DNA of 38,435 nucleotides from contig JARYLO010000012.1 in the NCBI GenBank assembly GCA_029907605.1, forward strand, positions 1-38,435. The letters are read 5' to 3'. Positions within the stretch are counted from its first letter, which is position 1. Each line of letters opens with the position of its first letter. A program made the translations under genes and the position numbers. The notes beneath the pieces are model-generated. The model worked only from the letters and a program-made list of their open reading frames with translations. It was not told the origin of the DNA and did no database searches. This stretch comes from Sedimentisphaerales bacterium. Lineage in GTDB: Bacteria; Planctomycetota; Phycisphaerae; Sedimentisphaerales; Anaerobacaceae. Below, piece by piece: positions 1 to 38,435 of the stretch.

Positions 1-495
1 ATTACATGTTGGCAAAGGGTCAAGATTGACCCATTGCCTCAGCTCGCTAAGGTCAAATAGGGCACCGAGGAGCAGCTTGCCAGCCAATTGTTGCCATGGG
101 ATCAGCAGCAAGACCACTAACACTGATATGAATAAGGCCCTGGTTATGTGCTTTAGACCCCCCAGCCTGCCTGCTATGGAGATGCAAAGCGTGGCGGCAA
201 TGCAGAACAGATATAGTGTAGATCCGAGCAATGCCGATAGGTTGCAAAGCCTTATCGGCCAGGCCAGGTCGGTGTGATGGAGCAATAAGGTCGTCTTGCC
301 TGGGCCAGTAGTCGATGTGGTATCAGCAGGTAGCAACCTCAGGTCCACTGCCCAAAAGATGGCCTGCAGGCACAAAAGCGACAGGAATACCAGCAAGAAT
401 AGGCCATTGCGCCAACGGCGGATGACGGTCACCGCCTCATAACAGTCGTTGATCTGGACCATCTCTGAGATCTTCGGTTCCCTGTCTATTGCCAT
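1..495 (-). CDS. Hypothetical membrane protein, 3' end outside the window
   Basis: An open frame reads without a stop from an ATG at 495 to the window edge, giving 165 residues with the C-terminus missing. Three hydrophobic segments stand out: about residues 31-50, 85-107 and 119-135, separated by short polar loops; the N-terminal 30 residues are charged and probably cytoplasmic. I do not recognise the family. A GPGKTT string at about residue 64 resembles a P-loop but lies between membrane segments in a non-P-loop context, so it is probably chance. No clear ribosome binding site precedes the ATG. The gene follows the GAF-like protein gene on the same strand after about 55 bases, so it may be the tail of the sensory operon. 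The reading frame is convincing because it gives continuous hydrophobic helices; function is unknown. Confidence 0.6.
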   Translation of the reverse strand, partial: MAIDREPKISEMVQINDCYEAVTVIRRWRNGLFLLVFLSLLCLQAIFWAVDLRLLPADTTSTTGPGKTTLLLHHTDLAWPIRLCNLSALLGSTLYLFCIAATLCISIAGRLGGLKHITRALFISVLVVLLLIPWQQLAGKLLLGALFDLSELRQWVNLDPLPTCN

Positions 496-550
496 AGCAG
501 GTAGATTATGCGGCCGTGGGGATCTAGCGGCAAGTCTATATCGATGACTG

Positions 551-1186
551 CTACTCGCTATGGACCTGCTGGCATGCCTGGATTGCAGATGCAAGGCCTG
601 CTGCAACAGCGTTAAGCTTCTGCATCTGGAAGGCAGTCAATCGAAGGGTGGCAGGACCGCAGACAAGTACCACACCAAAACACCTGCCGTCGATGCTGAT
701 TGGTACACAGACGGTGGAGGTCCTGGCCGTCAGGGCAGGACTGGCCTGCATGCCGAGCATCAGGAGGTCCTCAAGTCCGCAGACCTTGTTTGCCCTGCAT
801 ATGGCCTCTGCAAGCTCGGTATTGACAGACTCTAGGAGCCTAAGGTACTCGTCGGACTGTGCTGTGCCCGCGGCATACTGTTTGAACATGCCAGTTGATC
901 GCACATAGAAGAGCATCGCAATGCCAGATATGTGCTCGGTGATGGCTGCGGCAGCTAAGTCCACCAGACGCCCAGGGTCGGTGACCCCCAGCATGGACCT
1001 GTATAGGCTGGCCGCAAACCCTATGCAATCGAGGTCTTGGATGAATCGCCTTTGCGCAGCAATCAGGTCCCTGCAAAGTATGTCTATCTGTTGCGCCTGT
1101 CGCCTGCGCTGACGATTTACCTGCCTTAGAAACGACCTGAGCCTCTTGTATCTTTCTTGGTCTAACATGGAGAACCCAACCTTCAT
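551..1186 (-). CDS. GAF-like domain protein
   Basis: A soluble protein of about 211 residues. The first 50 residues are basic, Gln/Arg-rich and probably helical (coiled coil). The rest has the alternating pattern of a GAF domain: helix, strand (ISGIAMLFYV), the strand pair VCVPISIDGRCFGVVLV, and a closing helix (residues AFQMQKLNAVAAGLASAI). GAF domains bind small ligands or mediate dimers; nothing in the sequence identifies a ligand. The frame stays open up to 1258, but the upstream ATG there overlaps a perfect inverted repeat (1259-1275) and has no Shine-Dalgarno, so I prefer the ATG at 1186 behind AGGA; the ATG at 1168 is another option. It follows the HDOD/kinase gene on the same strand by roughly 80-150 bases, which suggests a role in the same sensory pathway. 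The GAF call is by pattern only. Confidence 0.6.
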   Translation of the reverse strand: MKVGFSMLDQERYKRLRSFLRQVNRQRRRQAQQIDILCRDLIAAQRRFIQDLDCIGFAASLYRSMLGVTDPGRLVDLAAAAITEHISGIAMLFYVRSTGMFKQYAAGTAQSDEYLRLLESVNTELAEAICRANKVCGLEDLLMLGMQASPALTARTSTVCVPISIDGRCFGVVLVCGPATLRLTAFQMQKLNAVAAGLASAIQACQQVHSE

Positions 1187-1341
1187 GCAGCACCATCCTG
1201 TGGCTACAGTCTCTAGGTTCGGTCGATCTTCCGGCATGCTTAACTGGGCAATGGTCATATGGGCCTGTGGCCCATAAACCAGTGCTTGATGGGCATGGAA
1301 GTGCAGGCTAGGGACAGGGTGCGGCAGGATCAGTCAGGATT

Positions 1342-3549
1342 TCAGGACCTATCCTGAAGGGCTAGTGGCAACTCGATCTCTACGGTGGTACCTTGGCCAG
1401 GCTGACTGGAAATACGGAGTTGGCCGCCATTAATGGATATCAGCCTTTCGGCAAATGCCAATCCAAGGCCGGTCTGTCTCCCTGCAGGCCTGGCAGAAAA
1501 GAATGGCAGTGTGGCCTTTGCACAGGTTTGGGCATCCATCCCCATACCTTGATCGATAACACATATGCTGAGGGCATCTGCCTGTCTCTGTATCCTTATC
1601 CGGACCTGGCCTGGCTGGTCTTGGTATGACTGGAATGCATTGACAATGGTATTGGCCAAGGCGGATGCCAACTGTGCTGAATCGACCTCCAGCAGCAGCT
1701 CCTTGCCCGGTCCATCCAGGACTATGTCCAAGGTCTGGGACGCCAGCTTCTGCCTTGTTAGTGCTAGGGCCTCTTCGAGGATCTGGTCGACGGTGACCTT
1801 GTGTCTATGTGGTTGGGGAGGTTCTGCATAGGCCATAAGCCCCTCCAAGAGGGCGGCCAGTTCCTGGGCCTGTTGATGGATCTGCTGGCAGGCCTTCTGG
1901 ACCTGTTCGTCAGAGGCGGTCTCCGCCAACAGTTGGGCCCGACCGGAGATCACTGCCAGTGGATTGTTCATCTCGTGCGCTAGACCGGAGGCCACCTCTG
2001 CCAGTGCCTGGTAGATGTCCGGTCGGCTTGAGGCCATCTGCCTTGGCCCATCAGACCGGATTGCTGCCAGTCGCTCTGCCAATTGCTGGTGATACTGACA
2101 TGTAGTTGCCAAGGATACGAGCCTGCTGATGATACCAGCAGAAGACTCAACCTGGTCTGCGAATCGATCGGGGTCTATTGGATAGTTTACCTCAAAGATC
2201 AGCAGACCGATGCCAACGTTCTCCAAGGCCAGTGGTACCCAATAGGTCCTACCAGGGGCCCATTGATCATCCAGCCAATCCTGCAGCTGCTCAAGCAATT
2301 CATCTGCCAGGTAGGCCGTAAATGGCCGGCTGGCATATTCCCTTACCAACTGGGCAGCGGCCCTATCCTCTACAAGTTGTTCCGCACAGCCTCCAAGATC
2401 CCCTATGATGGCGATCTGGACAGGATCCGATACCCTCAACGGGGCCAAGACCAGGCAGGTCCTTGCGGTCTGATAGTGGTGTTGCCAGATGCCTGCGCAT
2501 CTGGCTGCAAGTGCCAATGGGCCGTGTGCATCTGCCACCGCGCCTACCAATTCCTTGATCAATCGTAACTGCCCGGCATTTGCATCGGCCTGCCTTTGCT
2601 GTTCTGAAAGCCTTTCGGATACGGACGCCAGCCTGCAGGCCCTGGATCTGGTCAGCTCTGAAAGGGCATCCCATCTTGTGTCCTGCCCTGCCATTGCCTC
2701 CTCTAACTGCGGCCAGATCTGGCCTATGTGCCGGCAGACCGCATGCAGGAGATCCAGGTCCAGATCCAGCCACCTGGCCATCTGATCGGTAAGCTCAACG
2801 TCATCGAAACTGCCTGATCGTCCTAAACCCATAGACCCGACAAGGATGTCAGAGACCACAATGAGCCTTGCCAACAATGGATCCTGGCATACTTGGGCGT
2901 GAGGGCTGTGGTGGAGCCAGATCGCCTCTGCCATTACCTGCGGCAATGACCACTGGATCGCCAAGAGCCTGCCCAGGACCGCATGGTCAGTATCGAGCTG
3001 GTCCTTCTCTGCCAGGTACAGCGGTTGGCCCAGTTGCTGGGCCTGCTGGCAGATGGCAACAAATGCCCTTGGCATGACCTGTTGGGTGGCCAGCTTACCT
3101 ATGTCGTGCAGCAGTCCAGTAAGATAGGTAAGGTCTGGGCTTGGTCCATCATGGCATGCCTCTGCGAGCCTCCTTGCGGAATGCGCAACGGCCAGGCTGT
3201 GAAGCAGTAGGTCTGCCCTGGATGGTACGTTACTGGCCTTAATGGCAGGCCTGAAGGCCCTTATCGACAGGATCCACCTCTCGATCCTCTGTTGACCCAT
3301 CCTTTCCAGGATCTGCCTGATCGAATAGCCCGATTGTATTAGGTCGATGCCCTCCCCTATGGCCTGGCGGATTAATCCGGCGGACAGGCACGCGGACCTC
3401 TCTATGATCGCAGCTAGTCTAGCAGGTGGTCCATCAAGGGATCCTATGCAGTCTGCCAGGATCCCTGGCAGTTCGTCTAGGGCCTGCAGTCCTGCTATTG
3501 CCCGCCTGGTCTGCAGGCTGGCATGTGGGTCGGTCACCTTGTCGATCAT
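1342..3549 (-). CDS. HDOD-histidine kinase fusion sensor
   Basis: A 735-residue soluble protein with no membrane segment. Residues about 15-280 form an HDOD/HD-type domain with an intact HDIGK motif at 148-152 and paired His at 213-214. Residues about 325-480 look like a GAF-type sensory region. The C-terminus is a histidine kinase: H-box GLAHEMNNP with phospho-His near 525, N-box ALANTIVNAFQSY near 630, G1 IDQGMGMD near 666, and G2 GLGLAFAERL near 694. The expected role is cytoplasmic autophosphorylation and transfer to a response regulator. The regulator gene lies immediately upstream (9 bases), so the two form a regulator-kinase operon. HDOD domains are usually found alone or with other output modules; here one feeds a kinase. 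The signal sensed is unknown. Domain calls are by motif recognition. Confidence 0.85.
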   Translation of the reverse strand: MIDKVTDPHASLQTRRAIAGLQALDELPGILADCIGSLDGPPARLAAIIERSACLSAGLIRQAIGEGIDLIQSGYSIRQILERMGQQRIERWILSIRAFRPAIKASNVPSRADLLLHSLAVAHSARRLAEACHDGPSPDLTYLTGLLHDIGKLATQQVMPRAFVAICQQAQQLGQPLYLAEKDQLDTDHAVLGRLLAIQWSLPQVMAEAIWLHHSPHAQVCQDPLLARLIVVSDILVGSMGLGRSGSFDDVELTDQMARWLDLDLDLLHAVCRHIGQIWPQLEEAMAGQDTRWDALSELTRSRACRLASVSERLSEQQRQADANAGQLRLIKELVGAVADAHGPLALAARCAGIWQHHYQTARTCLVLAPLRVSDPVQIAIIGDLGGCAEQLVEDRAAAQLVREYASRPFTAYLADELLEQLQDWLDDQWAPGRTYWVPLALENVGIGLLIFEVNYPIDPDRFADQVESSAGIISRLVSLATTCQYHQQLAERLAAIRSDGPRQMASSRPDIYQALAEVASGLAHEMNNPLAVISGRAQLLAETASDEQVQKACQQIHQQAQELAALLEGLMAYAEPPQPHRHKVTVDQILEEALALTRQKLASQTLDIVLDGPGKELLLEVDSAQLASALANTIVNAFQSYQDQPGQVRIRIQRQADALSICVIDQGMGMDAQTCAKATLPFFSARPAGRQTGLGLAFAERLISINGGQLRISSQPGQGTTVEIELPLALQDRS

Positions 3550-3558
3550 GAAGGCCTG

Positions 3559-4185
3559 CTAAGATGCCATCTGGAGGACCGAGGTGATCTTGCCGGTCAG
3601 CTCATCGATGGTGAAGGGCTTCTTGATGAACCCTTGGGCGCCAGACCTCAGTAGCTGGTCGATCTCCTCCTGCCTTATCACCCCGCTGACGATGATGACC
3701 TTGATGGATTCGAACTCTGGATTCCTGCGTATGGTCTGGCAGACCACATTTCCATTGATGTCGGGGAGCATGTAGTCCAGCAGGATCAGGTCCGGCCTGA
3801 ACTGACCTGTGGCTATGCCTGCCTCATAACCACTTGAGGCAGCCTTTATCTCAAACCTCCCATCCCTATTCAAGACCTCTGTGATCAGCTCCACGATCTC
3901 CGCGTCATCATCTACCACCAAGACCTTCTTCTTGCCCGAGTCCAGGTTGTCTAGGGGGATGTTGTTCTCCTTCATGAACTTCAGGAGACTTGCCCGAGGT
4001 ATCCGGCGGAACCTCGAACCTGGTACGCGGAACCCCTGCAGCCGACCTGTGTCGAAACAACGGATGATGGTTTGCTGACTGACACGACAGATTTGAGCTG
4101 CCTCCCCAGTAGTGAACAGGTCCTTCATCTTTTTCATCCCTTCCTTACTTATTCGAGCCAACTCCTTTTGACTGAGGCATTCCAT
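3559..4185 (-). CDS. Response regulator with N-terminal excisionase/MerR-like HTH
   Basis: A 208-residue protein. Residues about 22-72 form a MerR/excisionase-type winged helix (FTTGEAAQICRVSQQTIIRC, then RLQGFRVPGSRFRRI). Residues about 86-205 form a CheY-like receiver with the acidic cluster DDD (92-94), phospho-acceptor Asp137 in LLDYMLPD, a Ser/Thr switch in VIIVSG and Lys189 in IKKPF. The DNA-binding part precedes the receiver, the reverse of OmpR and NarL regulators. I chose the first ATG because GAGG lies 5 bases upstream; an internal start at Met17 (ATGAAAAAGATG) is also preceded by AAGGAAGGG. The gene is first in an operon with the HDOD/kinase gene, its probable partner. A target operator cannot be named. 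Confidence 0.88.
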   Translation of the reverse strand: MECLSQKELARISKEGMKKMKDLFTTGEAAQICRVSQQTIIRCFDTGRLQGFRVPGSRFRRIPRASLLKFMKENNIPLDNLDSGKKKVLVVDDDAEIVELITEVLNRDGRFEIKAASSGYEAGIATGQFRPDLILLDYMLPDINGNVVCQTIRRNPEFESIKVIIVSGVIRQEEIDQLLRSGAQGFIKKPFTIDELTGKITSVLQMAS

Positions 4186-4201
4186 TTTGCCTCGGTGCTC
4201 T

Positions 4202-4231
4202 AAGTTAACTACAGGTTCGATCAGTTGTCAA
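4202..4231 (-). promoter_or_regulatory. Probable sigma70 promoter for the regulator/kinase operon
   Basis: On the minus strand a perfect -35 TTGACA (4226-4231) is followed 17-18 bases on by a weak -10 (TTAACT or TAACTT, 4202-4208). It lies just upstream of the response-regulator start at 4185, which would leave a leader of about 10-15 bases. The good -35 with a poor -10 suggests activator dependence; that is inference. Confidence 0.4.
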
Positions 4232-4319
4232 GTGCAAAGATCAGAAAAAGGCAGACTTACCTATATTGTTATAGAGGAGGTTATCAGATTGATGGCTTGA
4301 GGCTACTTGTGGGGCAAAC

Positions 4320-4348
4320 AAAAAAGGCCGGTCTAGATAGACCGGCCT
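4320..4348 (-). terminator. Intrinsic terminator after the outer-membrane barrel gene
   Basis: A perfect 11-bp inverted repeat (AGGCCGGTCTA / TAGACCGGCCT) with a 2-base centre, so a four-base loop in practice, is followed on the minus strand by a run of T. It begins about 20 bases after the stop of the outer-membrane protein gene, so it closes the trpB2/outer-membrane operon. It is one of the clearest terminators in the window. Confidence 0.9.
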
Positions 4349-4369
4349 GGATGGATTCGACAGGGCCTC

Positions 4370-5233
4370 TCAGAAGGCCCACTTACCTGTGACTGTAAAC
4401 CAGGTCTCATCCTCATTGTCTACCGTGTCATCCATACTGAGCTGGTGGAATACAGCAGGTGTAATCGTGATGCCCAGGCCCAGGTCGATATCTGTAGAGA
4501 CCCCAAGCAATGCATGGGACCAGTCGTGGTCTACATCCGAAAGGCCCATACCAGGGCCATTATCGAAGACCATGCTCACACCATCGTTGAAGGTGATCTC
4601 CCCATGGAACTTGATGACCTGTTCAGGGATCGTAGGCAATGGCCCTGGTACAGGTAGGTTGTAGTCCAGGCTGAGGGTATGCAGGAAGCCTGAGGCCCTG
4701 TGGTCAAGGTAGGCCGGGTGTTCGTGCGCAGGCCACAGCTTTGCTACCGTGTATCCTGGGACCAGCCCCTTGATCCCGAGGGCCTTGGGGAGCTGGATGA
4801 CTGCATGTATCTCCTGCAGGTCCCAGGCCTTTGAAGGCCACTCAGGGAAGTTGTAGTACACCCAGCCTATCCGACAGGTGGCCTCTATCGGCTCGCCCTT
4901 GAATACCGTGTTCTTGTAATACAGGCAATAGTCCCAGCGTTCCTGCAGCTCGTGTCCCTCAGGATTGGCCCTATGGCCTGTGACCATCGCCCCAAGACCT
5001 GAGTCTCCGAACTCCAGGCCTGCAGATGGCTCAAAGCCACTTGCCCCATCATAGATGTCGAAGCCCCTCCAAACATACTTATTCTGGTAGGCCACCTGTA
5101 CGAACCCGTGCAGGTCTAGGCCATAGCCCATGATCTCGATCTGACCAATGGAGCTAGGGGCTGATCGTTGCCCCTCGCCGCCGATACATAGGCAGGCAAA
5201 GATGACCGAAAAGACCAAGGCACATCTGTACAT
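4370..5233 (-). CDS. Outer-membrane beta-barrel protein, TorF-like putative porin
   Basis: A 287-residue secreted protein. A signal peptide (charged start, hydrophobic residues 5-17, cleavage probably near residue 21) is followed by amphipathic strands that end in Trp-Ala-Phe, the terminal aromatic expected of an outer-membrane barrel. The segment NKYVWRGFDIYDGASGFEPS resembles the conserved opening of TorF-type putative porins (a Y-V-W-R-G strand, then a short turn and a G-rich strand). AAGGAG lies 8 bases before the ATG. It follows trpB2 after 47 bases with no visible promoter or terminator between them, and ends at the strong terminator at 4320-4348. The substrate is unknown; family assignment is by pattern, so a generic barrel is the safer reading. 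Confidence 0.65.
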   Translation of the reverse strand: MYRCALVFSVIFACLCIGGEGQRSAPSSIGQIEIMGYGLDLHGFVQVAYQNKYVWRGFDIYDGASGFEPSAGLEFGDSGLGAMVTGHRANPEGHELQERWDYCLYYKNTVFKGEPIEATCRIGWVYYNFPEWPSKAWDLQEIHAVIQLPKALGIKGLVPGYTVAKLWPAHEHPAYLDHRASGFLHTLSLDYNLPVPGPLPTIPEQVIKFHGEITFNDGVSMVFDNGPGMGLSDVDHDWSHALLGVSTDIDLGLGITITPAVFHQLSMDDTVDNEDETWFTVTGKWAF

Positions 5234-5280
5234 CTTGTAATCTCCTTATCATGCAACCACACGATCCATCTATCAGAAAC

Positions 5281-6669
5281 CTACCACCGTCCACTCCTGC
5301 GCACAGGCGCCGCTGGCAGCTTCTCGAGGTCCTTAGCATATCTATCGATCTGCTCCTGTGGCAGTTCGTAGTCCTGGAGCTTGCCAGCTAGATATGCGTC
5401 ATAACCTCCCAGGTCCATCAATCCATGGCCGCTATAGCAGAACAGTATCACCTTCTCCTTTCCCTCCTGTTTTGCCTTGTTTGCCTCATCTATAACACAT
5501 GCTATGGCATGGCTGGTCTCTGGGGCGCAGATAGTCCCTTCGGTCCTTGCCCACAGTAAGGCTGCCTCAAAACACCTAGATTGAGGATATGCACGCGGCG
5601 CAAAGAGCCCTTCAACGATCCCTTGTGAGACCAGCGGCGCCATCCCATGGTATCTAAGACCGCCTGCATGGATGGGCGGTGGGATGAAGGCGTGTCCCAA
5701 TGTGAACATGGCCAGGAGAGGCGTCATGCATGCCGTATCGCCGAAGTCATAGTGGAACTTGGCCCTTGTCATGGTCGGACAGGCCGCGGGCTCAACAGGT
5801 ATGATCTCGATGTTGGCCCCATTTATCTTGTCGGCCGCAAATGGGAAGGAGATGCCTGCGAAGTTACTGCCGCCACCGGCACACCCTATGACCATATCAG
5901 GCAGCCTTTCGCCTGCCAACTGCAATTGCTTCTTCGCCTCCAGGCCTATGATGGTTTGGTGCAGCAACACATGATTTAGCACGCTCCCAAGGGAGTACCT
6001 GGTCTTGCCAGTAGTGTCTGTGACCGCATCCTCTATCGCCTCGCTGATGGCTATACCGAGACTGCCTGGAGAATCAGGATGCTCCTGGAGGATCCTCCTA
6101 CCTGCATTGGTGTCTTGGCTGGGGCTGGGCACGCACCTTGCGCCCCATACATTCATCATGACCCTACGTAGGGGCTTTTGCTCATAGCTGATCCGGACCA
6201 TATAGACCTTGCATTCCAGGTCCAAGAGCCTGCAGGCAAAGGCAAGTGCACTGCCCCACTGGCCTGCCCCGGTCTCTGTCACCAACCTCTTGATGCCAAA
6301 CTGCTTATTGTACCATGCCTGTGCCACAGCAGTATTTGGTTTATGGCTGCCTGGGGGGCTGAGGCTCTCATCCTTGTAATAGATCCTGGCTGGCGTTCCA
6401 AGATACCGCTCCAGGCTGATGGCCCTCCTCAATGGAGAGGGCCTCCACTTGCAGAGGATCTCCAGTACCTCCTCTGGGATGTCTATCCATCGCTGGGTAC
6501 TGACCTCCTGTTCTATGAGGTTCATCGGGAATACAGGGGCCAACATATCTGGGCTGATAGGTTTGCCGTCTGGGCCCAGCGGTGGCAGCAAGGGTGTGGG
6601 GAGGTCTGCTGCAAGATTGTACCACTGCCTTGGAATCTCGGCCTCTTTCAGAAGTATCTTATAGTCCAT
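5281..6669 (-). CDS. trpB: TrpB2-type tryptophan synthase beta-like protein
   Basis: A 462-residue fold-type II PLP enzyme. The long N-terminus ([19 protein letters not shown]) and the length are characteristic of TrpB2, not of the roughly 400-residue TrpB1. The PLP lysine lies in GSHKPNTA near residue 110; GAGQWG follows, and the phosphate-binding glycine loop GCAGGGSNF is near residue 265. TrpB2 makes L-tryptophan from indole and serine. AGGAG lies 6 bases before the ATG, and a strong promoter is visible upstream at 6716-6744. No trpA or other trp gene is present here, so it may salvage indole or serve another PLP reaction; that is inference. The next gene downstream is an outer-membrane barrel in the same transcription unit. 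Confidence 0.92.
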
Positions 6670-6715
6670 GGCTAGCTCCTGTCTTGTACCTCATTGATAT
6701 TGCAAGGCTTGTAGG

Positions 6716-6744
6716 ATGATAGGATAGAGGGCCCGTGCTGTCAA
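6716..6744 (-). promoter_or_regulatory. Sigma70 promoter for trpB2
   Basis: On the minus strand TTGACA (6739-6744) is separated by exactly 17 bases from TATCAT (6716-6721). The hexamers match consensus at 6/6 and 5/6. The start of trpB2 lies about 45 bases downstream. The divergent purE has only weak promoter candidates in the same 153-base gap, for example TTGATC-17-TAACAT. Confidence 0.7.
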
Positions 6745-6822
6745 AGCAATTCATTGCCAGGTGGTTGATCTGTGATACTTTCGGAATTAACATGAGCTCA
6801 GCTGATCAAGGAGGATCGGAGA

Positions 6823-7347
6823 ATGAGCCAGATATGTCCGAAGAAGGTCGCAGTAGTCATGGGTTCTGATAGTGACCTGCCAGTGATGCAGGAGGCAATA
6901 GACCAGCTAAGGCGCCTTGGCATAGAGCCTGTACCAAGGATCCTTTCAGCCCATCGTGCACCTGAACCTACGGCCGAGTTTGCCAGGGATGCGCACAGCC
7001 AAGGCATAGGTGTGATTATCGCTGCAGCGGGCATGGCCGCACACCTTGCCGGCACGCTCGCCAGCCGGACCACGCTTCCTGTTATAGGTGTTCCACTGGA
7101 TAGCGGCGGTGGCCTTGGTGGCATAGATGCCCTGTTGAGCACGGTCCAGATGCCCCCAGGGGTACCGGTTGCCACCGTAGGGATTGGCAAGGCCGGTGCT
7201 CGCAATGCTGCAATCCTTGCGGCCCAGATACTGGCCTTGTCTAGCCCAGAACTACAATCCAGACTCGCCCAACTTAAGGATGAGCAGTTGCGGCAGGTGA
7301 TGGAAAAGGATGCGGCCTTAAGGCGTACCGGATTGGGTGTGGCTTAG
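6823..7347 (+). CDS. purE: N5-carboxyaminoimidazole ribonucleotide mutase, class I PurE
   Basis: A 174-residue protein covering the whole PurE fold: the phosphate-binding GSDSDLPVM near residue 14, SAHRAPE near 43, IAAAGMAAHLAG near 66 and the LDSGGGLGGIDALLS loop near 91. It moves the carboxyl group of N5-CAIR to give CAIR in purine synthesis in the cytoplasm. The AGMAAHL pattern is that of class I mutases, which depend on PurK; no purK is present in the window. AAGGAGG lies 8 bases before the ATG. It stands alone on the plus strand, divergent from trpB2. A second purine gene, purN, occurs about 4 kb away on the other strand as part of a fusion. Confidence 0.95.
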   Translation: MSQICPKKVAVVMGSDSDLPVMQEAIDQLRRLGIEPVPRILSAHRAPEPTAEFARDAHSQGIGVIIAAAGMAAHLAGTLASRTTLPVIGVPLDSGGGLGGIDALLSTVQMPPGVPVATVGIGKAGARNAAILAAQILALSSPELQSRLAQLKDEQLRQVMEKDAALRRTGLGVA

Positions 7348-7563
7348 AAAGATCGCAACCTTGCTCCGTGCACCCAGTCCTGCTAACTTTGCCTAGCGGC
7401 ATATTGGACCTTGTGTGTCCGTTGTATCTATCGCATCTCAAGGCCAAAGCTATTTTTGTGGGAAAGCCAGCTAGAATTGTAAAGTTGGCTATTCCAATCT
7501 GCCGAACAAGATATATAGTTCGGTAAAAAGGTATGTCCATGTAGACGTGTTTTTTGGATCTGC
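7348..7563. other. Intergenic region with a small hairpin
   Basis: No gene was found here. The region holds an inverted repeat, CCGAAC at 7502-7507 and GTTCGG at 7518-7523, around an AT-rich 10-base loop, about 40 bases before the next start codon. A TTGGCT sequence lies near 7484 but has no well-placed -10. The hairpin could be part of a promoter or leader; nothing decides this. Confidence 0.3.
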
Positions 7564-8157
7564 ATGCCTGCAAACAATAGAACCAAGGATGGCTATCATT
7601 ATGCGAGCCTTCGTGTATGGAAGGCCTTGTTGATGCTGCTTCTGTCCATGACCTTAGGTGCGGCAGTCCTGATGGCCCTTGGTAACAATCCCCCTTCTGG
7701 TGGGGCATTCTGCCTTTCCAGCTATTACATGCTCGCTGCGACCGATAAACTTATCAACTCAAGTGCAGCTCAGACCATAGGCAGGTGGTCTAGCATAGAG
7801 ATCTGCTACAGCGGCACCAGTTCGGGCAATTGCGAGTCCTTGGCCAAGGCAATTGGCCTACGCAGCCATGACCAATTACCATACCACTTTGTCGTCTGCA
7901 ATGGACATGGCGGTAGTGATGGCCAGATCCTTCCGACGGTCTCGTGGGACCGGCAACTGTTCATTGGAGATCGCGTTGGCAGGCCCAGGGTAGGGACCAT
8001 CAGGATCTGTATAGTTGCGGATGGTCGCAATGCTTATCCAACAGATGCACAGGTAAAGCGTGTGGATTGCCTAGTGGATTCGCTGTGCAAGCGATTCCAG
8101 ATCCTGCCTTCTAGGGTGTATTATCCATCTGACCTGCCAGGGGCAGGTGTCTATTGA
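7564..8157 (+). CDS. Membrane-anchored amidase_2/PGRP-like protein lacking zinc ligands
   Basis: A 197-residue protein: a basic N-terminus, one membrane segment (about residues 18-40), then an extracytoplasmic domain. From about residue 75 it follows the N-acetylmuramoyl-L-alanine amidase (PGRP) fold: IEICYSGTSSGN matches the IVIHHSATSSGN type of opening, LPYHFVVCNG the central Y-H-F strand, TIRICIVAD the following strand, YPTDAQ the helix cap, and RVYYPSDLPGAG the RVLGHRDLPGA motif. At the first and last of these, family His residues are replaced (Cys-Tyr; Pro-Ser), and the final Cys is absent because the protein ends at GAGVY. It probably binds cell-wall material or another ligand without cleaving it. 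No strong Shine-Dalgarno is seen. nrnA follows after 57 bases. Confidence 0.65.
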   Translation: MPANNRTKDGYHYASLRVWKALLMLLLSMTLGAAVLMALGNNPPSGGAFCLSSYYMLAATDKLINSSAAQTIGRWSSIEICYSGTSSGNCESLAKAIGLRSHDQLPYHFVVCNGHGGSDGQILPTVSWDRQLFIGDRVGRPRVGTIRICIVADGRNAYPTDAQVKRVDCLVDSLCKRFQILPSRVYYPSDLPGAGVY

Positions 8158-8214
8158 GGCCCCTGGAACTTGACCGACCAGGCCTGTAGGCACATAATCC
8201 CGCCTTAGTGCCAC

Positions 8215-9231
8215 ATGATCTCTGAAGGACGATTTCAGGACGCGATAGATCTGCTCAATTCTGCCAGCCGCATCCTGGTAACGACTCATATCAAACCTGA
8301 TGGTGATGCCTGTGGATCCCTCGCCGCAATGGTCTATGGCCTGCTAGGGATCAATAAGCACGTCCAGCCGGTATTCCTGACACCGGTCCCTGAGTGGTAT
8401 AGGCCATTCGTGCCACCAGATATCAAATTGTTGGGAAAGGACATCGATCAGCAGCAATTGATCGATGAAGATTATGACCTGGTGGTCCTGGTTGACGTAA
8501 ATAGCATCGCGCAGTTGGAAGGCATCGAGGACCTTGTGACCAAGCCCGGCAAGGATGCTTTGGTCATAGACCATCACGTCACATCCGATAGGCTTGGCAC
8601 CCTTGAACTGGTCGATACCACAGCTGCTGCTACTGGGACGATCGTACTTGAGCTATTCAGGCATGCAGGTTGGCAGGTATCAGGTCCAGTTGCGCAGGCC
8701 TTATTTGTGGCGGTTGCTACAGACACAGGCTGGTTCCAACACACAAATACCGACGGTAGGGCCCTGAGGGCCTGCGCGGAATTGGTTGATGCCGGGGTCA
8801 GGCCGGCCGCCCTTTATGCCCAACTGTATCAGCAGTTCTCCTTGCCTAGATTTAGGCTGTTGGTCGCAATGCTCAATAGCCTTCAGTTGTATTTTGGAGG
8901 CCGCCTGGCCATCCTTTGCCTCCGCAAGGCGGACTTCCAGAGGACCCAGGCCAGCCGCAAGGATACAGAAAACCTTATCAATGAGGTCTACAAGCTCGCT
9001 AGCGTCGTCGTATCGGTCTTGCTTGTGGAGATGGAGGATGGCCGGGTGCATTGCTCCTTAAGGAGCCGCACCAGCGTTCAGGGCAAAGGACCGGTAGTAG
9101 ATGTCAGCAAGGTCGCAGCCAGTCTGGGTGGAGGAGGGCATATGAACGCTGCGGGTGCCTATCTTGACGGCCCTATCGAGGATGCCTTGACCAAGCTCCT
9201 GGCCATCCTGAGGCCATATCTTGAGGGATAG
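8215..9231 (+). CDS. nrnA: DHH/DHHA1 phosphoesterase, NrnA-like oligoribonuclease/pAp phosphatase
   Basis: A 338-residue cytoplasmic enzyme. The DHH domain contains THIKPDGDACGS near residue 24, the VVLVDVNS strand near 88 and the name-giving IDHH near 118, followed by TAAATGTIV and the ATDTGWFQHTNT segment. The DHHA1 domain ends with GGGGHMNAAGA near residue 308. All metal-binding Asp and His motifs are present, so the enzyme should be active with manganese. NrnA proteins degrade short oligoribonucleotides and dephosphorylate 3'-phosphoadenosine 5'-phosphate. The ATG has no obvious Shine-Dalgarno, so translation may be coupled to the gene 57 bases upstream. It converges on the ProRS-like gene with 14 bases between stops and no visible terminator. 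Confidence 0.92.
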   Translation: MISEGRFQDAIDLLNSASRILVTTHIKPDGDACGSLAAMVYGLLGINKHVQPVFLTPVPEWYRPFVPPDIKLLGKDIDQQQLIDEDYDLVVLVDVNSIAQLEGIEDLVTKPGKDALVIDHHVTSDRLGTLELVDTTAAATGTIVLELFRHAGWQVSGPVAQALFVAVATDTGWFQHTNTDGRALRACAELVDAGVRPAALYAQLYQQFSLPRFRLLVAMLNSLQLYFGGRLAILCLRKADFQRTQASRKDTENLINEVYKLASVVVSVLLVEMEDGRVHCSLRSRTSVQGKGPVVDVSKVAASLGGGGHMNAAGAYLDGPIEDALTKLLAILRPYLEG

Positions 9232-9245
9232 ACCTTACGATAGGG

Positions 9246-10916
9246 TCAGTACCTGGCTGCTAGGTCCTTGATCAGGGCCATGGCCATATCTATGTCGACG
9301 ATCTGGGACTGTTTGTCCGATCTGGGCTTGTATTCAAGGCCGCCTGCTGCCAAGGACCTCTTGCTTGCGGTCAGCCGTACAGGCAGGCCTATAAGGTCGC
9401 TATCTGCAAACTTCTGGCCTGCTGGGAGCATCCGGTCATCATAGAGGACATCGATGTTATCTCCCAAGAGCCTCTGGTAGACCTGCTGACAGGACTGGCA
9501 GGTCTGTGGGTCCTCGAGGTTCAGCCCTATCAGGTGCACCAAGAAGGGGGCTATACAGGCTGGCCAGCACAGACCTGCTTGGTCATGGAACTGCTCGGCG
9601 AGGATTCCTATGACCCTGGTCATGTTGAGCGTGCACCTACCTATGAATATGCCTTGCCTGTTGCCGGTCGCATCTACATATGAGAACTCGCCTATCGGTA
9701 CTGACCTGCAGAGGCGGACAAACTCCAGGCCTACTTGGCCTTCCAATCTGCCGTCACACCGAGGACAACCATCGCCTGGCTTGGCAAGCCTTATGTCCTC
9801 AAGCCTTGGCATGGGAAGGTCCCTGCCTAGGTTGACGTTTATCAGGTGGTAATTGGTACGGTTGGCCCCGCATTCGAAGTTGACCCTCCCACTGACATAG
9901 TGATCGGCTATTAGCAGGACCTCCTGCGGCAGCCCTACAGGACCGAGATATCCTATATCGCAACCTGTCAATTGCCTGACCTGGGCAGCGGGCAGCAGTT
10001 GGAGCCTCTTGCAACCCAAGGCCTTCCTTGTCTTGGCCAGGCTCACCTCACAATCGCCCCTGACCATCACTGCAACTGGCCTGCCATCAGCCTCAAATAG
10101 CATGGTCTTTGTAGTCTTCCAGAGGGGGATACCCAGGAATCGGGCGATAGCCTCTGTACTTATCAGGCCTTCGCCAAGCACAGACTCCATTGGCAGTTGT
10201 TGCTGATCCTGAGGATACTGATCCAGACGCGAACAGGCCCACTGTGCATCTGCCTTGTAACCACACCTATCGCATCTGAGCCAGAGGTGGTCGCCGTATT
10301 GGTTTGTGGCAACCAGACTCTGTGAGCACTTGGCTGCAGGACCTGGGTCTGAATCAAAGACCTCGTGCTTTAGCCCGATCCCCGTAAACACATCCGAACA
10401 GGCCTCCAGGATGCCTTGATACGATCGCTCGCTTGCATCTGAGCTTGGATCGAACGTGAAGGCCTCGATTACGTCGAACTCCCTTGGATCCAACAGCCCT
10501 AGGCCAGGCCTGGGCTTATCACTGAAGGATTTGCTCAGACAGAACAGGTACCTGGGCAGGTCCCTATGAGACTGGATAGTGTGGCCAGCTACCGTGCCCA
10601 GGGCCCCAGTGCAATCACCACCTATGGCCAGGCGCTGGTCTTTGAGCAAGATCCCCTGGACCTCCTCGATCGCTTCATCCCAGATGACAGGCCTCAGTAG
10701 AGGTATAGCGACCTCTTCAAAACCCGATTGGGATAGGCGTCTCTTTATCAGGCCGTACAGCTTCTGAAGGCTGCGGGCCAACAATGGCATGTATGCCCAA
10801 AGCCCTCCTTGGATCTGCTCCAACATGCCAGCCCTTACCAACAAGGACTGGCCAGGGGCCTGTATCTGCGCAGGTGCCTGCCTTCGCGTACGGCAGGTCA
10901 ACTGGGATTGCCTCAT
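9246..10916 (-). CDS. Prolyl-tRNA synthetase-like protein: degenerate catalytic site, intact editing domain
   Basis: A 556-residue protein collinear with bacterial ProRS, starting at the ATG (MRQSQL) behind GGAG with an 8-base spacer; that ATG overlaps the purN stop as ATGA. The catalytic core has lost family signatures. The GPTHEE loop is replaced by GGDCTGALG (about 99-107), motif 2 FRDE by FSDK (131-134), RPRFG by RPGLG, the SHEF segment by KCSQS, and motif 3 CYGIGVTR by RCTLNMTR (428-434). The insertion editing domain (about 245-370) keeps WKTTKTMLF, GYLGPVG and NFECGAN, and the C-terminal anticodon-binding domain keeps VLYDDR, AGQKFADSDLIGLP and EYK. Two CxxC pairs (215/218, 384/387) could bind zinc. 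It is probably not an aminoacylating enzyme; it may clear mischarged tRNA-Pro in trans. An automated annotation would call it proS. Confidence 0.85.
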   Translation of the reverse strand: MRQSQLTCRTRRQAPAQIQAPGQSLLVRAGMLEQIQGGLWAYMPLLARSLQKLYGLIKRRLSQSGFEEVAIPLLRPVIWDEAIEEVQGILLKDQRLAIGGDCTGALGTVAGHTIQSHRDLPRYLFCLSKSFSDKPRPGLGLLDPREFDVIEAFTFDPSSDASERSYQGILEACSDVFTGIGLKHEVFDSDPGPAAKCSQSLVATNQYGDHLWLRCDRCGYKADAQWACSRLDQYPQDQQQLPMESVLGEGLISTEAIARFLGIPLWKTTKTMLFEADGRPVAVMVRGDCEVSLAKTRKALGCKRLQLLPAAQVRQLTGCDIGYLGPVGLPQEVLLIADHYVSGRVNFECGANRTNYHLINVNLGRDLPMPRLEDIRLAKPGDGCPRCDGRLEGQVGLEFVRLCRSVPIGEFSYVDATGNRQGIFIGRCTLNMTRVIGILAEQFHDQAGLCWPACIAPFLVHLIGLNLEDPQTCQSCQQVYQRLLGDNIDVLYDDRMLPAGQKFADSDLIGLPVRLTASKRSLAAGGLEYKPRSDKQSQIVDIDMAMALIKDLAARY

Positions 10917-11983
10917 ACAAGGATCTCCACAGGTCTGACCTTGACCCTGTTGCCCTCTACCACAAGCCTCCCTGCTGCAAACAGCTCTATGGCCTCTGGA
11001 TAGGCGATGCACTCCTGCTCAAAGACCCGCCCAGCAAGGGTCTGGGGTGTATCGTCGTCCAGGACCGGGCATGTCCGCTGTATGATGATGGGGCCGCTGT
11101 CGTATTGGTCAGTGCAGAAGTGTACGGTACAGCCGCTGACCTTGCACCCTGCCGCCAGGACGGCCTGATGCACATGGATCCCATACATCCCTTTGCCGCC
11201 AAAGCTCGGCAGCAGTGCAGGATGTATGTTCATCACCTTGTTCTTGAAGACCTCCGGTATCCTCCACAAACATAGCCATCCTGCCTGGACCACCAGGTCC
11301 ACACCGGCCTTTGTGAGCTCCTCAGTGAGCCTTTGGCTAAAGGATTCTATGTCTGGGAAGTCCTTCCTGCGGATGATGCACAACTGCAGTCCAGCTGCCC
11401 TGGCCTTCTCGACCCCAGGTACGTCGCTGCGGGAACTGATGACCAGGCCGATCCTTGCGTTGAGTTCGCCTTGTTTGATCCTCTCAAGGAGGTTCATCAT
11501 GGTCCGGCCAGATCCGCTGATCAATACACCTAGGCAAATGGGGGGCCTGTTGGATGAGGTAGCCAGGCCATCTACATCCCTGCCAGCGTCTATGGCCTTG
11601 TTGACCAGTTTGTCCGCCTGCTTGTTCTGGGACCTGCGTACGTGTGTGACCTTCCAGCAAGCAAACTCAGCTAGCAAGGACTTGACCTTGTCATATAGCG
11701 GACGGATCCCAGGGCTTCGGACCGCATATTCACCTTGGACCTGCTTGGCCAACAATTGGCTATCGGTCACCAACTCTATGGCATCTGCGCCCAGGCGCCT
11801 TGCCGCCTCCAATGCCTTGATAAAGGCAGTGTATTCTGCAGCATTGTTGGTGGTCTGGCCAAGATAATAGCCCTTTGCAAATCGGATTGCACCTGAGGGA
11901 TCTGCCAATACTACTCCGGCACCGCCAGGACCTGGGTTGCCCCTGCTTCCTCCATCAGTGTATGCCACGATGTCTTGTGGCAA
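10913..11983 (-). CDS. purN: RNase HI - phosphoribosylglycinamide formyltransferase (PurN) fusion
   Basis: One uninterrupted frame of about 356 residues encodes two enzymes. Residues 1-135 form RNase HI with all four catalytic acids: Asp10 (YTDGG), Glu50 (NNAAEY), Asp74 (VTDSQ) and Asp124 (QADKL). After a linker of about 14 residues, residues 149-350 form PurN: GVLISGSGR near 152, Asn252-x-His254 in NIHPALLPSFGGKG, and Asp295 in YDSGPII. PurN transfers a formyl group from 10-formyl-THF to GAR; RNase HI cuts RNA in RNA:DNA hybrids. I chose the TTG at 11983 because AGAGGG lies 7 bases upstream and it falls 19 bases after the previous stop; the frame is open to a TTG at 12025. Its stop overlaps the ProRS-like start. 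Confidence 0.9.
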   Translation of the reverse strand: MPQDIVAYTDGGSRGNPGPGGAGVVLADPSGAIRFAKGYYLGQTTNNAAEYTAFIKALEAARRLGADAIELVTDSQLLAKQVQGEYAVRSPGIRPLYDKVKSLLAEFACWKVTHVRRSQNKQADKLVNKAIDAGRDVDGLATSSNRPPICLGVLISGSGRTMMNLLERIKQGELNARIGLVISSRSDVPGVEKARAAGLQLCIIRRKDFPDIESFSQRLTEELTKAGVDLVVQAGWLCLWRIPEVFKNKVMNIHPALLPSFGGKGMYGIHVHQAVLAAGCKVSGCTVHFCTDQYDSGPIIIQRTCPVLDDDTPQTLAGRVFEQECIAYPEAIELFAAGRLVVEGNRVKVRPVEILV

Positions 11984-12002
11984 TGTCTTTCCCTCTGACA
12001 GA

Positions 12003-12740
12003 CTAGGTTGCCTGGGTCTTGCCAAGGACCAGGATCCTTGTGCAATTTGGGCACCTGATGATCTCGTCCTTGGTCATCAGGAGGTTGACCGATTCTGTGG
12101 TGACGCCCATGAAACAGCCCCCGCAACTATAGCTGTGGGACCTGCCCTCCCCTTGTTCTATCTCCACCACCGCCTTGCCATCATAGGTCTCTGCAACACG
12201 CTTGAAGATCTCCAGGACATCTGGCGGTATTGTGCTAGCTACCTCGTCCCACTCGGCCTGGATCTGGTCTACCTCTGCCTGGAGCTTTGCGGCAGCAGCC
12301 TCAGTCTCGGTCCTTATCTGTTCGAGCTGACGCCTGTGCTCCTCTATCTGGGCCTGCAGTGCATCACATTCGGCCTCCTCTGCCTCTATGCCCTTCATCA
12401 ACTCCAGGATCTGGGTCTCCAATTTGGAATTGTCTGCCTTTGTGGTGTTAAGCTGGGTAAGGAGTGTGGCGTACTCCTTGTTTGTCCTGGCAGTGTTCAG
12501 CGCTGCCCTGTACTTGGCGATCTCCTGGTCCCTTGTCTTTAGCTCTAGGTCAAGGCGGTCACACTGCATCTTGGTCCGTTTGATCTCCTCCCTCTTTGCC
12601 TCCAAGGTCGCCTGTTCGGCCTTTATTCTACTCTCATGAATGGCAACAGTCCGCTTGCACCGAACCAGCCTTGCCTTTGCTGCACGTAGCCGATCTTCAA
12701 CCGCCTGTAACCGAACCAGCGCGTTCAGTAATGACCCCAT
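12003..12740 (-). CDS. Coiled-coil protein with C-terminal C4 zinc ribbon (COG1579/DUF164 family)
   Basis: About 245 residues. Nearly all of the first 170 residues are heptad-rich, highly charged coiled coil (Lys/Glu/Gln/Ala). The C-terminus is a zinc ribbon with two pairs, CGGC and CPNC, separated by about 20 residues. This matches the COG1579 family (C4-type zinc ribbon proteins such as chlamydial CdsZ), cytoplasmic proteins of uncertain function with nucleic-acid or envelope links. AGGAG lies 5 bases before the ATG at 12740; an in-frame start at 12761 lacks this. In mycobacteria a member of this family neighbours an RNase HI that is itself fused to a metabolic enzyme, so the linkage seen here recurs. 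It is the first gene of the three-gene minus-strand operon. Confidence 0.88.
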   Translation of the reverse strand: MGSLLNALVRLQAVEDRLRAAKARLVRCKRTVAIHESRIKAEQATLEAKREEIKRTKMQCDRLDLELKTRDQEIAKYRAALNTARTNKEYATLLTQLNTTKADNSKLETQILELMKGIEAEEAECDALQAQIEEHRRQLEQIRTETEAAAAKLQAEVDQIQAEWDEVASTIPPDVLEIFKRVAETYDGKAVVEIEQGEGRSHSYSCGGCFMGVTTESVNLLMTKDEIIRCPNCTRILVLGKTQAT

Positions 12741-12777
12741 CTGAGCTCCTGAGCATGCCAAAGAACCTTATTATTTT

Positions 12778-12806
12778 ATTATGTGTTGGACCGATTCCCT
12801 GTGCAA
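12778..12806 (-). promoter_or_regulatory. Sigma70-type promoter for the zinc ribbon/RNase H-PurN/ProRS-like operon
   Basis: On the minus strand TTGCAC (12801-12806) is followed after 17 bases by CATAAT (12778-12783). The region just downstream is very AT-rich. The start codon at 12740 lies about 38 bases beyond the -10. Confidence 0.55.
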
Positions 12807-12909
12807 TCCTTTTTTGGACAGCGAAAGGTGCCCTCGGCCGCTGACGATAATCCTGTTAGGTCTACCAAAGGATGTGAACCTTAGATGAGTAAACGACATA
12901 TAACCTAAT

Positions 12910-12931
12910 GCCAGGCAGTATCAAGCCTGGC
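12910..12931. repeat. Inverted repeat upstream of the clpC promoter
   Basis: GCCAGGC and GCCTGGC (7 bp, 8-base loop) end about 10 bases before the clpC -35. It could be an operator or a weak hairpin; there is no T-tract on either strand. It does not resemble CIRCE or a CtsR heptad repeat. Confidence 0.4.
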
Positions 12932-12941
12932 TGGGGGTAAT

Positions 12942-12969
12942 TTGACACTGACGGCCAACCGTCTATAAT
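12942..12969 (+). promoter_or_regulatory. Near-perfect sigma70 promoter of clpC with a palindromic spacer
   Basis: TTGACA (12942-12947) and TATAAT (12964-12969) are both full consensus, with a 16-base spacer. The spacer carries a perfect inverted repeat, GACGG-CCAA-CCGTC (12950-12963), where a dimeric repressor could occlude RNA polymerase. A transcript from here would have a leader of about 50 bases containing another hairpin at 12990-13004 (CCAGCC/GGCTGG, 3-base loop). Confidence 0.8.
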
Positions 12970-13027
12970 GTAGAAGAGCAGGACCTGATCCAGCCTTAGG
13001 CTGGGAAGGCATACGTCGAGGAGATTC

Positions 13028-15550
13028 ATGTTCGAGAGATTCACAGATCGCGCACGCAAGGTCATGGCCCTGGCCAATCAGGAGGCCCAACGGTTCAATC
13101 ATGAGTATATTGGGACCGAGCACATACTCTTGGGGCTGGTAAAAGAGGGTAGTGGGGTAGGTGCTACGGTCCTAAAGAACCTGGATGTAGACATCAAGAA
13201 GCTCAGGCTCGAGATAGAAAAGCTGGTAAAGCCTGGCCCGGAGATGGTCACTATGGGCAAGCTGCCTCAGACCCCTCGGGCCAAGAAGGTCATAGAATAT
13301 GCGATAGAGGAGGCAAGGGCCCTAAACCACAACTATGTGGGTACAGAGCACATATTGCTGGGCCTACTCCGTGAGACCGATGGTATTGCCGCCCAGGTAC
13401 TGATGAACCTTGGACTCAAGCTAGAGGACGTCAGGCAGGAGGTCCTGAACCTCCTGGGTGGGGGGGTGGACGACATGCCTGCGGACCTGAACTCCATGAA
13501 GATGGGGCCTGGTCTTGGCAGGAAGCCTACGGTCGCCCCTGGCAAGAGCAAGACCCCTGCCTTGGATAGCTTTGGTAGGGATCTGACCCAACTGGCGGCA
13601 AATGGGGAGCTCGACCCTGTTATTGGCCGCAAGAGGGAGATAGAAAGGCTCATCCAGATACTGTGTAGGAGGACCAAGAACAACCCTGTCTTGCTTGGCG
13701 AGGCCGGCGTGGGCAAGACGGCCATAGTAGAGGGTCTCAGCCAGCAGATCGTCAACAGACAGGTCCCTGAGATCCTCAAGGACAAACGCATAGTGGCCTT
13801 GGACCTGGCACTGATGGTGGCAGGGACCAAGTATAGGGGGCAGTTCGAGGAGAGGATCAAGGCGGTGCTCAGCGAGGTAAAACGGGCCGGCAACGTCATC
13901 CTCTTCATTGATGAGCTCCATACCCTCGTAGGTGCAGGTGGTGCTGAAGGTGCCATAGACGCATCCAACGTCCTAAAACCTGCCCTGGCAAGGGGCGAGG
14001 TACAGTGTATCGGTGCAACTACATTGGATGAATACCGCAAGTATATCGAGAAGGATGGCGCCCTGGAGAGGAGGTTCCAGACGATCCTGGTTGAGCCACC
14101 TACCAAGGAGGAGACCCTGGAGATACTGAGGGGCCTGCAGGATCGCTATGAGGCCCATCACAGGGTGAGGTTCACGGATGAGGCACTTTACCAGGCAGTA
14201 GAGCTGTCTACTAGGTACATAACCGGCCGGTGCCTGCCAGACAAGGCCATAGACGTGATGGATGAGGCAGGCGCAAGGGTCAGACTCAAGAACCTCACGC
14301 CGCCTCCTGACCTGACAGAGATAGAGGCCAGGATCGAGCAGTTGCAGCGCGACAAGGACGAGGCGGTTCGCAGTGCAGACTACGAGCGTGCTGCTGCGTT
14401 ACGAGACGAGGCCCAGAGGCTCATTGAGGAAAAGACTAGGCTTCAGAGGAAGTGGTACGAGGAGAACCGCGAGTCCACAGGTGTTGTGGATGCGGACGTG
14501 ATTGCAGAGGTGGTCAGCAACATGACCGGCGTACCGCTGACCAGGCTGGAGAAGAAGGAGACACAGAGGCTGCTGGAGTTGGAGGCAGAGCTGCACAAGA
14601 CCGTGGTCTCCCAGGATGAGGCGATCCGGGCGGTTGCAAAGGCCGTCCGTAGGAGCCGCAGCGGCATGAAGGATCCAAACAGGCCTATGGGCTGCTTCAT
14701 ATTCCTGGGGCCAAGCGGCGTAGGTAAGACACTCCTTGCCCAGGCCCTGGCAGAGTTCATGTTTGGGGACCGCAATGCCCTGGTCCGGATCGACATGAGC
14801 GAGTTCATGGAGAAGCACAACGTCAGCAGGCTCGTTGGTGCACCTCCTGGCTATGTCGGCTATGAAGAGGGCGGTCAGCTCACAGAGCGTGTCCGTAGGC
14901 GGCCATATGCAGTGGTGCTGTTAGATGAGATCGAGAAGGCCCACCCTGACGTGCATAACATACTACTGCAGATCATGGATGAGGGCCGCCTGACCGACAG
15001 CTTTGGCAGGAGCATAGACTTCAAGAACACCATCTTGATCATGACCAGCAACATAGGTGCTGAGTTGATCAAGAACCAGAGCGGCTTTGGTTTCGGTAAG
15101 AAGACCCCAGAGGCCAATTACGAGAAGATGAAGGAGATCCTCCAGAAGGAGGTGGAGAGGCACTTTAGACCTGAGTTCATCAATAGGGTAGACGAGATCA
15201 TCGTCTTTAGGCCCCTGACCAGGCAGGACCTGCAGACCATTGTCGACTACGAGCTGGCCAAGGTGATCAAGCGGCTTGCCGAGCACGGCCTGAAACTGGA
15301 GGTCTCTGCCAGGGCCAAGGAGTTCCTGATCGACAAGGGCTATAATCCTGAATTCGGTGCAAGGCCGCTGCGAAGGGCCATAGAGCATTACCTTGAGGAC
15401 CCACTTTCTGAGGCAGTGCTGCGGGGTGATTTCAAAGGTAAGAATACCGTCTACATAGACGTAAAGGATGAGAACCACCTCAGGTTCGAATCTGAGGCAC
15501 CGCAGCCTGTACCTGCTGAGCCAGTGGCAAAGGCCGAGGGCCAGGCCTAG
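13028..15550 (+). CDS. clpC: ATP-dependent Clp protease ATP-binding subunit ClpC
   Basis: An 840-residue Hsp100 unfoldase of normal ClpC length. Residues 1-145 hold the duplicated Clp N-domain (both halves with [11 protein letters not shown] or close variants). The first AAA+ domain has Walker A GEAGVGKT near residue 223 and Walker B LFIDELH near 295. A UVR-type coiled-coil region lies at about 430-470, and the second AAA+ domain has Walker A GPSGVGKT near 560 and Walker B LLDEIEK near 635. The segment NQSGFGFGK near 680 includes the loop that docks onto ClpP. It unfolds substrates for ClpP in the cytoplasm; clpP is not in the window. GAGGAG lies 4 bases before the ATG. It is monocistronic, with a consensus promoter and a palindromic spacer, and its stop lies 3 bases from the convergent receptor gene stop. 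Confidence 0.97.
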
Positions 15551-15553
15551 ACC

Positions 15554-17761
15554 CTACTTGAATCTATAGCACGCCCAGAAGGCCAAGGCAGGGGCATGGT
15601 CCCTATAAGCAGAATTGCCTCCATTTCGCTTGTTGAGGTCTTCGTCGAATATCCCCAGCAGGTAGTAGCCGTTCAGGCCTACAGTCAGTACATCGCTTGG
15701 CTTGTACTGTAGGCCCAGATTCAGGTAGTAGTTTCCACGGTATGGCGCATCCAGATTTGGATCTACCGCCGGATACCTCCAGGTGTCTGCCCATTGAGAA
15801 CGTTTATATCGGTCCCAATCCCGCAGGCCGGGGAAGCCCCAATAGACCCTCAGCGAACCGTCCAGGGTCCAATGCTCATCTAGCTTATGTTGGGCCACGA
15901 GCTTGGTGACATGATTGGACCACATGGCAAGGTCGTCCCCAAATCCATATGGCTCGGCAGTAAGCAGGGTTGATTCACCTGGCCTTAGATCAAAGTCGTA
16001 GAGCTTGGTGAACCCATGCGAGATACTCAGCCTTGTGCGCTCAGTATGATAAGAGGCCTCTAGCTCGATCCCACATGTCCTTTGCGTACCTATGACGTTG
16101 CTGTCTGATCCACTCCAGGAGACCACATCGAAGTCGTAATGTACGAATACAGATGCAGCCAGATCCAGATTCTTGTTATGCTGCCTTTCGTATCGAAGCT
16201 CAACGGTCTTCAGTACCTCTGGCTCACTGTTGCCAAGCCCGGCCATATCCTGTTTCTTCATCTCCTCGGCCAGTTGTGCGCGTACAGAACTCGAGCAGAT
16301 CAGCTTGATGGTATCCCTGTCCGAAGGCATGTAGACGATGGCCACACGTGGCGAGAACATCCATTTTGTGAATGTATGGTCGTCCAGTCTTGCGCCTACG
16401 AATGCAGTCCAGCGATCTGTGATGGACCACTGCCATTCGCCGAGTATTGAGTACATGTTGCTTGACCAGCGAGGCATGTTGGTAGGGAATTGTGCACATC
16501 TGGGATAGCTATGAGGCCAGCCTGGGCTCTTTAGACCGTATTCACCATGCAGCACCTCGGCCCCTATGGCCAGCTTGTGCGTCTCTGTCGGGTCCCATTG
16601 CACCAAGAACCTGCCATAGTACTCATCCTCTCGATATGCCTCGTTTATGTGCCATATCGAGTATCGTTCGAAATCGTGCATGTCGTAGCCAAAGGTGGCA
16701 TCAACTGCCAGGTTCGACCGCAGTTCCCTGTGGTAGCCGATAGATCCTGTGGCCTGTTGATAGGCGGAGAATGGGGCGGGTATGGGATTGGCTACCCAGT
16801 CGCCCCAGCCATATGGATAGTGGATAAGGGCCCCCATATCAGGTACGAAATGCTGGCCGCCGCGGGTAAACCTGACCCAGATATCCCACGGCCCCCTGGT
16901 CAGCTCTGCATGGAGCTTTATGGGTGGCAGGCCCCTCGCAGCAGCACCATCACGATAGGCCACGATCCCAGGTGCCGCATCACCTGCCCGGAGGCCGTCA
17001 CAAGGTAGTTCCGGGCCAGGGTCTGATGGGTTCCATGGGTAGTATGCATCTTCTGGGAAGTCGAAGGCATATTTCTGTTGGGCATGCGCAGCACTGGCGC
17101 CACGATAGTCGCCTGCACCGGCGTAAATATATATGCCACCATCCCCATCATTGAATCGGCGGCCATGTCTGAACTCTGCGGCCTCAAAGGACTCTACTAA
17201 ACCCACCTTTGCCCCCACCTCAGTACCCTCGAAGGTCTTGGCATTATCGGTAACTATGTTTATCACCATGGCAATAGCACCGGGTCCATACAGGGCAGAG
17301 CCTGGCCCTCTGATGATATCGATATGGTGTATATCCCCCAACAAGACCAGGTCTCTTTCTGAGATCGCTCCAAAGTGGGTATGGTCATTCATAACTCGAC
17401 CGTTGACCAATAGCAGGTACTTATCGTCACGGTCATTGATGATACCCCTTAGCCCCATATTCGGGGCCTCCCAGTCATTCCTCCTCCATTGAAAGTTTGG
17501 GACATAGATATCCAAAAGCTCAAAAAGGCTGCGTGCACCTGATGCCTGGATCTGTTCCTTTGTGATCGTGGTCACTGCTGCAGGCACAAGCCTTGCCTTG
17601 GTCTTGGTCAATGACGCAGATGAGCTGATCTCTATGTTCATCAACTCCTCTAGCGACAATTCCAGCAGCGTCTCGGTAGGTGTCTGTTTGGCAACGATAG
17701 GCTGGGGATTGGATGCCATAAAGATCACTAATATGGCTATTATTACATCCTTCCTGTTCAT
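15554..17761 (-). CDS. TonB-dependent outer-membrane receptor
   Basis: A 735-residue receptor. I chose the ATG at 17761 because AAGGAG lies 6 bases upstream and a signal peptide follows at once (MNRKDVIIAILVIFMA, cleavage near residue 24); the frame is open farther upstream without signal features. The plug domain includes LELSLEELMNIEISSSAS, PAAVTTITKEQIQASGARSL, a GLRGIINDR strand and RGPGSALYGPGAIAMVINIV. The remainder is a 22-strand-type barrel rich in aromatic strands. It imports a ligand across the outer membrane using TonB energy. Divergence from three secreted glycan enzymes suggests oligosaccharide uptake. The plug type also occurs in cobalamin and siderophore receptors, so the substrate is inferred only. 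No SusD partner is present. Confidence 0.9.
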   Translation of the reverse strand: MNRKDVIIAILVIFMASNPQPIVAKQTPTETLLELSLEELMNIEISSSASLTKTKARLVPAAVTTITKEQIQASGARSLFELLDIYVPNFQWRRNDWEAPNMGLRGIINDRDDKYLLLVNGRVMNDHTHFGAISERDLVLLGDIHHIDIIRGPGSALYGPGAIAMVINIVTDNAKTFEGTEVGAKVGLVESFEAAEFRHGRRFNDGDGGIYIYAGAGDYRGASAAHAQQKYAFDFPEDAYYPWNPSDPGPELPCDGLRAGDAAPGIVAYRDGAAARGLPPIKLHAELTRGPWDIWVRFTRGGQHFVPDMGALIHYPYGWGDWVANPIPAPFSAYQQATGSIGYHRELRSNLAVDATFGYDMHDFERYSIWHINEAYREDEYYGRFLVQWDPTETHKLAIGAEVLHGEYGLKSPGWPHSYPRCAQFPTNMPRWSSNMYSILGEWQWSITDRWTAFVGARLDDHTFTKWMFSPRVAIVYMPSDRDTIKLICSSSVRAQLAEEMKKQDMAGLGNSEPEVLKTVELRYERQHNKNLDLAASVFVHYDFDVVSWSGSDSNVIGTQRTCGIELEASYHTERTRLSISHGFTKLYDFDLRPGESTLLTAEPYGFGDDLAMWSNHVTKLVAQHKLDEHWTLDGSLRVYWGFPGLRDWDRYKRSQWADTWRYPAVDPNLDAPYRGNYYLNLGLQYKPSDVLTVGLNGYYLLGIFDEDLNKRNGGNSAYRDHAPALAFWACYRFK

Positions 17762-17827
17762 GGAATTCTCCTTGTTCACAGTCATCTGGGCTAGGTTCAG
17801 GTCTTCTAACCGAGTTAAATCGGCCTT

Positions 17828-17855
17828 TTGTGGCGAAATCTTGAAATGGTATGAT
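17828..17855 (+). promoter_or_regulatory. Candidate promoter for the fucosidase operon
   Basis: TTGTGG (17828-17833) is followed after 16 bases by TATGAT (17850-17855), within the 216-base gap between the divergent receptor and GH95 genes. The leader would be about 115 bases. Matches to consensus are 4/6 and 5/6. No convincing promoter was identified for the receptor on the other strand. Confidence 0.4.
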
Positions 17856-17977
17856 GTGCAAGAGGCCGTAGTAACCCATCTAGTAGGCACTAGCGTCCTG
17901 AAAGATCGATCGTTATCATATTGGTCGATTGGTGGCCAGGAATCACAAGGATCTGTAAGGGCCTTTGGAGGTAACCG

Positions 17978-20359
17978 ATGGACAGGCATGCAGTCTCTAC
18001 GATGATCTGTTTGTTGCTGACTTGTCTTGGCAGGCTGTCACTAGCTGCTGGAGCCCAATCATCAATCCCTACGTTTGAAGGAAGACTTGAGGGGGATGTA
18101 ACCCCTCCTGAAGAGCCCTTGAGCCTTTGGTACACCAGGCCTGCCAGGGTATGGACCGAGGCATTGCCCTTGGGCAATGGCCGGTTGGGTGCAATGGTCT
18201 TTGGGGGGATCGTCCATGAGCGGATCTGCCTGAATGAGGATACACTTTGGGCAGGCCAACCATATGATTGGACCAACCCAGATGCCCTGGCTGCCTTGCC
18301 TGAGGCAAGGAGGCTCATATTTGAGGGTAACTATCGGCAGGCCCACCAGATCGTACAACAACGGATGCTCTCCAGGCCTATGAGGCAGATGCCGTATCAG
18401 CCTGTGGGGGACCTGATCTTGAGGTTCCCGCAGATAGACCAGGTCACAGGATACCGAAGGGATCTAAACCTCCAGACAGCGGTGGCAACCATCAGTTATC
18501 AGGCCGGGCAGGTCAGATACACCAGGGAGGTCTTTGTCAGTCCTGTAGACCAGGTGATAGTCATCAGGCTCACTGCAGATAAGCCAGGCGCGATCAGCTT
18601 TACTGCAGGCCTCCAGAGCCCCCAAAGGTCACAGGTGTATCCGGATCCTCCGGCAACTTTGGTCCTGGCTGGCACCAACGGCAGTGCACAAGGGATAGAA
18701 GGGGGGCTGAAGTTCCAGGCCAGGCTGCATGTCCGACATGATGGTGGTGATCTGCACATCGAGCCCAACCACATCTCTGTGTCAAATGCAGACAGTGCTG
18801 TACTGCTTATAGCCATTGCCACCAGCTTCAAACGCTATAACGATGTGAGCGGTGACCCGCAGGCAGCCACTATTGCCTGCATACAAAAGGTCATGGACAA
18901 GGGATTCGATCGGATCCTCTCTGACCACATCCAGGAACATCAGCGTCTCTTCAAGACCGTCAGCTTGGATCTTGGCACGACAGAGGCCGCAAAGGCCCCT
19001 ACGGACCAGCGGATAAGGGGCTTCTCGACAGGCAATGATCCGCAGCTTGCAGCCCTCTATTTCCAGTTTGGTAGGTATCTTTTGATAAGCTCATCAAGAT
19101 CAGGGACCCAACCTGCCAACCTCCAAGGGATCTGGAATGACCGCATGGATCCACCTTGGGAAAGCAAATACACGATAAACATCAATACAGAGATGAACTA
19201 TTGGCCTGCGGAGGTGACTAACCTGGCAGAGTGTGCCCAGCCTCTTTTCCAGATGATCATGGACCTGACCCAGACCGGTGCCCGCACGGCGAAGATCCAT
19301 TATGGGGCAAAGGGCTGGGTGGCCCACCATAACACTGATCTGTGGCGGGCGAGCGGTCCTATAGACGGGGCCCAATATGGGATGTGGCCTACTGGTGGGG
19401 CGTGGTTGTGCACACACCTGTGGGAACATTACCTTTTTAGCCTCGACAAGGATTTTCTGGCTTGGGCCTATCCTGCGATGAAAGGGGCGGCGGAGTTCTT
19501 TCTAGATACCTTGGTCGAGCACCCGAAGTATGGATACCTTGTGACCTGCCCGTCACTATCACCAGAGAACCAGCATCCGTATGGCACCAGCCTATGTGCT
19601 GGCCCTACCATGGATAATCAGATCCTAAGGGACCTTTTCGATCAATGCATAAAGGCATCGCAGATACTGGGTGTAGATGAAGGATTTCGTCAAAAACTTG
19701 CTGCCGCAAAGGCGAGGCTAGCGCCTAATAAGATCGGCAGCAATGGCCAGCTCCAGGAGTGGCTGGAGGACTGGGATATGAATGCACCTGACCTACGCCA
19801 CAGGCATGTCTCGCACCTTTATGGGCTTTACCCCAGTAATCAGATCACCCCTGAAGACACACCGGAGCTTGCCCAGGCCGCGCGTAAGTCGCTAGAGATC
19901 CGCGGCGACAGGGCCACAGGTTGGGCCATTGCCTGGAGACTGAACCTATGGGCGAGGTTGAAGGATGCTGAAAGGGCATATGGGATCTTGAAGCTATTGC
20001 TTCATCCAGATAGGACATACCCGAACATGTTCGACGCCCATCCACCATTCCAGATAGATGGGAACTTTGGGGGCACATCTGGCATAGCAGAGATGCTCCT
20101 TCAAAGTCATACCGGCCAGATCGAGTTGTTGCCTGCCTTGCCATCTGCCTGGCCCAAGGGCTCGGTCAGGGGGCTTAGGGCTAGGGGCGGCCTTGAGGTA
20201 GATATCTGGTGGAACGAAGGCAAACTCACGCGGGCGGTCATACGTTCCTTGGCCGGTCAGGACCTTCGGGTCAGGTACCGTAAGGCTGCATTTGCCTCGT
20301 TTACAAGGCCTGGCCAGACCATCATGCTGGATGGGAGGTTGCAGCAGATTGAACGTTAG
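17978..20359 (+). CDS. Secreted GH95 alpha-L-fucosidase
   Basis: A 793-residue enzyme with an N-terminal signal peptide (cleavage near residue 26). The N-terminal beta domain opens with [19 protein letters not shown] and LNEDTLWAG, typical of GH95. The (alpha/alpha)6 domain carries the expected catalytic set: two Asn in [13 protein letters not shown] (401 and 403), the acid Glu594 in LQEWLEDW, and Asp694 in [11 protein letters not shown]95 enzymes invert on hydrolysis, mainly of alpha-1,2-linked fucose, with some acting on L-galactose. GGAGG lies 6 bases before the ATG. It is the first of three linked secreted enzymes; the next start overlaps its stop region. It would act in the periplasm or outside the cell, upstream of receptor-mediated import or downstream of it. 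Confidence 0.94.
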
Positions 20360-22481
20360 GTCCGCAACACTATTGGCCCTTGTATTATTGCCGGCCAGTT
20401 ATGGTCAGCCTGCCGCGCCCATAGATCGCAAGGCCCTTGTCACAAGACACAATGTTACGATCACTAGGTTCGACCCAGAAAACCCATTATCCGTCGGGAA
20501 TGGCCAGTTTGCATTCACGGCAGATATCACAGGGCTACAGACCTTCCCAGATGCCTTCGTCCAGTCCATACCCTTGTGCACAATGGCGCAATGGGGCTGG
20601 CATACACACCCTAATCAAGAAGGCTGGCGTATCGATACCTATGATTTCCCGACATATCATGACCTGAATGGCAGGCCTGTAGGATATGCCGACATACCTG
20701 GCAATAGGCAGACGCCCCAGGTCTACTGGCTGCGGTCCAACCCTCACCGCCTTCATCTTGGTAGGATAGGCCTTGTACTGAAGAGGTCTAATGGGAGTCT
20801 GGCAGGACCCAATGATCTAGAACAGATAACACAGACCCTGGACCTTTGGGATGGGCAAATTCTGAGTAGGTTTTCATTGGAGGACAGTGTCGTCCAGGTG
20901 AAGACCATCTGTCATCCCCACTTGGATCTGCTGGCCGTCAAGGTAAAGTCCTCATTGATCAGCACCGGTAGAGTGGCGATATGCATACAGTTTCCATATG
21001 CAAGCGAACAAGCGGTGGCAGCAGACTGGTCGAGGCCTGAGGCACACACTAGCCAATTGGTCATGCTGGGCCCAAATGCAGCCAGGATCTCACGAAGGCT
21101 CGATAACGACCGGTACCAGGTACGTCTTTGTTGGACTGATGGCTGTACATTGAGACAAGCACAGGCCCACCAATTCATTGTGGAAGGGACCGAGGATACA
21201 AAGGCCATAGAGCTGGTCTGCCACTTCTGTCCTACCGAGACGGATATCGACCTGCCTAGCTTTGATCAGACCTTGGCTGCTACCAGTAGCTACTGGAATC
21301 GATTCTGGCAGGAAGGAGGGGCGATAGATCTATCTGGCAGCAAGGATCCCCGGTGGATGGAACTGGAGCGGAGGATCGTCCTATCTGAGTACCTCACTGC
21401 CATCCAATGTGCAGGCAGCCTGCCGCCTCAGGAGACGGGCCTGACCTACAACTCCTGGTACGGAAAGTTCCATCTGGAGATGCACTGGTGGCATGCGGCC
21501 CATTTCGCATTGTGGGGAAGGCTGCCGCTGTTGGCCAGGAGCCTAGGTTTCTATAAAGCCATACTCCCTAAGGCCCGGGCAACCGCAGCGCGGCAGGGAT
21601 ACAAGGGCGCAAGATGGCCAAAGATGACCAGCCCCAGCGGTGATGAATCCCCTTCGACGGTAGGACCTTTCTTGATCTGGCAGCAACCACATCCTATCTT
21701 CTACGCAGAACTGGTCTATCGCCAGCGCAAGGACAAGGCCACCTTGGAGGCATTCAAGGATATCGTGTTTGAGACAGCGGAGTTCATGGCCTCCTATGCC
21801 ACCCTTGATCGGGCCTCCGGACGCTATGTGTTGGGACCAATCCTCCAGTGCGTACAGGAGGTCTTTCCCAAGACCAGGACCATGAATCCCACCTTCGAGC
21901 TCACCTACTGGAGGTGGGGATTGCAGACAGCACAGACATGGCGTGAGAGGCTGGGATTGAAAAGGGATCCAGTCTGGGACAAGGTATTGACCGGCCTTGC
22001 AAGACCTGCTGTTTCGGATGGTAAATATCTTTTTACCGAGAGCACGCCGGATTCGTATTCAGATCCACGCTGGGCCAAGGACCACCCATCGGTCCTGGCT
22101 GCCCTTGGCATGCTGCCTGGGCCAGGCATAGACCCAGGTATAATGGCCAATACCTTGGATTGGATCTGGCAAAACTGGGATTGGCCCGACACTTGGGGAT
22201 GGGACTATCCGATGATGGCCATGACCGCTGCAAGGATCGGCCAGCCTCAGAGGGCCGTGGATGCCTTGCTTATGGATACGCCAAAGAACCGCTACAGGGT
22301 CAACGGACATAACCATCAGAGGCCTGGCCTGACTGTATACCTGCCTGGAAATGGCGGCCTCTTGTATGCAGTTGCCATGATGGCGGCAGGCTGGGATGGC
22401 GGGCCAAGCCGACATGCACCAGGGTTTCCAGACGATGGTAGCTGGGTCGTGAGATACGAAGGTCTCTATCCTGCACCATAA
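20349..22481 (+). CDS. Secreted (alpha/alpha)6 glycosidase-like protein
   Basis: About 710 residues. I place the start at TTG 20349, behind GGGAGG, because it gives a clean signal peptide ([19 protein letters not shown]) and overlaps the GH95 stop by 11 bases; an ATG at 20331 is the alternative. An N-terminal beta-sandwich ([24 protein letters not shown]) is followed by a six-hairpin barrel with [22 protein letters not shown] near residue 375, [22 protein letters not shown], and [19 protein letters not shown]. The layout and the aromatic E-M-H-W-W segment are those of GH65-like enzymes. I cannot name the exact family or substrate. It sits between two fucosidases, so it probably attacks the same glycan. 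It is a TAA-ending gene in a TAG-rich window. Confidence 0.7.
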
Positions 22482-22498
22482 AGAAAGGCAAGAAGGCC

Positions 22499-23956
22499 AT
22501 GTTGATGCTGCAGATAATGATTGTAGGTTTGTTGCTAAGTATAGATAGCTCAGTTAGTGTCAATCCTCCAGCCCCTTACGGGCCCATCCCTTCACCCAGG
22601 CAGATGCGGTGGCATCAGCTTGAGTTCTACGGTTTCTTGCACTTTGGCATAAACACCTTTACCGATAAGGAGTGGGGCTATGGTGACGACGACCCAGGTC
22701 TATTCAATCCTACTGCGTTCGATGCAAATCAGATCGCCCAGGTTGCACGTCAGGCTGGGATGAGGGGGCTGATCCTCACTGCAAAACACCATGATGGTTT
22801 TTGCCTATGGCCCAGCAGATACACTGAATACTCGGTCAAGAATTCGCCATGGAGGGGAGGTAAGGGCGATGTGGTCAGGGAATTGGCAGATGCATGCCAC
22901 AGACATGGTCTACTGTTCGGTGTATACCTATCGCCGTGGGATCGCAACCACCCTGAGTATGGCAGACCCGAATACATCAGTTATTACAGGAATCAATTGG
23001 TGGAATTGCTGACTGGTTATGGGGAGATATTCATTGTGTGGTTCGATGGTGCAAACGGTGGTGATGGATTTTACGGCGGTGCAAGGCAGACAAGAAGGAT
23101 CGATAGATTGACGTATTACGACTGGCCCAATACCTGGAAGATCGTCAGGGACCTGATGCCCATGGCAGTGATGTTCAGTGACGTGGGACCTGATGTCAGG
23201 TGGGTTGGAAACGAGGCCGGCATGGCAGGGGAACCATGTTGGTCTACATTGACGGCCCAGGGTGCACCTGGTAGCACCACTGCTGATCTAAACCATGGGG
23301 ATCGGCATGGCACCCAATGGCTACCACCTGAATGCGATGTGTCTATCAGGCCAGGCTGGTTCTACCATCCCAGTCAAGATGGCCAGGTAAAGACCCCCAG
23401 GCAGCTATTCGAGATATACCTGAGTTCTGTAGGGCGTGGGGCATGTCTGAACCTGAATGTCCCACCGGATAGGACTGGAAGGATCCATCCGAATGACCAA
23501 AGGTCCTTGCTGGAGTTCCGTAAGATCCTGGATCAGACATTCAAGAGGAATATTGCCGCTGAGGCCCGCCTCTACGCGAGTCAAATCCGCGGAGGCCAGC
23601 GTCTCTTTGGACCTGAGAACTTGTTCGATTCCGATATATCTACTTATTGGTGCACTGACGACAACGTTACCTCTGCCCAGATCATACTGGACTTCGACCA
23701 GCCGGTCACATTCGACATATTGGAGATCCGCGAGTATGTCCTCTTGGGACAACGCATAGATGCATTTGCGGCAGATGCCTGGATAGCAGAAGACTGGAAG
23801 ACGCTGGCCACAGGCACAAGCATTGGCAATAGGCGTCTGCTCAGGTTTGCCCCAACCACAACAAAGAGGTTCAGGCTGAGGATAATCAGTGCTGCTGCAT
23901 GTCCGGTGGTTACAGAACTAGGTCTTTATGCCAGTCCGTACGTGGACGATCGCTAG
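22499..23956 (+). CDS. Secreted GH29 alpha-L-fucosidase with C-terminal F5/8-type domain
   Basis: A 485-residue enzyme. A signal peptide (about residues 1-20) is followed by a GH29 TIM barrel: LHFGINTFTDKEWG, the TAKHHDGFCLWPS strand near 94, the nucleophile Asp183 in IVWFDGANG, and a probable acid/base Glu239 in WVGNEAG. The ECDVSIRPGWFYH segment and the placement of that Glu are those of GH29 subfamily B, which prefers alpha-1,3/1,4-fucose on branched glycans. Residues about 355-480 form a beta-sandwich like F5/8 type C (CBM32), with LFDSDISTYWCTDD. An AAGG sequence precedes two possible ATGs, 22499 and 22505. It is the last gene of the enzyme operon; its TAG stop directly abuts the convergent nrdR stop. 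Confidence 0.93.
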   Translation: MLMLQIMIVGLLLSIDSSVSVNPPAPYGPIPSPRQMRWHQLEFYGFLHFGINTFTDKEWGYGDDDPGLFNPTAFDANQIAQVARQAGMRGLILTAKHHDGFCLWPSRYTEYSVKNSPWRGGKGDVVRELADACHRHGLLFGVYLSPWDRNHPEYGRPEYISYYRNQLVELLTGYGEIFIVWFDGANGGDGFYGGARQTRRIDRLTYYDWPNTWKIVRDLMPMAVMFSDVGPDVRWVGNEAGMAGEPCWSTLTAQGAPGSTTADLNHGDRHGTQWLPPECDVSIRPGWFYHPSQDGQVKTPRQLFEIYLSSVGRGACLNLNVPPDRTGRIHPNDQRSLLEFRKILDQTFKRNIAAEARLYASQIRGGQRLFGPENLFDSDISTYWCTDDNVTSAQIILDFDQPVTFDILEIREYVLLGQRIDAFAADAWIAEDWKTLATGTSIGNRRLLRFAPTTTKRFRLRIISAAACPVVTELGLYASPYVDDR

Positions 23957-24448
23957 CTATTGCTCAAAGAGCCTTAGTTGTTCTACAGGTTCTGCCTGCT
24001 GCAAGGTCCTTGTGACCTCGTCGATAAGTTCGGTTGGGTTCTTGAAGTCCTTGTACACACTGGCAAAGCGGATGTAGGCGATCTTGTCTATTGCACGCAG
24101 GTATTTCATGACCAGTTCCCCTATGACAGATGAGGGGACCTCCTTGTCGTAGCTGCGGAATATCGCCTCTTCAATGCGGTCGGCGATCTGCTGGATCTGC
24201 TCAGCAGAAACAGGCCTCTTGACGCATGCCTTCTGTAGGCCTGCAATGATCTTATCCCTATCGAATGGCACACGGCCCTTGTCCTTCTTTATCACAAATA
24301 GACGGTAGCCATCCACCACCCGCTCGTGGGTAGTGAACCTTCGATTGCAGGACAAGCACAGCCTCCTGCGTCTTATTGTACGGCCAGCGTCGCTTGACCT
24401 GGAGTCGATAACCTTGTCGTTATCCTTATGACAGAAAGGACACTTCAA
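23957..24448 (-). CDS. nrdR: Transcriptional repressor NrdR
   Basis: A 163-residue protein. An N-terminal zinc ribbon (CPFC near residue 3, CLSC near 31) with the basic RRRRLC stretch between the pairs is followed by an ATP-cone domain (about 50-140) with the YRLFVIKKDKGRVPFDRDKI start and VSSVIGELVMKYL-type helices. NrdR senses the ATP/dATP balance and represses ribonucleotide reductase genes. The start is TTG, with AAGGAGG 5 bases upstream; no ATG start fits. A consensus promoter lies just upstream. No nrd gene is in the window, so its targets are elsewhere. It is convergent with the GH29 gene with no bases between the two stops. Confidence 0.97.
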   Translation of the reverse strand: MKCPFCHKDNDKVIDSRSSDAGRTIRRRRLCLSCNRRFTTHERVVDGYRLFVIKKDKGRVPFDRDKIIAGLQKACVKRPVSAEQIQQIADRIEEAIFRSYDKEVPSSVIGELVMKYLRAIDKIAYIRFASVYKDFKNPTELIDEVTRTLQQAEPVEQLRLFEQ

Positions 24449-24507
24449 GTCTGCCTCCTTGATTCTAACGGATCTTCGGCATAGCTGGCTGCGATGGCCT
24501 GATGACC

Positions 24508-24535
24508 ATTATAGATAGACCCTAGGGCCTGTCAA
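24508..24535 (-). promoter_or_regulatory. Consensus sigma70 promoter of nrdR
   Basis: On the minus strand TTGACA (24530-24535) and TATAAT (24508-24513) are both perfect, with a 16-base spacer. The -35 overlaps the end of the T-tract of the preceding gene's terminator, so termination and initiation signals share bases. The start codon is about 60 bases downstream. Confidence 0.8.
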
Positions 24536-24568
24536 AAGAAAGGGCCACGGCTGGTGGCCGTGGCCCTT
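24534..24568 (-). terminator. Intrinsic terminator of the beta-helix/PKD gene
   Basis: An 11-bp perfect stem (AAGGGCCACGG / CCGTGGCCCTT) with a 7-base loop is followed on the minus strand by a TTCTTTTG tract. It begins about 20 bases after the beta-helix gene stop at 24589. Confidence 0.85.
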
Positions 24569-24588
24569 ATGTAGTACTTGGCCAAATC

Positions 24589-26901
24589 CTAAGGGACGAT
24601 CGTGACCGTGTTGGAACCGCTAAACTCCACACCGGAATTGAGCCTACCGGTGACGGTTAGTGTCACAGGGCCATTACCAGGTATGGCAGCGGTAAGTTGG
24701 TTCTTGAAGAATAGGCCTATGATCGTTGTCACCACAGTGCCATCCGATTGCTCTGAGGCATATTGAGTGAAGGCCTGGACATTGCCAGGTATGATGGTCA
24801 ATGGGATGCCCATGTTCACCTCATTCTTGTGTACATCAAAGAGCCTGACCAAGGCATATACGTATGCACCACCGCTGGTCCGAGAGATCTGGTATGGGTA
24901 GATGGTGACATTTGCAGGTATCGTGCCTGTCACAACATCTATCTGGACCTGATCAGGGGCAGAGTAGTCGCTGCCGTCGAATACTACCAGTGTGATGATG
25001 TGCTGGCCCAATGGTAGTTGTATGGTGGGGCTAACACCGTAGGCCTGATATGGGGTCCCGCCGATGGTCCAGCTCCAGATATATACAAGGCTGTCACCAT
25101 CAGGGTCATATGAACCAGACCCATCGAGCGTTACAAATGCATAGCCACTTGGGTCAGCAGGCACGGTCTGGTCAGGTCCTGCGTCGGCAACCGGTGGGTT
25201 GTTGCCAGGCCCTGGGCCACCTGCCTGATACTCATATGCGCCCATGTCCACGATAGGTGGGGTCCCCGCTCCAGTATCTGGCTTTGTCGGGTCATCTACC
25301 CGCCTTGGTGAACCATCCAGGTCGGTAGTGATCCCTACTGGGATACCGTAGTTTGCTCCGGCATCTATGCAAGGCGAACCTGCACGCAGCCTTAGATCGT
25401 CGTCCTCTGTCCCAGGGATCCCGTCGCCACCAGTGGGTGATTCAAAGAGTGGATTTGCATTTATATTGCCGGCCCCAGGGGCACCTCCCTGGACATCACT
25501 GTACTCCACATCCATCTGGGAATCTGGATCCACCTGCAGCTCCAGGCCACCATCCCACAGGATGCAGCTTGTGACCGTCACGTGGCTTGCGCCAGATGTG
25601 CCGCCTGGCTCGCACACAATGGCCTTGGCCTGAGGGGCATAGTTTGCCGAGAAGGTGCAGTTGGTGATCCGCAGATCAGTATCATAATTGGCCACTCCGC
25701 CACCTAAGGTTGAGGCCTGGTTTCCATTGAACAGACATCCGAATACCATGGTCTCGCTGTACCTGTTGTACATGGCACCGCCTACACCGTTGCTGGACCT
25801 ATTTGCTATGAACTTGCAGTGGATATAGGTTGGGCTGCAGTAATAGTTGAAGGCGGCACCTCCCCAATCTGTAGATGTATTCCTGACGAAACTACACCGC
25901 GTTATCGATGGATAGGAGCCAGTAGTGTTCTCTATCGCACCGCCATAGTCGGCTTCGTTTTCTACAAATAGGCAGTCGACAACCTGTGCGTCACAGTTAT
26001 CGTTACTGATCGCACCGCCCTCCATCCCGCCATAGTTCTGTGTGAAGGTACACTTCTCTATGATGGGCTTGCAATCCCTACTGTAGATAGCCCCTCCCCA
26101 CTTGTCGTACAAGACCTCATTCCAGACGAAGGTGCAGCTCCTGGTGGTGGTATCTGCAACCCAGTTGTTGATGGCACCGCCGCCTCCCTTACTGAAGTTG
26201 GCCTTGAAGGTGCACTTCTCCATCAACGCCGCACCTTGATATATGGCTACTGCCCCTCCGTAGGATAGGGAGGCGTTGACCTGAAACGTGCAGTTGCGTA
26301 TCGTAGGGCTGCCCTTGTATGCAAAAAGGCCTCCACCCCGTTCATACATGTAGGGAAAGTCCGAAGGGCCATTGGCATTGCCACAGGTGATGACAAACCC
26401 ATCCAGCACCGCACTTGCATCCGTATTGCTAGCGGTCACCACCGTGTATGCATTATCCTGCCTTGTAGGGGCGGTCAGGAGCTGATGGACCAGGTTCCGG
26501 TCTGTGATCTGCAACAGGACGTCGTCGCCGTTGAGGTCACCTGAGAGTATCGTCTTGTATTGGGTCACGTTCCTGGCATTGGGGTTTGGGGCCCCATAAC
26601 CTGCATATCCGCCATAAAGGGCCACACCATTTTTCAACTGGAATGTCGCCTTGCGATCCGTTACGCCAGGTATGGTGGCCTGATTCGGTCGGTATATGCC
26701 CTGTCCAACACGAATCGTATCACCAGGTACGGCTACCAGCAGCGCATCCTGAAGGTACCTATAGGCGGTTGCCCAGGAGGTCCCATCGTGTGGACCTGGG
26801 GCCGTGTCATCCACATAGATAATCCCTGCAGTACTGATACCCAGACAGAGAAACTGCACAAGTACCATCCCATACAACGCCTTGCGTATCCTGGCACCCA
26901 T
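24589..26901 (-). CDS. Secreted right-handed beta-helix protein with a PKD domain
   Basis: A 770-residue protein. A signal peptide (about residues 1-25) is followed by IYVDDTAPGPHDGTSWATAYRYLQDAL, the opening typical of the secreted beta-helix proteins common in Phycisphaerae. Residues about 130-460 are imperfect coils of about 20-30 residues recurring as C-T-F...N...GGAI(Y/N)N, rich in Cys, Asn and Gly. A choice-of-anchor-like SPCIDAGANYG and VDMGAYEYQ segment is near 500-555. A PKD-type domain follows at about 565-660 (PPVADAGPDQT, LDGSGSYDPDGD), and a final Ig-like domain closes the protein. No transmembrane anchor or sorting motif is seen at the C-terminus. The role may be adhesion or polysaccharide binding or cleavage; no catalytic residues can be named. 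It is monocistronic with its own terminator. Confidence 0.85.
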   Translation of the reverse strand: MGARIRKALYGMVLVQFLCLGISTAGIIYVDDTAPGPHDGTSWATAYRYLQDALLVAVPGDTIRVGQGIYRPNQATIPGVTDRKATFQLKNGVALYGGYAGYGAPNPNARNVTQYKTILSGDLNGDDVLLQITDRNLVHQLLTAPTRQDNAYTVVTASNTDASAVLDGFVITCGNANGPSDFPYMYERGGGLFAYKGSPTIRNCTFQVNASLSYGGAVAIYQGAALMEKCTFKANFSKGGGGAINNWVADTTTRSCTFVWNEVLYDKWGGAIYSRDCKPIIEKCTFTQNYGGMEGGAISNDNCDAQVVDCLFVENEADYGGAIENTTGSYPSITRCSFVRNTSTDWGGAAFNYYCSPTYIHCKFIANRSSNGVGGAMYNRYSETMVFGCLFNGNQASTLGGGVANYDTDLRITNCTFSANYAPQAKAIVCEPGGTSGASHVTVTSCILWDGGLELQVDPDSQMDVEYSDVQGGAPGAGNINANPLFESPTGGDGIPGTEDDDLRLRAGSPCIDAGANYGIPVGITTDLDGSPRRVDDPTKPDTGAGTPPIVDMGAYEYQAGGPGPGNNPPVADAGPDQTVPADPSGYAFVTLDGSGSYDPDGDSLVYIWSWTIGGTPYQAYGVSPTIQLPLGQHIITLVVFDGSDYSAPDQVQIDVVTGTIPANVTIYPYQISRTSGGAYVYALVRLFDVHKNEVNMGIPLTIIPGNVQAFTQYASEQSDGTVVTTIIGLFFKNQLTAAIPGNGPVTLTVTGRLNSGVEFSGSNTVTIVP

Positions 26902-27021
26902 CTTGGTTCCCTTTCAAAGAGGTCTATTCTGAGGCTTACCTGCTAATATCGAGACAGCGGCTGTATCTGCTGTCTGGTCTTGACTCCTCACTGACGTTTC
27001 AATGTGCATCACACTTCCTAT

Positions 27022-27049
27022 AACATACACCAACAAGGTACTATGTCAA
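27022..27049 (-). promoter_or_regulatory. Candidate promoter of the beta-helix/PKD gene
   Basis: On the minus strand TTGACA (27044-27049) is followed after 16 bases by TATGTT (27022-27027). The leader would be about 115 bases and holds an imperfect hairpin formed by GACAGC and GCTGTC near 26955-26976. The other part of this 270-base gap shows no gene. Confidence 0.45.
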
Positions 27050-27171
27050 GGTATAGAATCTCGTATTGCCTTTAATCGTCAAAATAGGCAGTCGATTACG
27101 CAAAAACATCGGTCGTGCCTCTGAAGATACTGACGGCTGAAACCCAGCCTGCGCAACCCCAGGTTATAGGA

Positions 27172-27906
27172 CTACCATTGGGCCTCTTCAAATGGTCCCA
27201 GTGGGCCTTCGCGGCGGGCCGGCCGGCGGGACCTGATGATGGCCTCTGCTATAGGGATGTCAGTGGGGAAGGTAACCTTGATGTTGGATGGGTCTGACTG
27301 GACTATCGCTACCTGGTGACCCATGGCCTCCACTAGCTGGGCATCATCATAGATCTTGCTGATCTCCGTGTGGTCTAGGGCCTGATATGCCTTGCGGATT
27401 AGGTCTAGCTTGAATACCTGAGGGGTCTGGGCCTCATATAACCCATCCCTAGGGATGGTCGTAACAACCATCCCAGACTTGACCTGCTTGAGTGTATCGC
27501 TAACCGGACAGGCAGGTATGGCGGCCCCGAATCTTGCTGCCGCTGCAATGGTCTTCTCCACCAGTTCTGCGGTTATGCAACACCTGGCTGCGTCGTGGAT
27601 GGCCACCAATTCGATCTGCCCTTTGACTAGTGCAAGTGCCTTCTGTACCGTCTGAGGCCGGTGCTCGCCACCCTCACAGACCTGGACATTGAAGAAGCCC
27701 AGGTTCGCGCCCCACTTGATCTGTAGCCACTCCCTATCCTCGGGCAAGATGGCAAGTATGATCTGCTTGACGTCCTGTCTGGAGGCAAAGACCTCTATGC
27801 TCCGCAGGAACATGGCCCTGCCATCAACATCAACAAACGGTTTCCTCTTCTTGCCGCCAAACCTCTTGGACCTGCCTGCCGCACAGATGATCGCTGCCAC
27901 ATCCAT
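27172..27906 (-). CDS. ispD: 2-C-methyl-D-erythritol 4-phosphate cytidylyltransferase (IspD)
   Basis: A 244-residue enzyme of the non-mevalonate isoprenoid pathway, joining CTP and MEP to give CDP-ME. The nucleotide-binding N-terminus is IICAAGRSKRFGGKKRKPF; the remaining IspD signatures are EGGEHRPQTVQKAL near 78, VAIHDAARCCI near 101, DTLKQV near 137, and the AQTPQVFKLDLI segment near 161. The last 20 residues (SRRPARREGPLGPFEEAQW) extend beyond the fold. The ATG comes 2 bases after the adenosyltransferase stop. It is the last gene of a run that begins with the V-ATPase genes, so it is probably cotranscribed with them. No obvious terminator follows. Confidence 0.95.
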   Translation of the reverse strand: MDVAAIICAAGRSKRFGGKKRKPFVDVDGRAMFLRSIEVFASRQDVKQIILAILPEDREWLQIKWGANLGFFNVQVCEGGEHRPQTVQKALALVKGQIELVAIHDAARCCITAELVEKTIAAAARFGAAIPACPVSDTLKQVKSGMVVTTIPRDGLYEAQTPQVFKLDLIRKAYQALDHTEISKIYDDAQLVEAMGHQVAIVQSDPSNIKVTFPTDIPIAEAIIRSRRPARREGPLGPFEEAQW

Positions 27907-27908
27907 AC

Positions 27909-28445
27909 CTAGTACTCTATCCCCTGTCGTGCCTTGAGCCCCTTGTCGTATGGGTGTTTGATATTATCCATGCTGGTGACCAGATCCGCCATCTCGAGCA
28001 GCTCTGCAGGTGCGTCCCGGCCAGTGATCACTAGCTCGGTATGCCTGGCCTTACTTGAGATAATCTGTCTTACAAGGCCCATATCTGCCAGTCCTTTGGC
28101 CAGGCAGAATGCCAGCTCATCCAGTATCAGCACGTCCCAAAGGCCTCCCGAGGCCTCTTGTAGTAGCTGGCGTAGATAGGCATCTATGGTCGTCCTAGTC
28201 TGTTGTGTGGATCCTGGAGCCAGGGCATTGCGGCCAGCCCTGCCGGCCACCGCCTCTATCTGGATAGGCAAGTGCCAGTTCACTACCGCCATCCTCTCCC
28301 CCAGCTCCAGATCCGGGCCCTTTAGAAACTGGACGATCTTGACCCTTAGTCCCCTACCTGCAGCACGGAGTGCAAGCCCAAAGGCAGCGGTGGTCTTGCC
28401 CTTACCGTATCCTGTGTAGACCTGCACAAGGCCATCTTCCAGCAT
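27909..28445 (-). CDS. cobO: Cob(I)alamin adenosyltransferase, CobA/CobO/BtuR family
   Basis: About 178 residues with the family P-loop GYGKGKTTAAFGLALRAAG near residue 11, the VQFLKG strand near 37, WDVLILDELAFCLAKGL near 102, and VITGRDAP near 138. It converts cob(I)alamin to adenosylcobalamin with ATP. I chose the ATG at 28445 because family members start close to the P-loop (MxxGLVQVYTGxGKGKT) and AGGG precedes it closely; a GTG at 28493, one base after the atpD stop, would add 16 residues. It links the V-ATPase genes to ispD on the same strand, with 2 bases to ispD. Adenosylcobalamin use fits an anaerobic life style; that is inference. Confidence 0.93.
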   Translation of the reverse strand: MLEDGLVQVYTGYGKGKTTAAFGLALRAAGRGLRVKIVQFLKGPDLELGERMAVVNWHLPIQIEAVAGRAGRNALAPGSTQQTRTTIDAYLRQLLQEASGGLWDVLILDELAFCLAKGLADMGLVRQIISSKARHTELVITGRDAPAELLEMADLVTSMDNIKHPYDKGLKARQGIEY

Positions 28446-28494
28446 GACCCTATGATATTCCGTGCCAGGACCCAAACAAGACCCATTAGGCACG

Positions 28495-29109
28495 CTATTG
28501 CCTGATCATCTTGGCGATCTTCATGAGCCTGCTGGTATTGTCCCTCTCGGCCTCTGCGAGCTTGTTGTTTATGAACCTTATTGTCTGATGAAGCTCCGGG
28601 ATCATTACATACTCTAGTACGTTTACCCGCCTGCGGGTGAGATTGAGCTCTATCGCAAGCAATCTGGCCTGTTTTTCCTTCTCTGCCAGCTCGATGAGCT
28701 TGTCGAAGGCCTTCTCCAATGCCAAGAGCGCTACGTCCAGCTCGCCGGAGGTCTGTGCATAGCCATAACCTATGATCTGGCCAGATATCTCCTTGGTCAG
28801 GTGGGGGACCCTCACATTCATGATGCTGCCTATAGAGACCGCCAGGTTCAATCTCTTTGTGGGAACCGCCATTGCCACCTTGACCTGCTCAGGTTCCATG
28901 GTGGCCCTGGCCAACATGAACCTGCGAAATGTCTGGAGGAGCTGTTCCTCTACCTGCCTACGTAATGGCCCGATCTCCCTTGCGATCCTGATAAGATGTC
29001 TGGATATCTCATCCCTCTTTTGGCTAAGGAGCTTGTGTCCCCTGGAGGCAAGCTCTAGTCGCCTCCTGAGCCTAAGCAATTCCATCCTGGTGGCGCTGAC
29101 GTTTTGCAT
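28495..29109 (-). CDS. atpD: V/A-type ATPase subunit D (central rotor stalk)
   Basis: A 204-residue, largely helical coiled-coil protein with the subunit D pattern: MELLRLRRRLELASRGHKLLSQKRDEI at the N-terminus (residues 8-34) and a C-terminal helix with NLTRRRVNVLEYVMIPEL near 160. Subunit D forms the rotor axle with F inside the A3B3 head. Its ATG follows the subunit B stop after 3 bases. It is the last ATPase gene of the operon; the adenosyltransferase gene follows at once. Confidence 0.95.
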   Translation of the reverse strand: MQNVSATRMELLRLRRRLELASRGHKLLSQKRDEISRHLIRIAREIGPLRRQVEEQLLQTFRRFMLARATMEPEQVKVAMAVPTKRLNLAVSIGSIMNVRVPHLTKEISGQIIGYGYAQTSGELDVALLALEKAFDKLIELAEKEKQARLLAIELNLTRRRVNVLEYVMIPELHQTIRFINNKLAEAERDNTSRLMKIAKMIRQ

Positions 29110-29112
29110 GGC

Positions 29113-30507
29113 CTAGGCCTTCTTGTTCCTGAATCTGGGCATATACTTCTCGATCAGCTTGACGTCTATCCTCTTGAGCTCAGCGTCACTAAACATACTG
29201 AGCAGTTCCCATCCAAGGTCCAGTGTGGCCTCTACAGGTCTGTTCTCATAGTAACCCTGTGAGATGTAGCATCTTTCGAATTGATCTGCAAAGGCCATGT
29301 ATCTGCGGTCTTCTTCTGAGAGGGCAGCCTCGCCCATGATGGTTGCCAATTCCTGCATCTCCTTGCCGCGTGCGTATGCAGCATACAACTGGTTGTATAG
29401 GGCGGCATGATCCTCCCTGGTCTTGCCCTCCCCTATGCCCTTATCCTTCAAACGGGAAAGGCTAGGTAGCACGTCTACAGGCGGCGCGATGCTCTTGCGA
29501 TGGAGGGATCGCGAGAGTATCACCTGACCTTCAGTGATATAGCCGGTCAGGTCAGGTACTGGGTGCGTCTTGTCATCCTCTGGCATGGTTAGGACCGGGA
29601 CCATGGTGATAGAGCCCTTCTTACCCTTGATCCTGCCTGCCCGCTCGTATATGGTCGCTAGGTCTGTGTAAAGATAGCCAGGATAACCCCTTCGTCCAGG
29701 CACCTCCTTCCTTGCAGCAGATATCTCCCTGAGGGCCTCACAATAGTTTGTCATGTCGTTTAGCACGACCAATACGTGCATGTCCAGGTCGAATGCCAGA
29801 TACTCTGCTGCGGTCAGTGCAAACCTGGGCGTGGCGATCCGCTCGATCGCAGGCTCATTTGCGAGGTTGATGAACATCACTGCCCTCTCTATCGCACCTG
29901 TGGCATGCAGGTCATCTATAAAGAATTGGGCGGCCTCAAATGTGATCCCCATGGCAGCGAACACCACAGCAAATGCCTCTCCCTTGCCTAGCACGGTGGC
30001 CTGCCTGGCAAGCTGTGCAGTGATCTGGTCATGCGGTAGACCTGAACCAGAGAATATTGGCAGCTTTTGGCCTCGGACGAGTGGGTTGAGCCCATCTATG
30101 CTGGAGATACCTGTCTGGATGAACTCATTGGGGTAGTCCCTGGCATAAGGATTGATCGGTTTGCCGTTTATATCGAGCCTCTTTACAGGGATGATCTGGG
30201 GACCATTGTCCTTAGGTATCCCAAGGCCTGAGAAGACCCTTCCGAGGATGTCAGGTGAGACCCCGAATTCCAGCGGCCTTGTGAGGAATCTGACGGTGGT
30301 CTTTTCGACATCGATGCCACTTGTGCCTTCGAATACCTGCACAAGTGCCTTGTCCTTTTCTACCTGCAGTATCTGGCCATGCCGTATTGAACCATCAGGC
30401 AGTTCTATGTCCACAATGTATCCATATTTTGGCTGGTCTACCGCTTCAACAAGCATCAGTGGCCCAGCAATGCTGGATACGGTTTGGTATTCCCTAACGG
30501 TCAGCAT
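29113..30507 (-). CDS. atpB: V/A-type ATPase subunit B (non-catalytic)
   Basis: A 464-residue subunit that alternates with A in the cytoplasmic head. The N-terminal barrel is [23 protein letters not shown], and the nucleotide-binding region has the degenerate, non-Walker loop SGSGLPHD near residue 155 that marks subunit B. Further conserved parts are [18 protein letters not shown] near 218, the [12 protein letters not shown] segment near 259, and [13 protein letters not shown] near 281. Its start is 23 bases after the subunit A stop. Length and motifs are normal. Confidence 0.97.
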
Positions 30508-30530
30508 AGATCCATCCCCAACATCAAGAA

Positions 30531-32312
30531 TTACCTGGTCAACGCCGCATGTCTGAGGGCTGCCACCTCAGTATCGATCTGAGTGCGTATCTGTCGGATC
30601 CTATCGATCTGATCCTGCGGTATGTACTTGGCCCTTGCTATCCGCTCCCTGACGGGAAGCTTGAAGAGTTCTGCAGGATCCACCCCAGCCTCGATCGCTG
30701 CAAGTGCCTGTTTATGGAAGTGCATGACGGTCTTGAGCATCTCGAATTGCTTTTCCATGGAGGTATATGTATCCACAGGGTGGAAGGCATTCTGATGCAA
30801 ATAGTCCTCCCTGATGGACCTGGCGGTCTCAAGTGCCAAGCGATCCTGACCAGAAAGGGCCTCTGCTCCGACCAATCGGACGATCTCTCGCAACTGGGCC
30901 TCCTGTTCCAGCAGGGCCATGGCCTCTACCGTCAGTTGTTCCATCTGCTCGCCCTGATCCTTGTCCTCGAATGCGTCCCTGAGGTACTGCTTATAGAATG
31001 AATAACTGGTAAGCCAGTCTATAGCTGGGAAGTGCCTCTGATAGGCCAGTTCCCCCTTTAGTGACCAGAAGACCTTCACCACATGCAATGTGGCCTGGAC
31101 CACTGAGTCCGAAAGGTCGCCACCAGGAGGGCTGACGGCCCCGATGATAGAGACGGCCCCCTGCCTTTGTGGCTTGCCGAAACAATCTACCAGGCCTGCC
31201 CTCTCATAGAAGGAGGCGATCCTTGCTGCCAGGTATGCAGGATACCCCTCCTCTGCCGGCATCTCCTCCAGCCTGGTGGAGATCTCGCGCATGGCCTCCG
31301 CCCACCTGCTGGTGCTGTCACACATCAATGCAACCACGTAGCCCATATCTCGGAAGTACTCTGCAATGGTGATACCGGTGTATACAGATGCCTCCCTCGC
31401 AGCTACTGGCATGTTGGATGTATTGGCGATCAATACAGACCTTTCCATCAATGGCCTCCCTGACCTGGGGTCCTTCAGCTCCGGGAATTCCGTCAGTACG
31501 TCAGTCATCTCATTGCCCCTCTCTCCACAGCCTACATAGACAACCACATCTGCATCCACCCACTTTGCCAGTTGGTGCTGCACCACGGTCTTGCCGGAGC
31601 CAAAAGGCCCTGGCACACATGCAGTACCTCCCTTTGTGATGGGGAAGAAGGTGTCTATTACCCTCTGACCGGTCCTGAGTATCCTAGAAGGGGTCAACCG
31701 TCCCAATATGGGCCTTGCAAGCCTGACAGGCCACCTCTGCAGCATCGTGATGACATACTCGGTCCCGTCTTCACCTACGCATTTGGCCACAGGTTGGTCG
31801 ACGGTAAAGTCCCCATCGTCTATCTGGATCAGCTTGCCCTTTATCCCAGGCGGGACCATGATCTTGTGTACCATCAGGGAGGTCTCTTGTACCTGCCCTA
31901 TGATGTCACCAGGTGCCACCTGCGTACCATTGCCGACCGTGGGCGTAAAGTGCCATTTCTTTTCCCTATTGAGACCTGGTACCGTGCTGCCCCTACTCAT
32001 GAAGGCCCCCTCGATACCAACCAATACGTTCAAGGGCCTCTGGATACCATCGTAGATACTCTCGATAAGCCCAGGACCCAGCTCCACACTCAGTGGTGCT
32101 CCTGTATCGAGGACCGGCTCACCAGGCCCTATACCAGTAGTCTCTTCATAGACCTGTATGGATGCCAGATCACCCCTGAGTTCTACGATCTCGCCGATCA
32201 GGTTGAGCGATCCTACTCGTACCACATCGTACATCCGCGAGCCAGTCATACCTTCAGCCAGGACCACAGGTCCAGATACCTTGACGATCCTACCTACCCT
32301 TTGCTCAGTCAT
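30531..32312 (-). CDS. atpA: V/A-type ATPase subunit A (catalytic)
   Basis: A 593-residue catalytic subunit. I chose the ATG at 32312 because the sequence [21 protein letters not shown] is the family start, GGAAGG lies 7 bases upstream, and it comes 2 bases after the subunit F stop; the longer frame adds only unrelated residues. Walker A is [11 protein letters not shown] near residue 237. The Walker B region ([19 protein letters not shown] near 330) and the catalytic Glu within the GERGNEM loop near 263 are present, and so is the A-specific non-homologous region. It hydrolyses or makes ATP at the head. Confidence 0.97.
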
Positions 32313-32314
32313 AA

Positions 32315-32671
32315 TCAGACCTTCCGACTGTCTTGATTTGTTGTTAGCCTTGCTTGACCAACTATGTTGATACCTGTTGCGACCTTGAGAACATCTGCAA
32401 GTGCCCGTGTTGCGAGGCCGGTTGACTCGGTGGTAAACGGCACGACCACCACACATGGTGTTGCACCACCGGCCAGGGGATCCAGTACCTCAAGTGCATG
32501 TGCGGCCACGTCCTCGGCAAGGATGATCAGTGCATATCCGCCTGCCGCTGCTTTCTTGGCCGAGGCGATGATCTGTTGGCGGTCGTCAGTTACAGTATAG
32601 GCCTCAAGACCCATGGCAGCAAATGGCATCACAAAATCCGCCTGCCCCAAGACCGCAGCTCTACCTTCCAT
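32315..32671 (-). CDS. atpF: V/A-type ATPase subunit F
   Basis: A 118-residue protein with a Rossmann-like N-terminal domain (AVLGQADFVMPFAAMGLEAY) and ALIILAEDVA near residue 45, as in subunit F, which sits on the rotor with D and regulates ATP hydrolysis. GGGAGG lies 6 bases before the ATG. It falls between subunits C and A, the usual place, and its stop is 2 bases from the subunit A start. Confidence 0.93.
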   Translation of the reverse strand: MEGRAAVLGQADFVMPFAAMGLEAYTVTDDRQQIIASAKKAAAGGYALIILAEDVAAHALEVLDPLAGGATPCVVVVPFTTESTGLATRALADVLKVATGINIVGQARLTTNQDSRKV

Positions 32672-32682
32672 CCGACACCTCC

Positions 32683-33717
32683 CTATGCCGCCAATCTCTC
32701 AACAATAAGTCCGGTCTGGAGGTGGTGCCGCTTGGCCACCAGGATAAACCGGACCATCCTGATCTGGTGTTCCTTCTGTAACAGATATGCGATGATCGGT
32801 TGGGGACCTGACGCAATGCAGACAGTGGACCTGAGGAATCCCAGGACGTGATCATCGCATGCCTGCTCAAGGCCTAAGAAGGATTGATGTGCAAGCAAAT
32901 ACCTTACCGCCTCATCCACAACCCTCTGATATGGGCCATAATGGAATAACGAAGGCAATGCCTCCACAGGTCCCTCGAGTGCCGCGTTCAATCTATCTGT
33001 CTCCAAGAAGCCTCCATCCAGCAACAGCCCTGGCAGATCTGTAGGGGCAAGCTTGAGCCTCAGGATCGTTCTTATGTTATTCAGGTCTATCTGTATCCGA
33101 AAGAGGTTGATGATAAAAACATGGCCTATGCGTCTGGCCTGTTCAAGACTATAGCTTGATTGGAACTGGTCCATGGCCAGATCGATACGCCTTATGTCCT
33201 TTGTCTGGTAATAGGCAACCAGGGCCTGCTCGACTGCCTCCTGCAGATACGAGGGCAAGGGGTCAAAGTCCTGTTGTTCGAAGATGGCCGCCCACCTGTC
33301 GGCAGGTACATTCCCTTCTTGACTGTAATCAGCACCTATGGGCTGCTTGCTTACCATCCTCTTCAGACCCAGCCTCAGGTTCAGGAAATCATCCCTGGAC
33401 CTAAAAAACGTAGTGATCCGATCGTCCAGCATCCACTGCGCAAACAGCTCTCTTGCCTGGGCCCTGCGGGCAAGGAGCACCTTCTCAACCTGATCCATAT
33501 CCTGAACGGATGCCAAGGCACCGTACTCGCTGGTGGCCAAGAGGTTCACTGCCTGTTGATAGTCTGGGGCATTGGCCATATCCAGCAGGACCGACCTGGG
33601 CAGCATCTGCATCTCCATGGCACGGGCCTGGGCGGTCTGATACACATATCGCCAATCGTCAGGCCCTATGGAAGGGTAGATATAGAAATCCTGGATGGTC
33701 TCTAGTAGGCCCTTCAT
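32683..33717 (-). CDS. atpC: V/A-type ATPase subunit C (d subunit, AC39 family)
   Basis: A 344-residue all-helical protein with the weakly conserved AC39 pattern: a YVYQTAQARAMEMQML start, repeated helical bundles with FFRSRDDFLNLRLGLKRM near residue 104 and GHVFIINLFRIQIDLNNIRTILR near 200, and the Arg-rich C-terminal helix KEHQIRMVRFILVAKRH near 315. It couples the central axle to the membrane c-ring. It starts 3 bases after the subunit E stop. Sequence alone is weak in this family; the position between E and F makes the call firm. Confidence 0.92.
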   Translation of the reverse strand: MKGLLETIQDFYIYPSIGPDDWRYVYQTAQARAMEMQMLPRSVLLDMANAPDYQQAVNLLATSEYGALASVQDMDQVEKVLLARRAQARELFAQWMLDDRITTFFRSRDDFLNLRLGLKRMVSKQPIGADYSQEGNVPADRWAAIFEQQDFDPLPSYLQEAVEQALVAYYQTKDIRRIDLAMDQFQSSYSLEQARRIGHVFIINLFRIQIDLNNIRTILRLKLAPTDLPGLLLDGGFLETDRLNAALEGPVEALPSLFHYGPYQRVVDEAVRYLLAHQSFLGLEQACDDHVLGFLRSTVCIASGPQPIIAYLLQKEHQIRMVRFILVAKRHHLQTGLIVERLAA

Positions 33718-33720
33718 CCC

Positions 33721-34323
33721 CTATGCAAAAAGCTCTGCTGCCAAGATCGGCTCTAATTCAAGACGAGCTTGAGCTACTATCACATCCAATGAACAGTTCG
33801 TCCGCACCTTGCCCTTTTGGAGCACAAGTCCAGCGCCAATGGGCATCCTTTGCTGTGCAAGTCTCAGACCTGCAGGCCTTCCCTTAGCGGTCAACGACTG
33901 ATTGACCTGGTCAATCAAGGATTGATCGATCCTGGTCTCCTGATTGTCTATGACCACCTCCTCGCCTCCACTTGCGAATTGGATCATGAGGCTAGCCATC
34001 AGGTCCCTGTACTTGTCAGCAGGCATGGCCTTAATCAGGCCAGCTGCCTGGGAGAAGACCTCATCCAATATCATCCTCTTCTTTGCCAAAAGCTCCTTGG
34101 CAAGGTCCATCCTTGCGGCAGCGAGCATATGGTCTATCTGATCTTGGGCGGCCTTTGCTGCCAGGGCCTGTGTCTGGCTCTCGAATTGGGCCAAGGTCTG
34201 ATCCAATGCGGCCTTCTGTTCAGCCTGGCGCTGGTAGGCCTGCTCCTTGATCTTTTGGGCCTGGGCCCACGCCTCCTGAAGGATCTTTTCTATGACATTC
34301 TCGGCCTGTGCGACGGTATCCAT
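33721..34323 (-). CDS. atpE: V/A-type ATPase subunit E (peripheral stalk)
   Basis: About 200 residues. The N-terminal half is a long Ala/Gln/Lys-rich coiled coil (AENVIEKILQEAWAQAQKI onward) and the C-terminal half is a mixed domain with the SLDVIVAQARLELEPILA ending. I placed the start at the ATG 34323 because GAGGTGG lies 4 bases upstream; 13 further in-frame residues upstream overlap the subunit K gene. Subunit E pairs with the small H subunit to form the stator stalk. Confidence 0.93.
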   Translation of the reverse strand: MDTVAQAENVIEKILQEAWAQAQKIKEQAYQRQAEQKAALDQTLAQFESQTQALAAKAAQDQIDHMLAAARMDLAKELLAKKRMILDEVFSQAAGLIKAMPADKYRDLMASLMIQFASGGEEVVIDNQETRIDQSLIDQVNQSLTAKGRPAGLRLAQQRMPIGAGLVLQKGKVRTNCSLDVIVAQARLELEPILAAELFA

Positions 34324-34336
34324 GTATCCACCTCGC

Positions 34337-34825
34337 TCAGGCACCAGGCCACTTGATGCCAAATAGGAGCATGAACAAGGTGACCAGTAGCCCCAAGATT
34401 GCGTAGATCTCCACCATCACTGCATATACCACACCTGCCTTGAAGGCCAGCTCAGGTCGTTTGCCTGCCATCATGACACCAGAGGCGGCCACCCTGCCCT
34501 GGTATATAGCCGAGACAAGGCCCGCAAATGCCACAGGGATACAGGCGGCAAGGATCTGCCAGCCCAAGAGGGGACTTATCTGCGGCACGCCGCCGGCAAA
34601 GAAGTTCAGTTTCAGCATCACCATAAAGGCCGCCAAGAAGCCATAGAAACCCTGTGTGCCGGGCAAGACCACCATGACGAAGAATTGGCCGTATCTTTCG
34701 GGTTTTTCACCTAAGATCCCATTGGCTGCCCTGGCGGTAAGTCCTATCCCTATCGAAGACCCAATCCCGCCTAAAAGGGCAGCCATGCCTGCGCCCACCA
34801 GAGCTAAAGCCATGCCATAGTCCAT
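34337..34825 (-). CDS. atpK: V/A-type ATPase subunit K (c-ring), sodium-type motif
   Basis: A 162-residue proteolipid of two hairpins, four membrane helices. The first hairpin has LPGTQGFYGF, with Gln where an ion-binding carboxylate could sit; the second has IYQGRVAASG and the Glu in MVEIYAILGLL. These correspond to the sodium ligands of Enterococcus hirae NtpK (Leu61, Thr64, Gln65, Gln110, Glu139), so this ring probably binds sodium, with one carboxylate per four helices. GGAGG lies 6 bases before the ATG. A low ion-to-ATP ratio from such rings suits ATP-driven pumping; this is known for the family, not shown here. Confidence 0.95.
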   Translation of the reverse strand: MDYGMALALVGAGMAALLGGIGSSIGIGLTARAANGILGEKPERYGQFFVMVVLPGTQGFYGFLAAFMVMLKLNFFAGGVPQISPLLGWQILAACIPVAFAGLVSAIYQGRVAASGVMMAGKRPELAFKAGVVYAVMVEIYAILGLLVTLFMLLFGIKWPGA

Positions 34826-34846
34826 CTCAAACCTCCATTTCTCCTT

Positions 34847-36808
34847 CTAATGGTCCTTTATGTAGACATATCTGTACTGTTTGGTCAATGGCTCAAAAGG
34901 TCTGCCACCGCCAACAAAGAACTTGGGGAAGAACTCTACATACTGCAGCCTTAAGGTGTGTACAAATGCACCCAGGCCTGACATAACCAGATTGAACAGA
35001 TGCCCGCCGACAAAGACCATTATGGCGCAGAAGATGCCCAGGCCATAGGGGATCTGTGCGGCAATACCTGCCATCAGGTTTATGGCCATACCGAGGCCAG
35101 CCCCCACCATGCACAATCCCATCAACCGCAGGTAGCTCAACAGGTCACCAACATAGAATATGGAGCTGAACAGATTGTATATGCCCATGCCTATCCGCGC
35201 ACCCCAGCCCCCTTCGCGATGGCTACCAAGGACAAGCCCCAGCGCAAAAATCAAGGCCAAAGGTCCTGCCACAGCCAGGCTTGCCGGCAAGACCGATGCC
35301 TTGCTGAGGGCAAAGACCACGACAGAGTTGATCAGCCCCAGCCAGGTCAATTGGTCGAATATCGCAGCCACGTAATTCCTATGCGTTATGTTCCAGACAA
35401 AGGCCGTGATAAGGCCTGTCATGATCTGGATATAGCCTAGGGCAACAGAGATCAGGAATAGCTGCATCGGTTTCTTGAATGGATCAAACCACATCAATGA
35501 CCGGCGTACAGGTTCTAATGCAGGTGCAAACTGTTGGATGGCATCCCCAAACCAGCTTCCTGTCAGTGCACCAGCCAGCACGGTCAGGGCCCCACATGCC
35601 CACAGCAGCCATAAGAACCTCTTGTCTGCCTGTGCCTTCTTTATGAACAGGGCCATCATGGCCATCAGGACCAGGCCATAACCAGCATCACCTAGGCAGA
35701 TCCCAAAGAACAGGGCAAAGAATGGGGCCAGGATCGCAGTGGGATCCACCTCAAGGTATCTGGGCATACCATAGAGCCTAGTGATCACCTCAAACGGCCG
35801 CACCAAAGGCCTGTTCTCTATGTCCACAGGTATCTCCTCACCGGGCTGTGGCTCAAGCCTGGTGAGGCTGGCTGCAGGGAATGAGCCTACGATCTGGCCA
35901 AGCCGGCCAAGGTCCTTCTTTTTGACCCAGCCCTCCAACAATACCGTTGACCTGGTCGCAGGGGCATCAGCCTTGACCTGTTCTCGCCTGACGAGGTTTG
36001 AGTAATGATCATGCAGGATCCGCAGTGCCTGAACGTGCCTGGCCAGCTCCACCGCCTTTTCCTGGCAGATCCCCAGCTGTTGCCTAGCCTCGGCAAGCCT
36101 TTGCCTTGCCTGTTCGATCAATTGCCTAATGGTCCCTGTGGCGGATTCGAAGTTGACCTGTTCGAATTCCACCTGTCGCAGGGCAGACTGCACCTTATCC
36201 GTCTGCCCTTTTATTGCCAGGATTACACAGGCCGCCTTGTTTCCCACGGTACCAAGCTGCTGGATTACTCCATCTAGATTGGCAATCTTGCTGCGAAGGT
36301 CCTCCATCTTGCCAAGTGTCACAAGGCCGGTCCAGCAGGTGACCTTATTGAGCGACCTTAGCTGTTCGATAGGACAATCAAGACCTACCCAGGGCGTGAG
36401 CATATCTATGGAGGTCTGGGCGGCCTCTAATTGTGCCTTTGCCTTCTCCATGGCTGCCTCGACCTGCTCGGTCTGATCAAGGACCTCCAGCAGATGCGGG
36501 TCAGTGACGATCCTCTGATAGTCCTTTGGGTCCATCACGACCCGTGGCGCTAGTGCTGCAGTAAGGCCCTTTGCACCAGGAGGGGCCAGGGGTGTGAGCG
36601 TGCCTATGGCCCGCTCAAGCCTTGCGATCAACTGCTCTATATCCCTGGGCCTTTCTACCGATCCAGGCTGCTCCAGAAGCCTGGCGACCGTGGCCTCTTT
36701 GGCGTTCAGTAGATGGCATATGCCAACTGCTTGAAGTGCCTCCAGCAGGTCGCTGACCTGGGAGCGGTGTATCACGATCAGGCATTTTGCCATCCTTGCT
36801 ACTGCCAT
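34847..36808 (-). CDS. atpI: V/A-type ATPase subunit I (a subunit, ion channel)
   Basis: A 653-residue protein. The N-terminal about 330 residues are cytoplasmic, with coiled-coil segments (near residues 70-130 and 220-250). The C-terminal half has about seven or eight membrane segments, starting with ALFFGICLGDAGYGLVLMAM near 367, with further conserved parts FSSIFYVGDLLSYLRLMGLC near 550 and NLVMSGLGAFVHTLRLQYVEFF near 608, which carries the essential channel Arg (LRL). It forms the ion half-channels next to the K ring. AAGGG precedes the ATG and the gene comes 15 bases after subunit H. Confidence 0.95.
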   Translation of the reverse strand: MAVARMAKCLIVIHRSQVSDLLEALQAVGICHLLNAKEATVARLLEQPGSVERPRDIEQLIARLERAIGTLTPLAPPGAKGLTAALAPRVVMDPKDYQRIVTDPHLLEVLDQTEQVEAAMEKAKAQLEAAQTSIDMLTPWVGLDCPIEQLRSLNKVTCWTGLVTLGKMEDLRSKIANLDGVIQQLGTVGNKAACVILAIKGQTDKVQSALRQVEFEQVNFESATGTIRQLIEQARQRLAEARQQLGICQEKAVELARHVQALRILHDHYSNLVRREQVKADAPATRSTVLLEGWVKKKDLGRLGQIVGSFPAASLTRLEPQPGEEIPVDIENRPLVRPFEVITRLYGMPRYLEVDPTAILAPFFALFFGICLGDAGYGLVLMAMMALFIKKAQADKRFLWLLWACGALTVLAGALTGSWFGDAIQQFAPALEPVRRSLMWFDPFKKPMQLFLISVALGYIQIMTGLITAFVWNITHRNYVAAIFDQLTWLGLINSVVVFALSKASVLPASLAVAGPLALIFALGLVLGSHREGGWGARIGMGIYNLFSSIFYVGDLLSYLRLMGLCMVGAGLGMAINLMAGIAAQIPYGLGIFCAIMVFVGGHLFNLVMSGLGAFVHTLRLQYVEFFPKFFVGGGRPFEPLTKQYRYVYIKDH

Positions 36809-36823
36809 CAGAAGGCCCTTTCC

Positions 36824-37147
36824 CTACACAGCCTGCCTGGCATGCTCGTCTATATACTTGAGGACCTTTTCCACAGCCACCGGTATACGCTGGCGTGCCT
36901 TCTCGATCAGGGCTTGGTGCTCGGCCCTGGCCTTTTCCTGAAGTTGGCGGACCTGCTCTGCGGCCTTCTGGCTGGCTGTTTCCACAGCTGCCTCTATGGC
37001 CTTCTTCCTCTGTATCTGTGCCTGCTCTAGGGCGAGCTGGCGGTCACGGATGGCCTGCTCGGTCATCTGTGCGGCCTCTTGTCTGGCCTGTTCAACGATC
37101 CTTTGTGCCTCGGCCTCGGCCTGTTGTATCTTCCTGATCAACTCCAT
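36824..37147 (-). CDS. atpH: V/A-type ATPase subunit H (G-like peripheral stalk)
   Basis: A 107-residue protein that is almost all charged coiled coil (Glu/Gln/Ala/Arg), with a final segment ARQRIPVAVEKVLKYIDEH. Length, composition and its place as first gene before subunit I fit the stalk subunit H (G in eukaryotes), the partner of E. AGAGGTG lies 5 bases before the ATG. Low-complexity coiled coils are hard to assign alone; operon position supports the call. Confidence 0.85.
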   Translation of the reverse strand: MELIRKIQQAEAEAQRIVEQARQEAAQMTEQAIRDRQLALEQAQIQRKKAIEAAVETASQKAAEQVRQLQEKARAEHQALIEKARQRIPVAVEKVLKYIDEHARQAV

Positions 37148-37188
37148 AAGTGCACCTCTGCTCTATACACCCCAAGCCGTAGGTGTGT

Positions 37189-37216
37189 AGTATAATGGTT
37201 TGTCGGTCGTCGTCTA
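37189..37216 (-). promoter_or_regulatory. Candidate promoter of the V-ATPase operon
   Basis: On the minus strand TAGACG (37211-37216) is followed after 16 bases by TATACT (37189-37194), about 40 bases before the atpH start. The -10 is good (5/6), the -35 only fair (4/6). It faces away from the mdh promoter in the same 168-base gap. Confidence 0.4.
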
Positions 37217-37232
37217 CATCCAACCTAGATGA

Positions 37233-37258
37233 ATCGAGCGAAAGATTGTCGGCTCGAT
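37233..37258. repeat. Inverted repeat around the mdh -35
   Basis: ATCGAGC (37233-37239) and GCTCGAT (37252-37258) form a 7-bp inverted repeat with a 12-base centre enclosing the mdh -35. It may be an operator for a dimeric regulator. A TTGTCGG string also occurs twice here (near 37200 and 37246). Confidence 0.4.
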
Positions 37259-37274
37259 ATCCGACCTCTATAAT
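37246..37274 (+). promoter_or_regulatory. Sigma70 promoter of mdh
   Basis: TTGTCG (37246-37251) and a perfect TATAAT (37269-37274) are separated by 17 bases. The mdh ATG lies about 41 bases downstream. Confidence 0.65.
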
Positions 37275-37315
37275 CCATCGTCAGGATCCTATGTAATCTT
37301 AGTGAGGTCATCAGT

Positions 37316-38263
37316 ATGTCAACAAGAAAGGTCGGGATAGTTGGTGCAGGTCAGATAGGCGGGCAATTGGCCATGCTGATAGCAGAAAGGGGCCTTGCTG
37401 ATGTGGTATTGATGGAGGTCCCAGATCGTGAGGGCCTGGCTGCAGGCAAGGCCTTGGACATCATGCATGCCACAGCCGTACTAGGTATCGATGCAGATGT
37501 CCGCGGCACAAGCAGATCCGAGGACCTGGCCGGATCGGACGCGATCGTGATCACTGCAGGCCAGCCCCGCAGACCAGGCCAGAGCAGGGATGACCTATTG
37601 AGGATCAACCTTGGGATCATCCAGCAGGTGGCAGTACAGATAAAGGCGGTCTGTCCCAAGGCCTTCTGCGTTGTGGTCACAAACCCGTTGGACGCCATGG
37701 TCTATGCATTCCAGAAGGTCTCTGGGATGCCGACGCACATGGTGGTGGGCATGGCTGGGGTCCTGGACAGCGGGAGGTTCCGGGGCCTGGTGGCATGGAG
37801 ATTGGGCCTATCGGTGCAGGATGTATCTGCCATGGTCCTTGGCGGACATGGACCTACGATGGTCCCTCTAACAGATACATGCATGGTGGGTGGTGCACCG
37901 GTAAGGCATTTGTTACCCCCTGACCAGATCGAGGACATCGTCCAGCAGACCCGCACAGCAGGCGATCAGATCGTCAGCCTTCTGGGCAATGGCAGTGCCT
38001 TTTTCAGCCCTGCAGCGAGCGTACTGCTGATGTTGGAGGCATACTTGTGCGACAGGAGGCGGGTCCTGCCTGCAGCCGCATACCTAGACGGTCAGTACGG
38101 CTGCCACGGCATCTACATGGGTGTACCTGTAGTGATCGGCAAGGGCGGCGTTGAGAGGATCGTAGAGATACAACTCGATACCAACCAACAGGCGGCCTTC
38201 GATAGATCGGTCCAGGCGGTCCGCCAGACCATAACTCAGGTTGAGGCCTTCTTGTCTAGATAA
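37316..38263 (+). CDS. mdh: Malate dehydrogenase (LDH/MDH superfamily)
   Basis: A 315-residue NAD-dependent enzyme. The Rossmann motif GIVGAGQIGG is near residue 8. The active-site loop PRRPGQSRDDLL near residue 85 has Arg in the positions that select oxaloacetate/malate over pyruvate. VTNPLDAMVY near 119, the Asp in AGVLDSGRFR near 150, and the catalytic His in LGGHGPTMVPL near 175 follow. It interconverts malate and oxaloacetate in the cytoplasm. It resembles the LDH-like MDH type with GQSRDD; a lactate preference is unlikely. GAGG lies 8 bases before the ATG. It stands alone, divergent from the V-ATPase operon. Confidence 0.95.
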   Translation: MSTRKVGIVGAGQIGGQLAMLIAERGLADVVLMEVPDREGLAAGKALDIMHATAVLGIDADVRGTSRSEDLAGSDAIVITAGQPRRPGQSRDDLLRINLGIIQQVAVQIKAVCPKAFCVVVTNPLDAMVYAFQKVSGMPTHMVVGMAGVLDSGRFRGLVAWRLGLSVQDVSAMVLGGHGPTMVPLTDTCMVGGAPVRHLLPPDQIEDIVQQTRTAGDQIVSLLGNGSAFFSPAASVLLMLEAYLCDRRRVLPAAAYLDGQYGCHGIYMGVPVVIGKGGVERIVEIQLDTNQQAAFDRSVQAVRQTITQVEAFLSR

Positions 38264-38435
38264 ACACCGCTCATTCTTGGCCATTACCTTCACATCTCAT
38301 AAGGCCGCCAAGACGAAGGCTTACCTCTGTCGATCTTCGGGTTCAAACTTGGCATAACCACATGGTATTTACAGGGTGGTGGGTAGGGATGCAGAGATGC
38401 GTCTTGTATCTCTTAACAGCAATCCCGGATGATCA
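38264..38435. other. Downstream intergenic stretch to the window end
   Basis: No gene, terminator hairpin or RNA gene was recognised in these 172 bases. The few short frames here lack a ribosome binding site and protein-like composition. The stretch may lead into a gene beyond the window. Confidence 0.3.

Follow-up and report, generated by a model that had tools for sequence, protein, structure and literature searches.

Sequence comparison confirmed the gene at positions 9246-10916, on the minus strand of the analysed DNA (38,435 nt, referred to as the window), as a full-length homolog of bacterial prolyl-tRNA synthetase (ProRS) that, judged by its residues, has no aminoacylation site. We estimate a probability of roughly two in three (0.66) that this protein, called pseudo-ProRS in the following, is a full-length trans-editing factor for mischarged tRNA-Pro. 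With a wrecked charging site and nearly intact domains for editing and tRNA reading, its sole task is most likely to clear mischarged tRNA-Pro. The features of the locus are given below, with INS denoting the editing domain, ABD the anticodon-binding domain, and residue changes written from E. coli to pseudo-ProRS.

9246..10916, minus strand: pseudo-ProRS coding sequence, 556 aa plus stop (ATG 10914-10916, stop 9246-9248)
10185..10916, minus strand: degenerate class II core, part 1, residues 1-244; 45/104 invariants kept
10599..10628, minus strand: ruined proline-binding TXE loop, AIGGDCTGAL versus xLGPTHEEVV (T109 to D101, E111 to T103)
10497..10529, minus strand: ruined motif 2, SFSDKPRPGLG versus KFRDEIRPRFG (R140 to S132, E142 to K134)
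10263..10274, minus strand: retained CxxC (C215, C218), first half of a probable zinc ribbon (alignment)
9783..10181, minus strand: intact INS, residues 246-378; 50/54 invariants kept, with K270, D338 and H357
9756..9767, minus strand: retained CxxC (C384, C387), second half of the probable zinc ribbon (alignment)
9702..9725, minus strand: remnant of the HIFxLGTKYS element, which is largely deleted (alignment)
9615..9641, minus strand: ruined motif 3 with its Arg kept, GRCTLNMTR versus GCYGIGVSR
9249..9575, minus strand: intact ABD, residues 448-556; 24/26 invariants kept
10913..12025, minus strand: RNase HI domain fused to a PurN-like formyltransferase in one open frame, upstream of pseudo-ProRS and overlapping its start
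12003..12761, minus strand: CT398-like coiled-coil protein with a C4 zinc ribbon, overlapping the RNase HI-PurN gene

Loss of the charging site

The reading frame runs uninterrupted through 556 codons between the ATG at 10916 and the stop at 9246-9248, and its start shares bases with the upstream TGA (ATGA). This overlap makes translational coupling plausible, in line with the original prediction of an intact, coupled frame. Together, the CT398-like, RNase HI-PurN and pseudo-ProRS genes form an apparent three-gene run. The protein is collinear with the bacterial ProRS families from end to end, yet it scored below the curated cut-offs of both PRK09194 (334.7 versus 558 bits) and TIGR00409 (261.2 versus 306.7 bits) and is thus not assigned by either equivalog as a catalytic prolyl-tRNA synthetase. 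The Pfam matches to tRNA_edit (PF04073, E = 1.5e-23) and HGTP_anticodon (E = 6.8e-10) were strong, and that to the class II core was sub-threshold (19.7 versus 29.3 bits).

Residues were mapped by alignment with E. coli K-12 ProS. The motif changes originally named for the proline/ATP site all proved real, and the equivalents of Thr109, Glu111 and Arg140, whose mapping had been proposed, are lost, with the editing residues retained. In addition to the four replacements in the TXE loop and motif 2, we found R146 changed to G138, G445 to T429 and G447 to N431. The claim that every landmark is altered went too far: the proline/ATP residues are gone, but the motif 3 Arg (R450, R434 in pseudo-ProRS) and R144 (R136) are kept. 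Pseudo-ProRS nevertheless lacks the set expected of a catalytic ProRS, that is, T109, E111, R140 and the Arg and Glu of motif 2. Loss of charging activity is, on this alignment, near-certain.

The AlphaFold model of pseudo-ProRS (pLDDT 85, pTM 0.82) adopts the ProRS fold, with a TM-score of 0.91 against E. faecalis ProRS (2J3L chain A). INS and ABD were confidently folded both in this model and in that of an active control, L050. On the substrate side, residues 74-100 of pseudo-ProRS fell below pLDDT 50, whereas the equivalent stretch of the control was ordered into helices and strands (pLDDT ~75-88). Disorder of the motif 2 loop was discarded as a sign of loss, since pLDDT is low there in the active control too. 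Pseudo-ProRS resembles bacterial ProRS with INS (TIGR00409/PRK09194; 2J3L) in full-length homology, INS, anticodon domain and fold, and differs from it in the destroyed aminoacylation site and in falling below both cut-offs.

The protein might still be a synthetase whose pocket has been remodelled to accept a different amino acid or a special tRNA. The retained R434 and R136 would fit this idea, as would Streptomyces ProRSx, a documented ProRS duplicate that serves a new tRNA and, like pseudo-ProRS, stands beside a housekeeping ProRS; it is the only ProRS case listed in a review of aaRS duplication (PMC9437257). However, ProRSx itself keeps proline charging, with a dedicated tRNA bearing an Ala anticodon, whereas pseudo-ProRS has lost its catalytic residues. 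No tRNA gene occurs within the 38,435-nt window. The loss of the motif 2 Arg and Glu, the missing TXE loop and HIFxLGTKYS element, and the absence from the model of substrate-side elements seen in the active relative all argue against charging, and we regard this explanation as very improbable.

Retention of the editing and anticodon-binding domains

Invariant positions were taken from 14 related catalytic ProRSs of the same type (B type, see below). Pseudo-ProRS keeps 59/133 of them in the core (45/104 plus 14/29), 50/54 in INS and 24/26 in ABD, which bears out the earlier description of the editing insertion and anticodon domain as canonical. The core thus retains 44% and INS plus ABD 93% (74/80) of the invariants (Fisher p = 1.4e-13). 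This core-loss asymmetry was absent from leave-one-out controls among the active enzymes, and resident A-type ProRSs showed the reverse pattern. Identity to the B-type enzyme of a sister species was 32% in the core, 64% in INS and 55% in ABD, compared with 81-84%, 74-76% and 55-62%, respectively, in active pairs. The core is hence the most conserved part in active pairs and the least conserved in pseudo-ProRS.

The Lys, Asp and His expected of an INS deacylase domain are all present, with K279, D350 and H369 of E. coli ProRS corresponding to K270, D338 and H357. We take D350 and H369 to be editing-site residues. K279 is critical for editing in the E. coli enzyme (PMC3973320). Next to the catalytic Lys and His lies a B-type editing signature (W266, T268, T269, Y323, E348 and C349 in pseudo-ProRS numbering), which occurs in all dead copies described below and in none of the resident ProRSs compared.

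A second ProRS, the B-type lineage and other dead copies

The original prediction suggested searching the genome for a second, complete ProRS, perhaps of the archaeal type. The same assembly does encode one, with all catalytic motifs; it is of the bacterial type with its own INS, which carries the K279, D350 and H369 equivalents, and no archaeal-type ProRS was found, this enzyme being the sole other ProRS in the genome. Its downstream genes match those after the intact ProRS of the sister species (whose contig matches Phycisphaerae MAG JAGOQT01). The shared ProRS and shared neighbours indicate that the resident enzyme is native to the lineage and make contamination of its contig unlikely.

Pseudo-ProRS had been called a paralog, but the gene does not resemble a copy of the resident ProRS. 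By INS and ABD, its nearest homolog is a catalytic second ProRS of the sister species, the B type, and it looks like a degenerate member of this distinct lineage. B-type ProRSs are recognised by two CxxC pairs and the KTTKT/FECGAN editing signature. Otherwise they were found in Verrucomicrobia, Deltaproteobacteria, Acidobacteria and another genome of the same family; B-type ProRS was likely acquired horizontally. A pattern scan of viral contigs for a viral origin of pseudo-ProRS yielded no relative. The catalytic B-type gene of the sister species is split over two contig ends (L046:1-1299 and L047:3-665; C256, C55), whose overlap differs slightly, and the split is probably an assembly break. 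Two Desulfobacterales B-type ProRSs have odd charging motifs (L078:8001-9707 and L077:8001-9713; APAHEE, GGYSIDINR; GCYCLGVSR). Each was the only ProRS match found in its genome, and they could be intermediates, or else active enzymes whose pockets are unusual.

Five further genomes, four from Acidobacteriota and one a deltaproteobacterial MAG, carry full-length dead B-type copies. A genome scan yielded the deltaproteobacterial locus and three of the Acidobacteria loci; the remaining copy came from one more Acidobacteria genome. The dead copies display the same asymmetry as pseudo-ProRS, with ruined charging motifs and intact INS and ABD. The deltaproteobacterial copy is less degenerate: its motif 2 Arg is replaced by His and its motif 3 Arg is retained. 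An intact ProRS accompanies the dead copy in genomes G117, G127, G128 and G129 (by copy counts) and G130. Among the hits examined in about 1,200 sampled genomes of three phyla (score thresholds, evenly drawn samples, only the best loci read), dead copies were confined to these five genomes and that of the window. The sampled genomes held no close dead relative of pseudo-ProRS, and the dead copies have no obvious gene neighbourhood in common.

In a tree of full-length sequences, pseudo-ProRS grouped with the Acidobacteriota dead copies (support 98/86) on a long branch of 1.65 changes per column. When only INS and ABD were used, it joined the catalytic copy of the sister species (93/88), the Acidobacteria dead copies formed their own clade, and the deltaproteobacterial copy joined Desulfobacterales. 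Repeated loss of charging is favoured over a single origin of the dead copies, although a single-origin topology was not rejected (p-AU 0.44 with Acidobacteriota; adding L074 gave 0.22).

Among three Acidobacteriota dead copies with 86-91% identity, a set to which the window protein does not belong, dN/dS was 0.20-0.22 overall and lowest in INS (0.10-0.14). These copies are under purifying selection. In the intact ProRSs of the same Acidobacteria genomes, the strongest constraint lay in the core.

These results bear on the idea that pseudo-ProRS is a young pseudogene in decay: a ProRS that was acquired horizontally, was redundant and lost its function, and whose frame is still open by chance. 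The persistence of a catalytic B-type copy in the sister species and the long branch of the window copy are compatible with decay, and the dead relatives are too distant to show selection on the window gene itself. We nevertheless consider decay quite improbable. The losses are uneven (74/80 versus 59/133 invariants), and codon-position GC resembles that of the neighbouring genes in all four parts of the gene. In-frame stops number zero, compared with 14.5 (range 6-24) in a neutral simulation, crude in using one starting sequence and a simple substitution model run to the same core divergence. The comparable Acidobacteriota copies, moreover, are under purifying selection.

Alternatively, pseudo-ProRS could be a regulatory or partner pseudo-enzyme that binds tRNA-Pro or heterodimerises with the resident ProRS, sensing uncharged tRNA or tuning the enzyme, with hydrolysis not under selection. 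Retention of the class II fold and ABD would suit such a role. There are precedents in the duplicated ThrRSs of Anabaena, which form heterodimers (PMC4787780), and in aaRS-like proteins that have taken on new roles (PMC9437257). However, neither tRNA binding nor partnership would require the INS hydrolytic residues and 50/54 INS invariants that are kept, INS is the most constrained part of the Acidobacteriota dead copies, and no regulatory domain has been added. We judge this role unlikely, and no specific evidence points to the tRNA-Pro sensor that the original prediction had also named.

A predicted trans-editing role

The predicted editing role of pseudo-ProRS is well supported by the comparison of its parts: in sequence, the proline/ATP site is destroyed, and the INS hydrolase site and ABD are conserved. 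In such a role, the separate, intact ProRS would charge tRNA-Pro, the anticodon domain of pseudo-ProRS would bind tRNA-Pro via its anticodon, and the dead core would act as scaffold and dimer platform. INS would then hydrolyse mischarged aminoacyl-tRNA-Pro released by the resident enzyme, the amino acid most likely being Ala, possibly another small one. By itself, the INS of E. coli ProRS does not discriminate between tRNAs; it tolerates acceptor-stem changes without depending on acceptor-stem recognition, and relies on the anticodon domain (PMC3973320). Since tRNA choice is made through the anticodon domain, INS plus ABD is the set that a tRNA-Pro-specific editor needs. Pseudo-ProRS may pair with itself or with the resident ProRS, forming a homodimer or a heterodimer. 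The latter is conceivable because the ProRS dimer binds a single tRNA (PMC6344894), and because full-length ProRS is described as capable of trans-editing, as is apo-ThrRS T1 (PMC4787780).

The main objection to trans-editing is redundancy: the resident ProRS has its own INS with the equivalents of all three residues, so that Ala editing could be superfluous. The B-type INS signature may confer a different amino-acid specificity, which would be a possible answer. Tentatively, B-type ProRS may have been converted several times independently into a full-length, charging-dead editor where a working ProRS without that signature was present, supplying an editing specificity absent from the cell's own ProRS.

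A search with window positions 9828-10160 detected no freestanding INS-family protein of the YbaK/ProXp type in this genome, although at 94.6% completeness the absence may reflect incompleteness. One is carried by the sister species and by most of the family members sampled. Some relatives without a dead ProRS also lack it, and of the four Acidobacteriota genomes that have a dead ProRS, three do encode it. A correlation between dead ProRS and missing freestanding editors is thus only suggestive.

Pseudo-ProRS shares with YbaK and ProXp a homologous INS hydrolase and a proposed trans activity on mischarged tRNA. INS superfamily members other than the ProRS INS are, however, single-domain proteins according to a 2024 review (PMC11295145), whereas the INS of pseudo-ProRS is embedded in a full-length pseudo-synthetase of 556 aa that has the complete ProRS architecture, including an anticodon domain of its own. 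Anabaena apo-T1 ThrRS is likewise a full-length protein that does not charge; it edits in trans, also as a heterodimer (PMC4787780). Its loss of charging is reversible (zinc), whereas that of pseudo-ProRS is fixed in sequence. Archaeal ThrRS-ed is depicted as editing plus anticodon domains (PMC11295145). As in that case, a synthetase relative without a charging site has been reduced to editing and anticodon binding beside an intact charging enzyme, but the family and editing domain differ, and pseudo-ProRS keeps the whole dead class II core.

Known INS-family trans-editors are described as either recognising the acceptor stem or relying on ProRS for tRNA specificity, and ThrRS-ed is a trans-editing ThrRS relative that works alongside a separate charging enzyme. 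If our reading is correct, pseudo-ProRS would be a trans-editor equipped with an anticodon reader, making it the equivalent, for tRNA-Pro, of archaeal ThrRS-ed. In the open-access literature searched, no full-length pseudo-ProRS editor is described. How anticodon recognition is relayed to the distant editing site has been raised as an open question (PMC3973320), for which this natural separation of charging and editing on a ProRS scaffold should be useful. It would also provide an example of redundant synthetases turning into quality-control factors.

Follow-up and report, generated by a model that had tools for sequence, protein, structure and literature searches.

The window, by which we mean the whole stretch of 38,435 nucleotides that was analysed, carries on its reverse strand a gene at positions 10913..11983 in which RNase HI is joined to PurN. 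ORF calling, Pfam, NCBIfam and full-length relatives define it as encoding a protein of 356 aa with a TTG start. In the ORF list, the longest open frame runs from 12025 to 10913 on the same strand and encodes both domains within 370 aa. The TTG codon at 11983 is likely to be the better start of the two, judging from a Shine-Dalgarno-like GAGG that sequence inspection revealed 8 nt 5' of it (11992..11995, reverse strand), from its position 19 nt past the stop codon of the COG1579 gene (12005-12003), and from the start position in homologues. The conserved DGG motif is present in 63 homologues, 36 of which have their nearest plausible start nine codons 5' of it, and the codons at this 11983-equivalent position are TTG in 24, GTG in 10 and ATG in 2 cases (TTG or GTG in 34 of the 36 relatives). 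The same features bear out the start at 11983 that was given, with no strand named, in the original prediction.

The upstream neighbour (12003..12761, reverse strand) encodes a COG1579-type coiled-coil and C4 zinc-ribbon protein, in which Pfam recognised CT398_CC and Zn_ribbon_9. This neighbour had been named correctly from the sequence, and COG1579 adjoins the fusion in nearly all relatives. The fusion gene lies directly 3' of COG1579 in most fused loci, and a convergent gene for ClpC is often found downstream. In the window, the downstream neighbour is a ProS-like gene (9246..10916, reverse strand), whose presumed ATG start codon (10916-10914) overlaps the TGA stop codon of the fusion gene (10915-10913) as ATGA. 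Because of this overlap, we read COG1579, the fusion and ProS as a single transcription unit, and the three genes look as if they are co-transcribed in the window. As regards the ProS-like protein itself, Pfam detected clear editing and anticodon domains, while the class II core scored 19.5 bits against a cut-off of 29.3 bits.

The RNase HI domain of the fusion (RVT_3, archaeal-like type 1) is encoded by positions 11585..11974 of the reverse strand, approximately residues 4-133 when counted from 11983, and was assigned on the basis of Pfam and the PDB relatives 4e19, 3u3g and 3hst. An interdomain linker of about 16 residues follows (11537..11584, reverse strand), as delimited by an alignment of fused sequences. 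The remainder is a PurN (GAR transformylase) domain (10943..11536, reverse strand), assigned on the basis of Pfam, NCBIfam and the PDB relatives 3auf and 2ywr. Within the 370-aa ORF, RVT_3 was matched at residues 23-144 (7e-22), RVT_3 and RNase_H together at residues 17-144, and Formyl_trans_N at residues 167-346 (8e-38). Both RNase HI profiles were passed, with 78.1 bits for PF13456 (cut-off 21.6) and 54.2 bits for PF00075 (cut-off 25.8), and the same is true for the PurN equivalog TIGR00639 of NCBIfam (166.7 versus 150.1 bits). The equivalog cut-offs for two other identities of the formyltransferase half, PurU (formyltetrahydrofolate deformylase) and methionyl-tRNA formyltransferase (fmt), were missed, with 72.5 versus 285.95 bits and 38.6 versus 201.5 bits, respectively. 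The bifunctional RNase H / acid phosphatase model NF005567 was also rejected (114.7 versus 326 bits), being matched only at its positions 5-140 of 378, which leaves its C-terminal histidine phosphatase part unmatched.

To assess the active sites, we used 80 fused sequences, namely the window and 79 distinct relatives (97 ORFs prior to the removal of duplicates). Counted with M1 = 11983, the RNase HI residues D10, E50, D74 and D124 are kept in 78, 79, 80 and 80 of the 80 sequences, and the PurN residues N252, H254 and D295 in all 80; gaps in the alignment account for the three exceptions. These are the catalytic residues that had been listed in the original prediction, and by their conservation both halves look catalytically active. 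Elsewhere in PurN, ORF residue 164 (window positions 11534-11536), located in the first strand, is Cys in the window and Arg in 79 of the 80 sequences. The PurN of genome G020 contains a 25-residue in-frame insertion (L122:5259-5333), which directly follows LLPS, a conserved stretch close to the active site, and is present as a single copy within the G020 genome.

The predicted in-frame fusion is genuine, being encoded by one open frame that passes the profiles for both domains and recurs in many independent genomes. It is clade-specific and widespread in one order, which we took as, or as including, Sedimentisphaerales (class Phycisphaerae). Among the matches listed for the 161 genomes sampled from this order, a near-full-length single match over both domains was found in 119, a partial match crossing the junction in 5, and no match at E 1e-30 in 11. 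In another 5 genomes (L120, L121, L122, L125 and L132) split matches were proven to lie in one open frame. Four genomes with a PurN match within a long frame were left out of the fused count, 3 genomes belong to family f4 but are not fused, 11 represent family f5 with separate matches or one weaker match, and 3 (G678, G287 and G732) were counted neither as fused nor as unfused. The search across the class and the phylum that had been suggested gave no both-domain match among those listed outside the order (samples of 298 and 392 genomes, respectively), all listed both-domain matches coming from the host order; the class, phylum and order lists cover the stronger matches and might pass over a fusion that has diverged strongly. 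Two candidates for fusions outside the order, G238 and G355, whose partial matches seemed to extend into RNase HI, were rejected, as the fetched loci gave no RNase HI match. Likewise, the long PurN frames of G213, G372, G398, G484, G210 and G070 gave no RNase HI match in the PurN frame, and for L124 (G213) Pfam showed PurN only.

In a separate collection of contigs, 73 of 80 loci span both domains. The titles of 71 of these name planctomycetes, with 13 labelled 'Sedimentisphaerales', and those of the other 2 read 'uncultured bacterium'. An assembly error, which had been named as a possible refutation, or a chance frame might be suspected in a draft assembly of 225 contigs, but both can be regarded as virtually excluded, as the same fusion occurs in many independent assemblies, several of which consist of one contig. 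As regards the labelling of the collection, two contigs titled 'Actinomycetes' (L098 and L100) carry a planctomycete-like PurN, and in the PurN tree L098 is separated by a branch length of zero from G065, which belongs to the same class as the window; on these grounds, both titles are probably wrong. The MAGs RBG_13_46_10 and RS_18_13 have two different fusion copies each (L076 and L082, L029 and L061) and are perhaps mixed bins.

The assembly from which the window derives contains one PF13456 and one PF00075 match, both of which represent the fusion gene, as well as two PF00551 matches, namely the fusion and one further Formyl_trans_N match. No PurT was detected above the cut-off in this assembly. 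By these profile searches, the fusion is apparently the sole RNase HI of the assembly and, as the only RNase HI match in an assembly with no PurT above the cut-off, it would probably supply both functions to the cell. With a completeness of 94.6%, the assembly could lack a further gene for RNase HI or PurN. The sole RNase HII candidate (L104, G000:C2:3981-4049) matched profile positions 1-23 only, with a score below the cut-off, and may represent a divergent RNase HII.

The linker had been described as short. This is true for the common case, the gap between the domain matches having a mode of 10 residues (19 of 79 fused sequences), but not in general, as the gap ranges from 2 to 53 residues. 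Rough mean dN/dS values were 0.124 for RNase HI, 0.084 for PurN and 0.484 for the linker, and these are crude estimates from 363 overlapping, close and non-independent pairs with saturated pairs dropped. Judged from these ratios, purifying selection acts on both conserved domains, RNase HI and PurN, and the linker is evolving freely. The linker of genome G032 (L120:5258-5416) even contains an in-frame dispersed repeat, translated as TGILPV...HGQDARATHGRD, with 76 matches in the G032 genome. We found no evidence in support of the view that one of the halves has lost catalysis and is retained purely for scaffolding or oligomerisation. The low dN/dS in both halves, the presence of all catalytic residues in all ungapped sequences, and the apparent lack of another RNase HI in the assembly make this view very improbable.

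An AlphaFold2 model based on 50 aligned rows had a mean pLDDT of 87.3 and a pTM of 0.61, with both domains mostly above 80 and the linker below 50 at residues 141-143. Foldseek matched one half of the model to PurN structures (3auf, with a TM by target of 0.87) and the other to archaeal-type RNase HI (4e19, 0.96). The pTM of 0.61 and the low linker pLDDT are as expected if the orientation of the domains is not fixed, although the low pTM can also stem from the shallow alignment of 50 rows. A linker predicted to be disordered would also suit a scenario in which two separate proteins are present in the cell, produced through proteolysis or through a second translation start within the linker. 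An in-frame linker start with a Shine-Dalgarno-like stretch is present in 13 of the 80 fused sequences. However, in 24 of the 80, including the window, the linker lacks any in-frame ATG, GTG or TTG; in the window this applies to the whole stretch before the first PurN strand, so that the internal start envisaged as a refutation of the original prediction is absent there. We consider separate proteins improbable.

The variable length and sequence of the linker, its dN/dS and the dispersed repeat in G032 point to a flexible tether between independent enzymes. It is likely that the fusion represents two complete, probably independent enzymes on such a tether, which stay joined for the sake of co-expression or through drift. 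We infer the activities of both halves, their independence and the reason for their staying joined from sequence. The N-terminal RNase HI would cleave the RNA strand of RNA-DNA hybrids, such as R-loops and primer remnants, at a D-E-D-D two-metal site. The C-terminal PurN would transfer the formyl group of 10-formyl-tetrahydrofolate to glycinamide ribonucleotide at an N-H-D site, the two enzymes being joined by a tether that is presumably both flexible and replaceable. To our knowledge, the two reactions have no common substrate. The loose and variable connection suggests shared production rather than shared chemistry. The fusion would then be retained for the 1:1 co-expression of two housekeeping activities, which is the simplest benefit, or because it is harmless. 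Its conservation across most of the order suggests some benefit beyond drift.

The same conservation, with both halves retained, could also be taken as a sign of functional coupling, in which the binding of GAR or formyl-folate to PurN would control the activity or the location of RNase HI, or vice versa, and hybrid removal would track the supply of purines and one-carbon units. Both reactions do touch on nucleotide metabolism. The length and sequence of the linker vary freely, however, and even a repeat insertion is tolerated; the predicted structure has no confident fixed orientation; the RNase HI half has been lost in three genomes with PurN still in place; and elsewhere this RNase HI is joined to unrelated partners. 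Such coupling is therefore unlikely, and the proposed connection of nucleotide supply with the removal of R-loops or primers is not borne out by the freely evolving linker, the repeat in G032 and the loss of RNase HI in three f4 genomes.

The reading as independent enzymes, kept for co-expression or by drift, draws on the precedent of the actinobacterial RNase HI-CobC proteins (Rv2228c, MSMEG_4305, SCO2299; NF005567; PMC7466739). Their N-terminus is likewise formed by an RNase HI of this subtype, and the structure 3hst of Rv2228c was matched by the fusion. They also have a C-terminal metabolic enzyme and a variable linker and are confined to one lineage (PMC7466739). In contrast to the present fusion, their partner is a phosphatase instead of PurN, they belong to another phylum, and their linker is usually longer; of the NF005567 model, only the RNase H part was matched. 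The domains of MSMEG_4305 are described as functionally separable in vivo, with a highly variable linker, and the fusion as probably fixed by drift, with coordinated expression as the authors' alternative (PMC7466739). RNase HI activity is essential in M. smegmatis, as stated in another study (PMC4429107).

Compared with stand-alone bacterial PurN (TIGR00639), the fusion passes the cut-off, has the N-H-D site and has 3auf as closest solved structure, but it has an additional N-terminal RNase HI domain. The archaeal-type RNases HI of Halobacterium (4e19) and of metagenomic origin (LC11, 3u3g) are 46% and 41% identical over the domain, with an rmsd of 0.9-1.5, but lack a PurN domain. GAR transformylase is also a domain of a multifunctional protein in the vertebrate trifunctional GART (GARS-AIRS-GART), whose partners are, however, other steps of the same pathway (PMC10912719). 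The RNase HI-PurN fusion is apparently undescribed, as had been surmised: we found no description of it in the titles and abstracts listed from the open-licence PMC literature and, among the NCBIfam release 20.0 matches, no fusion-specific PurN model, whereas the RNase H/acid phosphatase fusion has one. It provides a second clear example, differing in phylum and partner, of a metabolic enzyme that has become permanently attached to a housekeeping RNase HI to which it is unrelated. Whether such fusions spread through coupled functions, or through neutral or mildly useful linkage and co-expression, is a testable question, for which the fused, split and domain-loss versions within one order offer a natural comparison set. 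Annotators should note that a single gene encodes both PurN and RNase HI in the majority of these genomes.

In our view, the fusion would have arisen a single time within the COG1579 operon, by addition of purN to the 3' end of the gene for RNase HI, probably later than the split of one early family of the order. In a tree of COG1579, for which every second fused row was kept, the five f5 rows, which have no PurN fusion, branch first, followed by f4 and finally by the remaining rows (both nodes 98*), with the fused and unfused members of f4 intermixed. This neighbour-gene tree suggests a single origin of the fusion after the f5 split, with the RNase HI part lost once or twice in f4. Two f4 genomes are fused, and three (G039, G044 and G048) have PurN directly after COG1579 with no RNase HI in between. 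Their RNase HI gene is located elsewhere; for the one in G048, Pfam confirmed a classical RNase_H. The trees of PurN and RNase HI neither show nor reject one origin: the PurNs of the order group together with a support of 88 that is not starred, and one fused clade was not rejected by the AU test for PurN (p = 0.389) or for RNase HI (p = 0.557).

Elsewhere in the class, RNase HI of the same type follows COG1579 in 19 of 20 loci, G103 having no COG1579 match; 5 of the class loci with a COG1579-linked RNase HI encode a stand-alone enzyme and the others one with a C-terminal extension. The tendency of RNase HI in this context to fuse had been predicted, and it is stronger than was foreseen: the enzyme is found within one class with PurN, a TIGR04076-type domain, a cupin-like domain or no partner, nearly always beside COG1579. 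The Phycisphaerae proteins with a TIGR04076-type or cupin-like C-terminus thus share with the PurN fusion the COG1579 slot and the type of RNase HI, and differ in the C-terminal domain. The f5 RNases HI (L113-L117, 5 loci) have an extension of about 120 aa, which is weakly cupin-like in L114 and L115 (sub-threshold Cupin_2, E 0.05 and 0.14), and PurN, found in the genomes of 4 of these 5 loci, is encoded elsewhere. TIGR04076 was matched by 4 of ten RNase HI proteins scanned with NCBIfam, three of these ten being from f5: L168 scored above the cut-off (34.0 versus 33 bits), L165, L183 and L184 scored more weakly, and L172 and L177 gave no match.

Sister lineages thus add further C-terminal partners of RNase HI. 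One could imagine that the C-terminus of the COG1579-linked RNase HI is an evolutionary docking slot to which unrelated small-molecule domains (PurN, CobC, TIGR04076, cupin) have repeatedly been added, allowing the enzyme to sense a metabolic signal. We regard this idea as unlikely; were it true, PurN would serve in the host order as the sensor of purine and one-carbon supply. Lastly, in other Phycisphaerae families (L165-L174, L177, L180, L183 and L184) the RNase HI beside COG1579 has a C-terminal domain with the pattern CPAG..LPAGLC..A, the one that matches TIGR04076 in L168 and, more weakly, in L165, L183 and L184.
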